Shown: positions 1-56,718, numbered from the stretch's first letter. The stretch is 56,718 nucleotides of DNA from an uncultured Candidatus Pelagibacter sp. (GCA_905612495.1 CAJQSF010000042.1:1-56718); one strand, 5' to 3'. The notes: generated by a model not told the origin, from the sequence alone. A program made the numbers and translations.

Positions 1-52
1 CAATTATGATTCCAACGATATAAATTATAGTAATAATTGTTGTCTTGTTCAT
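1..52 (-). CDS. Start of an unidentified membrane-type protein (partial)
   Basis: Reading the minus strand from an ATG at 52 gives about 17 residues, MNKTTIITIIYIVGIII, before the window ends. The start is hydrophobic, which suggests a signal anchor or first membrane helix. Its ATG overlaps the TGA of the DUF1289 gene (ATGA at 49-52), so the two are probably translationally coupled. Too short to assign a family. Confidence 0.45.
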   Translation of the reverse strand, partial: MNKTTIITIIYIVGIII

Positions 53-297
53 TTTATCAAATTTTTTTTAAAAAGAGAAATACCATTTTTTAATTTATGT
101 CTATATGAATCTTTAAAACTTTCTAACTGCCATCCAGCAAGCCTTTTTTGAATATTGGTCAAATTATCATTTTTCCACTGATCAGTAGTGTCTTCTAATT
201 TCCATAATTTTTTTTCATCATTATTTCTTCCACACCCGTAGCAATAACCAGTCTGTGGGTCAGTTTTACATATACTTATGCAAGGAGAAATAATCAT
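49..297 (-). CDS. DUF1289 family small cysteine-rich protein
   Basis: An 82-residue protein that begins with the hallmark of the DUF1289 family: SPCISIC, then DPQTGYCYGCGR, then a D-E-x-x-x-W stretch. The conserved cysteines (near residues 5, 9, 19 and 22) look like a small metal-binding or iron-sulfur knuckle; this is inferred from spacing. The biochemical role of the family is not established. The gene ends in an ATGA overlap with the next minus-strand gene and is transcribed away from the tRNA-Leu promoter at 354-382. It is host sequence just outside the prophage. Length and start fit the family. Confidence 0.85.
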   Translation of the reverse strand: MIISPCISICKTDPQTGYCYGCGRNNDEKKLWKLEDTTDQWKNDNLTNIQKRLAGWQLESFKDSYRHKLKNGISLFKKNLIK

Positions 298-353
298 TTT
301 TTAAATTAATACTAATTATAATTGATTATTAATATATTTCATAATTATTCTCA

Positions 354-382
354 TTGGACAAATGATATCAATAATATATAAA
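354..382 (+). promoter_or_regulatory. Sigma-70 promoter of the host tRNA-Leu
   Basis: A -35 element TTGGAC (354-359) and a -10 element TATAAA (377-382) are separated by 17 bp. The predicted start is near 389, a few bases before the tRNA 5' end at 397. In the uninterrupted chromosome this would serve tRNA-Leu and probably tig, which begins 15 nt after the tRNA. In the lysogen it reads through the tRNA fragment into the phage leader and RNA polymerase genes. Prediction from sequence only. Confidence 0.6.
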
Positions 383-396
383 ACCCCAAGAATTGT

Positions 397-436
397 GGGC
401 GAATGGCGGAATTGGTAGACGCGCTGGTCTTAGGAA
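397..436 (+). pseudogene. 5' half of host tRNA-Leu(UAG), cut in the anticodon loop
   Basis: The segment holds the acceptor 5' strand GGGCGAA, the D arm GGCGGAATTGGTAGACGC, and the anticodon stem CTGGT with the loop CTTAGGA. Phage DNA follows at 437. Joined to 39913-39957 it makes an 85-nt tRNA-Leu: GGGCGAA pairs with TTCGCCT, the anticodon stem closes CTGGT/ACCAG, and CCA is encoded. The gene is therefore broken in this chromosome. Confidence 0.93.
427..436 (+). repeat. attL core
   Basis: GTCTTAGGAA occurs here and again at 39903-39912, where it leads into the tRNA 3' half. It covers the anticodon loop of tRNA-Leu(UAG). The crossover must lie inside it. In attB the core is flanked by the anticodon-stem inverted repeat CTGGT/ACCAG. 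The deduced attP reads GGTTAGT-core-AAGAACC, whose GGTT/AACC ends form a matching imperfect inverted repeat. Confidence 0.88.
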
Positions 437-534
437 AGAACCACCCCACACACATACATTCACTTCTGCATATTCTTCTTCAACACCAACGTCTTTTTTT
501 TAAACAATCAATGTATGCACTAGTGGATAGTTTC

Positions 535-583
535 TGCAACAAATGCAACAAAACTACTTCTTTGCTGTATTTTTATTGCAACA
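535..583 (+). promoter_or_regulatory. Three TGCAACA arm-type sites on the attL side
   Basis: TGCAACA occurs at 535-541, 544-550 and 577-583, about 100-150 bp inside attL. The same heptamer, in inverted orientation, occurs three times on the attR side (39817-39854). Clustering on both arms of the deduced attP, facing each other, is what arm-type integrase sites look like. Binding is inferred. Confidence 0.55.
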
Positions 584-626
584 AGAACCACAAGTGCATG
601 TACTTAACTTTAAGGACAAGAACACT

Positions 627-1610
627 ATGAGTACATCAGAACAAAAGACTTTACTGCAACAACAACTAGAGGAATTAGTTAAGGTTGGAGTAGGTGGTAA
701 GTTTAAGAATGAGAACACTGAAGATTATGTAGCTAAGATTGAGGAAGAAATTGCCTTCGAAGAAGCCATGATTAGAGGTGGAATAACTAGGTATCAAAAG
801 CTCATCAAAGATGCAGTTGTTGATAGTCAAGAAAGTACGACCCTATATGGAATAGTACTACAGCAGAAATATATCACTGAATTATCGGCTATGATTAATG
901 ATGAGGTTAAGACAATGACTTCAGGAGTAGCAGGTAATAGGCAGACAGCTTTAAAGCTATTATGCCAGTGTTTGCCCAAATCAGCATTTATCAACGAGGA
1001 GTTCATAACGAATAATCCTAATGTATGGGACACAGTAAGTCTTATTGCATTGAAGAATGTGATTGATGGTATCTCTGCAGAAACCACCCTTAACAAATTA
1101 GCTATCAAATTAGGTACAGCACTTATGTTGGAAGCTAAAATAACCATCTTCAAAGATGAGGAAAAGGACAAGTATAATCAGGTAGCTAAAAGACTTACTG
1201 GTAAGAACATTCCACAGAACGCAAATAGATACCTCTATAAACGTAAGGTTTGGACTTACTGTATGAATAAGCACAACCTGCAATTTGATGATTGGTCTAA
1301 AGAAAACCAGTTACATCTTGGTGTTAAGATTGTTTCCTTATGTGAAAAGCTAGGGTTGGTTAAACATCAGAATAGAAAATCTAATAAGATTAAAACTATT
1401 TGTTATGTTGAAGCTACACCTAAAATCATAGAGGAAATCAAGAACTTCAATATTAAGAATGAAGCTCTTTTCCCTAAATACCTACCAATGTTGATGCCAC
1501 CAAGAGAATGGGAAAATCCTTTTGTCGGTGGATATTATGGCAAGAAACATAACTACAAACAATCAACAGCTAAAGAAATCAGTCAATCACTTAATAAGGA
1601 GAATATCTAA
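627..1610 (+). CDS. T7-type RNA polymerase, N-terminal piece
   Basis: 327 residues that match the N-terminal, promoter-recognition part of single-subunit phage RNA polymerases (T7 gp1). The end, around LPMLMPPREW and GGYYG, corresponds to T7 residues near 280-300, close to the border of the N-terminal domain and the thumb. ATG 627 was chosen because AAGGA lies at 612-616; an in-frame extension to 543 has no such site. The stop overlaps the start of the catalytic piece (TAATG at 1608-1612), in a different frame. Together the two pieces total 882 residues, against 883 for T7 RNA polymerase. In the prophage this is the first gene after the captured host tRNA promoter. It could be a split enzyme or an old frameshift; the internal Shine-Dalgarno favours a functional split. 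Confidence 0.87.
   Translation: MSTSEQKTLLQQQLEELVKVGVGGKFKNENTEDYVAKIEEEIAFEEAMIRGGITRYQKLIKDAVVDSQESTTLYGIVLQQKYITELSAMINDEVKTMTSGVAGNRQTALKLLCQCLPKSAFINEEFITNNPNVWDTVSLIALKNVIDGISAETTLNKLAIKLGTALMLEAKITIFKDEEKDKYNQVAKRLTGKNIPQNANRYLYKRKVWTYCMNKHNLQFDDWSKENQLHLGVKIVSLCEKLGLVKHQNRKSNKIKTICYVEATPKIIEEIKNFNIKNEALFPKYLPMLMPPREWENPFVGGYYGKKHNYKQSTAKEISQSLNKENI
1596..1601 (+). promoter_or_regulatory. Shine-Dalgarno for the second RNA polymerase piece
   Basis: AAGGAG lies inside the last codons of the N-terminal piece, 8 nt before ATG 1610. This is ideal spacing and argues that the downstream ORF is translated as a separate polypeptide, not a frameshift leftover. Confidence 0.7.
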
Positions 1611-3277
1611 TGCACTACAATTTAGTCAAAGCAAGTAATAGAAGATACCTAGAAGAACTTAAAAACCTAGCTAAGGAAATGCCTGTCGTTTACCAATCGG
1701 TAAATATCATGCAACATACTGAGTGGGTTATTAATAAACCTGTATATGAGGTTATTAAACAATGTATGGATAATGACTTTCCATTAGGTAAGTTACCAGT
1801 AAATCCACAGGCAATAGAACTTCCTATTAAGCCTGTAGATATTTCTACAAATCCTGAAGCTCTAGTTAAATGGAAAAGAGAAGCATCTAAAGTTTACTCT
1901 AATAGGTCTAAACAAAACTCTAAATTTATTCAGGTTAGACAAATAATGGCAGAAGCTAAAATGTTATTAGAGAAAAAAGGTTTCTTCTATCCATATCAAT
2001 TAGACTTTAGAAGTAGAGTATATCCTAAACCTGCAATGTTAAGTCCACAGTCAGCAGATTATAGTAGAGCTTTATTAACTTTTAAATTTGGAAAAAGAAT
2101 TGGAGATAATTTTGATATACTTGCAGTAGCAGGTGCAGGATTATTTGGAGAGGTTGATAAAGAAGAACTTGATGTAAGAGTTGGTTGGATAAAAGCACAC
2201 ATGGATAAAATTATTGAATGTGCAACAGCTCCATTAGAACATACTTGGTGGTGTGATGCAGATAAGCCTTTTTGTTTCCTAGCATTTTGTTATGAGATGA
2301 AAGCGTACAGTGATAGTAATTTTGATAGTAGTTTTATAACCACTCTACCAATACAAGCAGACTGTAGTAACAGTGGACTGCAACACTATTCAGCTATGAT
2401 GCGAGATGAAGTAGGTGGTAAAGCTACTAATCTAGTACCAAGTAATAAACCCAGTGATGTATATAATTTAGTAGCAATAGAGGTTACTAAAAAACTTCAA
2501 GCAAGAACTGATGAGTTAGCAACCAAATGGTTAGCTTATAAAATAGACAGAAAGATATGTAAGAAACCTGTGATGTGTTTACCTTATTCACTTACAAGGT
2601 ATTCCTGCAGACAATATCTAGAAGACCATGTTGCTAAAGAGTTTACTGAAAGAGGTACACAGCATGAGTTTGGAGATGACCTGTTTAAAGCTACTGCTTA
2701 CTTAACGCCTATAGTTTGGGAAGCCATAAATGATGTAGTTGTTAAAGCTAGAGACATTATGGATTTTCTGAAAAATATAGCAAGGCTAGTTGCTTCAGAG
2801 AACTTACCTGTATGTTGGTCTACACCACTAAACTTTCCAGTTCAGATGATGTGTTACAAAAAGGAAAGTAAAAGAGTTAAAACTAAAATGGGTGATAGCA
2901 TTGTTAAGTTATCTATTGCATCAGAAACTAATATTATAGATAAAAGAAAAACTGCACAAAGTGTATGTCCTAATTTTATTCATTCATTAGATGCAAGTGT
3001 TTTACAATTAGCTGTAGTGAAAGCTAAAGAAGCAGGAGTTGATAACTTCAGTATGATACATGACAGCTTTGGCTGTACCACACCTGACAATAGGATTATG
3101 GCAGATGCTATTAGAGATGCTTTCTGTGAAATTTATAATGAAGATGTTTTATTAAATTTTGCAAATGAGATGAAAGCTATGCTGTCTGAAAAGAACCTAA
3201 AGAAATTTCCTACTATGCCAATTAAAGGAAATTTAGATTTACAAGAAGTCAAGAAGTCTGTATTTTTTTGTATCTAG
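1610..3277 (+). CDS. T7-type RNA polymerase, catalytic piece
   Basis: 555 residues covering thumb, palm, fingers and C-terminal foot. It aligns by eye with T7 RNA polymerase from the MPEVYKAINIAQNTAW region (here MPVVYQSVNIMQHTEW) to the end. Catalytic residues are present: motif A D251 (QADCSNSGLQHYSAMMRDE), motif B K318 and Y326 (KKPVMCLPY), and motif C D485 (MIHDSFG). They correspond to T7 D537, K631, Y639 and D812. The C-terminus keeps KGNLDLQEV and a hydrophobic end (VFFCI), like the T7 foot. The promoter-specificity loop region is shorter than in T7. It should transcribe the middle and late phage genes with the N-terminal piece. It starts inside TAATG with its own AAGGAG. Confidence 0.92.
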   Translation: MHYNLVKASNRRYLEELKNLAKEMPVVYQSVNIMQHTEWVINKPVYEVIKQCMDNDFPLGKLPVNPQAIELPIKPVDISTNPEALVKWKREASKVYSNRSKQNSKFIQVRQIMAEAKMLLEKKGFFYPYQLDFRSRVYPKPAMLSPQSADYSRALLTFKFGKRIGDNFDILAVAGAGLFGEVDKEELDVRVGWIKAHMDKIIECATAPLEHTWWCDADKPFCFLAFCYEMKAYSDSNFDSSFITTLPIQADCSNSGLQHYSAMMRDEVGGKATNLVPSNKPSDVYNLVAIEVTKKLQARTDELATKWLAYKIDRKICKKPVMCLPYSLTRYSCRQYLEDHVAKEFTERGTQHEFGDDLFKATAYLTPIVWEAINDVVVKARDIMDFLKNIARLVASENLPVCWSTPLNFPVQMMCYKKESKRVKTKMGDSIVKLSIASETNIIDKRKTAQSVCPNFIHSLDASVLQLAVVKAKEAGVDNFSMIHDSFGCTTPDNRIMADAIRDAFCEIYNEDVLLNFANEMKAMLSEKNLKKFPTMPIKGNLDLQEVKKSVFFCI

Positions 3278-3314
3278 GTATATGCAGTAGTGCATGATTA
3301 AGTTCCCCTTATAG

Positions 3315-3334
3315 CTAACTGAACGAACAGTTAG
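3315..3334 (+). promoter_or_regulatory. Perfect hairpin before the SSB gene
   Basis: CTAACTG (3315-3321) and CAGTTAG (3328-3334) form a 7-bp stem with the loop AACGAA, in the 83-nt gap between RNA polymerase and SSB. There is no T-run after it, so it is not a standard terminator. It could be an mRNA processing site or part of a phage promoter region. Confidence 0.5.
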
Positions 3335-3360
3335 TACTCAACAAATATAAGGAGAAATCT

Positions 3361-3954
3361 ATGAGTGAAATAACAACAAAGGTTAGTGTTGCTTCGGAAG
3401 CAATTTACCCACACCTTGTAAAACCAGATGTTCGTTTTAATGAACTTGGAGAATACAAGGTTACTTTAAAGATTAGCAAATCAGACGCTACGGATATGGT
3501 TAGAAGTGTAAACCAATCTATACTAGACAGTCTTGCTAAAGCTGAAAAAGATAACAAAGGTAAAAAAGTTAAAGAAGCACCTAAACCTTATACTGAAGAA
3601 GGCGATTTTGTTTTCTTCAAATTAAAAATGAAAGCGTCAGGTGTTAATAGAAAAACCCAAGAGAAATTTTCTCAGAGACCTACGCTATTTGATGCCAAGA
3701 AAAATCCATTACCTACTGATGTAAGTATATGGGGTGGTTCAACACTTAAATGTGCTTATCAAGAAATTCCTTACTTCACACCAATGTTAGGTGCAGGAGT
3801 GAGTTTAAGATTGAAAGCTGTTCAAGTTATTAAACTAGTTCAAGGCAAATCAGACACTAACATCTTCAAAGAAGAAGATGGTTTTGAAAGCAAATCCAAC
3901 AGTGAAAGCGAAAACTCAGATGCACCCAAAGTACAAGAGAGTTCGGATTTCTAA
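3361..3954 (+). CDS. Single-stranded DNA-binding protein (T7 gp2.5-like)
   Basis: 197 residues with the layout of T7 gp2.5: an OB-fold body with paired beta strands (KVTLKISK, FVFFKLKMKASG, VSLRLKAVQVIKL) and an acidic, flexible tail that ends in an aromatic residue (ESSDF). In T7 that tail recruits DNA polymerase and primase-helicase. It would coat single-stranded DNA during phage replication and recombination. It has a strong AAGGAG Shine-Dalgarno just before ATG 3361. Its 3' end overlaps the endonuclease gene by 35 nt. Position right after RNA polymerase and before endonuclease, amidase and primase supports the call. Confidence 0.82.
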   Translation: MSEITTKVSVASEAIYPHLVKPDVRFNELGEYKVTLKISKSDATDMVRSVNQSILDSLAKAEKDNKGKKVKEAPKPYTEEGDFVFFKLKMKASGVNRKTQEKFSQRPTLFDAKKNPLPTDVSIWGGSTLKCAYQEIPYFTPMLGAGVSLRLKAVQVIKLVQGKSDTNIFKEEDGFESKSNSESENSDAPKVQESSDF

Positions 3955-4360
3955 AACTGTTGAATTAAAGAGTGGTTTAGAAGAAGTAATTTATAATTAT
4001 CTCAAAGACAATAAAGTACATTTTGTCTATGAGGGTATGAAGATTAAGTTCGAATTACCTACACAGAAAAAATCATATACCCCAGACTTCCCAATAAACG
4101 ATAGGTTTATTGTGGAAGCAAAGGGTGCTTTTAATTCAGCAGATAGGAAGAAGCACAAACTCATTAAAGAACAACACCCAGAATTAGATATTAGATTTAT
4201 CTTTTCAAATTCAAAAACAAAAATTGGAAAAAAATCTTTAACTACCTATGGAAAGTGGTGTGACTTATTTAAGTTTAAGTACCACTGCATACAAACAACT
4301 AAACAACCATTCCCAGAAGAATGGCTTAACGAAATAAAGGCGAAAAAAAATGCGAGATGA
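3920..4360 (+). CDS. Endonuclease I, Holliday-junction resolvase (T7 gp3-like)
   Basis: 146 residues (T7 gp3 has 149). It shows the endonuclease I signature: SGLE with E21, YTPDF with D56, and VEAKG with E66 and K68. These match T7 E20, D55, E65 and K67 with a constant offset of one. DRKKHKLIKEQHPELDIR is nearly identical to T7. Start 3920 was chosen from this alignment; the open frame extends to 3878 within SSB. The enzyme cleaves branched DNA and breaks down host DNA. The last codons overlap the amidase start by 11 nt. Confidence 0.93.
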   Translation: MHPKYKRVRISKTVELKSGLEEVIYNYLKDNKVHFVYEGMKIKFELPTQKKSYTPDFPINDRFIVEAKGAFNSADRKKHKLIKEQHPELDIRFIFSNSKTKIGKKSLTTYGKWCDLFKFKYHCIQTTKQPFPEEWLNEIKAKKNAR

Positions 4361-4853
4361 AACTACATACATAGTCATTCACTGTAGTCAGACTAGACCA
4401 TCACAAAAAGATGTTGATGCTAGAATGATAGACAGATGGCACAGAGAAAGAGGGTGGCTAAAGATTGGTTATGGTGGAGTAATCAAGCGTGATGGTACTT
4501 ATGAACAAGGTCGTAAAGATGATGCAATCCAAGCTCATGTCAAAGGATATAACCATACAAGTTTTGGATTATGTTTAGTTGGTGGAGCATTAGAAGAAGA
4601 TTGGAAATTACCTGATGATAATTTTACAGCAGAACAATGGGAAAGTTTAAAAGAACAATTAACAAGATTAGTTAAATTATATCCTGACGCAAGAATAGTT
4701 GGACATTATGATTTAGATAAAAATAAAACTTGTCCTAACTTTGATGTTCAAGATTATTTACTTCACGAAGATATACCTAATTACAAATTTCAAGATGCAC
4801 TAACAGATGATGCTGACCTAATGGAACTTCAATCAGATGAAGAACCAAATTAG
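4350..4853 (+). CDS. N-acetylmuramoyl-L-alanine amidase (T7 gp3.5-like lysozyme)
   Basis: 167 residues of the Amidase_2 / T7 lysozyme family. Zinc ligands are H11 (VIHCSQT), H119 (VGHYD) and C128 (KTCPNF); Y41 and K126 fit the T7 catalytic residues Y46 and K128. WHRERGW, KRDGTYEQGR and KGYNHTSFGLCLVGG are close to T7. In T7 this protein cuts peptidoglycan amide bonds and also inhibits the phage RNA polymerase; whether it binds the split polymerase here is open. It has a longer acidic C-terminal tail than T7. It overlaps both neighbours. Confidence 0.93.
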   Translation: MRDETTYIVIHCSQTRPSQKDVDARMIDRWHRERGWLKIGYGGVIKRDGTYEQGRKDDAIQAHVKGYNHTSFGLCLVGGALEEDWKLPDDNFTAEQWESLKEQLTRLVKLYPDARIVGHYDLDKNKTCPNFDVQDYLLHEDIPNYKFQDALTDDADLMELQSDEEPN

Positions 4854-6456
4854 AGCAGATGAAAAATTTGTTCGTCATGCACCTTGCAATAATTGCAATA
4901 GCCAAAACAATTTAGCCATATACGAATTTCATTCGTACTGTTTTGGTTGTTTACAATGGACTTCACTAGCAGGTTTCAAATCAGTTGTACCTGCTAATGG
5001 AGAGCAACCTATTCAAAAAATACAAAGGAAAGAAATGTTAGACTTAATAGAAGGGTCAGTGAACGCATTACCTAAGAGACAAATAAACTCTGAAACATGT
5101 AAGAAATTTAATTATGAGACTGGAATATATAATGGCAGGAATTGCCATATATCTAATTACTACGACAAACAATATAGTTTGGTAGCACAACACATTCGTT
5201 TTGCTGACAAATCATTTAAGTGGTTAGGAGATACAGACAAGATTAGTTTGTTTGGTCAGAACCTATGGAGAGATGGTGGTAAGCAAGTAGTTATCACTGA
5301 AGGAGAAATTGATTGTATGTCAGTTTCACAAGTTCAAGGTAATAAATACCCAGTAGTATCAGTTCCATCAGGAGCTAGTTCTGCAAAGAAATACATTAAA
5401 AGAGAATTGGAATGGTTAAGTAAATTTGAAAAAATTATACTTATGTTTGATAATGATGAAGCAGGTACAAAGGCTTCAGTAGAATGTGCAAATATCCTAC
5501 CAGTTAAAAAGGCTTATATATCTAAGCTACCAATGAAAGATGCTAATGATTTATTAGTATCAAATTTAGGTGCAAAAATTATTGATAGTATGTGGGAAGC
5601 GAAAGCGTTCTCTCCTGCAGGTATCATTGAAGGTGTAGATACAAAAGATTTATTATTAAAAGATGCTTATGCTGAAAGTATTCCTTATCAATGGAATGGA
5701 TTAAATTCAAAACTAAATGGAATAAGACTTGGAGAATTAAATTTATTATGTGCAGGTTCAGGTACAGGTAAGTCACAAGTCTGTAGAGAAATAGCTCATC
5801 ACTTAATTAGTAACAAACATAAAGTTGGTTACATTGCTTTAGAAGAAAGTGTTAAGAGAAGTATTAGAGGAATTGTTTCAGTTGGTTTAAATAAATTAAT
5901 ACATATACCTGAAGTAAGAAAAGAAACTTCTGATGAAGAAATAGTTACAGAGTGGGAAAAGATAAAAGACTATGTTACTTTTTATGACCACTTCGGTTCA
6001 ACTAGTTCAGATGATTTATTAAATAAAATTCGTTACATGGTTAAAGGTTTAGACTGCAAGGTTATATTCCTAGACCATATTTCAATAGTAGTTTCAGGAC
6101 AAGCAGATGGAGATGAAAGAAGATTAATAGACAACACAATGACTTCGCTAAGACAATTAGTTGAAGAATTAAATTGTGCATTGTTTGTTGTTTCACATTT
6201 GAAAAGACCAGAAGGAAAGTTCGGACATGAAGAAGGAACACAAACTTCGTTATCACATTTAAGAGGTTCACATTCTTTAGCACAGTTATCAGATGCAGTA
6301 ATAGGTTTTGAAAGAGACCAACAGTCTGTTGATGAAGGTAACATGATGATTTGTAGAGTTCTTAAAAATAGATTTAGTGGAGAAACAGGAATTGCATCAA
6401 CATTAATTTATAACAAAGAGACAGGTCGTTTGTCTGAAGGAGACTTTGATGAATGA
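4837..6456 (+). CDS. DNA primase-helicase (T7 gp4-like)
   Basis: 539 residues (T7 gp4A has 566). Domains in order: a zinc-binding module with C17, C20, C35 and C38; a TOPRIM primase core with E155 (ITEGEID) and D205/D207 (MFDNDEAG); and a RecA-like hexameric helicase with Walker A GSGTGKS (307-313), a Walker B-type LDHISIV, and a conserved VVSHLKRP segment. The acidic C-terminus (GDFDE) resembles the tail T7 gp4 uses to contact DNA polymerase. It unwinds DNA and makes primers at the fork. The start overlaps the amidase end by 17 nt, and the zinc module begins soon after, so the start is well placed. Confidence 0.95.
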   Translation: MKNQIRADEKFVRHAPCNNCNSQNNLAIYEFHSYCFGCLQWTSLAGFKSVVPANGEQPIQKIQRKEMLDLIEGSVNALPKRQINSETCKKFNYETGIYNGRNCHISNYYDKQYSLVAQHIRFADKSFKWLGDTDKISLFGQNLWRDGGKQVVITEGEIDCMSVSQVQGNKYPVVSVPSGASSAKKYIKRELEWLSKFEKIILMFDNDEAGTKASVECANILPVKKAYISKLPMKDANDLLVSNLGAKIIDSMWEAKAFSPAGIIEGVDTKDLLLKDAYAESIPYQWNGLNSKLNGIRLGELNLLCAGSGTGKSQVCREIAHHLISNKHKVGYIALEESVKRSIRGIVSVGLNKLIHIPEVRKETSDEEIVTEWEKIKDYVTFYDHFGSTSSDDLLNKIRYMVKGLDCKVIFLDHISIVVSGQADGDERRLIDNTMTSLRQLVEELNCALFVVSHLKRPEGKFGHEEGTQTSLSHLRGSHSLAQLSDAVIGFERDQQSVDEGNMMICRVLKNRFSGETGIASTLIYNKETGRLSEGDFDE

Positions 6457-6718
6457 AAAAATATTAACTAAATTTATTCTAGCTTTCTTAATTGATAAGC
6501 CAGACTATTTAGAATTATCACAAGTACAACAACAGTTAGTTTTTGAAACTTCCAAAACTATTATGACTGCGATTTACAACGCAATTAAATATGAGAATGT
6601 TTATCCAGTTATTATGTGTGGAGATGTAGAAGCTAAAAAAATAATAACAAATGCTATTGAGAGTGTGGGTCACATTCTTCCAAGCACCAATAAAATCACA
6701 GTAACACAAATACATTAA
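6449..6718 (+). CDS. Small phage protein of unknown function
   Basis: 89 residues between primase-helicase and DNA polymerase. ATG 6449 was chosen over an upstream TTG because AAGGAG (6437-6442) sits 6 nt before it. The protein looks mainly helical and has no motif I recognise. It overlaps the helicase end by 8 nt and stops directly before the polymerase ATG (TAAATG). Tight packing suggests a replication accessory role, but that is only position-based. Confidence 0.7.
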   Translation: MNEKILTKFILAFLIDKPDYLELSQVQQQLVFETSKTIMTAIYNAIKYENVYPVIMCGDVEAKKIITNAIESVGHILPSTNKITVTQIH

Positions 6719-8485
6719 ATGAAATTAATACTAGATATAGAGACCAATGGGTTTCTTGATGTCCTAGATAAAATTCATTGTATGGTCTTCAGAGATGTAG
6801 ATACTCAAAAAGTATATTCCTATAATCCTGACCAAATCAATGAAGGTCTAAACTTACTAAAGAAAGCTACCTTAATTATAGGTCATTCAGTAATGGGCTT
6901 TGATTTACCAGCTATTGAGAAAGTAACTGGCTACAAATATGAAGGAGCAATCCTTGATACATTACTATGTTCTAGGCTTATTTGGTCAAACATGGTGGAA
7001 GTTGATTACATTAAGAAGGACTTACCACCCAAACTAATAGGTAAACATTCAATAGAAAGTTGGGGTTACAGATTAGGTCTTCGTAAAGGGGACTTTGCAC
7101 AAACAGCTACATTTGATGTTTGGACACAAGATATGCAGGACTACTGTGAAAGAGATGTTGAAGTAACTTATCTTTTATACAAACAAATTGAGAAGAAAAA
7201 TTATTCTAAAAAAGCTATCAAATTAGAACATGACTTTGCACACTGGATTATAAAACAAGAGCAAGGTGGTGTGGACTTTGACGAGACGACTGCTCAGTCG
7301 CTTTTCTTGTCCTTGACTAAACAAAGACTGGAGATTGAACAAAAACTTTCTGCAGTCTTTGGTAGTTGGAATAAGTCTATTGGTTTTAAAACTTATAAAA
7401 GAGATAATAAGAAAAGAGGAATAGTAGCAGGAGTACCTGTTGAACAATTCAGAACTGAAATATTTAATCCTAATTCTAGAGACCACATTGCAGATAGATT
7501 AAAGACATTAGGTTGGAAGCCAAAATCATTTACAGCTACAGGGAAACCTGAAGTAAATGAGAAGGTTTTAAAATCATTACATTATGATGAAGCAAAATTA
7601 ATATCAGAACACTTACTAATACAAAAAAGACTTGGTCAGCTAAGTGAAGGCGAACAAGCATATTTAAAATTAATCACAAAGGAGAAAAAAATTCATGGAA
7701 AAGTTATCACAAACGGAGCTGTTACAGGTCGCTGTACGCACTTTAATCCAAACCTTGCACAGGTCGTTGCAAAGGGTTCAAAGTATGGCACTGAGATGCG
7801 TAGCCTTTTCGTTGCTCCTACCAATATGGTTATGTGTGGTATTGATTTTTCTGGTTTGGAGCTTCGTGTGTTGGCAAGTTACTTGTGTAATTATGACAAT
7901 GGAGATTTTGCGAAAACATTACTTGAAGCAGATATACATTCCAAAAATCAGCAAATACTCGGATTGGAAACTCGTGCTAAAGCTAAAACTTTTATTTATG
8001 CTTACATCTATTCTGCAGGAAATGAACGCATCTCTGAAATACTTGAAGTCTCTCTTACAGAAGCCAAAAGAATAAGACAAACTTTTGAGAAAGCATTACC
8101 TGCATTAATCAATTTAAAAAATGCAGTAGCAGTAAAGTATAGAAATCAAAAATGGATATATGGTTTAGACAAAAGAAAACTAATGTGTAGAGCTGAGTAC
8201 AGTTCTTTAAATACATTAATACAATCAGCAGGAGCTTTACTAGTTAAAGCAGGAACAGTGATAGTTAATAATGATTTACAACAAGCAGGTTTTGTTTGGG
8301 GTAAGGATTATAGAATGGTCTTACATGTGCATGATGAAATGCAGTTTGTAGTTCATAAAGATAAAATTGAAGAATTTAAAAGTATAGCCAGTGGGTTATT
8401 TAATAAGACTAAAGATTACTTTGGTTTCAAATGCGATTTAGCAGGAGAAATTAAAGTCGGTAGAAATTGGAGTGAAACACACTAA
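6719..8485 (+). CDS. DNA polymerase, family A with 3'-5' exonuclease (T7 gp5-like)
   Basis: 588 residues, shorter than T7 gp5 (704). Exonuclease residues are D6 and E8 (DIETNG), D62 (GFDLP), and Y142/D146 (YCERD). Polymerase motifs are A with D376 (DFSGLELRVLAS), B from R419 with K423 and Y427 (KTFIYAYIYSAG), and C with H538-D539-E540 (HVHDEMQF). It replicates the phage genome and proofreads. The thumb region is short and I see no room for the T7 thioredoxin-binding insert, so processivity probably does not depend on host thioredoxin; this is inference from length. The start is directly after the preceding stop. Confidence 0.96.
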   Translation: MKLILDIETNGFLDVLDKIHCMVFRDVDTQKVYSYNPDQINEGLNLLKKATLIIGHSVMGFDLPAIEKVTGYKYEGAILDTLLCSRLIWSNMVEVDYIKKDLPPKLIGKHSIESWGYRLGLRKGDFAQTATFDVWTQDMQDYCERDVEVTYLLYKQIEKKNYSKKAIKLEHDFAHWIIKQEQGGVDFDETTAQSLFLSLTKQRLEIEQKLSAVFGSWNKSIGFKTYKRDNKKRGIVAGVPVEQFRTEIFNPNSRDHIADRLKTLGWKPKSFTATGKPEVNEKVLKSLHYDEAKLISEHLLIQKRLGQLSEGEQAYLKLITKEKKIHGKVITNGAVTGRCTHFNPNLAQVVAKGSKYGTEMRSLFVAPTNMVMCGIDFSGLELRVLASYLCNYDNGDFAKTLLEADIHSKNQQILGLETRAKAKTFIYAYIYSAGNERISEILEVSLTEAKRIRQTFEKALPALINLKNAVAVKYRNQKWIYGLDKRKLMCRAEYSSLNTLIQSAGALLVKAGTVIVNNDLQQAGFVWGKDYRMVLHVHDEMQFVVHKDKIEEFKSIASGLFNKTKDYFGFKCDLAGEIKVGRNWSETH

Positions 8486-8831
8486 TAAGTTTGACCTTGA
8501 CCTAAAGTTTGGTCAAAAACACGAAAACATATTACAGAAAGCTATCGAAGGTCAGATTGAATGTAAGGCAGATAGGCTAGTTGTTAAGTATGGCAATGTA
8601 TATGTAGAGATTGAGAGCAGAGGAAAGCCATCAGGTATTATGGTCAGTACTGCAAAGTTTTACGCAATTTGTTTAGTCGTTGAGAAACGCACAAACAATG
8701 TGTGGGTTTTGATACCCACAAAAATTCTAAAGAAACTAATGAAGTCTTATCCCATTAAAGCAGGTGGAGATAATTGGACTTCCAAAGGTCACATCATTCC
8801 CAAAGAGGATTTACTTAATTTAAAAATATGA
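8472..8831 (+). CDS. Phage protein of unknown function between polymerase and exonuclease
   Basis: 119 residues from a GTG start that overlaps the polymerase end by 14 nt. No ATG is available near the N-terminus. The fold looks mixed alpha/beta. A helix with E near residue 18, a D near 34, and a strand YVEIESRGK loosely resemble the PD-(D/E)XK nuclease arrangement, but the key E-x-K is not clean, so I do not assign it. It ends in an ATGA overlap with the next gene. Confidence 0.7.
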   Translation: MKHTNKFDLDLKFGQKHENILQKAIEGQIECKADRLVVKYGNVYVEIESRGKPSGIMVSTAKFYAICLVVEKRTNNVWVLIPTKILKKLMKSYPIKAGGDNWTSKGHIIPKEDLLNLKI

Positions 8832-9133
8832 AGAAGCTACTTAAAACAAAAATTATCTTACCAGATATAGATGAGAATGATTTTCCATACAAATTTTATA
8901 AAGTTTGGTGGAGTGATATTATTTCAAGTCCAAATTGGGAAACAATTCCACAATTAAAGAAATCAAAAACAGCAGTGTGCGTAACAATGGGTTGGTTGTT
9001 ATCAACAAATAAAAACACTTATGTTTTCATTGGCGACATTAACTTCAATGAAGATGGAACAATCAATGAGGGTGGTAACTCAACAGTAATACCAAAATCA
9101 AACATACTAAAACTAAAGGAGATTAAAATATGA
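8828..9133 (+). CDS. Small phage protein of unknown function
   Basis: 101 residues. It has tryptophan-rich segments (YKVWWSDI, PNWETIP) and then a beta-rich half (TAVCVTMGWLLS, TYVFIGDI) with a possible RNA- or protein-binding fold. No known motif. It is joined by ATGA overlaps on both sides (8828-8831 and 9130-9133), so it is co-translated with its neighbours. It sits among replication genes. Confidence 0.7.
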   Translation: MKKLLKTKIILPDIDENDFPYKFYKVWWSDIISSPNWETIPQLKKSKTAVCVTMGWLLSTNKNTYVFIGDINFNEDGTINEGGNSTVIPKSNILKLKEIKI

Positions 9134-10017
9134 CGGAGTTAAATGAAGAACACTTTGAATTGCATAGTGCAAACAAAGCACGACTACATGAAAAGAAAAA
9201 GATGACAAATATAAATGACTTCTTTGCTAACACAAATAAAAAAATGTTAGTTGATGGAGACCTACTAGTTTACAAGATTACTTCCTCTTTGGAAGAACCT
9301 ATTGACTGGGGTAATGATATTTGGACTTTAAGTTCAGACCTTCACAAAGGTAAACAATTATTTACACAGTGTATTGCTTTTTATTGGAAGCTCACAAAAG
9401 CTAAAGACGCAATCATTGTATTTTCAGACAAAGAAAATTTTAGAAAAAAAATTGATAGCCTATATAAATCACATAGAAAGAAAATTAGAAAACCAATTTC
9501 TTATTCTGCTATGAGGAAGTGGATTGAAGAAACACATCACACTATTTGCTATCCAAATTTAGAAGCTGATGATGCAATAGGTTTATTAGCTACAGGCGAA
9601 TACAAAAATAATTGTGTAATCGTTTCTGGCGATAAAGATATGAGAACAATACCTGCATGGCAGTGTTGTATTATTGATGACCAAATAGAATATGTAGATG
9701 AAAATTTAGCAGATTATAATTTCTGTACTCAAACATTAACTGGAGACCAAACAGATGGTTACAAAGGTTGTGTTGGTGTGGGAGCTGTTAAAGCATCTAG
9801 AGTTCTAAATGAAAAGAAAAACATAAATGAATGTTGGGAAGCAGTAGTTGAAGAATATAAAAGAAATAAATATTCTACTGATGATGCTTACCACCAAGCA
9901 AGACTTGCCAGAATATTAAGAGAAGGCGAGTACGATTATAAAACAAACAAAGTAAAACTATGGGATTACAAATATGAACAGTTCAGAAATACTGAAGAAA
10001 ACAGAAAAGCTAGTTAG
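9130..10017 (+). CDS. 5'-3' exonuclease (T7 gp6-like, FEN/PIN family)
   Basis: 295 residues (T7 gp6 has 300). Metal-binding acidic residues are visible in order: LVDGDLL, the central LEADDAIG, VSGDKDM, and GDQTDGYKGC followed by the helix-two-turn-helix VGVGAVKASRVL. It would remove RNA primers and degrade host DNA from 5' ends. The first 40 residues are extra relative to the FEN core, so the true start may be an internal ATG; the ATGA overlap with the upstream gene favours 9130. The end overlaps the next gene by 44 nt. Confidence 0.92.
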   Translation: MTELNEEHFELHSANKARLHEKKKMTNINDFFANTNKKMLVDGDLLVYKITSSLEEPIDWGNDIWTLSSDLHKGKQLFTQCIAFYWKLTKAKDAIIVFSDKENFRKKIDSLYKSHRKKIRKPISYSAMRKWIEETHHTICYPNLEADDAIGLLATGEYKNNCVIVSGDKDMRTIPAWQCCIIDDQIEYVDENLADYNFCTQTLTGDQTDGYKGCVGVGAVKASRVLNEKKNINECWEAVVEEYKRNKYSTDDAYHQARLARILREGEYDYKTNKVKLWDYKYEQFRNTEENRKAS

Positions 10018-10324
10018 TACAGATAGAGCAGATAAGCATGGGGACAAGGTAGAGAACCATGAAAACATTGCTAGAATGTGGAGTTCTTATCTACAGAATA
10101 AGACCAAACTTAACCTAATAATATTGCCAGAAGACGTAGCAAACTTAATGTCCCTGCTAAAGATAGCCAGAACACAGGCAGGAAACTTCAATCTAGATGA
10201 TTACATTGATGCTTGTGGGTACTTGGCAATATCTGGCGAAATCAGAAACAAGAGGGAAAACATAAAAAGTGCCACTTTAGGAGTATCTAAGAATGAAAAG
10301 AGAAGTACCAAAGCCAATAATTAG
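9974..10324 (+). CDS. DUF6378-like phage protein
   Basis: 116 residues. It shows the pattern of a small phage/bacterial family I know as DUF6378: a T-D-R-A-D-KHGD start, NHENIARMWSSYL, a central PEDVANLMSLLKIAR, and DDYIDACGYLAISGEI. The helical, acidic pattern is reminiscent of MazG-like nucleotide pyrophosphohydrolases, but that link is not established. It starts inside the exonuclease gene and overlaps the next small gene by 32 nt. Confidence 0.72.
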   Translation: MNSSEILKKTEKLVSTDRADKHGDKVENHENIARMWSSYLQNKTKLNLIILPEDVANLMSLLKIARTQAGNFNLDDYIDACGYLAISGEIRNKRENIKSATLGVSKNEKRSTKANN

Positions 10325-10469
10325 TAAAGAGCTAATAGATTATTTGGACAGTATTTTCCCAGAGAAATCTGCTGACCTAAAAGATACTGAAAAAGAAGTC
10401 TTCTTTAGAGGAGGACAAAGGTCAGTTGTTAATCATTTAATAAATCAAAAACAACAACAAGAGGAATAA
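10293..10469 (+). CDS. 58-residue conserved podovirus protein
   Basis: A short gene overlapping the DUF6378 gene. The product starts MKREVPKPIISKELIDYLD and contains FFRGGQRSVVNHLI. Proteins with this P-x-x-S-K-x-L-I-x-Y-L-D and GQRxVVxxL pattern are common just before the portal genes of marine T7-like phages, as I recall. Function unknown. AGGAG lies upstream at about 11 nt. It closes the replication block. Confidence 0.65.
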   Translation: MKREVPKPIISKELIDYLDSIFPEKSADLKDTEKEVFFRGGQRSVVNHLINQKQQQEE

Positions 10470-10474
10470 CAGAT

Positions 10475-10714
10475 ATGTGTCTAGCCCCAAGAATGCCTAG
10501 TCCGCCACCTGCACCAGAGCCAATCCCTAGTACACCACCAAGTGTATCAGGTGCTACTACAAAGCAAAATGCTCCTGCAATGGCAGACAGTTCAGGTAGA
10601 GATATTAATGTCGCTTCGTCAGCTTCAAGAAGAAGAACTGGCAGAGGTTCATTAAGAATACCATTAGCTAGTTCAGGACTTACTTCAAGTGGTCTTAACT
10701 TACCAAGTGCGTAA
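10475..10714 (+). CDS. Tail/adaptor assembly protein (T7 gp7.3-like)
   Basis: 79 residues with a proline-rich N-terminus (PSPPPAPEPIPSTPP) and the C-terminal sequence GRGSLRIPLASSGLTSSG. The C-terminus resembles the GKKSLSVARSSGGG end of T7 gp7.3, a minor tail protein needed for adsorption. The gene lies immediately upstream of the portal gene, as in T7. The N-terminal half has no similarity I can see, so the call rests on the C-terminal motif and the position. Confidence 0.7.
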   Translation: MCLAPRMPSPPPAPEPIPSTPPSVSGATTKQNAPAMADSSGRDINVASSASRRRTGRGSLRIPLASSGLTSSGLNLPSA

Positions 10715-10718
10715 TTAA

Positions 10719-12332
10719 ATGGAACGATATGTTTTAGGAGATAAAAAAGTTACTGAAGATAAAACTTCAATACAGTCACAATACAATAAGCTAGAGATGA
10801 ATAGAGAAGTTTATCTACAAAGAGCAAGAGATTGTGCCAAGCTAACTATTCCAACTTTATTCCCAGATGTAGGAAATAACGAAGCTACAGAATATCAAAC
10901 ACCATATCAATCAGTTGGTGCAAGAGGTGTTATGAATTTAGCATCTAAATTAATGTTAGCTTTATTCCCACCACATGCTCCATTCTTTAGATTGAGTGTA
11001 GATGATTTAGTATTCAAACAAGTTCAAGGAGACCCAAAGACTAAGAGTTCTATAGAAGCAGGTTTATCAGGAATTGAAAAAGCAATCATGGATAATATGG
11101 AAGTATCTAATGACAGAGTTGCAGTTTATGAAGCACTGAAAAATTTGATAGTTAGTGGGAATGTTTTATTAAAAGTTACAGAAACAGGATTAAGAGTTTA
11201 TAGATTAGAGAACTATGTAATCAAAAGAGACAATCAAGGGAATGTTTTAAAAATTATTATTAAAGAAGTAGTTAATTTAGATACATTACCTGAACAAGTT
11301 AGAAATGCGATTATAGAAAATAAGTCAAAAGAAGAATACGAAGATAAAGAATTAGATTTATATACTTGTGTAACAAGAGAAGCAAAAGGCTTCACATTAA
11401 TGCAAGAATGTGGAAAGAAAATTATTTTAAGAACTAAATATAAATTAGATGAGTTACCATTTATCGCTTTAAGATTTAATAGAGTAGATGGAATGGACTA
11501 TGGTCGTTCACATTGTGAAAGTTATTTAGGAGACCTTAAATCTTTAGAAGGATTAACTAGGTCTATATTAGAAGGTTCATCAGCATCAGCTAAAATGCTT
11601 TTCTTAGTAGCACCTAATGGAACTACTAGAGCATCAGCTATAGCTAAAGCACCAAATGGTGCAATTATTGAAGGTTCTGCAGGAGATGTAACAGTCTTAC
11701 AAGCTAACAAGTTTGCTGATTTTAGAGTGTCTTTTGAAGTAATGAATAGAGTAGAGCAAAGATTACAGTATGCTTTCTTATTAAATTCATCAGTACAAAG
11801 ACAAGCAGAAAGAGTTACAGCAACAGAAGTGCAGTTAGTTGCACAAGAATTACAAGATGCACTTGGTGGAGTTTATGGAATTTTAACAACAGAATTTCAA
11901 TTACCTTACATCAATGCAAAGATAAATATTTTAAGAGACCAAAAACTATTACCAGATTTACCTAAGAAAATAGTACGCCCTAAAATCATTGTTGGTTTAG
12001 AAGCGTTAGGTAGAGCAAGTGACAGAGTTAGACTTCTACAGTTCATGCAAGATTTGACAGGAACGCTAGGAGCTGAAGTACTTGGACAACATATAAACAT
12101 TGATGATGCCATTAAGAAATTTGCAATAGCAAATGGTGTGGACACACAAGGTTTACTTAAAGACCAAGAGCAAATCCAACAGGAACAACAACAGGCACAA
12201 CAACAACAGTTTGCACAAAAAGCCTTAGCTGACCCAAGAGTAGCAATAGAAGCAGGTAATGCTCTAACTAACTCTAATGTCGGTGTAGGTGTAAACGAAG
12301 ATGGACAACCTGAACTAACCCAAGAGGAATAA
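10719..12332 (+). CDS. Portal / head-tail connector protein (T7 gp8-like)
   Basis: 537 residues (T7 gp8 has 536). Typical segments include YQSVGARGVMNLASKLMLAL with LFPPHAPFFRL, then LPFIALRFNRVDGMDYGRSH, and VTATEVQLVAQELQDALGG. Twelve copies should form the ring at the packaging vertex through which DNA enters and leaves. The Q-rich C-terminus (QEQQQAQQQQ) is probably disordered. It is followed after 3 nt by the scaffold gene. Confidence 0.95.
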   Translation: MERYVLGDKKVTEDKTSIQSQYNKLEMNREVYLQRARDCAKLTIPTLFPDVGNNEATEYQTPYQSVGARGVMNLASKLMLALFPPHAPFFRLSVDDLVFKQVQGDPKTKSSIEAGLSGIEKAIMDNMEVSNDRVAVYEALKNLIVSGNVLLKVTETGLRVYRLENYVIKRDNQGNVLKIIIKEVVNLDTLPEQVRNAIIENKSKEEYEDKELDLYTCVTREAKGFTLMQECGKKIILRTKYKLDELPFIALRFNRVDGMDYGRSHCESYLGDLKSLEGLTRSILEGSSASAKMLFLVAPNGTTRASAIAKAPNGAIIEGSAGDVTVLQANKFADFRVSFEVMNRVEQRLQYAFLLNSSVQRQAERVTATEVQLVAQELQDALGGVYGILTTEFQLPYINAKINILRDQKLLPDLPKKIVRPKIIVGLEALGRASDRVRLLQFMQDLTGTLGAEVLGQHINIDDAIKKFAIANGVDTQGLLKDQEQIQQEQQQAQQQQFAQKALADPRVAIEAGNALTNSNVGVGVNEDGQPELTQEE

Positions 12333-12335
12333 TAA

Positions 12336-13139
12336 ATGAGTACAGATAGATTAGAAGTAAAACCAGATGACAGTAACAATGAAACACTTGAACAGTCAGC
12401 AGAAAAATTAAAGGAACAAGGTGTTGATATTAATAAAGACCTTAGCGTCAATCCAAATGGAGAAGGAATTGAAGTTAGAGAGCCGAAAGTTGAGACGGAA
12501 AGTACAGAAAAAAGACCAGAGTGGTTGCCAGAAAAATTTCAAAATGCAGAAGAATTGGCTAAAGCGTATGGGACTTTGGAAAAAGAATTTTCAGGTAGGA
12601 CTAAAGAAGAAGTTAAACCTACTGAAGAAGTAAAAGCTGATGAAGCTCCACAAACAGGTTTAGATAAATACTATGAGGAGTTTGCTGATAAAGGAGAACT
12701 TGCAGAAAAGAGTTATTCAGAATTAGCTAAATTAGGTTTAGATAAAAACTTAGTTGATACTTATATTGAAGGACAAAAATTAGTTTCAGAAACAAACACT
12801 AAAGCAATCCAAGATATTGCAGGTGGTAAAGAAGAATATACTGAACTAGTTGAATGGGCAGGTAAGAATTTATCTGAAGCAGAAACTAAAGTCTTTAATG
12901 ACATGGTTGATGGTGGAGATATTGAGACAGCTAAATTTGCTGTTCAAGGTCTTATGGCTAAATCAGGTGCAAATCCAAAACAACCTTCTTTATATGAAGG
13001 TACTAGCGATACAGTTTCTAAAGATGCTTTTGCTAGTGTTGCACAAGTTACAGAAGCAATGAATGACCCAAGATATGACAGCGACCCTGCATATAGACAA
13101 CTAGTAGAAGACAAAATTGGGAGAAGCACTGTTCTTTAA
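12336..13139 (+). CDS. Capsid assembly scaffolding protein (T7 gp9-like)
   Basis: 267 residues, strongly acidic and helical, between portal and capsid. The EWLPEKFQNAEELAKAYGTLE segment is typical of phage scaffold proteins. The C-terminus (DPRYDSDPAYRQLVEDKIGRS) is the conserved end that contacts the capsid shell in related phages. It would guide procapsid assembly and then leave. It overlaps the HNH-like gene (TAATG at 13137-13141). Confidence 0.88.
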   Translation: MSTDRLEVKPDDSNNETLEQSAEKLKEQGVDINKDLSVNPNGEGIEVREPKVETESTEKRPEWLPEKFQNAEELAKAYGTLEKEFSGRTKEEVKPTEEVKADEAPQTGLDKYYEEFADKGELAEKSYSELAKLGLDKNLVDTYIEGQKLVSETNTKAIQDIAGGKEEYTELVEWAGKNLSEAETKVFNDMVDGGDIETAKFAVQGLMAKSGANPKQPSLYEGTSDTVSKDAFASVAQVTEAMNDPRYDSDPAYRQLVEDKIGRSTVL

Positions 13140-13363
13140 TGGCTAGAGATTATGGGCGTGAATACGCTAATTATCATTCTAAACCAGAACAGAGAAAAAA
13201 CAGGTCTTCTAGAAATTTAGCTAGAAGATTAATGAAGAAGAAACTTGGGGTTAAAGCCATTGCAGGTAAAGACATTGACCACAAGGATAAGAACCCAAGA
13301 AACAATTCTAGAAAAAATCTTAGAGTTCGTTCTAAATCAAGCAACAGGTCAGACAATTACTAA
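13139..13363 (+). CDS. Small HNH-nuclease-like protein
   Basis: 74 residues, very basic. It has the second half of an HNH motif: KDIDHKDKNPRNNSRKNLRV, where D-H and the N-N/N pattern match the metal-binding strand-helix of phage HNH proteins. The first conserved residues of a full HNH domain are not evident, so it may be a DNA-binding relative or a degenerate free-standing endonuclease. It is inserted between scaffold and holin genes with TAATG overlaps on both sides, so it is part of the operon and not a late intruder. Confidence 0.65.
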   Translation: MARDYGREYANYHSKPEQRKNRSSRNLARRLMKKKLGVKAIAGKDIDHKDKNPRNNSRKNLRVRSKSSNRSDNY

Positions 13364-13740
13364 TGTGGTTATCACTAGCTAGGTTAGCATTAAAGACTGG
13401 TTCTGAAGTTTATAAGAATAGAAAAGAAACCAAAGTACTTCAGAGTATTGCAGAGAAAAAACAAATGCAAAGGGTCATTGATGGAGAAATAGAGATGGTT
13501 CAAACAGTAAAAAACTATCAAAAAAATGACTTAAAAGATGAAATCGTTTTAATAATTATTTCAATTCCATTATTGGTCTGTGCGTGGGGTATTTTTTCAA
13601 ATGATGCTGAAATTATTTTTAAACTTGATGCCTTCTTTGACCAAGTAAATAAATTTCCATTATGGTTACAAGGTTTAATAATTGGTGGCTATTCTTCTGT
13701 ACTAGGAATTAAAGGTGTTTCTGCATTTAAGAAAAAGTAA
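13363..13740 (+). CDS. Putative holin (3-TM type)
   Basis: 125 residues. A basic helical N-terminus is followed by a membrane segment (EIVLIIISIPLLVCAWGIF), a short amphipathic part (FFDQVNKFPLWLQ), and a second hydrophobic helix (GLIIGGYSSVLGI). The arrangement resembles the GTA_holin_3TM family found in alphaproteobacterial phages and gene transfer agents. Location between scaffold and capsid is unusual for T7 itself but common in marine podoviruses, as I recall. It would open the inner membrane for lysis. Confidence 0.65.
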   Translation: MWLSLARLALKTGSEVYKNRKETKVLQSIAEKKQMQRVIDGEIEMVQTVKNYQKNDLKDEIVLIIISIPLLVCAWGIFSNDAEIIFKLDAFFDQVNKFPLWLQGLIIGGYSSVLGIKGVSAFKKK

Positions 13741-13862
13741 TGGCAAAACAAACTGGCTTTAATTATGAAAAGAAAACTAGACCTAAAGTTGGAAGACATA
13801 AAAAGAATTTAAACAAAGACGAAAAACGAAGTTACAAAAAATATAACCGACAAGGAAAATGA
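13740..13862 (+). CDS. 40-residue highly basic phage protein
   Basis: The product is MAKQTGFNYEKKTRPKVGRH followed by KKNLNKDEKRSYKKYNRQGK. Short basic proteins ending in KKY-x-x-QG-K/R recur near capsid genes of marine phages in my memory, which supports a real gene. The start overlaps the previous stop (TAATG) and the stop overlaps the next start (ATGA). Possibly nucleic-acid binding because of its charge; function unknown. Confidence 0.6.
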   Translation: MAKQTGFNYEKKTRPKVGRHKKNLNKDEKRSYKKYNRQGK

Positions 13863-13978
13863 AACATATAATATTATTTATAAATCACTACTCTAGTAAA
13901 ATTCAAGTTTGGTCATGGCAAAAGCTATGGGGAAATAAGAAAACAGGGTTAGGGTATAAAACAAAAGTCCAAAAATAA
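13859..13978 (+). CDS. 39-residue phage protein
   Basis: A short ORF in ATGA overlap with the basic protein. The product begins MKHIILFINHYSSKIQVWSW and is tryptophan-rich with a basic end (YKTKVQK). No relative recognised. Support is the translational coupling and the lack of any gap; otherwise weak. Confidence 0.45.
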   Translation: MKHIILFINHYSSKIQVWSWQKLWGNKKTGLGYKTKVQK

Positions 13979-14104
13979 TCTCATCTTTTTTAAAAGAGAG
14001 ATGACTAATTTAAAATCAATGGTTGCCAGTTACGACTGATAACTTCCTGACGAAAGTAAGATTAGGTTTAAATCAATAACAACAATAACAGAGGAGACAT
14101 TAAC
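13979..14104 (+). promoter_or_regulatory. Capsid gene leader
   Basis: A 126-nt non-coding gap before the capsid gene, one of the larger gaps in the structural block, where T7 has its strongest promoter. TCATCT (13981-13986) and AGATGA (13999-14004) can form a hairpin. The last part is A/C-rich (AATAACAACAATAACA) and free of structure, followed by AGAGGAGAC, a strong ribosome binding site. A phage promoter is expected here but I cannot define its consensus. Confidence 0.5.
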
Positions 14105-15055
14105 ATGTCAAACGCAACAGTATCGAGACTTGGTCTCGTTAATAACTCTGGAACTGGTGTAAACGATTTATTTCTCAAGGTCTTCAGTGGCGAAGTACTT
14201 AGTACTTTTGGGAGAGAAAATCTTATGTTGAATATGACTACTACTAGAACTATTGGTTCAGGTAAGTCAGCTCAATTTCCAGTTACAGGAACAATCGCAA
14301 GTGGTTATCATACAGTAGGTAATGAAATCGTTGGAACGCAAGTTAAGCACAATGAAAAAATTATCAACATTGATGATATGCTATTAGCCCACGCCTTTCT
14401 TGGCGAAATAGATGAACTGAAGAATCATTATGATGTCCGTTCTATTTATTCAAAAGAAATGGGACAGGCACTTGCAAAAAAAGTAGACCAACATCTACTT
14501 CAGCTAACTGTATTAGCTTCACAAGCATCAGCAACAATTACTGGTGGTTCAGGTGGAACTCAAATTACAGATAGTGATGCAAAAACAAACGCAACATCTA
14601 TGATTGGTTCAGTATTTGAAGCAGTCCAAGCACTAGATGAGAAAGATGTACCATCTTCAGACAGATATTGCATAGTAACACCAGATGTTTACTACCAATT
14701 ATCTAATGTAGATAAACTTGTTTCTAGAGACTTCTCTAGCAACAATGGAGACTTCTCAAAAGGTCAAGTTGTAATGATTGGTGGAGTTAGAATAATTAAA
14801 TCTAACACTGCTGTAACAGCTTTCGCTAACAACTCGTCAGCGATTGCAGGTACAAACAATACTTACAATGTAAATGCTTCAACTATTGCAGGTGTGGTAT
14901 TCCACAAATCAGCAGTTGGAACAGTAAAACTTAAAGACCTAGTTTTAGAAAATACTTACGACCCTAGAAGATTAGGAAATCTTATGACAGCTAGACTAGC
15001 CTTAGGACACGGCGTTCTGAGACCTGAAAGTGCAGTTTCAATTAAAACAGCATAG
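14105..15055 (+). CDS. Major capsid protein (T7 gp10-like)
   Basis: 316 residues (T7 gp10A has 345). It contains the HK97-fold segments usual in T7-like capsids: SGEVLSTFGRENLML, KSAQFPVTGTIAS, a DDMLLAHAFLGEIDELKNHYD spine-helix region, and the P-domain stretch SSDRYCIVTPDVYYQLS. The strong AGAGGAG site and dedicated leader fit the most abundant virion protein. No -1 frameshift extension comparable to T7 gp10B is evident. It is followed by a terminator-like hairpin. Confidence 0.95.
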   Translation: MSNATVSRLGLVNNSGTGVNDLFLKVFSGEVLSTFGRENLMLNMTTTRTIGSGKSAQFPVTGTIASGYHTVGNEIVGTQVKHNEKIINIDDMLLAHAFLGEIDELKNHYDVRSIYSKEMGQALAKKVDQHLLQLTVLASQASATITGGSGGTQITDSDAKTNATSMIGSVFEAVQALDEKDVPSSDRYCIVTPDVYYQLSNVDKLVSRDFSSNNGDFSKGQVVMIGGVRIIKSNTAVTAFANNSSAIAGTNNTYNVNASTIAGVVFHKSAVGTVKLKDLVLENTYDPRRLGNLMTARLALGHGVLRPESAVSIKTA

Positions 15056-15071
15056 TCAATTACAATATTAT

Positions 15072-15093
15072 AGGCGTGGAGAAATCTACGCCT
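15072..15093 (+). terminator. Terminator-like hairpin after the capsid gene
   Basis: AGGCGTGGA (15072-15080) pairs with TCTACGCCT (15085-15093) over 9 bp with one G-T, closing a GAAA tetraloop. It lies 17 nt after the capsid stop, where T7 carries its main terminator. The T-run after it is weak (GTAGTTT), so it may be a partial terminator or an RNA stabiliser. Confidence 0.7.
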
Positions 15094-15104
15094 GTAGTTT
15101 AAAT

Positions 15105-15182
15105 ATGAAATATATAAAAAAATTTATAGAGAAGATTAATAAAAAAATTGATAGTTTTTTTGATAACCTCTTTCCATTCTAA
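15105..15182 (+). CDS. 25-residue micro-ORF coupled to tail tube A
   Basis: MKYIKKFIEKINKKIDSFFD then NLFPF, ending in TAATG with the tail tube A start. The tail tube gene has no Shine-Dalgarno of its own, so translation of this ORF could deliver ribosomes to it. The product is an amphipathic basic helix. No upstream Shine-Dalgarno is obvious either, so confidence is moderate. Confidence 0.42.
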   Translation: MKYIKKFIEKINKKIDSFFDNLFPF

Positions 15183-15769
15183 TGACAATCACAACAAGAA
15201 CGACTGAACTAGAAGCAGTCAACACAATTTTAAGTACTATTGGAGAAGCTCCATTATCAACCTTAACAGGGTCTTTACCTGTAGATGGTACAACAGCAAA
15301 GAATATTCTAAATGAAATAAGTAGAGAAGTTCAATCAGCAGGTTGGCACTTCAATACACAATATAAAGTAGATTTAACTAGAGATACAGATAACAAAGTT
15401 CCAATAGGAACAGATGTTGTAAGAGTACAATTAAATGACAAGTATGATAAGTCTTCTTATGATGTAGTACAAAGAGGAAGCTATCTTTTTAATTTAGCAA
15501 AAAATTCAAATATATTTGACCAAGATTTTACAGAAAATACTTTAATATATCTTTTAGGTTTTGATGACATACCTGAACAAGCAAGAAGATATATTACAAT
15601 TAGAAGTGCTAGAGTTTTCCACGACAGAACTTTAGGTGCAAACACTTTACATAAATTTTCTTCAGAAGATGAAGCAAGAAGTCTAGCTGTTATGAAACAA
15701 GCAGAAATGCAAACAGGGGACAACACAATCTTTGATAATTATTTACAAGCGTACACAGTCAATAGATAA
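15182..15769 (+). CDS. Tail tubular protein A (T7 gp11-like)
   Basis: 195 residues (T7 gp11 has 196). It begins with the gp11 pattern TELEAVNTILSTIGEAPLST, then AKNILNEISREVQSAGWHFNT, and later ARRYITIRSARVF. It forms the dodecameric adaptor ring between portal and nozzle. It has TAATG overlaps upstream and downstream (stop at 15769 shares the A of the next ATG). Confidence 0.94.
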   Translation: MTITTRTTELEAVNTILSTIGEAPLSTLTGSLPVDGTTAKNILNEISREVQSAGWHFNTQYKVDLTRDTDNKVPIGTDVVRVQLNDKYDKSSYDVVQRGSYLFNLAKNSNIFDQDFTENTLIYLLGFDDIPEQARRYITIRSARVFHDRTLGANTLHKFSSEDEARSLAVMKQAEMQTGDNTIFDNYLQAYTVNR

Positions 15770-18144
15770 TGCCACTTATATCAAGAACCATACCAAACTT
15801 GGTTCAGGGAGTAAGTCAGCAACCAGAAATTTTAAGATTAAATTCCCAAGCCACATCTCAGGTTAATGGATTTTCTAGTGTTGTTGAGGGTCTCAAAAAA
15901 AGACCACCAACTAATTACCTAGCAACAATTTCAACATCAGCATTAAACAATGCTTCTATTCATACAATCAATAGAGATGTGAATGAGAGATATATTGTAA
16001 TTATTACTAATGGGGCAATCCAAGTTAAAACAATAGCAGGAGCAACTAAATCAGTTGTGATGCAGACAAACGCATCTAACTATTTATCTTCATCAGACCC
16101 TAGAGGGGATTTTGTAGCTGTAACTGTTGCTGATTTTACCTATATTTTAAACAAGACTAAAGTCTCTGCTATGGCTTCAACTACTAGTACAGCTAAAGTA
16201 GAACAAGCTATTTATTCAGTATTACAGGGAGTTAATTCAACAAAGTACACAGTTACTATTGATGGAGCTGTTAAATCATTCACAAGTTCAAACACAGATA
16301 CAGAAGCTATTAGAAATGGCGTTAAGTCTGCATGTGGAAGTATATCAAATATTACATTTGCAAATGTAGGAACTTCAAGTTTCTCAATAATCAAATCAAG
16401 TGGAACTTTAGCAGTAAGTGCCAGTGATGGTTATGGAGATGATGCTTCACAAATAGTTGCATCTAAAGTTCAGAATTTTTCCGATTTGCCCAGTCCTGCA
16501 ATTAACGACATGGTCGTAGAAATCACAGGAGACGCAACAAACTCATTTGATAACTACTATGTAAAATATAGTAGCTCAGATGATGTTTGGGAAGAAACAA
16601 TAGCACCTTCAACTAAAACAACTCTTAATAAAGATTTGATGCCACATGTTTTAATTAGAACAGCAGATGGTAATTTTAGATTTACACAAGTTGATGGAAC
16701 AACTTACACACTTTCAGGTACAGATTATACTACACCAGAGTGGGGACAGAGAGTTTGTGGAGATGTTAAGTCTGCACCAGACCCAAGTTTTATAGGTAAG
16801 AAGATAAATGATATTTTCTTTCATAGAAATAGATTAGGATTTTTAGCAGATGAAAATGTTATCATGTCTAGAAGTGGAGAGTTTTTTCAATTCTTTCCTG
16901 AAACAGTTACAGACAGTTTAGATACAGACCCAGTAGATGTAGCATCAACAGCAAAAAAAGTTTCTATTTTAAGAAGTGCAATTTCTTTTGATGAAGATTT
17001 ATTATTATTTACAGACCAAACACAATTCATGCTTACAGGTGGAACTACATTAACAGCAGGAAATGTTTCAATTAATACTTCAACAGAGTATGAAACTTCA
17101 ACTGGTTGTAAACCTATAGGAGCAGGTAGTAATGTATTTTTTCCTTTTAACAAAGGTAGCTATACAGGAATTAGAGAATTTTTTGTTAAAGACGATACAG
17201 GAACTAAACAAGCAGATGATACAACAGCGAATATTCCAAAGTATATTCCATCAGGTGTTTTCAAATTAGCTTCTGCAACAAATGAAAATATTTTAGTAGC
17301 TTTATCTTCTGACGCAACAAAACATAATTGTTTGTATGTTTATCAATATTATTTACAAGATGGTAGAAGACTACAAAGTGCATGGCACAAATGGGATTTT
17401 GGAACTTCAAGTACAGATAAAATTCTAAATATAGATTTTATAGAAAACACTTTATATATAGTTAATCAAAGAGGAACTAATGTCTTCCTAGAAAGTTTAG
17501 ACATATCTCCTGCAGTAGTAGATGCAGGTGCAACTTACTTAACTTATTTAGATAGAAAATTTAAAGATGACGATACAGGAGTGTCTTCTTCATTTAATGC
17601 AGGAACAAACAGAACTACATTTACTATTCCTTATACAAAAACTAATACAATGAAAGTTGTAGGTCGTGTTGGTGGAAGTAATACTGCAGGACAAGAAATA
17701 TCTACTGTTTCACAATCTGGTACATCTATCGTAGTAGCAGGTAATTTAACTAGTGCTAATCTATGGTTTGGAGAACAATATGAATTTTCATTTCAATTTT
17801 CTCAACAATTTATTCAAATAGCAGACAGTGGTGGTTCTAGAATTTCAGTAAGAGAAGGAAGATTACAGATAAGAAATTGGAATGTTTCCTATAACGATAC
17901 TGGCTATTTCACTTCAGAAGTAGTGCCTGTAGGTAGAAGTACTTCAACTGCATCATTTACAGGAACAACAACAGGTTCAGGTGCATTGGGTACAGTTAAT
18001 TTATCTGATGGCGATTTCACTTTCGCAGTTCAATCAGAGAACGACAAGCTAACTATAACTTTAAAAAACGATAGCCATTTACCTTCAAATTTTATTAACG
18101 CAAACTGGCAAGGCTATTATGTTACAGCATCATCAAGAGAGTAA
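15769..18144 (+). CDS. Tail tubular protein B / nozzle (T7 gp12-like)
   Basis: 791 residues (T7 gp12 has 794). It starts PLISRTIPNLVQGVSQQPEI, a well-conserved gp12 N-terminus, and contains FFHRNRLGFLADENVIMSRSG and a long beta-rich propeller-like body. Six copies make the tail nozzle to which fibres attach. The last 26 nt overlap gene 13. Confidence 0.96.
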   Translation: MPLISRTIPNLVQGVSQQPEILRLNSQATSQVNGFSSVVEGLKKRPPTNYLATISTSALNNASIHTINRDVNERYIVIITNGAIQVKTIAGATKSVVMQTNASNYLSSSDPRGDFVAVTVADFTYILNKTKVSAMASTTSTAKVEQAIYSVLQGVNSTKYTVTIDGAVKSFTSSNTDTEAIRNGVKSACGSISNITFANVGTSSFSIIKSSGTLAVSASDGYGDDASQIVASKVQNFSDLPSPAINDMVVEITGDATNSFDNYYVKYSSSDDVWEETIAPSTKTTLNKDLMPHVLIRTADGNFRFTQVDGTTYTLSGTDYTTPEWGQRVCGDVKSAPDPSFIGKKINDIFFHRNRLGFLADENVIMSRSGEFFQFFPETVTDSLDTDPVDVASTAKKVSILRSAISFDEDLLLFTDQTQFMLTGGTTLTAGNVSINTSTEYETSTGCKPIGAGSNVFFPFNKGSYTGIREFFVKDDTGTKQADDTTANIPKYIPSGVFKLASATNENILVALSSDATKHNCLYVYQYYLQDGRRLQSAWHKWDFGTSSTDKILNIDFIENTLYIVNQRGTNVFLESLDISPAVVDAGATYLTYLDRKFKDDDTGVSSSFNAGTNRTTFTIPYTKTNTMKVVGRVGGSNTAGQEISTVSQSGTSIVVAGNLTSANLWFGEQYEFSFQFSQQFIQIADSGGSRISVREGRLQIRNWNVSYNDTGYFTSEVVPVGRSTSTASFTGTTTGSGALGTVNLSDGDFTFAVQSENDKLTITLKNDSHLPSNFINANWQGYYVTASSRE

Positions 18145-18589
18145 TCATTTTAGATTATCAACTCTAGAAGACATTAAGTATTTAGCACCAAGATTAAGAT
18201 ACGAAGACAAAAGAGAAATTTTAGCAAATAGTGGTTTAGCACCTTATGAAGCATTATATTTTAGTTATAGATATGCAGACATTTCTTTTACAATAGTAAA
18301 CAAACAAAATGAACCTGTAGCAATATTTGGAATTAATGATGCAGGTAATAATGTTGGAGCTATATGGTTATTAGCAACAGACAAATTAAAAGATATTCAA
18401 TATTCCTTTTTAAGAGAAAATAAAAAAGTTATAGATTTTCTAAATACTAAATACAAAATTTTATGGAACTTTGTGGATTGTAGAAATTCACTACACATCA
18501 AATGGTTAAAGTGGTGTGGTTTCAAATTTATTAACAAACAAAACTATGGAGTTTTAAATGAACCCTTTTATGAGTTCATCAGAATATAA
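18119..18589 (+). CDS. Internal virion protein A (T7 gp13-like, GNAT-like fold)
   Basis: 156 residues. The middle and end match T7 gp13: VAIFGIND, GAIWLLATDKL, KYKILWNFVDCRNSLHIKWL, and a C-terminal GFKFINKQNYG segment. The pattern also resembles GNAT acetyltransferases (an N-x-x-H-x-x-W-L-x-x-x-GF end), which is usual for gp13-family proteins. Needed in T7 for virion assembly. It overlaps the nozzle gene and is followed by gp14 after 2 nt. Confidence 0.85.
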   Translation: MLQHHQESNHFRLSTLEDIKYLAPRLRYEDKREILANSGLAPYEALYFSYRYADISFTIVNKQNEPVAIFGINDAGNNVGAIWLLATDKLKDIQYSFLRENKKVIDFLNTKYKILWNFVDCRNSLHIKWLKWCGFKFINKQNYGVLNEPFYEFIRI

Positions 18590-18591
18590 TT

Positions 18592-19176
18592 ATGTGTGAC
18601 CCAGTAACAATGGCAGTGGTATCAGTTGCAAATGCAGGTATGCAATACAAACAGCAGAAAGCACAAGCAAAAGCTAGATACGCCCAACAAAAAAGACAAA
18701 ACGAATTAGCAAAGAAAAATGCTCAACAGCGTTATGCGTCAGCAGGTTTAAAAATTAGACAAGAATTAAAAAAGTCAGCACAAGCAGATTTAAGAGGAAC
18801 TTTAAAAGCTAGAAAAGCTAGAGCTACATATATTGCAGGAGCAGGAGATGCAGGTGGATTAGCTATATCAGGTTCTACAAATGCTTTATTAGCAAACTAC
18901 TACAGAACTGAAGGTAACTACAAAACAGCTATTCAAAACAATATGGGTATAAATATTTCACAGTATGAAAGAAATTTAGAAGCAATACAATTTGGTCAAG
19001 AAAGCCAATCAACTTATTTAACACCACCAGATAGTAAAATGTTATTTGCTACACAAGCATTTAATGTTGCCAACACTTACATGTCTTTAGAATTTCAAAG
19101 ACAAAACGCAGGGCTACAAACTAGAAAAGAAAAGACGCAACAAAAAAAGAGTGCTTCTACTAAGGGATATATTTAA
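18592..19176 (+). CDS. Internal virion protein B (T7 gp14-like)
   Basis: 194 residues, rich in A, K and Q (QQKAQAKARYAQQKRQNELA), with a start MCDPVTMAVVSVANAG like other gp14 proteins. The middle AGAGDAGGLAISGSTNALL is the conserved hydrophobic part; in T7 gp14 forms the channel in the outer membrane during ejection. It overlaps gene 15 (TAATG at 19174-19178). Confidence 0.88.
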   Translation: MCDPVTMAVVSVANAGMQYKQQKAQAKARYAQQKRQNELAKKNAQQRYASAGLKIRQELKKSAQADLRGTLKARKARATYIAGAGDAGGLAISGSTNALLANYYRTEGNYKTAIQNNMGINISQYERNLEAIQFGQESQSTYLTPPDSKMLFATQAFNVANTYMSLEFQRQNAGLQTRKEKTQQKKSASTKGYI

Positions 19177-20957
19177 TGGCTAAAAGAGAAAGACGAAACC
19201 CAGAGTTAAATCTGCAACCTGAAGAACAGAAAGTTTTATCACAAGACTTCAACTTATTTTATGTTCCACAGGAAGCTCCATTACCTGCAGGTATGAAAGA
19301 ATTTACAGCTTCACTAGATAGCTTTGTTAATGGTGGCTTGATGAAAGCGTCACTTGGTAAAGAAGTTAAAATGAAGAAGTCTGAAAGAGCTAAAGCATTA
19401 GAAGACTATAATAAAATGAAGGGTAAGTTTAGAGATGCAGTTAAAAATGGAGAAATTGATAAAACTGCCAATCCTTATTACCTAGAGAAATACAAGGAAT
19501 TAACACTTAATTCGTTTGCTAATCAGTTTACTGAAAGAGTATTAGAAAAATACAATAGTAGTGGTGTTAAGAAAGATATTACAGAAGGTGCTTTTGAGAA
19601 GTTTTATAAAGAGCAATTAGGTCTATTTGTTAAAGAAAAAGAATTAGGTTTCTTTCAACCAGAAGAACTGGAAAAGAGCTTCTTTCAAGAAACATCAGTT
19701 TATAGACAACAACTAGAAGCTACTCACAAACAAAACTTACTTAACGAATTTAATAAAGACTTTGATAATAAAATTAAAGACAGAGTTGTTGGAACAGTTG
19801 AGACATTTAAAAACTGGGACACAAGCATGTTATCTGAAGCAGAAGCTCAAAGTGGTATTACCAAATGGGATAAAATTTCCGAAGTATTACAAAAAGAAAT
19901 AGGAAGTTTATTAGATGTTACTGGAAGTGGTAGAATAGCTATTGATACAATTTTTGATGGTATAGAACTTTATGTAACTACAACAGATGATTATGAATTT
20001 GCTTTACAATTAATTCAAGAAATTCCAAAAAGATTATTAGGTGGCACAGGTTCTATCGCAGATATAGGTAGACTTAAAAACAAACAACAAGAATTAAAAG
20101 ATTTACTTATTTCTAAACAAAATGAAAAACTAAATGAAATAATTAAGTTTGATGCAAACAAAGATAAAATAACAGTAGTAGAAACTCATAACTTTTTAGA
20201 AAAAGCAAAAAAAGATAACCCTGATTTTAATATTATTCAATGGACTAAAGATAAATCAAGAAGTGATGCTGAAAGAATTGCAGGAGAACAATATTTAGAA
20301 AGTTTAAAATATAGTGGTGGTACTAAAGATGATGGAGAAATTCTTTTACGAATAGAAGACCATCTTAGTAACCAAGAATATAAAGAAGCATCAGATTTAG
20401 CTTTACTAGCATTGAAAGATGGAGACATAAGAATGTCTACTTATAGGTCTTACAAAACAACTGTAATTCCTAATTCACAAAAATTAGTAGGTAATGTTTA
20501 TTTTAGCGATATTTATATTGAAGGAAGTTTTAAAGCATTTGATACAATAATTACTTCAGGCGTATCAACAAATAGAAGTGATGCCATTGTTGTTAGAGCT
20601 TCAATGAGAAAGAAACTTTTACTATGGTTAAGAGAAAATGAAGCTAATCCAAAATATGAAGGTAATGAAACTTTAAAGCAAGAAGACTTCAATACACAGT
20701 TTGATAAAGAAATGGCATTAATTAAAAAGACAGGTGCTTATAGTTCTTTATTTGGTTCAGGTCAGTTTAAGACAGACATAACTAAAAACTCAGTTCAAGT
20801 TTTAGAAGAAAAGGTTGATAAGGTTAAAAAAGATATAGCTGATGAACCTAATGATTTAGCACAAAAGATTGCTGACTGGTCAGTATTAAAATCAGTTCCC
20901 TTTAGAGAAAAATACGGAATTACAAAAGAACAATTTGCAAAGGAAAATAACTTATAA
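19176..20957 (+). CDS. Internal virion protein C (T7 gp15-like)
   Basis: 593 residues (T7 gp15 has 747). Largely helical and charged, with heptad-like stretches. Assignment is by position between gp14 and gp16 and by its overall character; I see no short diagnostic motif. With gp16 it should form the periplasmic part of the DNA ejection conduit. It ends in TAATG overlap with the next gene. Confidence 0.82.
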   Translation: MAKRERRNPELNLQPEEQKVLSQDFNLFYVPQEAPLPAGMKEFTASLDSFVNGGLMKASLGKEVKMKKSERAKALEDYNKMKGKFRDAVKNGEIDKTANPYYLEKYKELTLNSFANQFTERVLEKYNSSGVKKDITEGAFEKFYKEQLGLFVKEKELGFFQPEELEKSFFQETSVYRQQLEATHKQNLLNEFNKDFDNKIKDRVVGTVETFKNWDTSMLSEAEAQSGITKWDKISEVLQKEIGSLLDVTGSGRIAIDTIFDGIELYVTTTDDYEFALQLIQEIPKRLLGGTGSIADIGRLKNKQQELKDLLISKQNEKLNEIIKFDANKDKITVVETHNFLEKAKKDNPDFNIIQWTKDKSRSDAERIAGEQYLESLKYSGGTKDDGEILLRIEDHLSNQEYKEASDLALLALKDGDIRMSTYRSYKTTVIPNSQKLVGNVYFSDIYIEGSFKAFDTIITSGVSTNRSDAIVVRASMRKKLLLWLRENEANPKYEGNETLKQEDFNTQFDKEMALIKKTGAYSSLFGSGQFKTDITKNSVQVLEEKVDKVKKDIADEPNDLAQKIADWSVLKSVPFREKYGITKEQFAKENNL

Positions 20958-23900
20958 TGAAATTAGATTTACCTAACGGAACAACTATTGATATTCCTGA
21001 TGATACTACTGAAGAACAGAAACAAGAGATATTAAACAATATTTCTAATAGTTCCAAGTATCAGGAAGAAGAAACTCAAAAGAACGAAGCCAGTGCAGAA
21101 CAATCAGGAATGATTGGCGACTGGAGACCTGAAGGTTCAGCAACAAGTTGGTTGTTCGATAATGCAGTAGTTGCACCATATGAAGGTAGTAGAAAAGCCA
21201 TAAATAGTGCGAGTAGTCTCGTAGAGGGATTAGGGGACACTTTAGGAGAAAAGACTAATTTAGGTGGCTTCAGATATGGTAGCGAAGCATCAAATGGAAT
21301 GATGGAATATGTTCCTTTTGATGAAGCAGTCAAACTAGGAAATGTTAAAGGTATATTAGCTCCAATTACAGGAAACATAGGTCAAAAAGATTATAGTAAG
21401 ATTAAAGGTTTCTTTTATGACCCTGACAAAATTAATCCTGAAGACAACACTGAGAGCTTAACAGCAAGTTTTGTAGAAGGTGGAGTTCAATTCGTATTGG
21501 GTTGGGTTACTGGTGGAAAAATTTTAAAAGGTTTAAAAGTAGGAACACAACTAACAAGAACAGGTCAATTTACTAAAGCAACAGTACAAGGTGCTATTGC
21601 AGATTTTATAGGTTTTGATGAAATGTCAGGAAGATTAACTGACATGGTTGTAGAACATTCTCCTGCTATGGCAGACACTTGGTTAGGTTATTTACAATCA
21701 GACCCTAATGATGAGTGGTGGGAAGCTAGAATGAAAAACACTATTGAAGGTGCAGGTATAGGTGGCTTTGCAGATGTGTTAATGGCAGGTTTAAGAATTT
21801 CTAAAGGTTACATTGGAAACAACATAAATGAAAAGTTAGTTGCTAATGATATTAAGATTATAGAAGAAGCTCAGAACAATATTAAAAATGCACAAACATT
21901 ATTAGATGGTGCAACTTCTATTGGCGATAAAATGAAAATTTTAAGTGACGCTGTAGAAAATACAAAAAGTAAACCTAAATCAAAGATTTCAAAAGAGAAA
22001 AGAATTATTCTCTACAACAAAATTGCAAGTGATGACTTAAATGTTAATTACGATAAATGGAAAAAAGGAGAACTAGATGCAGAGGAAGCATTTAGCATAC
22101 CACATAACTTCTTAAACATAGATGTTATGGAAAGTGGAATTGTAACTAAAAGTTTTATTCAAACAGTTAAGGCAATGCACGAAGCTGTATACAATGGATT
22201 TAGTAAAGTAGATGGACAATTTAGTGATGAAGTAATTAAAAGAAAAGCCATTAAAGATTATGGTGGAGACTTAAATAAAATTTATCAAGAATTTGGTTCA
22301 TTAAGTAAAGGTACTAAAAATGTATCTTCTTTAATTTACGCACATGAGATGATGCTTCATTCATTGATTAAAGCATTACCTGCTTTTCAAAGACAAGTTA
22401 AAATGAAAGTAGGAAACAGAACACAGACAGATGTAGATGATACTTTAAATTACATACTTGGCATGATGAAGAACAAAATGAATTATGGTTCAACAAGTGG
22501 TGGTAATTTTAGAACTTTAGGAATAGTTAAAAAAGAATTAGCAGACAAAACAGTAGTTTCTGAAAATTTAGAAAGTGCTTTAAGAGAATATGAAGAATTT
22601 GGAAAGATTAATGGCAAAGAGATAAAGGGTGCAAAAGAGAAGTTAATGCAAAAATTAACTGATTTAGATAACCCAACTGTAACTAGACAAGTTCTAGAGT
22701 TTGCATTTAAGAACAAAACTTGGGACATATTAAATGAAATATGGATTAATGCTCTTTTATCTAATCCTAAAACTCAATTAGTTAATGCTATTGGTAATGG
22801 TATTACTGCAATGATTAAACCTCTTGAAGATAAAATGGGTGCAAAATTATCCTCATTGTTATCAGGAGACGATATAGGCAGAGTTACAAAGTATAATCGA
22901 TTATCCCAAGAAGCAGGTTCTACATTCGCAGGACTATTTAGATATATGGGCGAAGCTCTTAAAATGGGTGGTAAAGCATTTAGAACTGGAGAGTTAATTT
23001 TAGAAGGAGCAGGTGGTGCATCTAAACTTGATACAGTAACAAATCAATCTACTGGACAAGGTGTATTTGGACAAACAGTACGTCTACCTTCAAGAGCATT
23101 GAACGCAGGAGATGAAGCATTTAAACAAATTAATTATCGTTCTAAACTAGAAGCGATTGCTACAAGAAAAGCACAAGAGTTAGGTTTAAAAGGAAAAGAA
23201 TTTCAAGATTTTATAGAAAAATATTATAAAGATGGTTTTGATGATGTTGGTAGAGGACTTGATGAAGAAGCATTAATTTATGCAAGAGAAGCTACTTACA
23301 CAAATGAACTAACAGGTTTCACTAAACAGTTTCAAAATGCAGTAAATACATATCCAATTTTAAAACAACTGTTTCCATTTATTAGAACACCATTTCAATT
23401 AGCTAAATCTATAGTGGACAGAAGTCCTGTCGCTATGAGTTATAGAATGAAACATTTATTAGGTCAGAGTAATGACCCAAAAATGATTGCAAAAGCTAGA
23501 GGTCAAATGGCTATGGGTACAATGTTATTCAGTACAGCTTATATATTTGAGAAGATGGGAATTTTACAATCAGCAACAAATAAAGTTGATGATGTAGAAA
23601 CAGGTAAAGGTGCTATTTTAGATAAGTTTAAAGATAGTGAATTAATGAGATTTAAAAAATCTGAATTAAACTTTAAGCCTTATTCTTTTGTAGTTAATGG
23701 AGTTCAAATACCTTTTGGAAGATTAGACCCTTATGGAGCTTTCTTTGGTATCGTTGCAGATATTTCTACTAACTATCAAAAATTAACACAAGATGAGATT
23801 GAGAGATTAGGTGCAGACATGCAAATGTTTTTATTTAATATGTCAGAAGATAATCCTCTGTCGTTAATGGACAAAGGTGCTATTGCAGTTAAATCAGTAT

Positions 23901-24712
23901 TTAGAGCAGGTAGAGATAATTTATTAAGTAAAACTTATTTACAAACAGTTCACGAAATTGTGAACGCTATGTATAGCCAAGATGAAAGAGCAGTTAAAAG
24001 ATACTTCGCTAATAAGATAGGAAGTTATTATCCAAATATTTTAACTAAAATTCTTAATGATAAGTATTTAAGAAATGCGACTACATTTATAGACCAAGTT
24101 AAAAACAGAACTGGTATGGGCGACCCTTCAGAACCTAAGTTTAATTTTCTAGGTAAAGCTCATTTTAATAAAGAAGGAGATATTGAAAGATTATTTAACA
24201 ATCTAGTTTCTCCAGTTACAGCAACCCCTTTAGAAGAAGGAAGAATTGTTGCAGAAGAAATTTTAAGAATAGGTAAAGCACCAGAAGTATTAAAAAGATT
24301 TCAAAATAATGTTGATTACAGTGAATATGAATACAAAGGTAAATCAGCTCTTTGGAGAATGAATACTTTATTAAGTACAGTTAAAATTGAAGACATGACT
24401 TTAGAACAAAAGCTAGAGAAAGAGTTTCAATCAGATAATTACAAAAACCTTACTGACCCATTGAAAACAGATAAATCAATTTCTGATGTAGGTGGAAAGT
24501 ACACAAGAATACAAGAAATTTACTCAATGTATAAAGCTGAAGCTGAAGGAAAATTCAGAATGGAGTGGGCATTGTTTAAACATAAAGACGACAAGAACAG
24601 AAACTTAACAATAGATATTGGTAAGCAAAGCACCAACAAATCAGCAATCAATAACATCAACAGAACAGATAAGTCCCTAATGGAGACTTTACAAATTTTA
24701 AGGAATTATTAA
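20957..24712 (+). CDS. Internal virion protein D (T7 gp16-like, no transglycosylase domain seen)
   Basis: 1251 residues (T7 gp16 has 1318). The long helical body with QLFPFIRTPFQLAKSIVDRSP matches a conserved gp16-family segment, and position fits. T7 gp16 starts with a lytic transglycosylase domain; here the first 60 residues (KLDLPNGTTIDIPDDTTEEQ) instead look like a short structural tag and no transglycosylase motif is visible. A hydrophobic glycine-rich region lies near residues 170-200. It should be ejected and span the inner membrane during infection. Confidence 0.85.
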   Translation: MKLDLPNGTTIDIPDDTTEEQKQEILNNISNSSKYQEEETQKNEASAEQSGMIGDWRPEGSATSWLFDNAVVAPYEGSRKAINSASSLVEGLGDTLGEKTNLGGFRYGSEASNGMMEYVPFDEAVKLGNVKGILAPITGNIGQKDYSKIKGFFYDPDKINPEDNTESLTASFVEGGVQFVLGWVTGGKILKGLKVGTQLTRTGQFTKATVQGAIADFIGFDEMSGRLTDMVVEHSPAMADTWLGYLQSDPNDEWWEARMKNTIEGAGIGGFADVLMAGLRISKGYIGNNINEKLVANDIKIIEEAQNNIKNAQTLLDGATSIGDKMKILSDAVENTKSKPKSKISKEKRIILYNKIASDDLNVNYDKWKKGELDAEEAFSIPHNFLNIDVMESGIVTKSFIQTVKAMHEAVYNGFSKVDGQFSDEVIKRKAIKDYGGDLNKIYQEFGSLSKGTKNVSSLIYAHEMMLHSLIKALPAFQRQVKMKVGNRTQTDVDDTLNYILGMMKNKMNYGSTSGGNFRTLGIVKKELADKTVVSENLESALREYEEFGKINGKEIKGAKEKLMQKLTDLDNPTVTRQVLEFAFKNKTWDILNEIWINALLSNPKTQLVNAIGNGITAMIKPLEDKMGAKLSSLLSGDDIGRVTKYNRLSQEAGSTFAGLFRYMGEALKMGGKAFRTGELILEGAGGASKLDTVTNQSTGQGVFGQTVRLPSRALNAGDEAFKQINYRSKLEAIATRKAQELGLKGKEFQDFIEKYYKDGFDDVGRGLDEEALIYAREATYTNELTGFTKQFQNAVNTYPILKQLFPFIRTPFQLAKSIVDRSPVAMSYRMKHLLGQSNDPKMIAKARGQMAMGTMLFSTAYIFEKMGILQSATNKVDDVETGKGAILDKFKDSELMRFKKSELNFKPYSFVVNGVQIPFGRLDPYGAFFGIVADISTNYQKLTQDEIERLGADMQMFLFNMSEDNPLSLMDKGAIAVKSVFRAGRDNLLSKTYLQTVHEIVNAMYSQDERAVKRYFANKIGSYYPNILTKILNDKYLRNATTFIDQVKNRTGMGDPSEPKFNFLGKAHFNKEGDIERLFNNLVSPVTATPLEEGRIVAEEILRIGKAPEVLKRFQNNVDYSEYEYKGKSALWRMNTLLSTVKIEDMTLEQKLEKEFQSDNYKNLTDPLKTDKSISDVGGKYTRIQEIYSMYKAEAEGKFRMEWALFKHKDDKNRNLTIDIGKQSTNKSAINNINRTDKSLMETLQILRNY

Positions 24713-24715
24713 TAA

Positions 24716-26827
24716 ATGTCATATCTAGCACAAGTAACCTATACAGGTAATGGAAGTACAACAGGCTACGCTTTACCATTTTCGTATATTGCCAGTTCAC
24801 ATGTAAAAGCATTTATAAACAATGTATCAAATACAGCATTTACTATTTCAGGAAGTACATTAACATTTACTTCTGCACCTGCTAACTCAGCAGTTATTAG
24901 ATTAGAAAGACAAACACCTACAGATGCAAGATTAGTTGATTTCACAGATGGTTCAGTTTTAACTGAAGCTGACTTAGACCAATCAGCAGACCAAAACTTT
25001 TTTATAGCACAAGAAACATCAGACAGTAACCAGTCAGCAATGACTATAGGTACAGATGATAAGTTTGATGCTCAATCTAAAGTAATTAAGAATGTAGCAA
25101 ATCCTACTAATAATAATGATGCAGTTAATAAAACTTATTTAGAAAACACTTGGTTATCGACAGCTAACAAAACAGCTCTAACAACAGTAGCTTCAAATAT
25201 TTCAGCTATAAATACTGTGAACAGCAGTGCGACAGCTATAAATACTGTAAACTCAAATTCTACAAATGTAAATTTAGTTGCAGGTTCTATAGCTAATGTA
25301 AACACAGTAGCAGGAGATATTGCAAAAGTAATTGCAGTAGCAAATGATTTAGCAGAAGCAGTTAGTGAAGTAGAAACAGTTGCAGATGATTTAAATGAAA
25401 GTACTTCAGAAATTCACACAGTTGGAACTAATATTGCTAATGTAAATATAGTTGGACTAGCTATTGCTAATGTAAATACAGTAGCAGGATTAAGTTCAGC
25501 TATTGGTACAGTAAATGGTAATGCTTCTAATATAAATATAGTAGCAGGAAATAATTCAAATATTAATACTGTAGCAGGAGCAAATTCGAACATAACAGCA
25601 GTTGCAGGTATTGCTTCTGATATATCTGCAGTAGAAAATATTAAAGCTAATGTAACTACAGTTGCAGGAATGTCTTCAGCTATTAATACTGTAAATGGTA
25701 ATTCATCAAATATAAATGCAGTAGGTGGTGCAATAGCAAATATTAATACAGTTGCAGGTGCTAACTCTAATATTTCTACAGTTGTAACTAATTTAGCTTC
25801 AATAAATAACTTTGCTAATATTTATAGAATTTCAAGTTCAGCACCAACTAGTTCACTTAATACTGGAGATTTATGGTGGGACAGTACAAACAATATTTTA
25901 AAAGTTTATGGTGCTTCAGGATTTCAAAGTGCAGGTTCTTCAGTTAATGGAACTTCAGCTAGATTTAAATATATAGCTACAAACAACCAAACAACTTTTA
26001 CAGGTTCAGATGCTAGTTCAAATACTTTAGCTTATGACCCTTTATATTTAGATGTTTATTTGAATGGTGTTCACTTAGACCCTACAGATTTTACAGCTAC
26101 AAATGGTAGTTCAGTAGTATTAGCATCAGGTGCTTCTACAGGAGATATTCTTTATATAGTTGGATTTGGTACATTTAATGTAGCCAGTATCAATGCTTCA
26201 ACAGCTTTAACTAGTGGTAAAGTACCAGTAAATAAAGGTGGTACAAATTTAACTTCTTTAGGTTCAGCAGGACAAGTTTTAAAAGTAAATGCAGGTGCAA
26301 ATGCTTTAGAATATGGACAAGCTAGTTCATCAGAAGTTTATGGTTTTGAAAAATATTATAATCCATCTACTTTAGTTAAAACAGTAACAGTAGTTTCAGT
26401 TGGTGGAGCAAATAAATATTTTATAGATGGTGTTCAACAAGATACTTTAGATTTATATGAAGGTAATACTTATGTATTTAATTATCCTTCAGCACACCCA
26501 TTTAAGTTCTCAACAACTTCAAACGGAACTCATGCAAGTGGTTCTGAATATACAACAGGTGTAACTCATAATAGTTCAACACAAGTAACAATCGTAGTAG
26601 CTACTAATGCACCTACGCTTTATTACTATTGTTCTTCTCACTCAGGAATGGGTGGAACAGCAAACACACCAAATCCTGCTTTAAATAGTGTGAGATATAT
26701 TACGACCAATCAAGGTCAAGATAACATCAGTGAAAGTCAATATGCCAACTTCTTTGATGTTTTATTTAGTGCTTCAGGCTTTGTCTTTAGCATTAATTCA
26801 AATGGCAATTTAATATCAACAATATAA
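24716..26827 (+). CDS. Tail fibre protein with T7 gp17 N-terminal domain and cupredoxin-like domain
   Basis: 703 residues. Residues 1-115 form the T7-type fibre attachment domain (YLAQVTYTGNGSTTGYALPF ... LTEADLDQSADQ). Residues about 145-360 are roughly twenty 10-residue repeats around INTVAGxxSN, a fibrous shaft. After a beta-rich part comes a cupredoxin-like domain with H594 and C639-S-S-H642-S-G-M645, the exact spacing of a type 1 copper site (C-x2-H-x2-M, as in amicyanin). The domain may bind copper or only keep the fold. The fibre binds the cell surface. It is the first of a series of fibre genes. Confidence 0.9.
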   Translation: MSYLAQVTYTGNGSTTGYALPFSYIASSHVKAFINNVSNTAFTISGSTLTFTSAPANSAVIRLERQTPTDARLVDFTDGSVLTEADLDQSADQNFFIAQETSDSNQSAMTIGTDDKFDAQSKVIKNVANPTNNNDAVNKTYLENTWLSTANKTALTTVASNISAINTVNSSATAINTVNSNSTNVNLVAGSIANVNTVAGDIAKVIAVANDLAEAVSEVETVADDLNESTSEIHTVGTNIANVNIVGLAIANVNTVAGLSSAIGTVNGNASNINIVAGNNSNINTVAGANSNITAVAGIASDISAVENIKANVTTVAGMSSAINTVNGNSSNINAVGGAIANINTVAGANSNISTVVTNLASINNFANIYRISSSAPTSSLNTGDLWWDSTNNILKVYGASGFQSAGSSVNGTSARFKYIATNNQTTFTGSDASSNTLAYDPLYLDVYLNGVHLDPTDFTATNGSSVVLASGASTGDILYIVGFGTFNVASINASTALTSGKVPVNKGGTNLTSLGSAGQVLKVNAGANALEYGQASSSEVYGFEKYYNPSTLVKTVTVVSVGGANKYFIDGVQQDTLDLYEGNTYVFNYPSAHPFKFSTTSNGTHASGSEYTTGVTHNSSTQVTIVVATNAPTLYYYCSSHSGMGGTANTPNPALNSVRYITTNQGQDNISESQYANFFDVLFSASGFVFSINSNGNLISTI

Positions 26828-26838
26828 GGAAATAAAAC

Positions 26839-27420
26839 ATGGCAACAATCAATCTGGGTGCTATCAAATTTAACTGGAAGGGTGCTTACAATAGTGGCAC
26901 TGCATATTCCATTGATGATGTAGTTTCATCTGGTGGAAACAGTTATGTTTGTATTCAAGCACATTCAAATCAAGCAGTAGGCAACGCAACAGCTTACTGG
27001 AATATAATGAGTTCGGCAGGTACTAATGGAACTGATTTAACATCAACACTTTCGACTAGAGGAGACATTGTCTACAAAGGTGCAAGTGCATTAACTAGAC
27101 TACCAAAAGGTACGAATGGTTATTACCTTAAACAAGGTGCTAATGACCCTGAATGGGCGGTAGTAGCACAACCAAATTTAAGTGCTTACGCAGGTCACAT
27201 TCTTCCAAGTGCAGATGATACTTACAATTTAGGAAGTGCATCTAAACAATGGGCTAATATTTATACTGGAGATTTACATCTCTCTAATGAAAGTAAAACA
27301 GAAGGTAATTCTATAGATGGTACAAAAGGAGATTGGACTATTCAAGAGGGTGCTTCTGACCTTTACATTCTTAATAACAAAAATGGTAAAAAATATAAAT
27401 TTAAATTAGAGGAAATTTAA
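26839..27420 (+). CDS. Tail fibre / carbohydrate-binding-like protein
   Basis: 193 residues. The N-terminal part WKGAYNSGTAYSIDDVV with SYVCIQAH and W resembles the small carbohydrate-binding (ChtBD3-like) modules found in phage fibres. A C-terminal part, DDTYNLGSASKQWANIYTGD, is a common phage fibre motif. Probably an accessory receptor-binding subunit. AAGGAAA precedes the start. No hydrolase motif seen. Confidence 0.72.
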   Translation: MATINLGAIKFNWKGAYNSGTAYSIDDVVSSGGNSYVCIQAHSNQAVGNATAYWNIMSSAGTNGTDLTSTLSTRGDIVYKGASALTRLPKGTNGYYLKQGANDPEWAVVAQPNLSAYAGHILPSADDTYNLGSASKQWANIYTGDLHLSNESKTEGNSIDGTKGDWTIQEGASDLYILNNKNGKKYKFKLEEI

Positions 27421-27422
27421 TA

Positions 27423-28055
27423 ATGGCAATTATTTCTAATGCTACAACCATTGCAGACAATGGAGCATTTTCAGTTAGTCTAGGGGCTTTAGTTCATATT
27501 AAAACTTTAACTGCAAGTAATTCTGGAACATTGTCATTCGTACATGGTTCATCATCAGTAATTTTTGATAATACTTATCCAATTTATAAGTTTGAATTTA
27601 TTAACTGTCACCCAACTGCACATGATGCAAATGCGGTTGGTGGATTAAATTTTAATGTAACAACAGATGGTAGTAATTATAATATAGCAAAAACAAGTTC
27701 AGCTTTTACTGCTTATCATAAGGAAACTGGTGGTTCTGCTGGAATGGGTTATAATGTTGGAAATGATTCCGCTCAAGTAACTGGTGCAATACCTCTATCT
27801 GGTCAAATTATTAATGACAATGATGCTAGTGTAAGTGGAGAATTATATATTTTCAATCCGAGTAGCACAACTTTCTTAAAACACTTTATAACCTCTACTA
27901 ACAGAATGGATATGAGTGGTGGGCATAGATACCAAAATCTTTATCATATTGCTGGTTATGCAAATACTACAAGTGCTTTAACTGGAGTTCAGTTTTCTAT
28001 GTGGTCAGGAAATATAGGTGCTGGAAAAATAAAATTATATGGAGTGAAAGATTAA
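27423..28055 (+). CDS. Tail fibre paralogue 1 of 3
   Basis: 210 residues, beta-rich. It shares with the next two genes the start AIISNATTIADNGAF, then HIKTLTASNSGTLSFVHGSSS, NCHPT, a P-S-S-T-T-F-x-KHF strand, and an end with GNIGAGKIKLYGV. The three products appear to be paralogues produced by tandem duplication. Likely surface-exposed fibre tips or decoration proteins with receptor-binding roles; no catalytic motif. It is 2 nt after the upstream gene. Confidence 0.75.
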   Translation: MAIISNATTIADNGAFSVSLGALVHIKTLTASNSGTLSFVHGSSSVIFDNTYPIYKFEFINCHPTAHDANAVGGLNFNVTTDGSNYNIAKTSSAFTAYHKETGGSAGMGYNVGNDSAQVTGAIPLSGQIINDNDASVSGELYIFNPSSTTFLKHFITSTNRMDMSGGHRYQNLYHIAGYANTTSALTGVQFSMWSGNIGAGKIKLYGVKD

Positions 28056-28056
28056 T

Positions 28057-28671
28057 ATGACAGTTATATCAAATGGAACAAATTTAATAAACAATGGTGC
28101 TTTAGATAGTGCAATACCAGTCGGTAAGATGACTTTAATTAAAACCTTAACTGCTTCTAATAGTGCAAATTTATCATTCGTACATGGTGCAAGTGGAGTT
28201 GTTTTAGATGGTACTTATGACACCTATGTATTTAAGTTTATTAATTGTCACCCAGTAACAGATAACCATTATTTTTTAGTTAATTTTAGAGATGGTGGTT
28301 CAGCATATGATGCTTTAAAAGCAACAACTTTTTTTAGAGCAAGACATAATGAAGGTGATGGCGGTGATGCATTAGAATATGTTGGTGGTGATGATTTAAG
28401 TAATACATCTGATTACCAACGGATAGGAAATGGAGTAGGTAATGATAATGATGAAAGTATTTGTGGAGAACTTACGTTAATTTCTCCAAGTTCCACAACT
28501 TTTGTAAAACATTTTATGGTAACAACTTCAATGAGTGAAGCAACCCCAGCACATAATCAAACATTTGTTGCTGGTTATTGTAATACCACAACAGCTATTG
28601 ATGGTGTTCAATTTAAATTTGGAAGTGGAAACTTTGACGGAGTAATAAAATTATATGGAATAGGAGGATAA
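28057..28671 (+). CDS. Tail fibre paralogue 2 of 3
   Basis: 204 residues, homologous over its full length to its two neighbours: TVISNGTNLINNGAL at the start, LIKTLTASNSANLSFVHGAS, NCHPV, SPSSTTFVKHFM and GNFDGVIKLYGIGG at the end. The middle (residues about 85-140) differs most and is acidic and glycine-rich (DGGDALEYVGGDD), which fits a variable tip. It starts 1 nt after the preceding stop. Confidence 0.75.
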   Translation: MTVISNGTNLINNGALDSAIPVGKMTLIKTLTASNSANLSFVHGASGVVLDGTYDTYVFKFINCHPVTDNHYFLVNFRDGGSAYDALKATTFFRARHNEGDGGDALEYVGGDDLSNTSDYQRIGNGVGNDNDESICGELTLISPSSTTFVKHFMVTTSMSEATPAHNQTFVAGYCNTTTAIDGVQFKFGSGNFDGVIKLYGIGG

Positions 28672-28715
28672 ATGGTTTTTAATAAATTAAAAGAAATTCA
28701 CAAAGGAGTTTTCAC

Positions 28716-29333
28716 ATGGCATTAATTAGTAACGGTACATCAATATTTGACAATGGTTCTATGGCGACTGGACTTGCTAGTAGCATGGTACATATTAAAA
28801 AGCTAACAGCTAGTAACTCTGGTAGTTTATCTTTTGTTCATGGTAGTGGTGGTGTAGATTTTTCTACTCACAAAGAATATTTATTTACATTTAATAATAT
28901 TCACCCAGCAACTAACGGTTCACATTTTAGTTTTAATTTAAGTATAGATGGTGGAAGTAATTACAATGTAGCTAAAACAACTACTGCTTTTAGACCATTT
29001 CATTATGAAACTGCAAGTGACACACCAGAGTTAGCTTATCAAGCTGGTTCAGATTTAGCACAAGGCACAGGCTTTCAAAACATTGCTGAAAATTTAGGTT
29101 CTGCAAATGATGAATGTTCAGCTGGTCATTTAACTCTTTATAATCCTAGTAGCACAACTTTTACTAAACATTTTATGTCAAGAATTAATCTTAATCATTC
29201 TTCATCTTCTCCAGCAACTGTAAATTGGTATATTTCAGGATATGGAAACACAACAAGTGATGTTGATGCAGTCCAATTTAAAATGACAAGCGGAAATTTT
29301 GATGGAGTTATTTCTCTTTATGGTATCGCTTAA
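28716..29333 (+). CDS. Tail fibre paralogue 3 of 3
   Basis: 205 residues with the same framework: ALISNGTSIFDNGSM, HIKKLTASNSGSLSFVHGSG, NIHPA, PSSTTFTKHFM, and GNFDGVISLYGIA. It is preceded by a 44-nt gap with AAAGGAG 7-8 nt before the ATG, unlike the second copy, so it has its own strong ribosome binding site. Divergence is again concentrated in the centre. Confidence 0.75.
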   Translation: MALISNGTSIFDNGSMATGLASSMVHIKKLTASNSGSLSFVHGSGGVDFSTHKEYLFTFNNIHPATNGSHFSFNLSIDGGSNYNVAKTTTAFRPFHYETASDTPELAYQAGSDLAQGTGFQNIAENLGSANDECSAGHLTLYNPSSTTFTKHFMSRINLNHSSSSPATVNWYISGYGNTTSDVDAVQFKMTSGNFDGVISLYGIA

Positions 29334-29378
29334 CAATCAACAACAACAATAACAATCAACAACAATAACAATCAAGGA
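29334..29378 (+). repeat. CAA-rich direct repeats in a fibre-gene leader
   Basis: CAATCAACAACAACAATAA is followed by CAATCAACAACAATAA and CAATCAAGG: two to three near-identical copies, almost without G. They end in AAGGAAAA, the ribosome binding site for the gene at 29387. A similar A/C-rich stretch precedes the capsid gene (14077-14092). Probably an unstructured translation-enhancing leader. Confidence 0.6.
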
Positions 29379-29386
29379 AAATAATT

Positions 29387-29674
29387 ATGCCAAGACATCA
29401 TAATATAAATGGAACTAACGTACAGTTCACAGCAGAAGAAGAAACAGCTAGAGACAACGAAGAAGCAATTTATGCTAATGGAGCTTTCGATAGAGCCATT
29501 GCAAATTTAAGAGTTCAAAGAAATAGATTACTTGCTGAAACTGATTACCTAGCTTTATCTGACAACACATTAAGTAGTGATATGGAAACATACAGAACTA
29601 ATTTAAGAAACTTAACAGTTGGTTTGACTACTGTTGCTCATGTAGATGCAGTTACATATCCAATTAAACCCTAG
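29387..29674 (+). CDS. Tail fibre assembly-type protein
   Basis: 95 residues. The part RNRLLAETDYLALSDNTLSS followed by YRTNLRNL is the typical pattern of small phage tail assembly chaperone / fibre-accessory proteins (R-D-x-L-L-x-x-T-D ... YRxxLR). It lies between fibre genes, as such chaperones usually do. Not a structural motif strong enough to say which fibre it serves. Confidence 0.65.
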   Translation: MPRHHNINGTNVQFTAEEETARDNEEAIYANGAFDRAIANLRVQRNRLLAETDYLALSDNTLSSDMETYRTNLRNLTVGLTTVAHVDAVTYPIKP

Positions 29675-29692
29675 TAATTTAAGGAATTAACA

Positions 29693-30556
29693 ATGACAAA
29701 AGCAAGAAACCTAGCAAATTTACTAGATGGTAATGGAGATGTAAATTCAGCTAATTTAGATAATGTACCTGCAAGTAATAATGCAAGTGCTTTAACTACA
29801 GGAACAATACCTAATGCTAGAATTTCTCTTGATGCTAATGAGATACCAAATTTAGATACAGCAAAAATTACTACTGGTACTCTCGCAGACGCAAGAATAC
29901 CAAATTTAAATGCAAGTAAAATTAATGCAGGAACTCTTGCAGACGCAAGAATACCGAATTTAAATGCAAGTAAAATTAATGCAGGAACTATTGCAACAGC
30001 TAGACTTGGAACTGGTACAGCTTCATCTTCTACATTTTTAAGAGGAGATAGTACATACGCTACTGTTGGTGGTGGTGGTAAAATTTTACAAGTAAAATCT
30101 GTGACATGGAAAGATGCTTTTTCTAGCACTACAGGTGGTGGTTCTTTTGTAAATATAACTGGAGCTACTTTAGCAATTACGCCAAGTGCGACTTCAAGCA
30201 AAATTTTATTTCAAGCTATGATTTCAACTGGTGGGGAAACTTATGGAGTAGTTATGAAAATACAAAGAGGTGGTTCAGATATATCTGGTGCTTTAGGTAC
30301 AGTTTCAGGTAATAGAATTGCAAGTACAGCTTATTCATCTGGACATAGTTCTGATGGTGCAGAACTGCAATCAACTTATATGAGTTATTTAGATTCTCCA
30401 TCAAGCACAAGTGCATTAACTTACACAGTTCAAGGTAGTGCAAGATACCAACCTGCATCTTTAACTTGGACAGTAAATTATCCTTTTGAAGATACTAACG
30501 CAAATTATACTTCACATAGTGTATCTACAATAACTTTAATGGAAGTAGGAGTTTAA
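29693..30556 (+). CDS. Tail fibre protein with 18-residue repeats
   Basis: 287 residues. The N-terminus TKARNLANLLDGNGDV and the repeated LADARIPNLNASKINAGT are typical of marine phage fibres. At least two nearly identical 18-residue units are encoded by a 54-bp tandem repeat (29885-29992). The C-terminal half (KILQVKSVTWKDAFSSTTGG onward) is a beta-rich domain of about 165 residues, probably the receptor-facing part. AAGGAAT precedes the start. Confidence 0.8.
   Translation: MTKARNLANLLDGNGDVNSANLDNVPASNNASALTTGTIPNARISLDANEIPNLDTAKITTGTLADARIPNLNASKINAGTLADARIPNLNASKINAGTIATARLGTGTASSSTFLRGDSTYATVGGGGKILQVKSVTWKDAFSSTTGGGSFVNITGATLAITPSATSSKILFQAMISTGGETYGVVMKIQRGGSDISGALGTVSGNRIASTAYSSGHSSDGAELQSTYMSYLDSPSSTSALTYTVQGSARYQPASLTWTVNYPFEDTNANYTSHSVSTITLMEVGV
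29885..29992 (+). repeat. Two-copy 54-bp tandem repeat inside a fibre gene
   Basis: The units 29885-29938 and 29939-29992 differ at only about two positions. They encode two copies of an 18-residue shaft repeat. Such high identity means recent duplication or ongoing slippage, which would change fibre length in steps of 18 residues. Confidence 0.85.
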
Positions 30557-30557
30557 T

Positions 30558-30818
30558 ATGAGTAATATTACTAAAGCAATTTTAAAAATAAATCCAAACG
30601 CACAAGTTAGTGTTAGCAATAATGATATAGATAATATTCAATGGCACAATGGGACAACACCTATTTCTAAATCAGATATAGAAGCACAAATACCAACTGT
30701 TGAACAAGAAACAATAGATAAAGCACAAGCTAAAATAAATAAAAAAGCATCTGGCAAACAAAAACTTTTAGACTTAGGATTATCTGAAGAAGAAGTTAAG
30801 GCATTAATAGGAATATAA
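30558..30818 (+). CDS. Small fibre-associated protein (XkdW-like)
   Basis: 86 residues. The N-terminus (AILKINPNAQVSVSNNDIDN then IQWHNGTTPISKSDIEAQI) follows the pattern of XkdW-like phage proteins, a short domain found next to fibre genes. The C-terminus, KQKLLDLGLSEEEVKALIGI, is a helical hairpin. Likely virion-associated or an assembly factor. It overlaps the next start (TAATG). Confidence 0.6.
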   Translation: MSNITKAILKINPNAQVSVSNNDIDNIQWHNGTTPISKSDIEAQIPTVEQETIDKAQAKINKKASGKQKLLDLGLSEEEVKALIGI

Positions 30819-31060
30819 TGTCTAGAAAAAAAGCCAATCCAATACAGATGTATACAGAACAAACAACTGGGGTAAGACTTTCAAGCCATGAGAAACTTTG
30901 TGCATATCGTATGAAGGAACTTCACGACAGCATTAAAGAATTAAATAAAGAAGTAAAAGCATTAAGAACAGATGTTTCTACAGGTAAAGGTATGGTTAAA
31001 ATAATCGTATTTTTAGGAACAATAATAGCAACAGTTATAGGCGTTATAAATTTTAAGTGA
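30818..31060 (+). CDS. Small coiled-coil/TM protein (XhlA-like)
   Basis: 80 residues. A basic N-terminus precedes a coiled coil (MKELHDSIKELNKEVKALRT) and one C-terminal membrane helix (MVKIIVFLGTIIATVIGVIN). This is the organisation of the XhlA / hemolysin family of lysis-associated proteins. It may work with the holin-like protein at 13363. It ends in a GTGA overlap with the next gene. Confidence 0.62.
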   Translation: MSRKKANPIQMYTEQTTGVRLSSHEKLCAYRMKELHDSIKELNKEVKALRTDVSTGKGMVKIIVFLGTIIATVIGVINFK

Positions 31061-31278
31061 TTAAGTTCGTGTTAATCATGCACTTATGTTCACAAATCAC
31101 AGGTAATTGCTTCTCTCAAAAACTAGGTGGTTCTGAATACGCTGATTATTATTCATGTGTAAGAGATGGTTATTTGCAGTCATACAAAAGTTTAGACGCA
31201 TTACCAGTAGAAGAAATCAATACATCAAAACTAGCAGTCAGATTTGAGTGCATAGAATTAAAAATAGAAACAACATAA
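31057..31278 (+). CDS. Small cysteine-containing phage protein with hydrophobic N-terminus
   Basis: 73 residues from a GTG that overlaps the previous TGA. The N-terminus IKFVLIMHLCSQITGNCF is hydrophobic enough for a signal or anchor, and four cysteines (about residues 11, 18, 34 and 66) could form two disulfides in the periplasm. I recall similar short proteins (start, Y-x-x-C, F-x-C) in other marine phages, without function. It sits in the presumed lysis cluster. Confidence 0.6.
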   Translation: MIKFVLIMHLCSQITGNCFSQKLGGSEYADYYSCVRDGYLQSYKSLDALPVEEINTSKLAVRFECIELKIETT

Positions 31279-31439
31279 TGAGAGACACAAAATTATTAGA
31301 GAAATTTTTAAAAGATAATTATAAAAAAATTGTGGAAATGAGATTGTTTAGAACTCTTAAAAAAGAGGTAGAGACAGGAGCTAATGGAACACAAGGTTAC
31401 ATAATTAAAAAAGGAATTAATAAAAACAAAAAAATATGA
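31278..31439 (+). CDS. Small basic phage protein
   Basis: 53 residues, MRDTKLLEKFLKDNYKKIVE and a lysine-rich remainder. ATG 31278 was chosen because it forms TAATG with the previous stop; an upstream ATG at 31248 lies inside the neighbour. Helical N-terminal half; no motif. It ends in ATGA overlap with the next ORF. Confidence 0.55.
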   Translation: MRDTKLLEKFLKDNYKKIVEMRLFRTLKKEVETGANGTQGYIIKKGINKNKKI

Positions 31440-31537
31440 CATTACCAGACACATTAGATTTACTTTGGTTTCACAGAAGTAAGTATTACAAAAATTTGAT
31501 AGTTTTTTTAGGGCTTATCATTTTATATTGGTTGTAA
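31436..31537 (+). CDS. 33-residue single-TM protein
   Basis: MTLPDTLDLLWFHRSKYYKN followed by LIVFLGLIILYWL: a short charged N-terminus and one membrane helix at the C-terminus. The start overlaps the previous stop (ATGA). Size and form suit a lysis accessory peptide. Too short for homology-based support. Confidence 0.5.
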   Translation: MTLPDTLDLLWFHRSKYYKNLIVFLGLIILYWL

Positions 31538-31541
31538 GGTA

Positions 31542-31907
31542 ATGAAAATATCACAAGACACTGCAGTAAGTATGCCTGTTAAGAATATGATTGGTATTGT
31601 TATGGCAGTAGCTATGGGTGTCTTTGCCTATACAGAAGTTACATCAAGATTAACTTCATTAGAAACTTCAAGAGAATTAATGAACTCAGATTTATTAAAA
31701 AAGTCTGAACAGACAACTACAGACAGTGAGCAGTTTATGCTTTTAGAGGATTTATATAAGTCTACAGAAAAATTAGAAACAAGGATTGATAATATGATGC
31801 ACAATAAAATTAACATAGAATTTTTAAAGAAACAGACTGAAAAACTTTTAGAAGATGTAGAAAAACTAAAAGATAAGGTAAGACAAAATGGTAATGGTAC
31901 TCACTAA
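31542..31907 (+). CDS. TM plus coiled-coil protein, possible inner-membrane spanin
   Basis: 121 residues: one N-terminal membrane helix (MIGIVMAVAMGVFAYTEV) and then about 85 residues of charged coiled coil (LETRIDNMMHNKINIEFLKK, LLEDVEKLKDKVRQNGNG). This is the form of an inner-membrane spanin subunit. A matching lipoprotein partner is not evident; the next gene has no lipobox. I recall close relatives in other pelagiphages, function untested. TAATG overlap follows. Confidence 0.6.
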   Translation: MKISQDTAVSMPVKNMIGIVMAVAMGVFAYTEVTSRLTSLETSRELMNSDLLKKSEQTTTDSEQFMLLEDLYKSTEKLETRIDNMMHNKINIEFLKKQTEKLLEDVEKLKDKVRQNGNGTH

Positions 31908-32125
31908 TGATTGAGATTGTTGTAGCTCTTATTTTAACAGTACAAGGAAATATATTAGAACACACCTACAAAGAAAAATTAAGTGACTGTTTAAAATCCA
32001 AAAGAATAGCTGAAAGAGAAGTAAACCCAGAACGAATAAAGTTTATATGTAAGAAAGTTAAAGCTGAAACAGAAATTTATATGGGTGCAAAGAAAATAGT
32101 TAAAATATTGAGTATGACTAAATGA
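31907..32125 (+). CDS. Small exported-type phage protein
   Basis: 72 residues. The start MIEIVVALILTVQGNILEHT is hydrophobic; two cysteines (DCLKSK and FICKKVK) could pair. It may be a secreted partner of the preceding coiled-coil protein, since the two are translationally coupled, but there is no lipobox or other marker. It ends in ATGA overlap with the cysteine-rich ORF. Confidence 0.6.
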   Translation: MIEIVVALILTVQGNILEHTYKEKLSDCLKSKRIAEREVNPERIKFICKKVKAETEIYMGAKKIVKILSMTK

Positions 32126-32277
32126 GTTCTTGTAATACTTGCTTCCACCCTTGTCATTGTGGAGAAGATAAAGAATTACATGCAGATGAGTATGGAATTT
32201 GTACTTGTGAGAAGTGCGATTGTAAAAAAATTAAAGAAGTAGATAAAACATGGGAGAACGAAGTTAAATATGAGTAA
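32122..32277 (+). CDS. 51-residue cysteine-rich metal-binding-like protein
   Basis: The product MSSCNTCFHPCHCGEDKELH continues to an acidic tail. It has eight cysteines in two clusters, C4-x2-C7-x3-C11-x-C13 and C27-x-C29-x2-C32-x-C34, plus histidines at 9, 12 and 20. That density suggests binding of zinc or another metal, metallothionein- or zinc-ribbon-like. The start is in ATGA overlap and the end overlaps the small terminase start by 8 nt, so it is part of the operon. No named family recognised. Confidence 0.6.
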   Translation: MSSCNTCFHPCHCGEDKELHADEYGICTCEKCDCKKIKEVDKTWENEVKYE

Positions 32278-32488
32278 TGATAAATTAAGAGACCTTCATT
32301 CAATATTATGTGAAAAATTACTTGAAAAAATTACCGACCCTGACGCAAAGTCAGCAGATTTGAATGTGGCTAGACAGTTTTTAAGAGATAATGGAATAGA
32401 TGCAGTACCTACTGACGACAGTCCATTACATAAACTAATAGAAGAAATGCCATTTGATGCAAAACCAAAAGTTATTATCAAAAATTAG
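32270..32488 (+). CDS. Terminase small subunit (T7 gp18-like)
   Basis: 72 residues (T7 gp18 has 89). The sequence LCEKLLEKITDPDAKSADLN followed by VARQFLRDNGI is typical of small terminases in this group. It recognises the phage DNA concatemer and loads it onto the large subunit. Position directly before the large terminase and overlap of 32 nt with it support the call. Confidence 0.82.
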   Translation: MSNDKLRDLHSILCEKLLEKITDPDAKSADLNVARQFLRDNGIDAVPTDDSPLHKLIEEMPFDAKPKVIIKN

Positions 32489-34124
32489 TGATTTCAGGAA
32501 TTTCCTGTATATGGCATGGAAACACCTTAGATTACCAGAACCCACACCCATACAATATGATATTGCTGACTATTTACAGCATGGTTCACAAAGACAGATA
32601 ATTAGTGCCTTTAGAGGTTGTGGAAAATCTTGGATAACTAGTGCTTATGTATTGTGGAGACTTTTATTAGACCCACAGCTCAATATCCTTGTTGTATCAG
32701 GAAGTAAGAATAGAGCTGATGATTTTAGTACGTTTTGTTTAAGACTACTACACGAGATGCCAATACTGGCACATCTATATCCAAAGGAAAGTCAAAGACA
32801 ATCCAAGATTAGTTTTGATGTTGCACCTGCTTTAGCATCACATCAACCTAGTGTTAAAAGTTTAGGAATTACATCACAGCTTACAGGAAGTAGAGCTGAC
32901 TTAATCATTGCAGATGATGTTGAAACTTCAGGAAATACTCAAACTCAAACAATGAGAGAAAAGTTATCTGAAGGTATTAAAGAATTTGAAGCAATAATAA
33001 AACCAGAAGGTCAATCTAGAATTATATTTTTAGGCACACCACAATCGGAATTTTCTATATATAACAAACTTCAAGAAAGAGGTTACAAGGTTCGTTTTTG
33101 GTCTGCAAGATACCCAACTGAAAATCAGTTAAAGTCTTATGGTACAAGTTTAGCACCTATTATAGCTAACACTTGGACACATGAAAGAATAGGAAACCCT
33201 ACAGACCCTATAAGATTTAATGATGAAGATTTATTAAAGAGAGAAGCAAGTTATGGAAGACTGTCTTTCAACATGCAATTTATGTTGGACACAACTTTAA
33301 ATGACTTAAATAAATATCCTTTAAAATTATCAGACTTAACAGTTATGTCTTTAAATCCAGACAATGCTCCTGAAAAAATTATATGGGCTTCTAGTCCTGA
33401 ATTAAAACAAGAAGGTTTACCTAATGTAGGTCTTCAAGGAGATGCCTATTACAGACCTATGCAGACGCAAGGAGAGTGGTTGGAGTACACAGGTAGTGTG
33501 ATGTCTATAGACCCTGCAGGTAAGGGTAAAGATGAGACAGCTTATTGTGTTACTAAGTTTTTAAATGGTAATATATTTATTTTAGATGCAGGTGGATTTA
33601 GTGCAGGTTACACAGAACATGTCTTAAATAAATTAACTAAAATAGCTAAAAAGAATAAAGTTCACAAAATCTTAATTGAGGAAAACTTTGGGCAAGGTAT
33701 GTTTGAAGCATTATTACAACCTTACTTAAATAAAGAATATAAATGCACAACAGAATTAATAAGACAAACAACAAATAAACACAGAAGAATATTAGACACT
33801 TTAGAACCTTTAATATCTCAACACAGAATTATAGTAGATGCGAATGTTATTAAGAATGACTATGAAGGTACGAATGAATTGTACCCACCAGAACAAGCAT
33901 TAAAATACCAATTATTTTATCAAATAAGTAGGCTTCAAAAAGGAGCTAATACTTTGGCACAAGATGACCGAATAGATGCAATGCAAATAGCCTGTCAGTA
34001 CTGGCAGAAGCAATTAGCTAAAGACCAAGACCAAGCATATAGAGATAGAAAAGATGATATGCTTAATGCTGAATTGGATAAGTACTATGGTACTGAAACA
34101 AGCAATTCTTGGATTAAATTCTAA
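32457..34124 (+). CDS. Terminase large subunit, packaging ATPase-nuclease (T7 gp19-like)
   Basis: 555 residues (T7 gp19 has 586). ATPase: Walker A SAFRGCGKSW, Walker B LIIADDVE, and the coupling motif FLGTPQ. Nuclease: SIDPAGKGKDETAY with the metal-binding D, and AQDDRIDAMQIA near the end. ATG 32457 was preferred over TTG 32454 and over an internal ATG because the N-terminal part (SDFRNFLYMAWKHLRLPEPT) aligns with T7. It translocates DNA into procapsids and cuts it. It is the last gene of the T7-type block. Confidence 0.96.
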   Translation: MQNQKLLSKISDFRNFLYMAWKHLRLPEPTPIQYDIADYLQHGSQRQIISAFRGCGKSWITSAYVLWRLLLDPQLNILVVSGSKNRADDFSTFCLRLLHEMPILAHLYPKESQRQSKISFDVAPALASHQPSVKSLGITSQLTGSRADLIIADDVETSGNTQTQTMREKLSEGIKEFEAIIKPEGQSRIIFLGTPQSEFSIYNKLQERGYKVRFWSARYPTENQLKSYGTSLAPIIANTWTHERIGNPTDPIRFNDEDLLKREASYGRLSFNMQFMLDTTLNDLNKYPLKLSDLTVMSLNPDNAPEKIIWASSPELKQEGLPNVGLQGDAYYRPMQTQGEWLEYTGSVMSIDPAGKGKDETAYCVTKFLNGNIFILDAGGFSAGYTEHVLNKLTKIAKKNKVHKILIEENFGQGMFEALLQPYLNKEYKCTTELIRQTTNKHRRILDTLEPLISQHRIIVDANVIKNDYEGTNELYPPEQALKYQLFYQISRLQKGANTLAQDDRIDAMQIACQYWQKQLAKDQDQAYRDRKDDMLNAELDKYYGTETSNSWIKF

Positions 34125-34147
34125 CAATATCCTAGTAAACTGCAGGT

Positions 34148-34166
34148 AATCTAGGGGTTCTAGATT
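34148..34166 (+). terminator. Hairpin after the terminase gene
   Basis: AATCTAG (34148-34154) pairs with CTAGATT (34160-34166) around the loop GGGTT. It is the first structure after the late operon. No T-run follows, so it may be a processing or weak termination site. The rest of the gap (34125-34365) has no ORF that I support. Confidence 0.5.
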
Positions 34167-34239
34167 GGGAGACTACTCTAGAGCCACATATATAAAGAGA
34201 GACCAAAAAAGTAAGATAAATCAATAAAGTGCCACTACT

Positions 34240-34256
34240 GTAGTACTGACTACTAC
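34240..34256 (+). promoter_or_regulatory. Second hairpin in the post-terminase gap
   Basis: GTAGTA (34240-34245) and TACTAC (34251-34256) flank the loop CTGAC. It lies in a 241-nt non-coding stretch between terminase and the lysogeny module, where T7 carries right-end promoters. It could be part of a promoter or processing site; I could not derive a consensus. Confidence 0.4.
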
Positions 34257-34365
34257 TTAAAGTTAAACTTAAAGATATAAGAGCTTTAGTAAGACATAAT
34301 CATGTTCATATAAGTAATATGTTTATGATGAGACTTACGCTGTCCTCTTGTTTCTACCAAATTAC

Positions 34366-34635
34366 ATGAACAAAGTGATATACCTTAAATCTATTATTAA
34401 GAACTATAAGCCCAAGACTAAAGGCTTTGATAAAGAAATAATAAAGGAGCTAAAGGCTCTTGGAGTTGACCTTACAAAACCTAAAGTAAAACCAATAAAG
34501 AAGAATGAAGTTTTAGCAGGTAGGGACTTTATCTTATCTCACACAGAAGAATTTTTGCAGTATGCAGTTGATTATAGTTTAGACGAAAAGATTGGCGATA
34601 TTATCAATCCAAAAAAATTAGAAGAAAAAATCTGA
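34366..34635 (+). CDS. Small protein of unknown function at the start of the lysogeny module
   Basis: 89 residues, lysine-rich. The ATG at 34366 was chosen over an upstream TTG at 34348. Helical C-terminal half (AGRDFILSHTEEFLQYAVDY). No motif recognised. It stands alone: non-coding gaps of over 200 nt lie on both sides, which is rare in this prophage, so it may have its own regulation. Confidence 0.55.
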   Translation: MNKVIYLKSIIKNYKPKTKGFDKEIIKELKALGVDLTKPKVKPIKKNEVLAGRDFILSHTEEFLQYAVDYSLDEKIGDIINPKKLEEKI

Positions 34636-34639
34636 CAAC

Positions 34640-34798
34640 TACACGCATATAGGGTTAATTTTTTTTACCCCCATAGGCTCGAAATAAATATAGGGGTGGG
34701 GGGGTGTCTCTAAATATATGATTGCAACAAATGTTGCACCAGTAAGTATTATTATTTATATCTACCAACAATACTTGTTAGTCTTAGAGACTAATCTT
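34640..34798 (+). promoter_or_regulatory. Structured control region with nested inverted repeats
   Basis: Non-coding. Nested dyads are visible: GTCTCTAA (34706-34713) with TTAGAGAC (34784-34791); TGCAACA-AA-TGTTGCA (34723-34738); AAGTATT (34744-34750) with AATACTT (34770-34776); and TTAGTC/GACTAA (34779-34784/34790-34795). The heptamer equals the arm-type motif near the att sites, and GTTAGTCTTAG (34777-34787) equals 11 bp of the phage half of the att core. It may be an operator region or an internal att-like site. Two TATAGGG motifs (34648 and 34689) resemble T7 promoter ends, but this is weak. Confidence 0.5.
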
Positions 34799-34879
34799 AT
34801 AGTTTTTCTAGATTTTCTAAAAAGTTTTACAGTTTTTTCCACAATAAAAAATTCACGAGCTTGTCTCTCATTATCTGTT

Positions 34880-34908
34880 TTGAATTTATAATCTGAATGT
34901 GATATAAG
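34880..34908 (+). promoter_or_regulatory. Extended -10 sigma-70 promoter of the lysogeny module
   Basis: TTGAAT (34880-34885), a 17-bp spacer, and TATAAG (34903-34908) preceded by TG-n (extended -10). Predicted transcription start is about 34915, the same base as the ATG of the following gene, so the message could be leaderless. It is the best sigma-70 promoter in the module. Confidence 0.6.
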
Positions 34909-34914
34909 TTTCAC

Positions 34915-35079
34915 ATGGAACATGAAACTAAAAGAGAACTACTTGAACAAGCGTTAGACTTATTATGTAAGGTAGCAGGTAGAGACATAACTATATTCTT
35001 ACCTGAAGATAAAGCTGAACAGACACCTTATTTAAAAAGAGAAATCATTAAGACAACAGAAGCAATTAAGAATGGTTAA
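34915..35079 (+). CDS. 54-residue protein, possibly from a leaderless mRNA
   Basis: MEHETKRELLEQALDLLCKV is followed by AGRDITIFLPEDKAE and a helical end. It begins at the predicted start point of the promoter at 34880-34908; a second ATG lies 6 nt downstream. A Shine-Dalgarno is absent, in line with leaderless translation. The helical form would suit a small regulator, but there is no DNA-binding motif I can name. The next gene overlaps its end by 8 nt. Confidence 0.6.
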   Translation: MEHETKRELLEQALDLLCKVAGRDITIFLPEDKAEQTPYLKREIIKTTEAIKNG

Positions 35080-36298
35080 GATGATTAGGAAGAAGGCTAA
35101 AGCTATAGTCAACTCAAAGACTAAACCAGTAGTAAGACTTGGTGCTACAAAAAGATATACTAAGACACATTGGATTACACCACTGTCAGATACCCAGAAG
35201 TTCTTCATAGCTACGACCACAGATTTGCCACACACTTACAAAGGAATGCCATTATCTAAAGGTAATGCTGAAGCCTTAGAGTTATATAAAAGATTTAGTG
35301 AGGACTTTCATATCAATGCTAAGAGACAGCAAGAACTAATGCAGAAGGCACAGAACAATATAAATGATAGTAAGTTTAAACGTATTAAATTAGCAATAGA
35401 ACGAGAGAATGAAAAGTTACAATACTCTAAAGAGTTTGCTCAAAAAGCAGGGTTGATACAAGAGCAGAGATTAAAAGAACTTTATAACAAAACAGAAGCA
35501 GTTAGGAAAGATTTAGCTTTAGATGAAGTTTATAAAAAAGAGATTGAATACAGAACAGAACATGCAAGTAAAACCTTACAAGCACAGATAGCTAATAACA
35601 AAAAGAAGATGGCATTAGAGTATCAAGAGCTTGGTAAGCAATTAAGAATGAGAGGTGGTATAGCAAGTCTACCTCAGGCACAGGGTTTCCCAAAATTTAG
35701 AGGAGTTCCTGCTACACAAATATTTCCAAGACTTCAGGCAGACAAAATAGCCAAACAGATTAACAAGGAAAGAAAAGTTGCAGTAGGTAATGGACTTAAT
35801 GCTGTACTTAAAGATAACAAATTAAAGCGACCATTGGATATAGCTGATGCTTACTTAAATGCTAAAAGTAAACCAGATTTTTATATAGTTGATAGTATGG
35901 ATAACCATGTAGCATTAGCTGAAGCTACTGGAATATCTCCAGTGAGACTATTCGAGATGGTATGTAATGAACTTAAAGGTTCAAAAAAGAAATACGAAAA
36001 GTTTGAATTAGAACGAAGGGGTATAGGTATTGAAGACTTAATTAATACATATAACCAAAAAGTAGCATCAAATAATAATAAGAAACAGGCTCTTAAATAT
36101 ACCAAGAAAGCCTTTTATATATCCAAAGAAAGAAAAGCATGGAGTGAACTTTATAATTACGATTGGCAAGATTATAAAAGATTTAATGATGACTTTAACA
36201 GTTGGATAAAACTTTTTAGTGCAAGAGCAACTGAAAGAGCCGAGAGTGATGCAGATATGATAGCTACTTTTGCATACGAAAAAGAATTAGGTAAATAA
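35072..36298 (+). CDS. Large protein of unknown function in the lysogeny module
   Basis: 408 residues, strongly basic, with no family I recognise. The N-terminus is K/R-rich (MIRKKAKAIVNSKTKP). Residues about 75-200 are charged helices likely to form a coiled coil. The middle has a glycine/proline-rich basic stretch (LRMRGGIASLPQAQGFPKFR). The C-terminal third is helical and aromatic (KAFYISKERKAWSELYNYDW). No signal peptide or membrane segment. It could start at ATG 35081 instead. It is the largest non-integrase gene of the module, so a role in lysogeny, exclusion or host change is possible but unproven. A minus-strand terminator overlaps its stop codon. Confidence 0.7.
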   Translation: MVKMIRKKAKAIVNSKTKPVVRLGATKRYTKTHWITPLSDTQKFFIATTTDLPHTYKGMPLSKGNAEALELYKRFSEDFHINAKRQQELMQKAQNNINDSKFKRIKLAIERENEKLQYSKEFAQKAGLIQEQRLKELYNKTEAVRKDLALDEVYKKEIEYRTEHASKTLQAQIANNKKKMALEYQELGKQLRMRGGIASLPQAQGFPKFRGVPATQIFPRLQADKIAKQINKERKVAVGNGLNAVLKDNKLKRPLDIADAYLNAKSKPDFYIVDSMDNHVALAEATGISPVRLFEMVCNELKGSKKKYEKFELERRGIGIEDLINTYNQKVASNNNKKQALKYTKKAFYISKERKAWSELYNYDWQDYKRFNDDFNSWIKLFSARATERAESDADMIATFAYEKELGK

Positions 36299-36320
36299 AA
36301 AAATCCTAACTCATTTAGGA
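36297..36320 (-). terminator. Rho-independent terminator, minus strand
   Basis: On the minus strand, TCCTAA-ATGAG-TTAGGA is followed by seven T (plus-strand A-run 36297-36303). It would stop transcripts coming from the right, at the very end of the 408-residue gene. No minus-strand gene to its right explains it. Confidence 0.7.
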
Positions 36321-36350
36321 CAGTGTTGATTTTACTGTAATAATGTAGGT

Positions 36351-36374
36351 AAAAAAATCCTATCTCAAAGAGGA
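36351..36374 (-). terminator. Second, weaker minus-strand terminator
   Basis: A near-repeat of the previous element. On the minus strand TCCTCTTTGAGATAGGA (imperfect stem, 4 bp plus inner pairs) is followed by TTTTTTT. The shared plus-strand pattern AAAAAAATCCTA-x-CTCA...GGAC indicates duplication. Confidence 0.5.
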
Positions 36375-36429
36375 CTGCAAGTAGTGGTCGTTCCATTGTT
36401 AAATAATAATTAATCTCTAAATTAAATAC

Positions 36430-36541
36430 AGACGAAGAAATTTAATTAAGGGTTTTATACTTGTTTCTTTCTACCTTGATTGAGTTCTTCGTCTAAAAGG
36501 CAAAGTCTTTTTAGACATAACCAAAGAAACAAGATTAGGAG
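36430..36541 (+). ncRNA. Structured leader, possible pseudoknot, before the regulator genes
   Basis: Three perfect helices are possible: P1 AGACGAAGAA (36430-36439) with TTCTTCGTCT (36485-36494); P2 CTTGTTTCTTT (36460-36470) with AAAGAAACAAG (36523-36533); P3 GTCTAAAA (36491-36498) with TTTTAGAC (36509-36516). P1 and P2 interleave, which is pseudoknot topology. P1 and P3 share four bases and may be alternative. P2 ends 3 nt before the Shine-Dalgarno AGGAG (36537-36541) of the 63-residue regulator, so folding could control its translation. No known riboswitch class recognised. Confidence 0.55.
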
Positions 36542-36547
36542 AAGAAA

Positions 36548-36739
36548 ATGCCAAAGAAGAAAAAAGTTGATAGTCCTTACGAGACTATACAAATACTAAA
36601 AACAGACACAGCAAAATTGATGGAAATAGCTATGGATATAAGTGTAGCTAATGGACATGAATTTAGAAATCCACCACCACCTGCTACAATGGTTAATCTA
36701 GCAGTTGATGCTTTACTAGCGAAGGGGGTAACACACTAA
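36548..36739 (+). CDS. Small ribbon-helix-helix-like regulator
   Basis: 63 residues. A basic start (PKKKKVDSP) leads into a short strand (YETIQILKTD), then two helices (TAKLMEIAMDISVANG and MVNLAVDALLAKG). This is the strand-helix-helix order of RHH DNA-binding proteins. It is expressed from the structured leader with AGGAG 6 nt before the ATG, and overlaps the next regulator (TAATG at 36737-36741). Probably a repressor or its partner; the exact operator is unknown. Confidence 0.6.
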   Translation: MPKKKKVDSPYETIQILKTDTAKLMEIAMDISVANGHEFRNPPPPATMVNLAVDALLAKGVTH

Positions 36740-37209
36740 TGAACCCCTTGAAATTCAAATCTGTTTCCATGAGAACTAGCTCATGGGAACTATGCACTGC
36801 AATATCAAAACAAATGTTTAATGGTGTTATATTAAGTAAGTCTCAAATTGTGGAGTTAGCTTTAAGAAGAATGGTTAATACAATGGAGACTGATAATCCA
36901 AACCTTACAACTAAACAGTTTGAGGAAATACAGCAGTTAAGAATAAAACAACCTGACTTACCAGTAGTAGGTAATGCTGTTACGCATGACCAAGTGATAG
37001 CTAGGAATAAAGCAATAGTTCATCATAGAATATATGCTGATAATAAGCTGACCTTACAGCAGTTGGGTACAATGTATAATATCACTAGAGAAAGAGTGAG
37101 ACAAATCGAGGAAAGATTTAGAGATGAAGTTTCTTCGAAGTTAGGAATTGAGGTGTCTTCTAAGACACTCAAACAAACCAATAAGGAAAAACATGCAAGT
37201 AATAACTAG
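36739..37209 (+). CDS. RHH-like protein fused to a sigma-70 region 4-like HTH
   Basis: 156 residues. Residues 6-48 repeat the strand-helix-helix pattern of the previous gene (KSVSMRTSSWELCTAISKQM, SKSQIVELALRRMV). Residues about 104-128, LTLQQLGTMYNITRERVRQI-EERF, are a textbook sigma-70 region 4 helix-turn-helix (compare TLEEIGKEFGVTRERIRQIE). No regions 2 or 3 of a sigma factor are present. It may bind -35-like DNA or sit on host RNA polymerase, acting as an activator, anti-sigma-like competitor or repressor. Its last 17 nt overlap the next ORF. Confidence 0.68.
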   Translation: MNPLKFKSVSMRTSSWELCTAISKQMFNGVILSKSQIVELALRRMVNTMETDNPNLTTKQFEEIQQLRIKQPDLPVVGNAVTHDQVIARNKAIVHHRIYADNKLTLQQLGTMYNITRERVRQIEERFRDEVSSKLGIEVSSKTLKQTNKEKHASNN

Positions 37210-37381
37210 AATGTTGTGGAGTGGTCTTGACCAACCTGCACCTGTTGAAGCAACTGACGCTGTGCCTACAGTATTAGATAAGAAACTAAAACAAAGTGTT
37301 GATAGTTTTTTGTCTTTTGCAGAAGCACCTTTTAAGGCAGAAGTTGTTGTGTATGAAACACCAGAAGATTATCTAGAGTAA
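37193..37381 (+). CDS. 62-residue protein of unknown function
   Basis: Start 37193 was chosen because AAGGAAAAAC precedes it and the longer frame to 37148 lies inside the neighbour. The product MQVITRMLWSGLDQPAPVEA is followed by a helix (VLDKKLKQSVDSFLSFAEAP) and an acidic end (YETPEDYLE). No motif. Coupled to the sigma4-like gene, so perhaps a regulator partner. Confidence 0.5.
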   Translation: MQVITRMLWSGLDQPAPVEATDAVPTVLDKKLKQSVDSFLSFAEAPFKAEVVVYETPEDYLE

Positions 37382-37430
37382 TCATACATGGAAGTTCTTT
37401 TTAGAGTTTTACTAAACAGGGTCAATACGC

Positions 37431-37458
37431 AGATAAGTAGATACTTTATCTATTTTTT
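37431..37458 (+). terminator. Rho-independent terminator after the regulator operon
   Basis: AGATAA (37431-37436) pairs with TTATCT (37446-37451), followed by A and six T (37453-37458). It separates the regulator genes from the winged-helix/integrase genes. The rest of the gap to 37515 has a short TGCAC/GTGCA palindrome but no ORF. Confidence 0.65.
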
Positions 37459-37515
37459 CGCAGATAGCCATAAACCACTAGTATTTGCACTTGTGCATAG
37501 GAAGGAAATAACATA

Positions 37516-37950
37516 ATGTTTATGAAGAACGAGTATAAAAAAATGGCTAAATTAGAAACACAGATAATATCGGTACTAGCACATGGAGTATGTAAAGTGT
37601 GGGCGTTATGTCGTAATGATAAAAATAATTTTGATTATTTTATTAGAGCAGTTAGACAATCTCCAACACCATTTCCATACATCAAGAAGCAAGTATTCGA
37701 AGATGATTATGAGAGGTCTGTATCTTTGAAAATTGGCGAAGTTGTTATTGAATATTCCTTTAGTAAAACACTAGAAGAAGTTGATAGTAACATATGTCCA
37801 TTATTTAAAGATGAGTATGATGCAGGAGATGAAGTAGTAAAAGCTCTTGTGTCTATTACCAGACAGTCCCATCATAATAATTCTGTTTTGCAATTTAGCA
37901 ATAACAGGAAGGAGAAAGATGGCTCTAAGTATAGAGAAGGTAATTCATAA
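37516..37950 (+). CDS. Protein of unknown function upstream of the winged-helix gene
   Basis: 144 residues with a mixed alpha/beta look (QIISVLAHGVCKVWALCRND, SVSLKIGEVVIEYSFSK). GGAAGGAAAT precedes the start. No recognised motif. It overlaps the winged-helix gene by 32 nt, so the pair is probably co-regulated; an anti-repressor or partner role is only a guess from position. Confidence 0.6.
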   Translation: MFMKNEYKKMAKLETQIISVLAHGVCKVWALCRNDKNNFDYFIRAVRQSPTPFPYIKKQVFEDDYERSVSLKIGEVVIEYSFSKTLEEVDSNICPLFKDEYDAGDEVVKALVSITRQSHHNNSVLQFSNNRKEKDGSKYREGNS

Positions 37951-38362
37951 CCTTCACTTCGACAGACTATTTCTAGATAAGATTAGTGCAGTCGAAGAAG
38001 CCCAAAGAAAAAACCTGCATGGTAATGGAATACCATTTCACTACATTGCAGTTTTTAAGACACTACTTTGCATGAATGAAAATGCAATGAACACAAGAAA
38101 CATCTCAACGAACTACGAAAAGATATTCGGTAGACATATACTGCAATCATCATTGAGTAGAACATTGAGTTATTTGTCGGAGACTTTAAATCTATGCACT
38201 TATGTAGACAGTCAGTATTCGCCAGATAGAAGATTTACTTGGTTGAAGTTAAGCACAGCAGGTAAAAAATTTCAGAAGCATTTAATTGGTTCAACAGATG
38301 TAGACCAAGTACATGCCAAAGAAATAAGAAATGTAATCAACATAAAACAAGGAGTGAAATAA
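37919..38362 (+). CDS. MarR-like winged-helix regulator
   Basis: 147 residues. ATG 37919 was chosen because GAAGGAGAAAG precedes it. The order helix (IPFHYIAVFKTLLCMNE), recognition-type helix (QSSLSRTLSYLSETLN) and wing (DSQYSPDRRFTWLKLSTAGK) matches MarR-type winged helices, where S-x-x-S-R is followed by a wing with D-x-R. Placed 1 nt before the integrase, it may be the lysogeny repressor or an excision/integration regulator. Confidence 0.68.
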   Translation: MALSIEKVIHNLHFDRLFLDKISAVEEAQRKNLHGNGIPFHYIAVFKTLLCMNENAMNTRNISTNYEKIFGRHILQSSLSRTLSYLSETLNLCTYVDSQYSPDRRFTWLKLSTAGKKFQKHLIGSTDVDQVHAKEIRNVINIKQGVK

Positions 38363-38363
38363 T

Positions 38364-39641
38364 ATGGTACAAGTTGCACTTACTAGTATGTTGCCATCAG
38401 GTATTAGACTTCGTAAAGGAAAGAAGTTTGATAGTTTGATTGTGCAGACTAGGAAAAAAGTAGTTGATGCAGGTGGTAAGGAACATACGATTGCTGATGC
38501 TAGAACTGTTAAGTTCAGTGTTAAAAATCCTGCAACAGATGCTGACTATACAGAAGCGTTTAAGTTAGCATTAGAAGAAGCTAAAAAAGAAAAACTTTTA
38601 GCTATTCAACATATCGCTGTTCATGGAGTAGAGAGTACAAAAGCTCCTAAACAAAAAAGTGTTGGAACAATAGGAGAGGTCTACGATTTAGTTTTTAAAT
38701 CTAGATGGCAGGGTACACCACAAGAAAAAGGTGTAAACATTTATGCCAGTGACCTGTTCGCATTTTTTCCTAAAAGTATGACAATGGAAGAACTGCACCA
38801 AAGAGTAAACTACGATAATTTTATTTTGTTCATGGAGAAAAGAATTACTGAACGAAAAATGAATAATCGTGGCACTTACAACAACTCTAGTACCAACAGA
38901 AGGTTCATGATAGTTAGAGTGTGTACGTCTTATGCTATTGAGTATGGCTTGATGCACAAAGATAAAGTGATGAACACTGACCCTAGAGAAGTTGCTAACT
39001 ATGGTTGGAAGAACCTTAAAGTTAAGGCAATTAAGAAAAAGAATGTCTTAAATAAAGAGGAAGAAAACAACATGATTGAGGAAATGAAAAAGCGTGGAGA
39101 CCATGAGTTCGCTGATGAGTTTGCTTGGAATGTTGATGTTGGTATGAGATATGAAACAGAGATGCTTAATTTTACAATTAAAGATATTAATTGGAAGAAA
39201 AAGACAATCTGTTTTTGGAGAGAAAAAACCAAAGAGTATAGTGAAAACATTCCTTTATCTAAAAGAGCATGGAGTATTGCTACAAGATATAAAGATGTTG
39301 CACTTTCAAAAACAAGTCAAAGAATGTTTGGTCATTCCAAGCATAAGATAGAAGCCTTGTTCAAAAAGTATAGAGACATATTCAGTGTTGCAGATTTTAC
39401 ACCTTATGTAACCAGACGAATGTTTGGAACTAGACTTGCTGAAAGAGGTGTTAATCCAAAAATCATAGCAAGAATGATGGGACATGCGTGTACTGAAACA
39501 GCACAAAAATACTACATTCAAACTACTGATAAGGGTATGGAACGAGCTGTTAAATTAACTGAAATATCAGATGAACAGTTTGATAGTTATTTAGATAATC
39601 AAAACAGTAACTATGGTCACAACTCTAAAGGGTTGATATAA
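38364..39641 (+). CDS. int: Tyrosine integrase
   Basis: 425 residues. The N-terminal arm-binding and core-binding domains cover about 1-220. The catalytic domain has R262 (GMRYETEML), a lysine in the beta-hairpin (REKTKEY), R351, H374 (MMGHACTET) and nucleophile Y383 (QKYY), which is 9 residues after H374 as in lambda Int. The box II histidine of H-x-x-R is replaced by tyrosine (Y348 in PYVTR). It catalyses integration at the tRNA-Leu anticodon loop. The gene ends 52 nt before the phage tRNA-Leu and about 260 nt before attR. Confidence 0.94.
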   Translation: MVQVALTSMLPSGIRLRKGKKFDSLIVQTRKKVVDAGGKEHTIADARTVKFSVKNPATDADYTEAFKLALEEAKKEKLLAIQHIAVHGVESTKAPKQKSVGTIGEVYDLVFKSRWQGTPQEKGVNIYASDLFAFFPKSMTMEELHQRVNYDNFILFMEKRITERKMNNRGTYNNSSTNRRFMIVRVCTSYAIEYGLMHKDKVMNTDPREVANYGWKNLKVKAIKKKNVLNKEEENNMIEEMKKRGDHEFADEFAWNVDVGMRYETEMLNFTIKDINWKKKTICFWREKTKEYSENIPLSKRAWSIATRYKDVALSKTSQRMFGHSKHKIEALFKKYRDIFSVADFTPYVTRRMFGTRLAERGVNPKIIARMMGHACTETAQKYYIQTTDKGMERAVKLTEISDEQFDSYLDNQNSNYGHNSKGLI

Positions 39642-39692
39642 AAGATGAACACTGTTAATTACTCACAACCAGATAAATGTTTATTTGCAAGT

Positions 39693-39777
39693 GGGGGATT
39701 GGCGGAACTGGTAGACGCATACGCCTTAGGAGCGTACGACTTCGGTCATGAGAGTTCGAGTCTCTTGTCCCCTACCA
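39693..39777 (+). tRNA. Phage-encoded tRNA-Leu(UAG)
   Basis: 85 nt with encoded CCA. The acceptor GGGGGAT pairs with GTCCCCT; the D arm is GGCGGAACTGGTAGACGC; the anticodon arm TACGC-CTTAGGA-GCGTA gives anticodon TAG; a long variable arm and T arm (GAGAGTTCGAGTCTC) follow. It has the same anticodon as the host tRNA destroyed by integration but different stems, so the attB sequence is absent. It lies between int and attR, inside the prophage. Confidence 0.95.
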
Positions 39778-39816
39778 TAAAGACTAGTGAAGTAACAATA
39801 CTAGACGGAAAAAATT

Positions 39817-39854
39817 TGTTGCACGAGATGTTGCATTTGCTAAAAGATGTTGCA
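39817..39854 (+). promoter_or_regulatory. Three TGTTGCA arm-type sites on the attR side
   Basis: TGTTGCA occurs at 39817-39823, 39829-39835 and 39848-39854. It is the reverse complement of the three TGCAACA copies near attL. In the circular phage genome the two groups face each other across attP. Likely arm-type integrase sites; binding not shown. Confidence 0.55.
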
Positions 39855-39902
39855 GAAAGTTTAAGAAAAGTAAAGTGGGTGTGGTTTATTCGAGATTGGT
39901 TA

Positions 39903-39912
39903 GTCTTAGGAA
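39903..39912 (+). repeat. attR core
   Basis: GTCTTAGGAA, identical to 427-436. To its right, CCAG continues the host anticodon stem. To its left is phage sequence (GATTGGTTA), which does not rebuild a tRNA 5' half. So the tRNA is not restored on either side. Confidence 0.9.
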
Positions 39913-39957
39913 CCAGTATTGAAAGATGTGAAGGTTCGAGTCCTTTTTCGCCTACCA
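39913..39957 (+). pseudogene. 3' half of host tRNA-Leu(UAG)
   Basis: Contains the 3' anticodon stem (CCAG after the core A), a variable arm, the T arm with GGTTCGAGTCC, the acceptor strand TTCGCCT and ACCA. It completes the fragment at 397-436. Without the 5' half it cannot fold as a tRNA. tig begins 15 nt downstream. Confidence 0.93.
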
Positions 39958-39972
39958 GAAAGTTTTAAAATT

Positions 39973-41382
39973 ATGAAAGTAACAGTAGAAAATATAAAAG
40001 GTTTAAATAAAGAAGTTAAAGTATTCATAGATAAGAAAACTATGAACGCTCATATGGACGAAAAGTATGAGGAAATTAAAAATACTGTTAACCTAAAAGG
40101 ATTTAGACCTGGAAAAGTTCCAAAAGAAATTTTAAAAAGACAATTTGGACAGGCAATTTTTAGTGAAGTCTTAGATAAAGTTCTTAAAGACACATCCGTT
40201 AAGGCATTAGATGATAATAAGATAAAGCCAGCAGGCCAGCCTAAGCTTGATTTAAAAACTTATGGCGTGGATAAAGATTTAGAATATGTAATTTCTGTAA
40301 CAGAGCTTCCCAAGGTTGAGCTTAAGTCAGTAGATAATATAAAATTTGATGAATATTCAGTTAAAATTGATGCAAGTGAAACTGATAAAAGAATTAAAGA
40401 AATAGCAAAGAGTCAGAATAACTTCAAAGATGTTGCTGATGATGTTAAGGCTGCTGATGGTAACTCAGTTATTTTTGATTACAAAGCTACAATCGATGGA
40501 AAAGATTTTACTGGTAATGAAGGAAAAAGCACACAATTGATCCTGGGTAAAGATTTATTTATTAAAGGATTTGATAAACAGTTGATTGGTGTTAAAAAAA
40601 ATGATGAAAAATTAGTAGAGGCATTACTTCCAGAAAATTATCCACAAAAAGAATTTGCAAAGAAAAAAGCTAACTTTGTCTGCAAAATTATAGCTGTAAA
40701 AAAATCTGAAGATGTAAAAATTGATGAGGATTTTGCAAAGAACTTAGGGGCAAAAGACCTTGCTGATCTAAAATCCTTAGTTACGAAACAGATCAATGAT
40801 GAGTATAAAAATTCTTTAGATAAATTAGCCAAAACTCAAATTTTAAAAGAAATTGAAAATTTTAAAGTTGATGAAATTCCAGCTAATTTAGTAGATGAAG
40901 AAGTTAAGATATTAGCTCAAGGCATGAGTGAAGAGGATGCTAAAAAAAATAGAAAAAATTTTGAGAATGTGGCAAAGAAAAGAATTAAAGTTGGATTAAT
41001 TCTAAATGAATTTGGTGAGCAGAATAAAATAAAAGTTACTGAGCAAGAAATTCAAGCAGAAGTTCAAAAGCAACTTAGAATGATGCCTGGCCAAGAGAAA
41101 ATGGTTATGGAGTTCTATCAAAAAAACCCATCTGCGTTAGCAAGCTTAAGGGGAACTGTTTACGAGGAAAAAATTATTGATTTAATTAAAACAAAAGCAA
41201 AGCCCAATAAGAAAGAAATATCGAAAGAAGAAGCTGAAAAAATTTTAAAAGAACATCAAAAACAAGAGCTCAACCACGATCACAACCATGATCATGACCA
41301 TCCCGAAGAAAAAAAATTAGATGCTAAAAAAGATACAGCTAAGCCAAAAACTACAAAATCCAAAGAAACTAAAGCAAAATAA
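39973..41382 (+). CDS. tig: Trigger factor
   Basis: 469 residues; ATG 39973 was chosen over an upstream frame that runs through the tRNA. The N-terminal ribosome-binding domain has the signature GFRPGKVP (43-50). A central FKBP-like prolyl isomerase domain (about 160-250, VIFDYKATIDGKDFTGNEG) and a helical C-terminal chaperone domain follow. The C-terminal tail is unusual: histidine/aspartate-rich (NHDHNHDHDHPEE) and then lysine-rich, possibly metal-binding. It chaperones nascent proteins at the ribosome exit. In the lysogen its natural promoter upstream of tRNA-Leu is 39.5 kb away. Confidence 0.96.
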   Translation: MKVTVENIKGLNKEVKVFIDKKTMNAHMDEKYEEIKNTVNLKGFRPGKVPKEILKRQFGQAIFSEVLDKVLKDTSVKALDDNKIKPAGQPKLDLKTYGVDKDLEYVISVTELPKVELKSVDNIKFDEYSVKIDASETDKRIKEIAKSQNNFKDVADDVKAADGNSVIFDYKATIDGKDFTGNEGKSTQLILGKDLFIKGFDKQLIGVKKNDEKLVEALLPENYPQKEFAKKKANFVCKIIAVKKSEDVKIDEDFAKNLGAKDLADLKSLVTKQINDEYKNSLDKLAKTQILKEIENFKVDEIPANLVDEEVKILAQGMSEEDAKKNRKNFENVAKKRIKVGLILNEFGEQNKIKVTEQEIQAEVQKQLRMMPGQEKMVMEFYQKNPSALASLRGTVYEEKIIDLIKTKAKPNKKEISKEEAEKILKEHQKQELNHDHNHDHDHPEEKKLDAKKDTAKPKTTKSKETKAK

Positions 41383-41429
41383 GTTAGCATAAAGTAATCA
41401 CAAGTTGTATAAGTTAAGAGAATCAACTC

Positions 41430-42041
41430 ATGACAATAAAATTTTCTGAACAGATGAACAACTTAGTCCCTATGGTGGTGGAGCAAACCAACAAAGGTGA
41501 AAGAGCTTATGATATTTATTCAAGACTTCTAAAAGAAAGAATAATTTTTTTAGTTGGTCCCATTAATGACAATGTAGCATCTTTGGTTACTGCTCAGCTT
41601 TTATTTTTAGAATCTGAAGATCCAAAAAAAGAAATTAATTTATATATTAATAGTCCTGGAGGACTGGTTACTGCTGGCTTAGGTATTTATGATACAATGC
41701 AATATATCAAACCAGATGTTTCAACTTTATGCATTGGTCAAGCAGCTTCAATGGGTTCTTTTTTATTAGCAGCAGGAAAAAAAGGTAAAAGATTTTCTTT
41801 ACCTAACTCTAGAATAATGGTCCATCAACCATCGGCTGGTTTTCAAGGTCAAGCAACAGATATCGAAATACATGCTAACGAAGTTTTAGCATTAAAAAAA
41901 AGACTTAATGAAATTTATTCTAAACATACTGGTAAATCTGTTGATGATGTCAAAAAAGCACTTGAGAGAGATAATTTCATGACACCGGAAGTCGCTAAAG
42001 ACTTTGGTTTAATAGACGCAGTAGTAGAAAACAGGTCTTAA
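41430..42041 (+). CDS. clpP: ATP-dependent Clp protease proteolytic subunit
   Basis: 203 residues. The catalytic triad is S107 (GQAASMGS), H132 (MVHQPS) and D181 (ERDNF); the spacing equals E. coli ClpP (97/122/171) with a constant shift of 10. The N-terminal extension may be processed. Fourteen subunits form the protease barrel fed by ClpX, encoded next. It is 47 nt after tig, so probably in the same operon. Confidence 0.98.
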
Positions 42042-42131
42042 CACACAACATCTTGAGGAACTACCAAACCTACACTTGATTAGTATTGCTCTTCTATATT
42101 AAAGTACCTTAATTGATTCGTTATAAAATTT

Positions 42132-43400
42132 ATGACTACTAATAATAAAAATATTCTTTACTGTTCATTTTGTGGCAAGAGTCAACATGAGGTTAGAAAA
42201 TTAATTGCAGGACCCACAGTATTTATTTGTGATGAGTGTGTTGAGCTTTGCATGGATATTATTAAAGAAGAAAGTAAAGACAACTTTGTTAAACATCAAG
42301 ATGGACTACCACCACCCAAAGAAATTTGCGCTGTGCTAGATGATTATGTTATTGGTCAACCGCATGCTAAACAAGTCTTATCAGTTGCAGTACATAATCA
42401 CTACAAGAGACTCAATTATGAAAGTAAAACTAGTAAAACAGTCGAGCTTTCTAAATCTAACATTCTTCTAGTTGGCCCAACAGGTTGTGGTAAAACTTTA
42501 TTAGCCCAAACATTAGCTAGAATTCTAGATGTACCTTTTACCATGGCGGATGCAACCACATTAACTGAAGCGGGTTATGTTGGTGAGGATGTGGAAAATA
42601 TTATTTTAAAACTATTACAGGCTGCAGATTACAATGTTGAAAAAGCTCAAAGAGGAATTGTTTACATTGATGAAGTTGATAAGATTAGTAGAAAGTCTGA
42701 AAATCCATCAATTACTAGAGACGTTTCAGGTGAAGGTGTTCAACAAGCTTTATTAAAGATCATGGAAGGAACTGTTGCAAGTGTTCCACCTCAAGGTGGA
42801 AGGAAACATCCCCAACAAGAATTTTTGCAGGTAGATACAACTAATATTTTATTTATTTGTGGTGGAGCTTTTGCTGGTCTAGATAAAATAATTTCTCAAA
42901 GAGACAAAGGTACTTCGATTGGATTTGGCGCGAATGTGAAAAAAACAGATGACAAAAAAACAGGTGAATGGATGAAAAGTTTAGAGCCCGAAGATCTATT
43001 AAGATATGGTCTCATACCTGAGTTTATTGGAAGACTACCCATGATAGCAACCCTAGAAGATCTTGATGAAAAATCATTAGTTAAAATACTACAAGAACCA
43101 AAAAATTCATTAATTAAGCAATATCAAGAATTATTTAAACTAGATGGAGCGAAGCTAAATTTTAAAGATAACGCTATTAAAGAAATTGCTCAAAAAGCAA
43201 TTAACAAAAAAACTGGAGCAAGAGGGCTTAGATCAATTTTAGAAAATATTTTATTAAAAACTATGTATGATTTACCAAGCCAAGATAACGTTGAAGAAGT
43301 GATCGTTGATGCTAGTGCAGCCAAAGGTATAACTCAGCCCATATTAGTTCACTCAAAAAATAATACCAAAACAAAGACAGACAAAACATCTGCGGCTTAA
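42132..43400 (+). CDS. clpX: Clp protease ATP-binding subunit ClpX
   Basis: 422 residues. The zinc-binding domain has C11, C14, C33 and C36. The AAA+ module has Walker A GPTGCGKT (115-122), Walker [10 protein letters not shown], and the ClpP-binding IGF loop (GTSIGFGA). It unfolds tagged proteins and delivers them to ClpP. A 90-nt gap from clpP holds no ORF. Normal length and order for alphaproteobacteria. Confidence 0.98.
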
Positions 43401-43462
43401 TTTAGCGTTAATAACCCATAAATAGCTATTGCAATATTAGATTTAATATCCATATTTAAATA

Positions 43463-45844
43463 ATGGATGTTAAAATTGAAAAACCATTATTACCTTTAAG
43501 AGATATTGTTGTATTCCCTAATATGGTTATACCGCTATTTGTCGGGAGAGATAAATCTATCTCAGCTTTAAATGAGGTAATGAAAAAGGACAAAAAAATA
43601 GTTCTTGTTACACAAAAAAATTCAGAAGTAGATGATCCAAAAAAAACAGATCTCTTTACGTATGGCTGTGAAGGGAATATTCTACAGTTATTAAAATTAC
43701 CTGATGGCACAGTAAAAGTGCTAGTTGAAGGAAGTAAAAGAGTTAAGATTTTAGATTTTAAAGATAATGATAAGTTTATTGTGTGTGAATATGCCCATCT
43801 ACACGATGTCGTTACAAAAGATGAAGATTTAATTCCATTAGCGATGACAGCAGTTAGAAGACTTGAAAAACTAACATCAATCAATAAAAAAGTTTCAAGT
43901 GAAACTATTAATAATATTAAAAAGTTAATGTTGGCATCTCATATTGCTGATAATATTGCCTCTCATCTAACAGCAACGATTTCTGAAAAACAACAAATCT
44001 TCGAAACAATCGATGTTAAAAAAAGACTAAATTCTATAATTAAAATTATGGAAAACGAAACAAGTATTATTGGAGTTGAAAAAAGAATTAGAGGTAGGGT
44101 TAAAACTCAAATGGAAAAAACGCAACGAGAATATTATTTAAATGAACAACTTAAAGCCATTCAAAAAGAGCTAGGTGAGATTGAAGATGGTAAAGATGAA
44201 ACATCAAGCCTGAATAAATCTATTTTAAAATGTAAAATGCCAAAAGATGTGGAAAAAAAATGTATGGCAGAACTTAAAAAATTAAAAAACATGAGCCCCA
44301 TGTCAGCAGAAGCTACTGTTATTAGAAACTACCTTGATTGGATGATAGACCTTCCTTGGTTTAAAAAAAGTGAAGTTGCCATGGATCTTAAGAAAGCGCT
44401 AGCAGTACTAGATGCGGATCACTTTGGTTTGGAGAAAGTAAAAGAAAGAATTATTGAGTTTTTAGCGGTTCAAAAAAGAATGGAAAAGATTAAAGGTCCA
44501 ATTCTATGCCTAGTTGGCCCACCAGGTGTTGGAAAGACATCTTTAGGTAAATCAATTGCTAAAGCTACAAACAGAGAGTTTGTGAGAGTTTCTGTTGGTG
44601 GTATGCGTGATGAAGCTGAAATTAGAGGTCACAGAAGAACGTATATCGGATCTTTACCAGGAAAAATTATTCAAATGATGAAGAAAGCAGGAACTAAAAA
44701 CCCTTTAATTCTTCTTGATGAAATAGATAAAATTGGGAATGATTATAGAGGTGATCCATCTTCGGCTTTATTAGAAGCGTTAGACCCAGAACAAAATGCA
44801 ACATTTAACGATCATTATCTAGAAGTAGATTATGATTTATCTGATGTTATGTTTGTAACTACAGCAAATACATTAAATATACTACCACCGCTATTAGACA
44901 GAATGGAAGTTATCCGATTAGCTGGATATACCGAAGATGAAAAAATTAATATTGCAAACAAATACCTTCTACCAAAACAAATTAAAGACAACGGTGTTAA
45001 AGAAAAAGAAATGACACTATCTGCAGATATTATTAAAGAAATTATTAGAAGCTACACCAAAGAGTCTGGTGTAAGAAACTTAGAACGAGAAATTTCAAAG
45101 ATCGCAAGAAAAGTTGTTAAAAAAGTTGTTACTGGTGAAGAAAAAGAAGTTAAAATTGATTTAAAAAACTTGTCAGACTATCTTGGTATACAAAAATTTA
45201 AATTTGGTGAGCTTGAAAACGAAGATAAAATTGGTGTTGTTACTGGTTTAGCCTGGACAGAGTATGGTGGTGAAATTTTAAAAATTGAAACTGTGATTAT
45301 GCCGGGTAAAGGTAGAATGCAAATCACAGGGAAACTTGGTGAAGTAATGCAAGAATCAATTAAAGCAGCCAAATCATTTATTAGATCTAAGAGTTTAGAC
45401 TATGGAATTATTCCACCTTTATTTGAAAAAAAAGATTTTCATATCCATGTCCCAGAAGGTGCCACACCTAAAGATGGACCATCTGCAGGTATCGGAATGG
45501 TCACATCTATAGTTTCAGCGATCACTAACAACCCAGTAAGAAGAGATGTTGCTATGACGGGCGAAGTAACTTTGACAGGACAAGTTTTACCAATTGGTGG
45601 ACTAAAAGAGAAATTATTAGCAGCGCATAGAGCTGGAATTAAACAAGTTATTATTCCTAAAGAAAATGAAAAAGACTTAGTTGATATGCCATCAAAAATT
45701 ATTACTGATATTAAAATCACACCAGTTGAACATGCAGACGAGGTTTTAAAAATAGCTTTAACTAAAGAATTAAAAAGAGTGGAATGGGTTGAGGTAGAGA
45801 AAATTTCAAAAGTTGGTGATGAATCTCAAGCAAGCATTCAATAA
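43463..45844 (+). CDS. lon: Lon ATP-dependent protease
   Basis: 793 residues (E. coli 784). Domains: N-terminal substrate domain ([20 protein letters not shown]), AAA+ with Walker A GPPGVGKT (about 350-358), and a C-terminal protease domain with the Ser-Lys dyad S674 ([11 protein letters not shown]) and K717 ([10 protein letters not shown]), 43 residues apart as in E. coli. It degrades damaged and regulatory proteins. It is the last conserved housekeeping gene before the variable island. Confidence 0.98.
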
Positions 45845-45946
45845 TAAAGATCACTATTAGAAATAAAAAATACATTATCAAGAAAGAAACTAGTAATTAT
45901 TGAACTAATTATAATCAAAAAAATTGTAAAGAGTATTTTATGAAGG

Positions 45947-46697
45947 TTGAATTTATCAACATATGGAAATTTAGATAAAAAAAATATACTAGAAGTCATA
46001 AATTTATTAAAACCTCACAACCTTGGTTATGATTTAATTCATTTGGGTGGGTCGAAAGATGGGTCGTATATACTACCCAAAATTCTCAATGATATAGAAT
46101 ACTGTTTTTCAGCAGGATATGGTGGAAATTAATCATTTGAGAAAGAGTTGGAAAAATATAATATAAAATCTTTTATAGCAGACTACAGTTACGATGCCCT
46201 AAAAGATTTAAAAAATTTCCAATATGAAAAAAAAATTTATTAAATCTTATAGTGTTGATCAGTCTATTGATGTTAATTCATGGATTGAGAATTCAGCACC
46301 AAATGCTGCCAAAAATATGATTATGCAAATTGATATTGAAGGTGGAGAGTATGAATTATTACATGCAATCACTGAAAAAAATTTAGATAAGTTTAAAATT
46401 TTAGTTATTGAATTACACAATTTAACTGCAGTTAATAATCAAGTCTTTCACAAATATTTTATTTCATGCTTAAAAAAAATAAAAAAAAATTTTGATGTTT
46501 TTTATTTACACCCAAATAATTGTTGTGGTGTGTCAAATTTTCAAGGAATAGTTTTTCCAAACATTTTATAAGTAACACTACTTAATAAGTCAATTGCTAA
46601 AAAAAAAGAAAATTTTGATGATAGTAAAAGAGATTTGGTAATAAAAAATATTGAGAATAATAAAAAAATTGTTTTACCAGAATATTGGTTTAAATAA
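45947..46697 (+). pseudogene. Decayed FkbM-family methyltransferase gene
   Basis: Three pieces of one protein can be read. 45947-46132 gives GYDLIHLGGSKDGSYILP and CFSAGYGGN, then an in-frame TAA; the frame continues SFEKELEKYNIKSFIADYS. A +1 shift near the A9 run (46227-46235) leads to 46224-46571 with MQIDIEGGEYELLHAI; another in-frame TAA follows, and the frame continues to IVLPEYWFK at 46697. The pieces follow the order of SAR11 FkbM methyltransferases, with a shortened middle. Two stops and one frameshift show loss of function. It probably once modified surface sugars. Confidence 0.8.
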
Positions 46698-46702
46698 TCT
46701 GT

Positions 46703-46892
46703 GGCAATTTTATTCATAGATCAAAATTGTAGTTACCAGATATTTTAAAGATATACAATCCTCATAAAAATTTCACGCTCTACAGGTACGATAGTTATTT
46801 TTGATACTTACCGAATGTATTCAGCAACTAATAATGGAAACAAAGATAGTTTTATAATTGGAATAAATTTTTATAGACTTACGCAAAAATAA
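46703..46892 (+). pseudogene. Remnant of a 2OG-Fe(II) oxygenase gene
   Basis: The DNA is clearly similar to the 3' end of the intact TPR-oxygenase gene (50890-51085): shared stretches include GATCAAAATTGTAGT, GGTACGATAGTTAT, ATTCAGCAACTAATAATGG and AATTTTTATAG. Frames are broken several times. Only the last part (SATNNGNK, IIGINFY) is readable. It is a decayed paralogue of the gene 4 kb downstream, so this island has carried such a gene twice. Confidence 0.75.
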
Positions 46893-46919
46893 TCCTAAAA
46901 ACTATCTTTAGAATTAATT

Positions 46920-47042
46920 ATGAAAAAAATTATATATAAAACAATTATTTTTGTAACTTCCAAAATATCTTTAATAAAGTTTGCTGGCAGAGTCTTCAAT
47001 TTTAGAAAAAGAAGTGAGATAACAGTAAGAATTAATGATTAA
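46920..47042 (+). CDS. 40-residue leftover ORF
   Basis: MKKIIYKTIIFVTSKISLIK and a basic remainder (FAGRVFNFRKRSEITVRIND). It resembles the N-terminus of an island methyltransferase or glycosyltransferase, cut short. It overlaps the next gene by 8 nt. It may be only a remnant acting as a leader for the following gene. Low confidence. Confidence 0.3.
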   Translation: MKKIIYKTIIFVTSKISLIKFAGRVFNFRKRSEITVRIND

Positions 47043-48423
47043 AAATATTATTAAAAAAATTATAAACAAATTAAAAACAAAAAAAAAAATTGAAACTATT
47101 TCTGTTGATAAATTCTATCCTGCAAAAAAAAAAATAAAATCAAAAAAAATAGAATTTAATTTTTTTCAAACTTATAAGTCAAGTAAGGTTGATATTTCAC
47201 ATGATCACAAATATTCGATATTTAGAAAAAAAAATCCTGAATTTAATTTCTATTTTTTTGACGATTTAGATATGGACGAATATATGGAAAAAAATTGGAG
47301 TCATAGAAAAATTTATAAAATTTATAAGGATAGTATTTTTGGCGCATCTAAAGCAGACATTTGGAGATATTGTATTCTTTATCATTATGGTGGTGTATAT
47401 CTTGATTTTGACTCTTCTATAGAATTTGATTTAAATTCTATTCCAGATGATGCAGATGAAGTTATTTCATATGAAAAAAATACAATTAGCTCACAAATAT
47501 TCGAAGAATATACGCCAGATTATAGTTTTTTAAAAAATTTACCTAAAGATAATAAAGAAATAATGCATCCGGAAAATTTAGTTATTCAATGGTTGCTTAT
47601 ATACAAAAAAAATCACCCAATATTGATGTCTGCGATAGAGCTAATTGAAAAAAATTATGCATTTTTTTTAAATAAAGAATTTAAATCTGCTCATTTAGCA
47701 ATAGTAAACTTTACTGCGCCAGTTCTTTTGACTAAAGCTGTTTGGGATTATGTTCTAGCGCATAATAAAATATATCAAAAATCTATAGATTATGAAAATA
47801 AAGTTACTTTTAAAAATATTTCAAAAGATGGTGTATATTTCAATGACTCAAGTTATTACAAAAAATTTACCAATACTCCAATAATCATACATAATCCTGT
47901 AAGATTAAATTTAGGATGTGGTGAGTATATAAAAAAAGAATATTTAAACATAGATGCTGTTACTGAAAATAAGGATATAATTTCAATGGATATTTCTAAT
48001 CTTAAAAATAAATTTTTAAATTCTAGTATTGATGAAATTTATGCAAAAGATGTATTAGAGCATGTTGGATTGCCTACAGCTAAAAATTGGATTAAAGATT
48101 GGTCAGATCTACTAAAATCTAATGGAATTCTAGTAATTACAACTCCTTGTCTTGAATTAATAATTGATGCTTTTACAAAAAAAATAATAAATGAAGAAAA
48201 ATTAAACTATTTATTGTTTGCTGGTGTTTTTTGGGAAAAAGGAAAATCTTTATGGGATACGAAAAAAACTTCTCAGTATGATTGGCACAAAGTATGCTTT
48301 TCTATGAGATTGCTGAAAAATTTATTAAGTGAAAATGATATGTCAATTATATGTGAAAAATATGATCAAATAACTAAAAATAGTAATGGTTTAAATATGA
48401 CTATAAAGGCAAAAAAGAATTAA
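47035..48423 (+). CDS. GT32-type glycosyltransferase fused to a SAM methyltransferase
   Basis: 462 residues. Residues about 55-200 have the Gly_transf_sug (DXD) pattern: FGASKADIWRYCILYHYGGV followed by YLDFDSS, the metal/nucleotide-sugar site. Residues about 290-455 have a class I methyltransferase: VRLNLGCGEY (SAM loop), LNIDAV, IDEIYAKDVLEHVG, and GILVITTPC. Two activities in one chain suggest a sugar is added and then methylated. Very A/T-rich with A-runs, like the rest of the island. Likely acts on lipopolysaccharide or other surface glycans. It is followed by a GT61-like gene after 2 nt. Confidence 0.8.
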   Translation: MIKNIIKKIINKLKTKKKIETISVDKFYPAKKKIKSKKIEFNFFQTYKSSKVDISHDHKYSIFRKKNPEFNFYFFDDLDMDEYMEKNWSHRKIYKIYKDSIFGASKADIWRYCILYHYGGVYLDFDSSIEFDLNSIPDDADEVISYEKNTISSQIFEEYTPDYSFLKNLPKDNKEIMHPENLVIQWLLIYKKNHPILMSAIELIEKNYAFFLNKEFKSAHLAIVNFTAPVLLTKAVWDYVLAHNKIYQKSIDYENKVTFKNISKDGVYFNDSSYYKKFTNTPIIIHNPVRLNLGCGEYIKKEYLNIDAVTENKDIISMDISNLKNKFLNSSIDEIYAKDVLEHVGLPTAKNWIKDWSDLLKSNGILVITTPCLELIIDAFTKKIINEEKLNYLLFAGVFWEKGKSLWDTKKTSQYDWHKVCFSMRLLKNLLSENDMSIICEKYDQITKNSNGLNMTIKAKKN

Positions 48424-48425
48424 TA

Positions 48426-49682
48426 ATGGAATATTTTACTAATATTATAAAAAAATATAATAAATTAAAAACACACAAAAGACTATCAATCATCTATAAT
48501 ACAAATTTTAATACATTCGAATTTATAAAAATAAAATCTTTTTTTAAAAGGTTATCAAATCCTAATAAAATATTAATTAGCCCAAACACTTGGACAGAAC
48601 TTTTTCCACCCAGTGAATTAAAATTATCTAAAGTAGATTATTATATAAATGATGAAAACTATAAAAAGTTTATTTCGCATGACACTATTGGTAGAAGCTT
48701 CGAATCTTTAACAAAACAAAAAAATAATATTGAAGGGTCAATAATTATAAATTTAAAAAATGTAACAATAAAAGATAATTCCCTCTTAACTTTAATAAAT
48801 AAAAATTTATCGATAGCAGAAATATATGGAGATGACTCATGGTTTAATTTTAGATTGAATAGGTGGCCCTTACGCCATAATTTTCATTTAGCAAAAATTA
48901 AAATTAAAAATACCAATATTTATAAAAGAATAAAAATTTACTCTATCGAAAAAAAATTATTAAATATTAAAGAAAAAGCAATCCTTCTCAGTCCCATCGT
49001 TGAAGATAATTTTTTTCATTGGATATTTGATACAATGTCTAAATTATATTTTATTGAAAAAATTCCTAAACTTAAAAATTATCCACTTATACTTAGGAAG
49101 CCACTAAATAAATACCAAAAAGATATGTTTAAAATATTTGAGATAAAAAATAAGATTATTTATACAAATGGAAAATCATTCAATGCAAAAAATATTTTAA
49201 TTCCAACTATACCTTCTCCACCGGCTTATTCTAAACCTTTGATTAATTGGTTAAGAAAAAAATTTTTAAATAATATTCAGAAAAAAAATACAAGAATTAA
49301 AAGAATTTATATTTCTAGGAGTGATGCAAGTCATAGAAAAATTATAAACGATAAAGAAATATCTAATTTCTTGGAAAAATATAATTTTAAAACTCTAATA
49401 CTAAGTGAAATGAAACTAGAGGATCAAATAAATCATTTTAGGTGTGCGGATATTATAGTTCTAACTCATGGATCGGGAGGTTCTCATTTACTTTTTGCCA
49501 AGAAAAGTTCCAAAATAATTGAACTTCAAGCACCATCTCAAATAAACAATACGTGGTGTGTTGTGTCAAAATTAATCGGGTGTAGTTATGGATTTTTAAT
49601 TGGCGATGAAAAAAAGAATCATAATTCTAACTACAAAATTGATTTATCAAAATTAAAAAAACTAATAAACAAAGCCCTATGA
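48426..49682 (+). CDS. GT61-like (DUF563) glycosyltransferase
   Basis: 418 residues. The conserved core is visible: SPIVEDNFFHWIFDTMSKLY, IYISRSDASHRKIIND, and CADIIVLTHGSGGSHLLFAK. These are the FHW, R-x-D/R and HG-S-G motifs of the DUF563/GT61 family. It should transfer a sugar in surface polysaccharide assembly, together with the fused GT/methyltransferase just upstream (same operon). Confidence 0.82.
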   Translation: MEYFTNIIKKYNKLKTHKRLSIIYNTNFNTFEFIKIKSFFKRLSNPNKILISPNTWTELFPPSELKLSKVDYYINDENYKKFISHDTIGRSFESLTKQKNNIEGSIIINLKNVTIKDNSLLTLINKNLSIAEIYGDDSWFNFRLNRWPLRHNFHLAKIKIKNTNIYKRIKIYSIEKKLLNIKEKAILLSPIVEDNFFHWIFDTMSKLYFIEKIPKLKNYPLILRKPLNKYQKDMFKIFEIKNKIIYTNGKSFNAKNILIPTIPSPPAYSKPLINWLRKKFLNNIQKKNTRIKRIYISRSDASHRKIINDKEISNFLEKYNFKTLILSEMKLEDQINHFRCADIIVLTHGSGGSHLLFAKKSSKIIELQAPSQINNTWCVVSKLIGCSYGFLIGDEKKNHNSNYKIDLSKLKKLINKAL

Positions 49683-49884
49683 TTAATGTTTAAGTTTTTT
49701 TTTGATTACAATAAAAAGTTTCAAATAGAGAACATCTATCGAACGGTTGGAGTTGGAAAATATATTACACTTGCAGCTATTTATACAAGTTTCACTTTTC
49801 CTCCTTGTATATTTTTGCTCTCAAATGTTCCGATCATATTTCTTTTAAAATCACTAGATTATTTAGACAGGATAATGTTTTTGA

Positions 49885-49936
49885 TGGTGCCCCAGCACGG
49901 AGTCGAACCGCCGACCTATTGATTGCAAATCAATTG
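49885..49936 (-). repeat. Truncated tRNA-Thr copy 1 (3' half)
   Basis: 52 bp matching the 3' part of the intact tRNA-Thr at 53662-53737, in the same orientation: CCA end, acceptor strand, T arm, variable region and anticodon arm. Similarity stops just after the anticodon stem. There are about four mismatches, one of which changes the anticodon to TGC. A fossil att-type repeat, not a functional tRNA. Confidence 0.85.
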
Positions 49937-49989
49937 TTATTAAATAATTATTTTATATTTTATTTGTTTTTCTTTCATTGATACTGTTA

Positions 49990-50010
49990 TTACGGTAATT
50001 ATTCCCGTAA
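49990..50010 (+). terminator. Hairpin between the tRNA fragment and the TPR-oxygenase gene
   Basis: TTACGG (49990-49995) pairs with CCGTAA (50005-50010), loop TAATTATTC, followed by ATTTATATTT. A weak terminator or insulator at the left end of the cassette; it lies 21 nt before the next start codon. Confidence 0.4.
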
Positions 50011-50031
50011 ATTTATATTTAATTTTCATAA

Positions 50032-51087
50032 ATGAGTATGGCTCCAAATAACATTACCGAACAAGTAAAATTCAATGAGGAATTAATCTCGTGTCAAAAA
50101 TTTGTAAAACTTAATTCTAATAATGCAGTAGCACATTACAATTTAGGTGTCATCTTACAAAAAGTTGGGAAATTATATGAGGCTGAAATAAGTTACAAAA
50201 AAGCTACAGAAATTAAATACAATTTTACAGCAGCTTATTACAATTTAGCTAACACGCAGAGAAAACTTGAAAAATTAGACGAAGCTGAAGTTAATTATAA
50301 AAAAACATTAAAAATTAATCCTAACTTTGCTGAAGCATACTATAATTTAGGCAATACCTTTAAAGATCTCGGAAAATTAGACGAAGCTGAAATAAATTTT
50401 ATAAAAACTTTAGAACTTAAACCTGAACTAGTCGAGGCACATAAAAATTTAGATATAATATCAAAACAAAAAAAACTATTATTAAATATTTTTCCAAAAA
50501 AAAATATTCATGAAATAAAAAAACTAATTACTTTAAGGTCTGAATTTAAATTAAAACCAAATCCATTTATATATAAAAGAAGTATAGAACCAGAGCTTCT
50601 TGCTAGACTGAATGAAATTAAAGCTGGAGAAATTGATAAAAATAATTTTCAAGATGCTCGTTTTGGAAATGGCAAACATTCCGACTTCAATTTATTTGAT
50701 GACCAGTCCTCAGTCATAAAAAATGTAAAAAAAGATTTAATTAGTATTATGAGTAAAGTTATTCAATCAGATGTCTACATCAAAGAATCTTTTTTTAATA
50801 TTTTAAGATCAGGAAGTGGTGTTACACCGCATAAACACGCAAATGCTTTCGATAAAACAAGTGGATTAATTAATCAAAAATATAGTCTTACTTACTACGT
50901 GTCTATAGGTGATCAAAATTGTAGTGAACCAGGTATTTTAAAACTTCACAATCCTGAAGAAGAAATTTTACCTTCTGAAGGTACAATAGTTATCTTTGAA
51001 GCCGGTCGGATGCATTCAGCAACTTATAACGGAAACAAAAATAGGGTTATGATAGGAGTAAATTTTTATAGTTTTATAAAAATATAA
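50032..51087 (+). CDS. TPR-repeat protein with 2OG-Fe(II) oxygenase domain
   Basis: 351 residues. Residues about 20-150 hold four tetratricopeptide repeats (AVAHYNLGVILQKVGKLYEA, AAYYNLANTQRKLEKLDEAE, AEAYYNLGNTFKDLGKLDEA). Residues about 170-350 match the putative 2OG-Fe(II) oxygenase family: iron-site candidates in TPHKHANAFD and GRMHSATYNGNKNRVMIGVN. Such proteins may hydroxylate peptides or sugars; the substrate is unknown. It is the only gene between two tRNA-Thr fragments (49936 and 51123), so it forms a single-gene cassette. A decayed relative lies at 46703-46892. Confidence 0.82.
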   Translation: MSMAPNNITEQVKFNEELISCQKFVKLNSNNAVAHYNLGVILQKVGKLYEAEISYKKATEIKYNFTAAYYNLANTQRKLEKLDEAEVNYKKTLKINPNFAEAYYNLGNTFKDLGKLDEAEINFIKTLELKPELVEAHKNLDIISKQKKLLLNIFPKKNIHEIKKLITLRSEFKLKPNPFIYKRSIEPELLARLNEIKAGEIDKNNFQDARFGNGKHSDFNLFDDQSSVIKNVKKDLISIMSKVIQSDVYIKESFFNILRSGSGVTPHKHANAFDKTSGLINQKYSLTYYVSIGDQNCSEPGILKLHNPEEEILPSEGTIVIFEAGRMHSATYNGNKNRVMIGVNFYSFIKI

Positions 51088-51122
51088 TTCTAAATAATTA
51101 TTGAGATTGTTTCAAATTATGC

Positions 51123-51164
51123 TGCCCCGCACGGAGTCGAACCGCGGACCTATTGATTACAAAT
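51123..51164 (-). repeat. Truncated tRNA-Thr copy 2 (3' half)
   Basis: 42 bp nearly identical to the 3' half of tRNA-Thr (53662-53737), same orientation, with one C missing in the acceptor strand. Similarity stops at the end of the anticodon loop. Closer to the intact gene than copy 1, so probably younger. It separates the oxygenase cassette from the autotransporter cassette. Confidence 0.88.
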
Positions 51165-51297
51165 GAACAAGCTAACAAATTATCCTTTCATTAACTATTG
51201 ATATTACTTACTTCTAGACTCCCATCAAGTTGTTCAAAGAATTTTCACTACAATTTTACTTCAACATATTTTTTATTATGTTAAATATTAACTAATT

Positions 51298-53484
51298 ATG
51301 AAAAGATTAATATTTGCGTTAGTTCTAAATATCTTTGCAAATTTTAATTACGTTACAGCCGAAACTATAACGATGCCGTCAAGTTTGACAGCTGATACCA
51401 CTGCTTTTGTTTTATTATCTTCTTCAGGAACAACACCAAGTATCAGTGGATATACGGCAACAGATTTATTAGCAACTATTGTTGCATCAGCTGGAACTTT
51501 AATTGTTACAACTACCACAGGTTTGGAACAAGCTTCTGGGTATTGTGATTATACTGCAGATAATTCCAGTGAACCTACTAATTGCAAATTAGAAGCTAGT
51601 GATCATCCTGAAATAGGATTTATAGGAACTCAGGCTGAAATAAATGCTGCTCTAGCTACTTTATCTTTTAAAGGTGATGGATCTACTGGATCACCAACTG
51701 TTACACTTTCGATAACACCTGCTGGTAATAATTATAATTCAGCAAATGGTCATTATTATAAAATAGTTAACGATGATGAGATTTCTTTTACAGATTCAAT
51801 AGCAGCAGCTGAAGGATCTACATATAATGGATTATCTGGTTATCTTGTTAGTATAACTTCAGAAGCAGAAAATAATTTTTTAAATGCAAAAGTGAATCAA
51901 AATGCTTGGATTGGTGGTTCTGACAAAGCCTCATTAACTTCAAACTCTCATTCAGTAACCGAAGGAACTTGGGAATGGATATCAGGTCCTGACAACGGAA
52001 AAACTTTTTTTTGTCAAGTAGCAATTAGCGGTAAAGCTAATGCTGCAGATAGTGATTGTACAGTAGCTACTGGTTACTCTTATAATAATTGGAGAAATGC
52101 CGAACCCAACGATCACAGCAGCAATACAACTGGAGAAGAAGATTGTGCGCACATGAGAAGTGATGGAGAGTGGAATGATTTTCCATGTAATTCAACAAGT
52201 GTAGATTATTACATTATTGAATATGGAGGAACTGCAGGTGAAACAGCAACAACTTCTGGATTAACAATATTAACAATAGAATCTTTAGAAGCAAGTGGAA
52301 GTACGCACCAAGCATTTAATGACAAACAATTATCTGGAATAGTGGAAGCTCAAACTGAGAGCATGAAAAGACATATGTTTAATTCGACTAATTCTATTAT
52401 GGATCGAATGGAACAGTTCAGAAGAACCGGGGATAACAAAGGTTTACAGTTAAATGATTTTAGATTGTCACTCATTGATCAAGGAGTAGATAATCATACT
52501 CATGCCAAACTAGCAAAACATTATCTACAAAAATACTCTAAAGAAGTTTCTGATAAAAAAGGATTTAATCTTACAGAGAAAAATATAGAAAAATTTATTA
52601 CTGAACTACCACTTTCAAAATATATGAAACAAGAATTTGGTTTAAAGCCTAAAAAATGGGTTATGTGGAGTGCAGGCTCAATATCTCAAGGAGGTCTTAA
52701 CTTTAGTGTTGGTCAATTAGGTAGAAAAAATAAATCTAATGGATTTACAGTTGGCGCAGATTTAGACTTGAGTGATAATTCCTTATTAGGGTTTGCTTTA
52801 AGGGATGAAACTGAAGATGTAGAGGTTAGTACAAATGGAACTAAGTATAAATCTGATAATTCAACATTATCATTTTATAACACTTGGAAAGCTGATGATG
52901 AAAACTATTTAGATACTTTCATAGGATTTGGGAAAACAAAACAAGCAACTACAAGAATTGTTGATGTTACAAATAAGACTAAAGTTACGGGTGAATTGAA
53001 AAGTAAACAAGCTTTTGGTGCAATTAAGTATAATTTCAAAAAAAATTATAAATTAATTAATCTTAACAATTATTCCATAGTAAATTTTGGTTATAGCATG
53101 TTTGACTCTTATTCAGAAAAAGGTGACAGTAATTTAAAATTAAAATTTGATGATCGTGATCTAAAATCTTATTCTCTTTCTATAGGATCCTTAATAGAGT
53201 CTAAAATAGATTTGAAAAATTCAAAATTTATTCCATATTTAAGAATTGATATAACGGAAGATCTGACTGAAGCTTCTAATTTAAAAGCAAATTATATCTC
53301 AAGCCCCTCTAATCAATATAGCAAAAGTATTAGTAAACATTTCTCAACTATTATTCGGGCAGAGACTGGATTTGATTGGAATTTTAGAAATGATTGGAAT
53401 ATATCATCCACTTTAGAAAGAATTGATAAAAATGGTTTAGGACATCAAAATAGTTTAAAATTTAATGCAAATAAATCTTTTTAG
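51298..53484 (+). CDS. Autotransporter with a C-type lectin domain
   Basis: 728 residues. A signal peptide (about 1-21, cut after YVTA) is followed by a beta-rich part, then a C-type lectin-like domain (about 150-315): GYLVSITSEAENNFL, WIGGSD, EPND and GEWNDFPCN, with paired cysteines. EPN plus WND are the calcium and sugar-binding motifs of C-type lectins, mannose type. The C-terminal about 280 residues form an outer-membrane autotransporter barrel (WVMWSAGSISQGGLNFSVGQ onward) ending in phenylalanine. It would display a sugar-binding protein on the cell surface. It is the only gene between tRNA-Thr copy 2 and the intact tRNA-Thr. Confidence 0.85.
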   Translation: MKRLIFALVLNIFANFNYVTAETITMPSSLTADTTAFVLLSSSGTTPSISGYTATDLLATIVASAGTLIVTTTTGLEQASGYCDYTADNSSEPTNCKLEASDHPEIGFIGTQAEINAALATLSFKGDGSTGSPTVTLSITPAGNNYNSANGHYYKIVNDDEISFTDSIAAAEGSTYNGLSGYLVSITSEAENNFLNAKVNQNAWIGGSDKASLTSNSHSVTEGTWEWISGPDNGKTFFCQVAISGKANAADSDCTVATGYSYNNWRNAEPNDHSSNTTGEEDCAHMRSDGEWNDFPCNSTSVDYYIIEYGGTAGETATTSGLTILTIESLEASGSTHQAFNDKQLSGIVEAQTESMKRHMFNSTNSIMDRMEQFRRTGDNKGLQLNDFRLSLIDQGVDNHTHAKLAKHYLQKYSKEVSDKKGFNLTEKNIEKFITELPLSKYMKQEFGLKPKKWVMWSAGSISQGGLNFSVGQLGRKNKSNGFTVGADLDLSDNSLLGFALRDETEDVEVSTNGTKYKSDNSTLSFYNTWKADDENYLDTFIGFGKTKQATTRIVDVTNKTKVTGELKSKQAFGAIKYNFKKNYKLINLNNYSIVNFGYSMFDSYSEKGDSNLKLKFDDRDLKSYSLSIGSLIESKIDLKNSKFIPYLRIDITEDLTEASNLKANYISSPSNQYSKSISKHFSTIIRAETGFDWNFRNDWNISSTLERIDKNGLGHQNSLKFNANKSF

Positions 53485-53661
53485 ATAAAAAACAATCTAA
53501 CTTTCTTTGTGATAAACCACCCAAACATTGGTTATTTAAAAGTAACTACAAAATAACTAAAACGAGTTCTACTTTCTTCCTTTGTATAGTCTTTGTTCTA
53601 CAATTTTTTTTTATAGATTTTTTTCTTAAGATTCAAAAAGTGAAATAAGTAAAGGATTGTG

Positions 53662-53737
53662 TGGTGCCCCCGCACGGAGTCGAACCGCGGACCTATTGAT
53701 TACAAATCAATTGCTCTACCAGCTGAGCTACAAGGGC
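53662..53737 (-). tRNA. tRNA-Thr(UGU)
   Basis: 76 nt with encoded CCA. Read on the minus strand: acceptor GCCCTTG with CGGGGGC, D arm GCTCAGCTGGTAGAGC, anticodon arm ATTGA-TTTGTAA-TCAAT with anticodon TGT, T arm GCGGTTCGACTCCGT. It is intact and is the reference for the two truncated copies upstream. It marks the right end of the variable island. Confidence 0.96.
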
Positions 53738-53998
53738 ATTAAGTTTCTTGATCAGTTTTTAGTTCAATAAGTAATAATAATCAATCCCAAATAAGAAACA
53801 GTTCTAAACGAAAGTAGAAATGTAGTTATGAAAAGTTGCTCAATGTTCACTGGTATTGGAGTTCCCATAGAGTTCCCAACGGCCAAAAAGAACATCATAG
53901 AGTTTCGTAGAGTTCTCGTTCCCGATTAAATATTTGTTAAGATGTGTATTTTCTATTAAACATTGACTATAACTGTTACAAAAATATAATTTCTTATT
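53738..53998 (+). other. Non-coding gap with phased AGAGTT repeats
   Basis: No convincing gene. GGAGTT/AGAGTT starts at 53858, 53869, 53899 and 53909: two pairs spaced 10-11 bp and 30 bp apart, so all lie on one face of the helix. The first two continue as GTTCCCA. The pattern resembles repeated protein-binding sites beside the tRNA-Thr integration point or ahead of the next operon. Confidence 0.45.
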
Positions 53999-54682
53999 AT
54001 GTTAAAAGAATTCAATATTGATCAGGCACCATTATCACTAAACTCTCTGTTAATAAATTTAGCAGTAGGAGTTTTAGTTTCTATTCTAATAAAAATTCAC
54101 TACAGAAGATTTGGTTCAACAATTACAAATAGAGAAGAATTTAGTAATATCTTTCCATTTATAGTTTTAACAACTGTTTTAATAATTTCTGTTGTAAAGT
54201 CTTCGTTAGCTCTATCTTTGGGACTTGTTGGAGCACTTTCAATTGTTAGATTTAGAACCCCAATAAAAGAGCCTGAAGAATTAGCATATCTATTTATATG
54301 TATAGCTACTGGGTTGGGACTTGGTGCCAATCAAACAGTAGTTACTCTAGTAGCTGTGTTATTTATATTAATAGCTGTTTCAGTTACTAAATTTAAATCT
54401 AGAAATAAAATAGAAAAAAATATGTACTTAACAATAGAACTTTCAGAAATCAAAAATATAGAGAAAGACGAAATTTCAAAAAAAATAAACATCATTCTCT
54501 CTGAAGAATTAAAAAATTTTGATTTAAGACAACTTGATGTAAAAGATAATTTTTTTCAATCAACTTATATTATTGCTATAGATAATGTATCCATGCTAGA
54601 GAAGACTATAGGAAAACTTAATAAATCTTTTCCTAAAATATCTATTAATTATATAGATCAAAATCAAGTGCCAAGCATCTAA
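53999..54682 (+). CDS. DUF4956 membrane protein
   Basis: 227 residues. Four membrane segments are apparent (about 15-35, 50-70, 70-90, 100-125). The signature SLALSLGLVGALSIVRFRTP followed by IKEPEELAYLFICIATGLGLG is that of the DUF4956 family. The C-terminal 100 residues are soluble. DUF4956 genes are often paired with VTC-domain genes, as here, where the stop overlaps the next start (TAATG at 54680-54684). It may be a membrane partner or channel for the VTC enzyme. Confidence 0.88.
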   Translation: MLKEFNIDQAPLSLNSLLINLAVGVLVSILIKIHYRRFGSTITNREEFSNIFPFIVLTTVLIISVVKSSLALSLGLVGALSIVRFRTPIKEPEELAYLFICIATGLGLGANQTVVTLVAVLFILIAVSVTKFKSRNKIEKNMYLTIELSEIKNIEKDEISKKINIILSEELKNFDLRQLDVKDNFFQSTYIIAIDNVSMLEKTIGKLNKSFPKISINYIDQNQVPSI

Positions 54683-55371
54683 TGATTGCGATAAACCAAG
54701 GTGAAAGATGTGAAGTAAAATTTGCATCATACCATGTTAATTATCCAGTTATTATAAGTTGGTTAAAATCAAATAATTATAATTTTAAAAAAGAATATAG
54801 AGATAGAATAGTAAATAACCTCTACTTTGACACAAATAATTTAGATGCCTACAAAGATAATATTTACGGTCACTCTTCTAGAATTAAAACAAGATTTAGA
54901 TGGTTTGGTAATTTTAATGAAAATAATTTTGGCAACTTAGAGTTAAAGTTTAAAAGAAATATATATGGATGGAAAGAAAGGTATAAAATTGAAAAATTAA
55001 GATTAGAAAACAATAAAAATTTGAATACAATAAAGAGCACAATTAGTAAACATTTACCTTTTAGGACAAAAATTTTTTTTGAGAAAAATAATATTCCTCA
55101 AATAGTTAATCAATACGAAAGAGAGTACTTTATAAGTAGTGACAAGAAATACAGAATAACGATTGATAGAAATATGAAAGTATTTAACCAGAGGAATAGT
55201 GATAAAATTAACTTAAATAAAGAGGCTATGATACAAAATCATATTATTTTAGAGGTAAAATTTGAAAGATCCTCTTATAATAAAATAGAAAATCTTTTAC
55301 ATAATATACCATTTAGAGCTAGTAGAAATTCAAAATATATAAATTCCATTAAAGCTGTGATGGGGATTTAA
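54682..55371 (+). CDS. VTC-domain protein (polyphosphate polymerase-like)
   Basis: 229 residues. It matches the VTC catalytic domain: ERCEVKFAS at the start, NNLYFDTNNLDAY, the basic strand RIKTRFRWFG, LELKFKRNIYGWKERYKI, and ILEVKFERSS near the end. These alternating K/R and E positions line the tunnel that binds nucleotide triphosphate and the polyphosphate chain in yeast Vtc4. Bacterial relatives with DUF4956 and CotH neighbours may act in surface phosphorylation instead of phosphate storage. Stop and next start are adjacent (TAAATG). Confidence 0.86.
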   Translation: MIAINQGERCEVKFASYHVNYPVIISWLKSNNYNFKKEYRDRIVNNLYFDTNNLDAYKDNIYGHSSRIKTRFRWFGNFNENNFGNLELKFKRNIYGWKERYKIEKLRLENNKNLNTIKSTISKHLPFRTKIFFEKNNIPQIVNQYEREYFISSDKKYRITIDRNMKVFNQRNSDKINLNKEAMIQNHIILEVKFERSSYNKIENLLHNIPFRASRNSKYINSIKAVMGI

Positions 55372-56718
55372 ATGAAAATTATATTAAAAAAAAATAAGCC
55401 AGAACAAAAAAAAGTAATCAAAAAATTAAAATTATTTTTTTATTCATTAATAATATTATTTGTTTTTGTTTTAGGTATATGGTCAGAAAGGTATGATACA
55501 AGATTATATCTCCAAAAATCGTTTAAAGAATTTATAGAATTCTCTTCAATTAAAATTTTTTCAAATTTTAATAAAATTGATAAAATTACAATAGATATAA
55601 AATATGAAAATTATCAAAAAATTATGAAATCTAGAGAAAAAGCAATTGAATACGGCAGGTTAAAAGATGAGTTTGTAAAATGGATACCAGCTAAAATTCA
55701 ACTAGATGAAAGACAGATTGATGTAAAGTTAAAACTTAAAGGGACACACGATGATCATTGGGCTCACCCATATAAATGGTCTTTTAAGATTAAGACTAAA
55801 AATAAAGATGACAATATATATGGTTTAAAAAGATTTGCCGTGCAGCACCCCGCAACAATTTCTTATTTGTATGAATGGTTGTTTCATATTGTTTTAAAAG
55901 AAGAAAAATTGATAGCTCATGAAGTAAAATTTATTAATCTTGTAGTTAATGGTAATGACCTTGGTGTTTACATCTTGATAGAACAAATTTCTAAAGAATT
56001 AATTGAAAAAAATAGAAGAAGAGAAGGTCCCATCATCGGTTTTGATAAAGAATTATGGATTGAAGAAGTCAACAATATAGATAATTTAGGTATTAATGAT
56101 ATTCATCAATTTTTTTGGACTGCAAAAATAAAACCAACTAGATTTAAGGAAAGTCAGAAAAATACTATTCAAGAAATTTATTTAAATAAAGGCATAAATC
56201 TTCTTGAAGGTTTTAGAAAAAAAGAATTAAAAGCAGAAAAAGTATTTGATCTAGATCAATTAGCAAAGCTTATGGCTATCAAAGCGGTCTTTGCATCATT
56301 AGATTTTGATTGGAAAGATATAAAATTTTATTATAACCCAATTACAGAGTTATTAGAACCAGTGTCTCGAGAAGTTCATGCTATGCATCATGATCATACT
56401 AAATTAAGTTTATGGGCGTTCAACTCAGAACCAGCTATATTTCCATGGCATAAACAATTTTTGGATCTGCTTTTTGATGACCCTATTTTCCACGAAAAAT
56501 ATTTAATAGAACTTACTAGGATTTCAAAAAAAAATTATTTAGAAAATATTATAGATAGAAATAATAAAGATTTTAAAAAATACTTATCAGCATTAAAAAA
56601 AAATTACCCCACAATTGAAATATTTTCAAAAACAAAACTTGCATCTAATAATAAATTCTTATTTGATAGCCTAAATCCAGTCTCAGGTATTAATGTAAAT
56701 TTTGCCAACTTAAATAAC
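55372..56718 (+). CDS. CotH-family kinase-like protein (partial, runs off the window)
   Basis: 449 codons without a stop. An N-terminal membrane helix (LFFYSLIILFVFVLGIWS) precedes a CotH-like domain: KLKLKGTHDDHWAHPYKWSF, FAVQHPATISYLYEWLFHIV, VVNGNDLGVYILIEQISKEL, a later DFDWKDIKFYYNP, and PVSREVHAMHHDH. CotH proteins are atypical kinases that phosphorylate secreted proteins. With the VTC and DUF4956 genes it forms an operon, probably making or anchoring a phosphorylated extracellular polymer. Confidence 0.82.
   Translation, partial: MKIILKKNKPEQKKVIKKLKLFFYSLIILFVFVLGIWSERYDTRLYLQKSFKEFIEFSSIKIFSNFNKIDKITIDIKYENYQKIMKSREKAIEYGRLKDEFVKWIPAKIQLDERQIDVKLKLKGTHDDHWAHPYKWSFKIKTKNKDDNIYGLKRFAVQHPATISYLYEWLFHIVLKEEKLIAHEVKFINLVVNGNDLGVYILIEQISKELIEKNRRREGPIIGFDKELWIEEVNNIDNLGINDIHQFFWTAKIKPTRFKESQKNTIQEIYLNKGINLLEGFRKKELKAEKVFDLDQLAKLMAIKAVFASLDFDWKDIKFYYNPITELLEPVSREVHAMHHDHTKLSLWAFNSEPAIFPWHKQFLDLLFDDPIFHEKYLIELTRISKKNYLENIIDRNNKDFKKYLSALKKNYPTIEIFSKTKLASNNKFLFDSLNPVSGINVNFANLNN

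Follow-up and report, generated by a model that had tools for sequence, protein, structure and literature searches.

The window analysed here, the whole stretch of 56,718 nucleotides from an uncultured Candidatus Pelagibacter sp., carries one intact tRNA-Thr(TGT) gene, identified by ARAGORN on the minus strand at 53662-53737. When this tRNA-Thr was used as BLASTN query against the genome of the window, two displaced 3′ fragments were located on the same strand, one at 51125-51167 (43 nt, query positions 7-49, 98% identity, E 2.8e-15) and an older one at 49885-49936 (52 nt, query positions 1-52, 94%, E 1.9e-17). Both keep the orientation of the tRNA-Thr and lie 3′ of it, and a chance origin of the two matches is excluded. 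These searches confirm the intact gene and the two same-orientation 3′ copies of the preliminary description, with the second fragment starting at about 51125 rather than at 51123. The fragments and the tRNA-Thr bound two intervals, each of which contains, as had been stated, exactly one gene (50032-51087 and 51298-53484). No tyrosine recombinase was found among the genes or Pfam matches of either interval, and the earlier statement that no integrase is present holds for both intervals but not for the window, where a T7-like prophage at tRNA-Leu encodes one (38364-39641). This pelagiphage prophage (397-39692) lies between a tRNA-Leu 5′ fragment (397-435, 79%) and the intact tRNA-Leu gene (39693-39777); its terminase is 74-76% identical to those of HTVC011P/HTVC025P-type phages and its integrase 36% identical to that of HTVC025P. 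Some 160 bp downstream from the intact tRNA-Leu, its 3′ end is partly repeated in a second, 24-nt copy (39934-39957, 83% identical). The prophage integrase was judged an unlikely mover of the tRNA-Thr elements, since it adjoins tRNA-Leu and resembles the integrases of T7-like pelagiphages.

The interval next to the tRNA-Thr, element 2 (51125-53661, plus strand), has the younger fragment as its left boundary and is a clear member of a class of cargo-only cassettes. Its gene (51298-53484, plus strand) encodes a C-type lectin autotransporter of 728 aa (Pfam Autotransporter, 7.7e-26; Lectin_C, 4.2e-9). The preliminary description had called the cargo of both intervals surface proteins, which is clearly right for this gene but not for that of the other interval. 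Both ends of element 2 belong to an end type that we call class B. At the left end (51168-51263, plus strand), which contains diverged arm repeats, the class B leader query matches 51180-51263 at 90% (E 8.9e-28) and the end profile matches 51171-51256 with E 1e-17, the window being among the 10 training sequences of that profile; at the right end (53541-53661, plus strand) the profile match covers 53541-53657 with E 8e-20, again with the window in the training set. A 2.6-kb block running from the fragment of element 2 through the tRNA inclusive is 96% identical to a block in another genome (G141:C8), and the lectin autotransporters of the two are 98.5% identical. Homology with G141 begins and ends at the att boundaries and the flanks are unrelated, while a core-gene stretch of only 518 nt is 85% identical between the two genomes. 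In a third genome (G154), 88% identical to the window over a 4.4-kb core-gene comparison, the ends of element 2 (left 83%, right 96%) enclose unrelated cargo that includes an MmeI-type restriction enzyme; the 96% stretch spans 53564-53740. Because the exact block shared with G141 stands above core identity and the same ends recur in G154, element 2 is a discrete transferred unit, and the segment between the second fragment and the tRNA is, as judged from sequence, genuinely mobile.

Element 1 (49885-51124, plus strand), delimited by the older fragment on its left and by the second fragment, is less well preserved. Its gene (50032-51087, plus strand) encodes a TPR protein of 351 aa in which TPR repeats were found, together with a sub-threshold match to 2OG-Fe(II) oxygenases; the TPR part is 37.5% identical to the cargo of an element at another locus (L145). 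The left fragment is good, the gene terminates about 37 bp short of the next fragment, neither end is recognised by the end profiles, the right end being unrecognisable, and the match between left and right arms is at background. Element 1 is probably an older, decayed cassette.

The locus was compared with others of the genus. A search of 201 same-genus genomes revealed that 3′ fragments of tRNA-Thr are common, and 80 loci were fetched which, together with the window, made a survey of 81. Thirty-eight of the 81 carry fragments, and they contain 53 elements, which measure 0.4-7.7 kb. A visible fragment had been the reason for including seven of the 80; excluding these and the window, the rate is 30/73. 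The fragment matches nearly always end at query positions 46-55, corresponding to the anticodon stem-loop. In several cassette-free genomes one conserved gene, which reads as an NAD kinase gene, directly adjoins the tRNA-Thr, and comparison of an empty locus (L056) with a filled one (L055) defines a precise insertion junction. The empty site and the exact block in G141 bear out the proposal that cargo-only elements insert serially at tRNA-Thr with the newest adjoining the tRNA, and the different cargo seen at the fragments of these SAR11 loci is what that proposal had anticipated. Two of its generalisations fail: elements carry 1-13 ORFs, not a single gene, and cargo is not restricted to surface proteins, since it includes restriction enzymes, pilins, a protease and many unknowns.

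Elements of unrelated cargo share conserved sequences after the fragments and ahead of the next fragment or the tRNA. We named end classes by the left end, with broad classes A and B, of which A is heterogeneous; class C comprises mainly integrase-bearing or relic elements. A class A leader query gave about 35 strong matches in the 201 genomes, and about 31 of them, when positions were compared by eye, lie on a contig with tRNA-Thr, on its 3′ side and in tRNA orientation. When the exact class A pattern was searched in one genome per species over 84,980 species, only Pelagibacteraceae or Pelagibacterales matched. Within the ends lie arms, paired direct repeats of about 11 bp, which in a given element agree between left and right: the mean best 20-nt match is 16.3, compared with 14.2 for shuffled pairings, and this mean was reached in 0 of 5000 permutations, overall as well as within class A and within class B. 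Such covariation could partly reflect common ancestry of the ends. In element 2 the left-right arm score is at background, its own arms having diverged, and an exact-repeat search of the window did not recover them.

Cargo is diverse. The 154 ORFs fall into 103 clusters, and 136 of the ORFs are directed towards the tRNA. In 41 elements a plus-strand first ORF starts 110-185 nt from the start of the core, and in 29 of these the start lies at 137-144, preceded by a TAAA(A/G)T-like hexamer and a T run. This arrangement suggests that the left arm may hold a promoter producing near-leaderless transcripts; a promoter scan of the window gave no excess over shuffled sequence. Pfam matches among the cargo include DpnI, SRA-HNH, MrcB_N-HNH, MrcB_N-NOV_C, T5orf172, MmeI and Mrr-helicase, as well as pilin-like proteins, a trypsin-like protease and a glucose/sorbosone dehydrogenase, and PADLOC defence-protein models match several of the 77 cargo proteins scanned; many cargo proteins have no Pfam match. 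Thirty-three cargo ORFs, up to a dozen per element, form one family (L113, L047, L142 and others), a scanned representative of which has an N-terminal methylation (pilin-like) motif.

Which enzymes could move these elements? Integrases that use the same site do exist. On a phage contig (L096) the tRNA-Thr core and a left arm are followed by a tyrosine integrase, and a SAR11 genome (G247) has, in order, the NAD kinase gene, a fragment, an arm and an integrase of the same family. In another genome (G372) a 78-residue remnant of this type of integrase follows the fragment; next come genes that are peroxiredoxin-like and methyltransferase-like by reading of their sequences, and then a right end of class A, followed by the tRNA. 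The first cargo gene of class A elements starts at about 142 nt and the integrase gene of L096 and G247 at about 150 nt, a similar position. Kinship of L096 and G247 with class A rests on this layout and on the G372 relic, because the class A end profiles match neither of them below E 1. For class B, a 7.7-kb satellite-like element (L074, in genome G038) encodes an Arm-DNA-bind_3 integrase and a DUF5906 protein, and its right end weakly resembles class B (profile E 0.0033). Partner integrases are rare; A1-family integrases were present in 22 of 399 genomes and mostly lie at tRNAs other than tRNA-Thr, and no matching integrase was found in the genome of the window, which is 63% complete. A search of IMG/VR for relatives of the L096 integrase returned L096 itself only. 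Viral contigs with the tRNA-Thr core were considered as further attP candidates, and nearly all proved to contain full or near-full tRNA genes, only L096 being attP-like; among the matches listed, named phages with the core mostly have annotated tRNA-Thr genes. In SAR11 genomes, related integrases also adjoin other tRNA genes (L175-L192), read by eye as those for Gly, Met, Asn and other amino acids; similar arms of repeats often lie upstream of where the integrase starts. Of the earlier idea that the integrase is supplied elsewhere, the existence of integrases that use this site is borne out, while their supply in trans is what we infer.

We consider it likely that the tRNA-Thr of this SAR11 genome serves as an insertion hot spot for small att cassettes which are non-autonomous and rely on the tyrosine integrases of phages or satellites, acting in trans, for their movement. 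A cassette would exist as a circle carrying a phage-type attP and its cargo, with an attP core formed by the tRNA-Thr 3′ half and anticodon loop and with arms of paired ~11 bp repeats to either side of it. The tyrosine integrase of a phage or satellite that uses tRNA-Thr would bind these arms and recombine the core with the tRNA. The inserted element would supply a new tRNA 3′ half and displace the old one as a fragment. What the sequences themselves show is that insertion is precise, that ends are conserved and arms covary, that the same ends enclose varied cargo, and that an exact unit was transferred; the circle, the integrase acting in trans, the way between cells and the left-arm promoter are deduced from this pattern. 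Repetition of insertion next to the tRNA would therefore give the order fragment-cargo-fragment-cargo-tRNA, and the 3′ half of the intact gene at 53662-53737, the integration target, would have been contributed by the newest element. More tentatively, and with the chances somewhat against it, SAR11 may possess an integron-like cassette system without its own recombinase, in which an attP and a gene near the position of a phage integrase gene, expressed from a left-arm promoter by near-leaderless transcription, are moved by integrases of infecting phages or satellites, many cassettes bearing phage-defence genes.

The main rival, which we regard as unlikely, is that the elements are dead, CIME-like leftovers: deletion would have removed the integrase from phages, satellites or islands that had inserted at tRNA-Thr, so that only att sites remain, with some of the cargo, which is immobile as a cassette. 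Decay of larger elements was seen in at least one case, that of G372, where cargo and then a right end of class A come after the integrase remnant, and the decayed state of element 1 fits the same reading, as do the 15 of 31 Dehalococcoides ssrA islands that lack integration modules and have been proposed as such elements (PMC3146451). Against it, element 2 passed, as a precise unit that has no integrase, between genomes whose flanks are unrelated, though homologous recombination at the tRNA, if it transferred a larger tract, could also give that pattern; a fixed first-ORF start and conserved ends around unrelated cargo are, moreover, hard to obtain through independent deletions. A less probable account still has the cargo spreading mainly by homologous recombination between strains via the tRNA and flanking genes, the fragments being relics of rare old insertions. 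SAR11 populations are recombinogenic, and the block shared with G141 takes in the tRNA itself, but its homology stops at the att boundaries and identical end types enclose different cargo. Simple tandem duplication of the tRNA region, which the shared orientation and one-sided position of the fragments might bring to mind, retains practically no likelihood, because the intervals contain unrelated genes between shared ends, and also because conserved non-tRNA ends come after the fragments and nearly all fragment matches end in the anticodon stem-loop.

Insertions may occur on both sides of the gene. Some genomes have 5′ tRNA-Thr fragments on the other side (L035, 17430-17472; G154:C2:217310-217350). 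The window, too, has 11-bp repeats on the 5′ side of the tRNA-Thr, ahead of genes for DUF4956 and VTC proteins (53999-55371). At 53859-53914, two copies of GAGTTCCCA lie 11 bp apart, together with related copies, and are candidate arm repeats; tentatively, a third element that includes those genes may begin with them, the contig ending at 56718.

SAR11 are among the most abundant bacterial groups and have streamlined genomes, which lends interest to the way in which they gain genes. Because the site is defined and the ends can be recognised, mobile genes can be listed in existing single-cell genomes, circle junctions can be searched for in reads, and the idea that phage integrases carry host genes along can be put to the test. 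The presence of restriction and other defence genes in cassettes would tie this route of gene gain to phage resistance.

Serial islands at tRNA or tmRNA genes, some of them integrase-free, are already known. According to the sections of the two reports considered here, additive flexible genomic islands at tRNA genes occur in streamlined aquatic bacteria: those of Actinomarinales consist of cassettes at tRNAs with tell-tale repeats (PMC7771536), and fGI-2 of Methylopumilus has repeated tRNA-Lys ends (PMC10872708). Like such additive islands, the insertions described here have a partial tRNA repeat at their far end, variable cargo at a fixed locus and an empty site; set against those sections, arm pairs, a fixed cargo position and a partner integrase are described only here. 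The SAR11 genomics paper PMC7318151 makes no mention of integrase or cassette. CIMEs (PMC5704250) and the Dehalococcoides ssrA islands, whose recombinases are serine recombinases (PMC3146451), likewise keep att sites without an integrase and accrete in tandem at one RNA gene, and they have been read as decayed ICEs or IMEs or as moving with their neighbours. Element 2 resembles a CIME in having both ends (candidate att sites), one cargo gene and no integration or transfer genes. Of an origin by ICE/IME decay we saw one truncated phage-type integrase relic, that of G372, and no conjugative ancestor; unlike in those systems, the candidate partners here are phage or satellite tyrosine recombinases and the ends are conserved across many unrelated cargos. 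The comparison with Prochlorococcus tycheposons drawn in the preliminary description holds for cargo adjoining a tRNA in a streamlined marine genome, but tycheposons, as characterised in PMC10872708, measure 4-200 kb and carry a tyrosine recombinase, whereas the elements of the window measure 1.2 and 2.5 kb and carry none. With tRNA-integrating phages and satellites (L096, G247, L074) the cassettes share a core in the tRNA anticodon region and arm repeats, which there stand beside the integrase. Unlike them, cassettes lack integrase, replication and virion genes; each element of the window has one non-phage gene, whereas L096 and L074 have their own integrase with replication or virion genes. 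Integron cassette arrays are likewise series of units that hold one or a few genes and lack a recombinase of their own. In contrast to theirs, the boundary here is formed by a core from the anticodon region of a tRNA together with phage-type arms, and a promoter may be part of the cassette itself. As far as we have checked, three features are new: arm pairs that are conserved, a cargo position that is fixed in class A, and candidate partner integrases.
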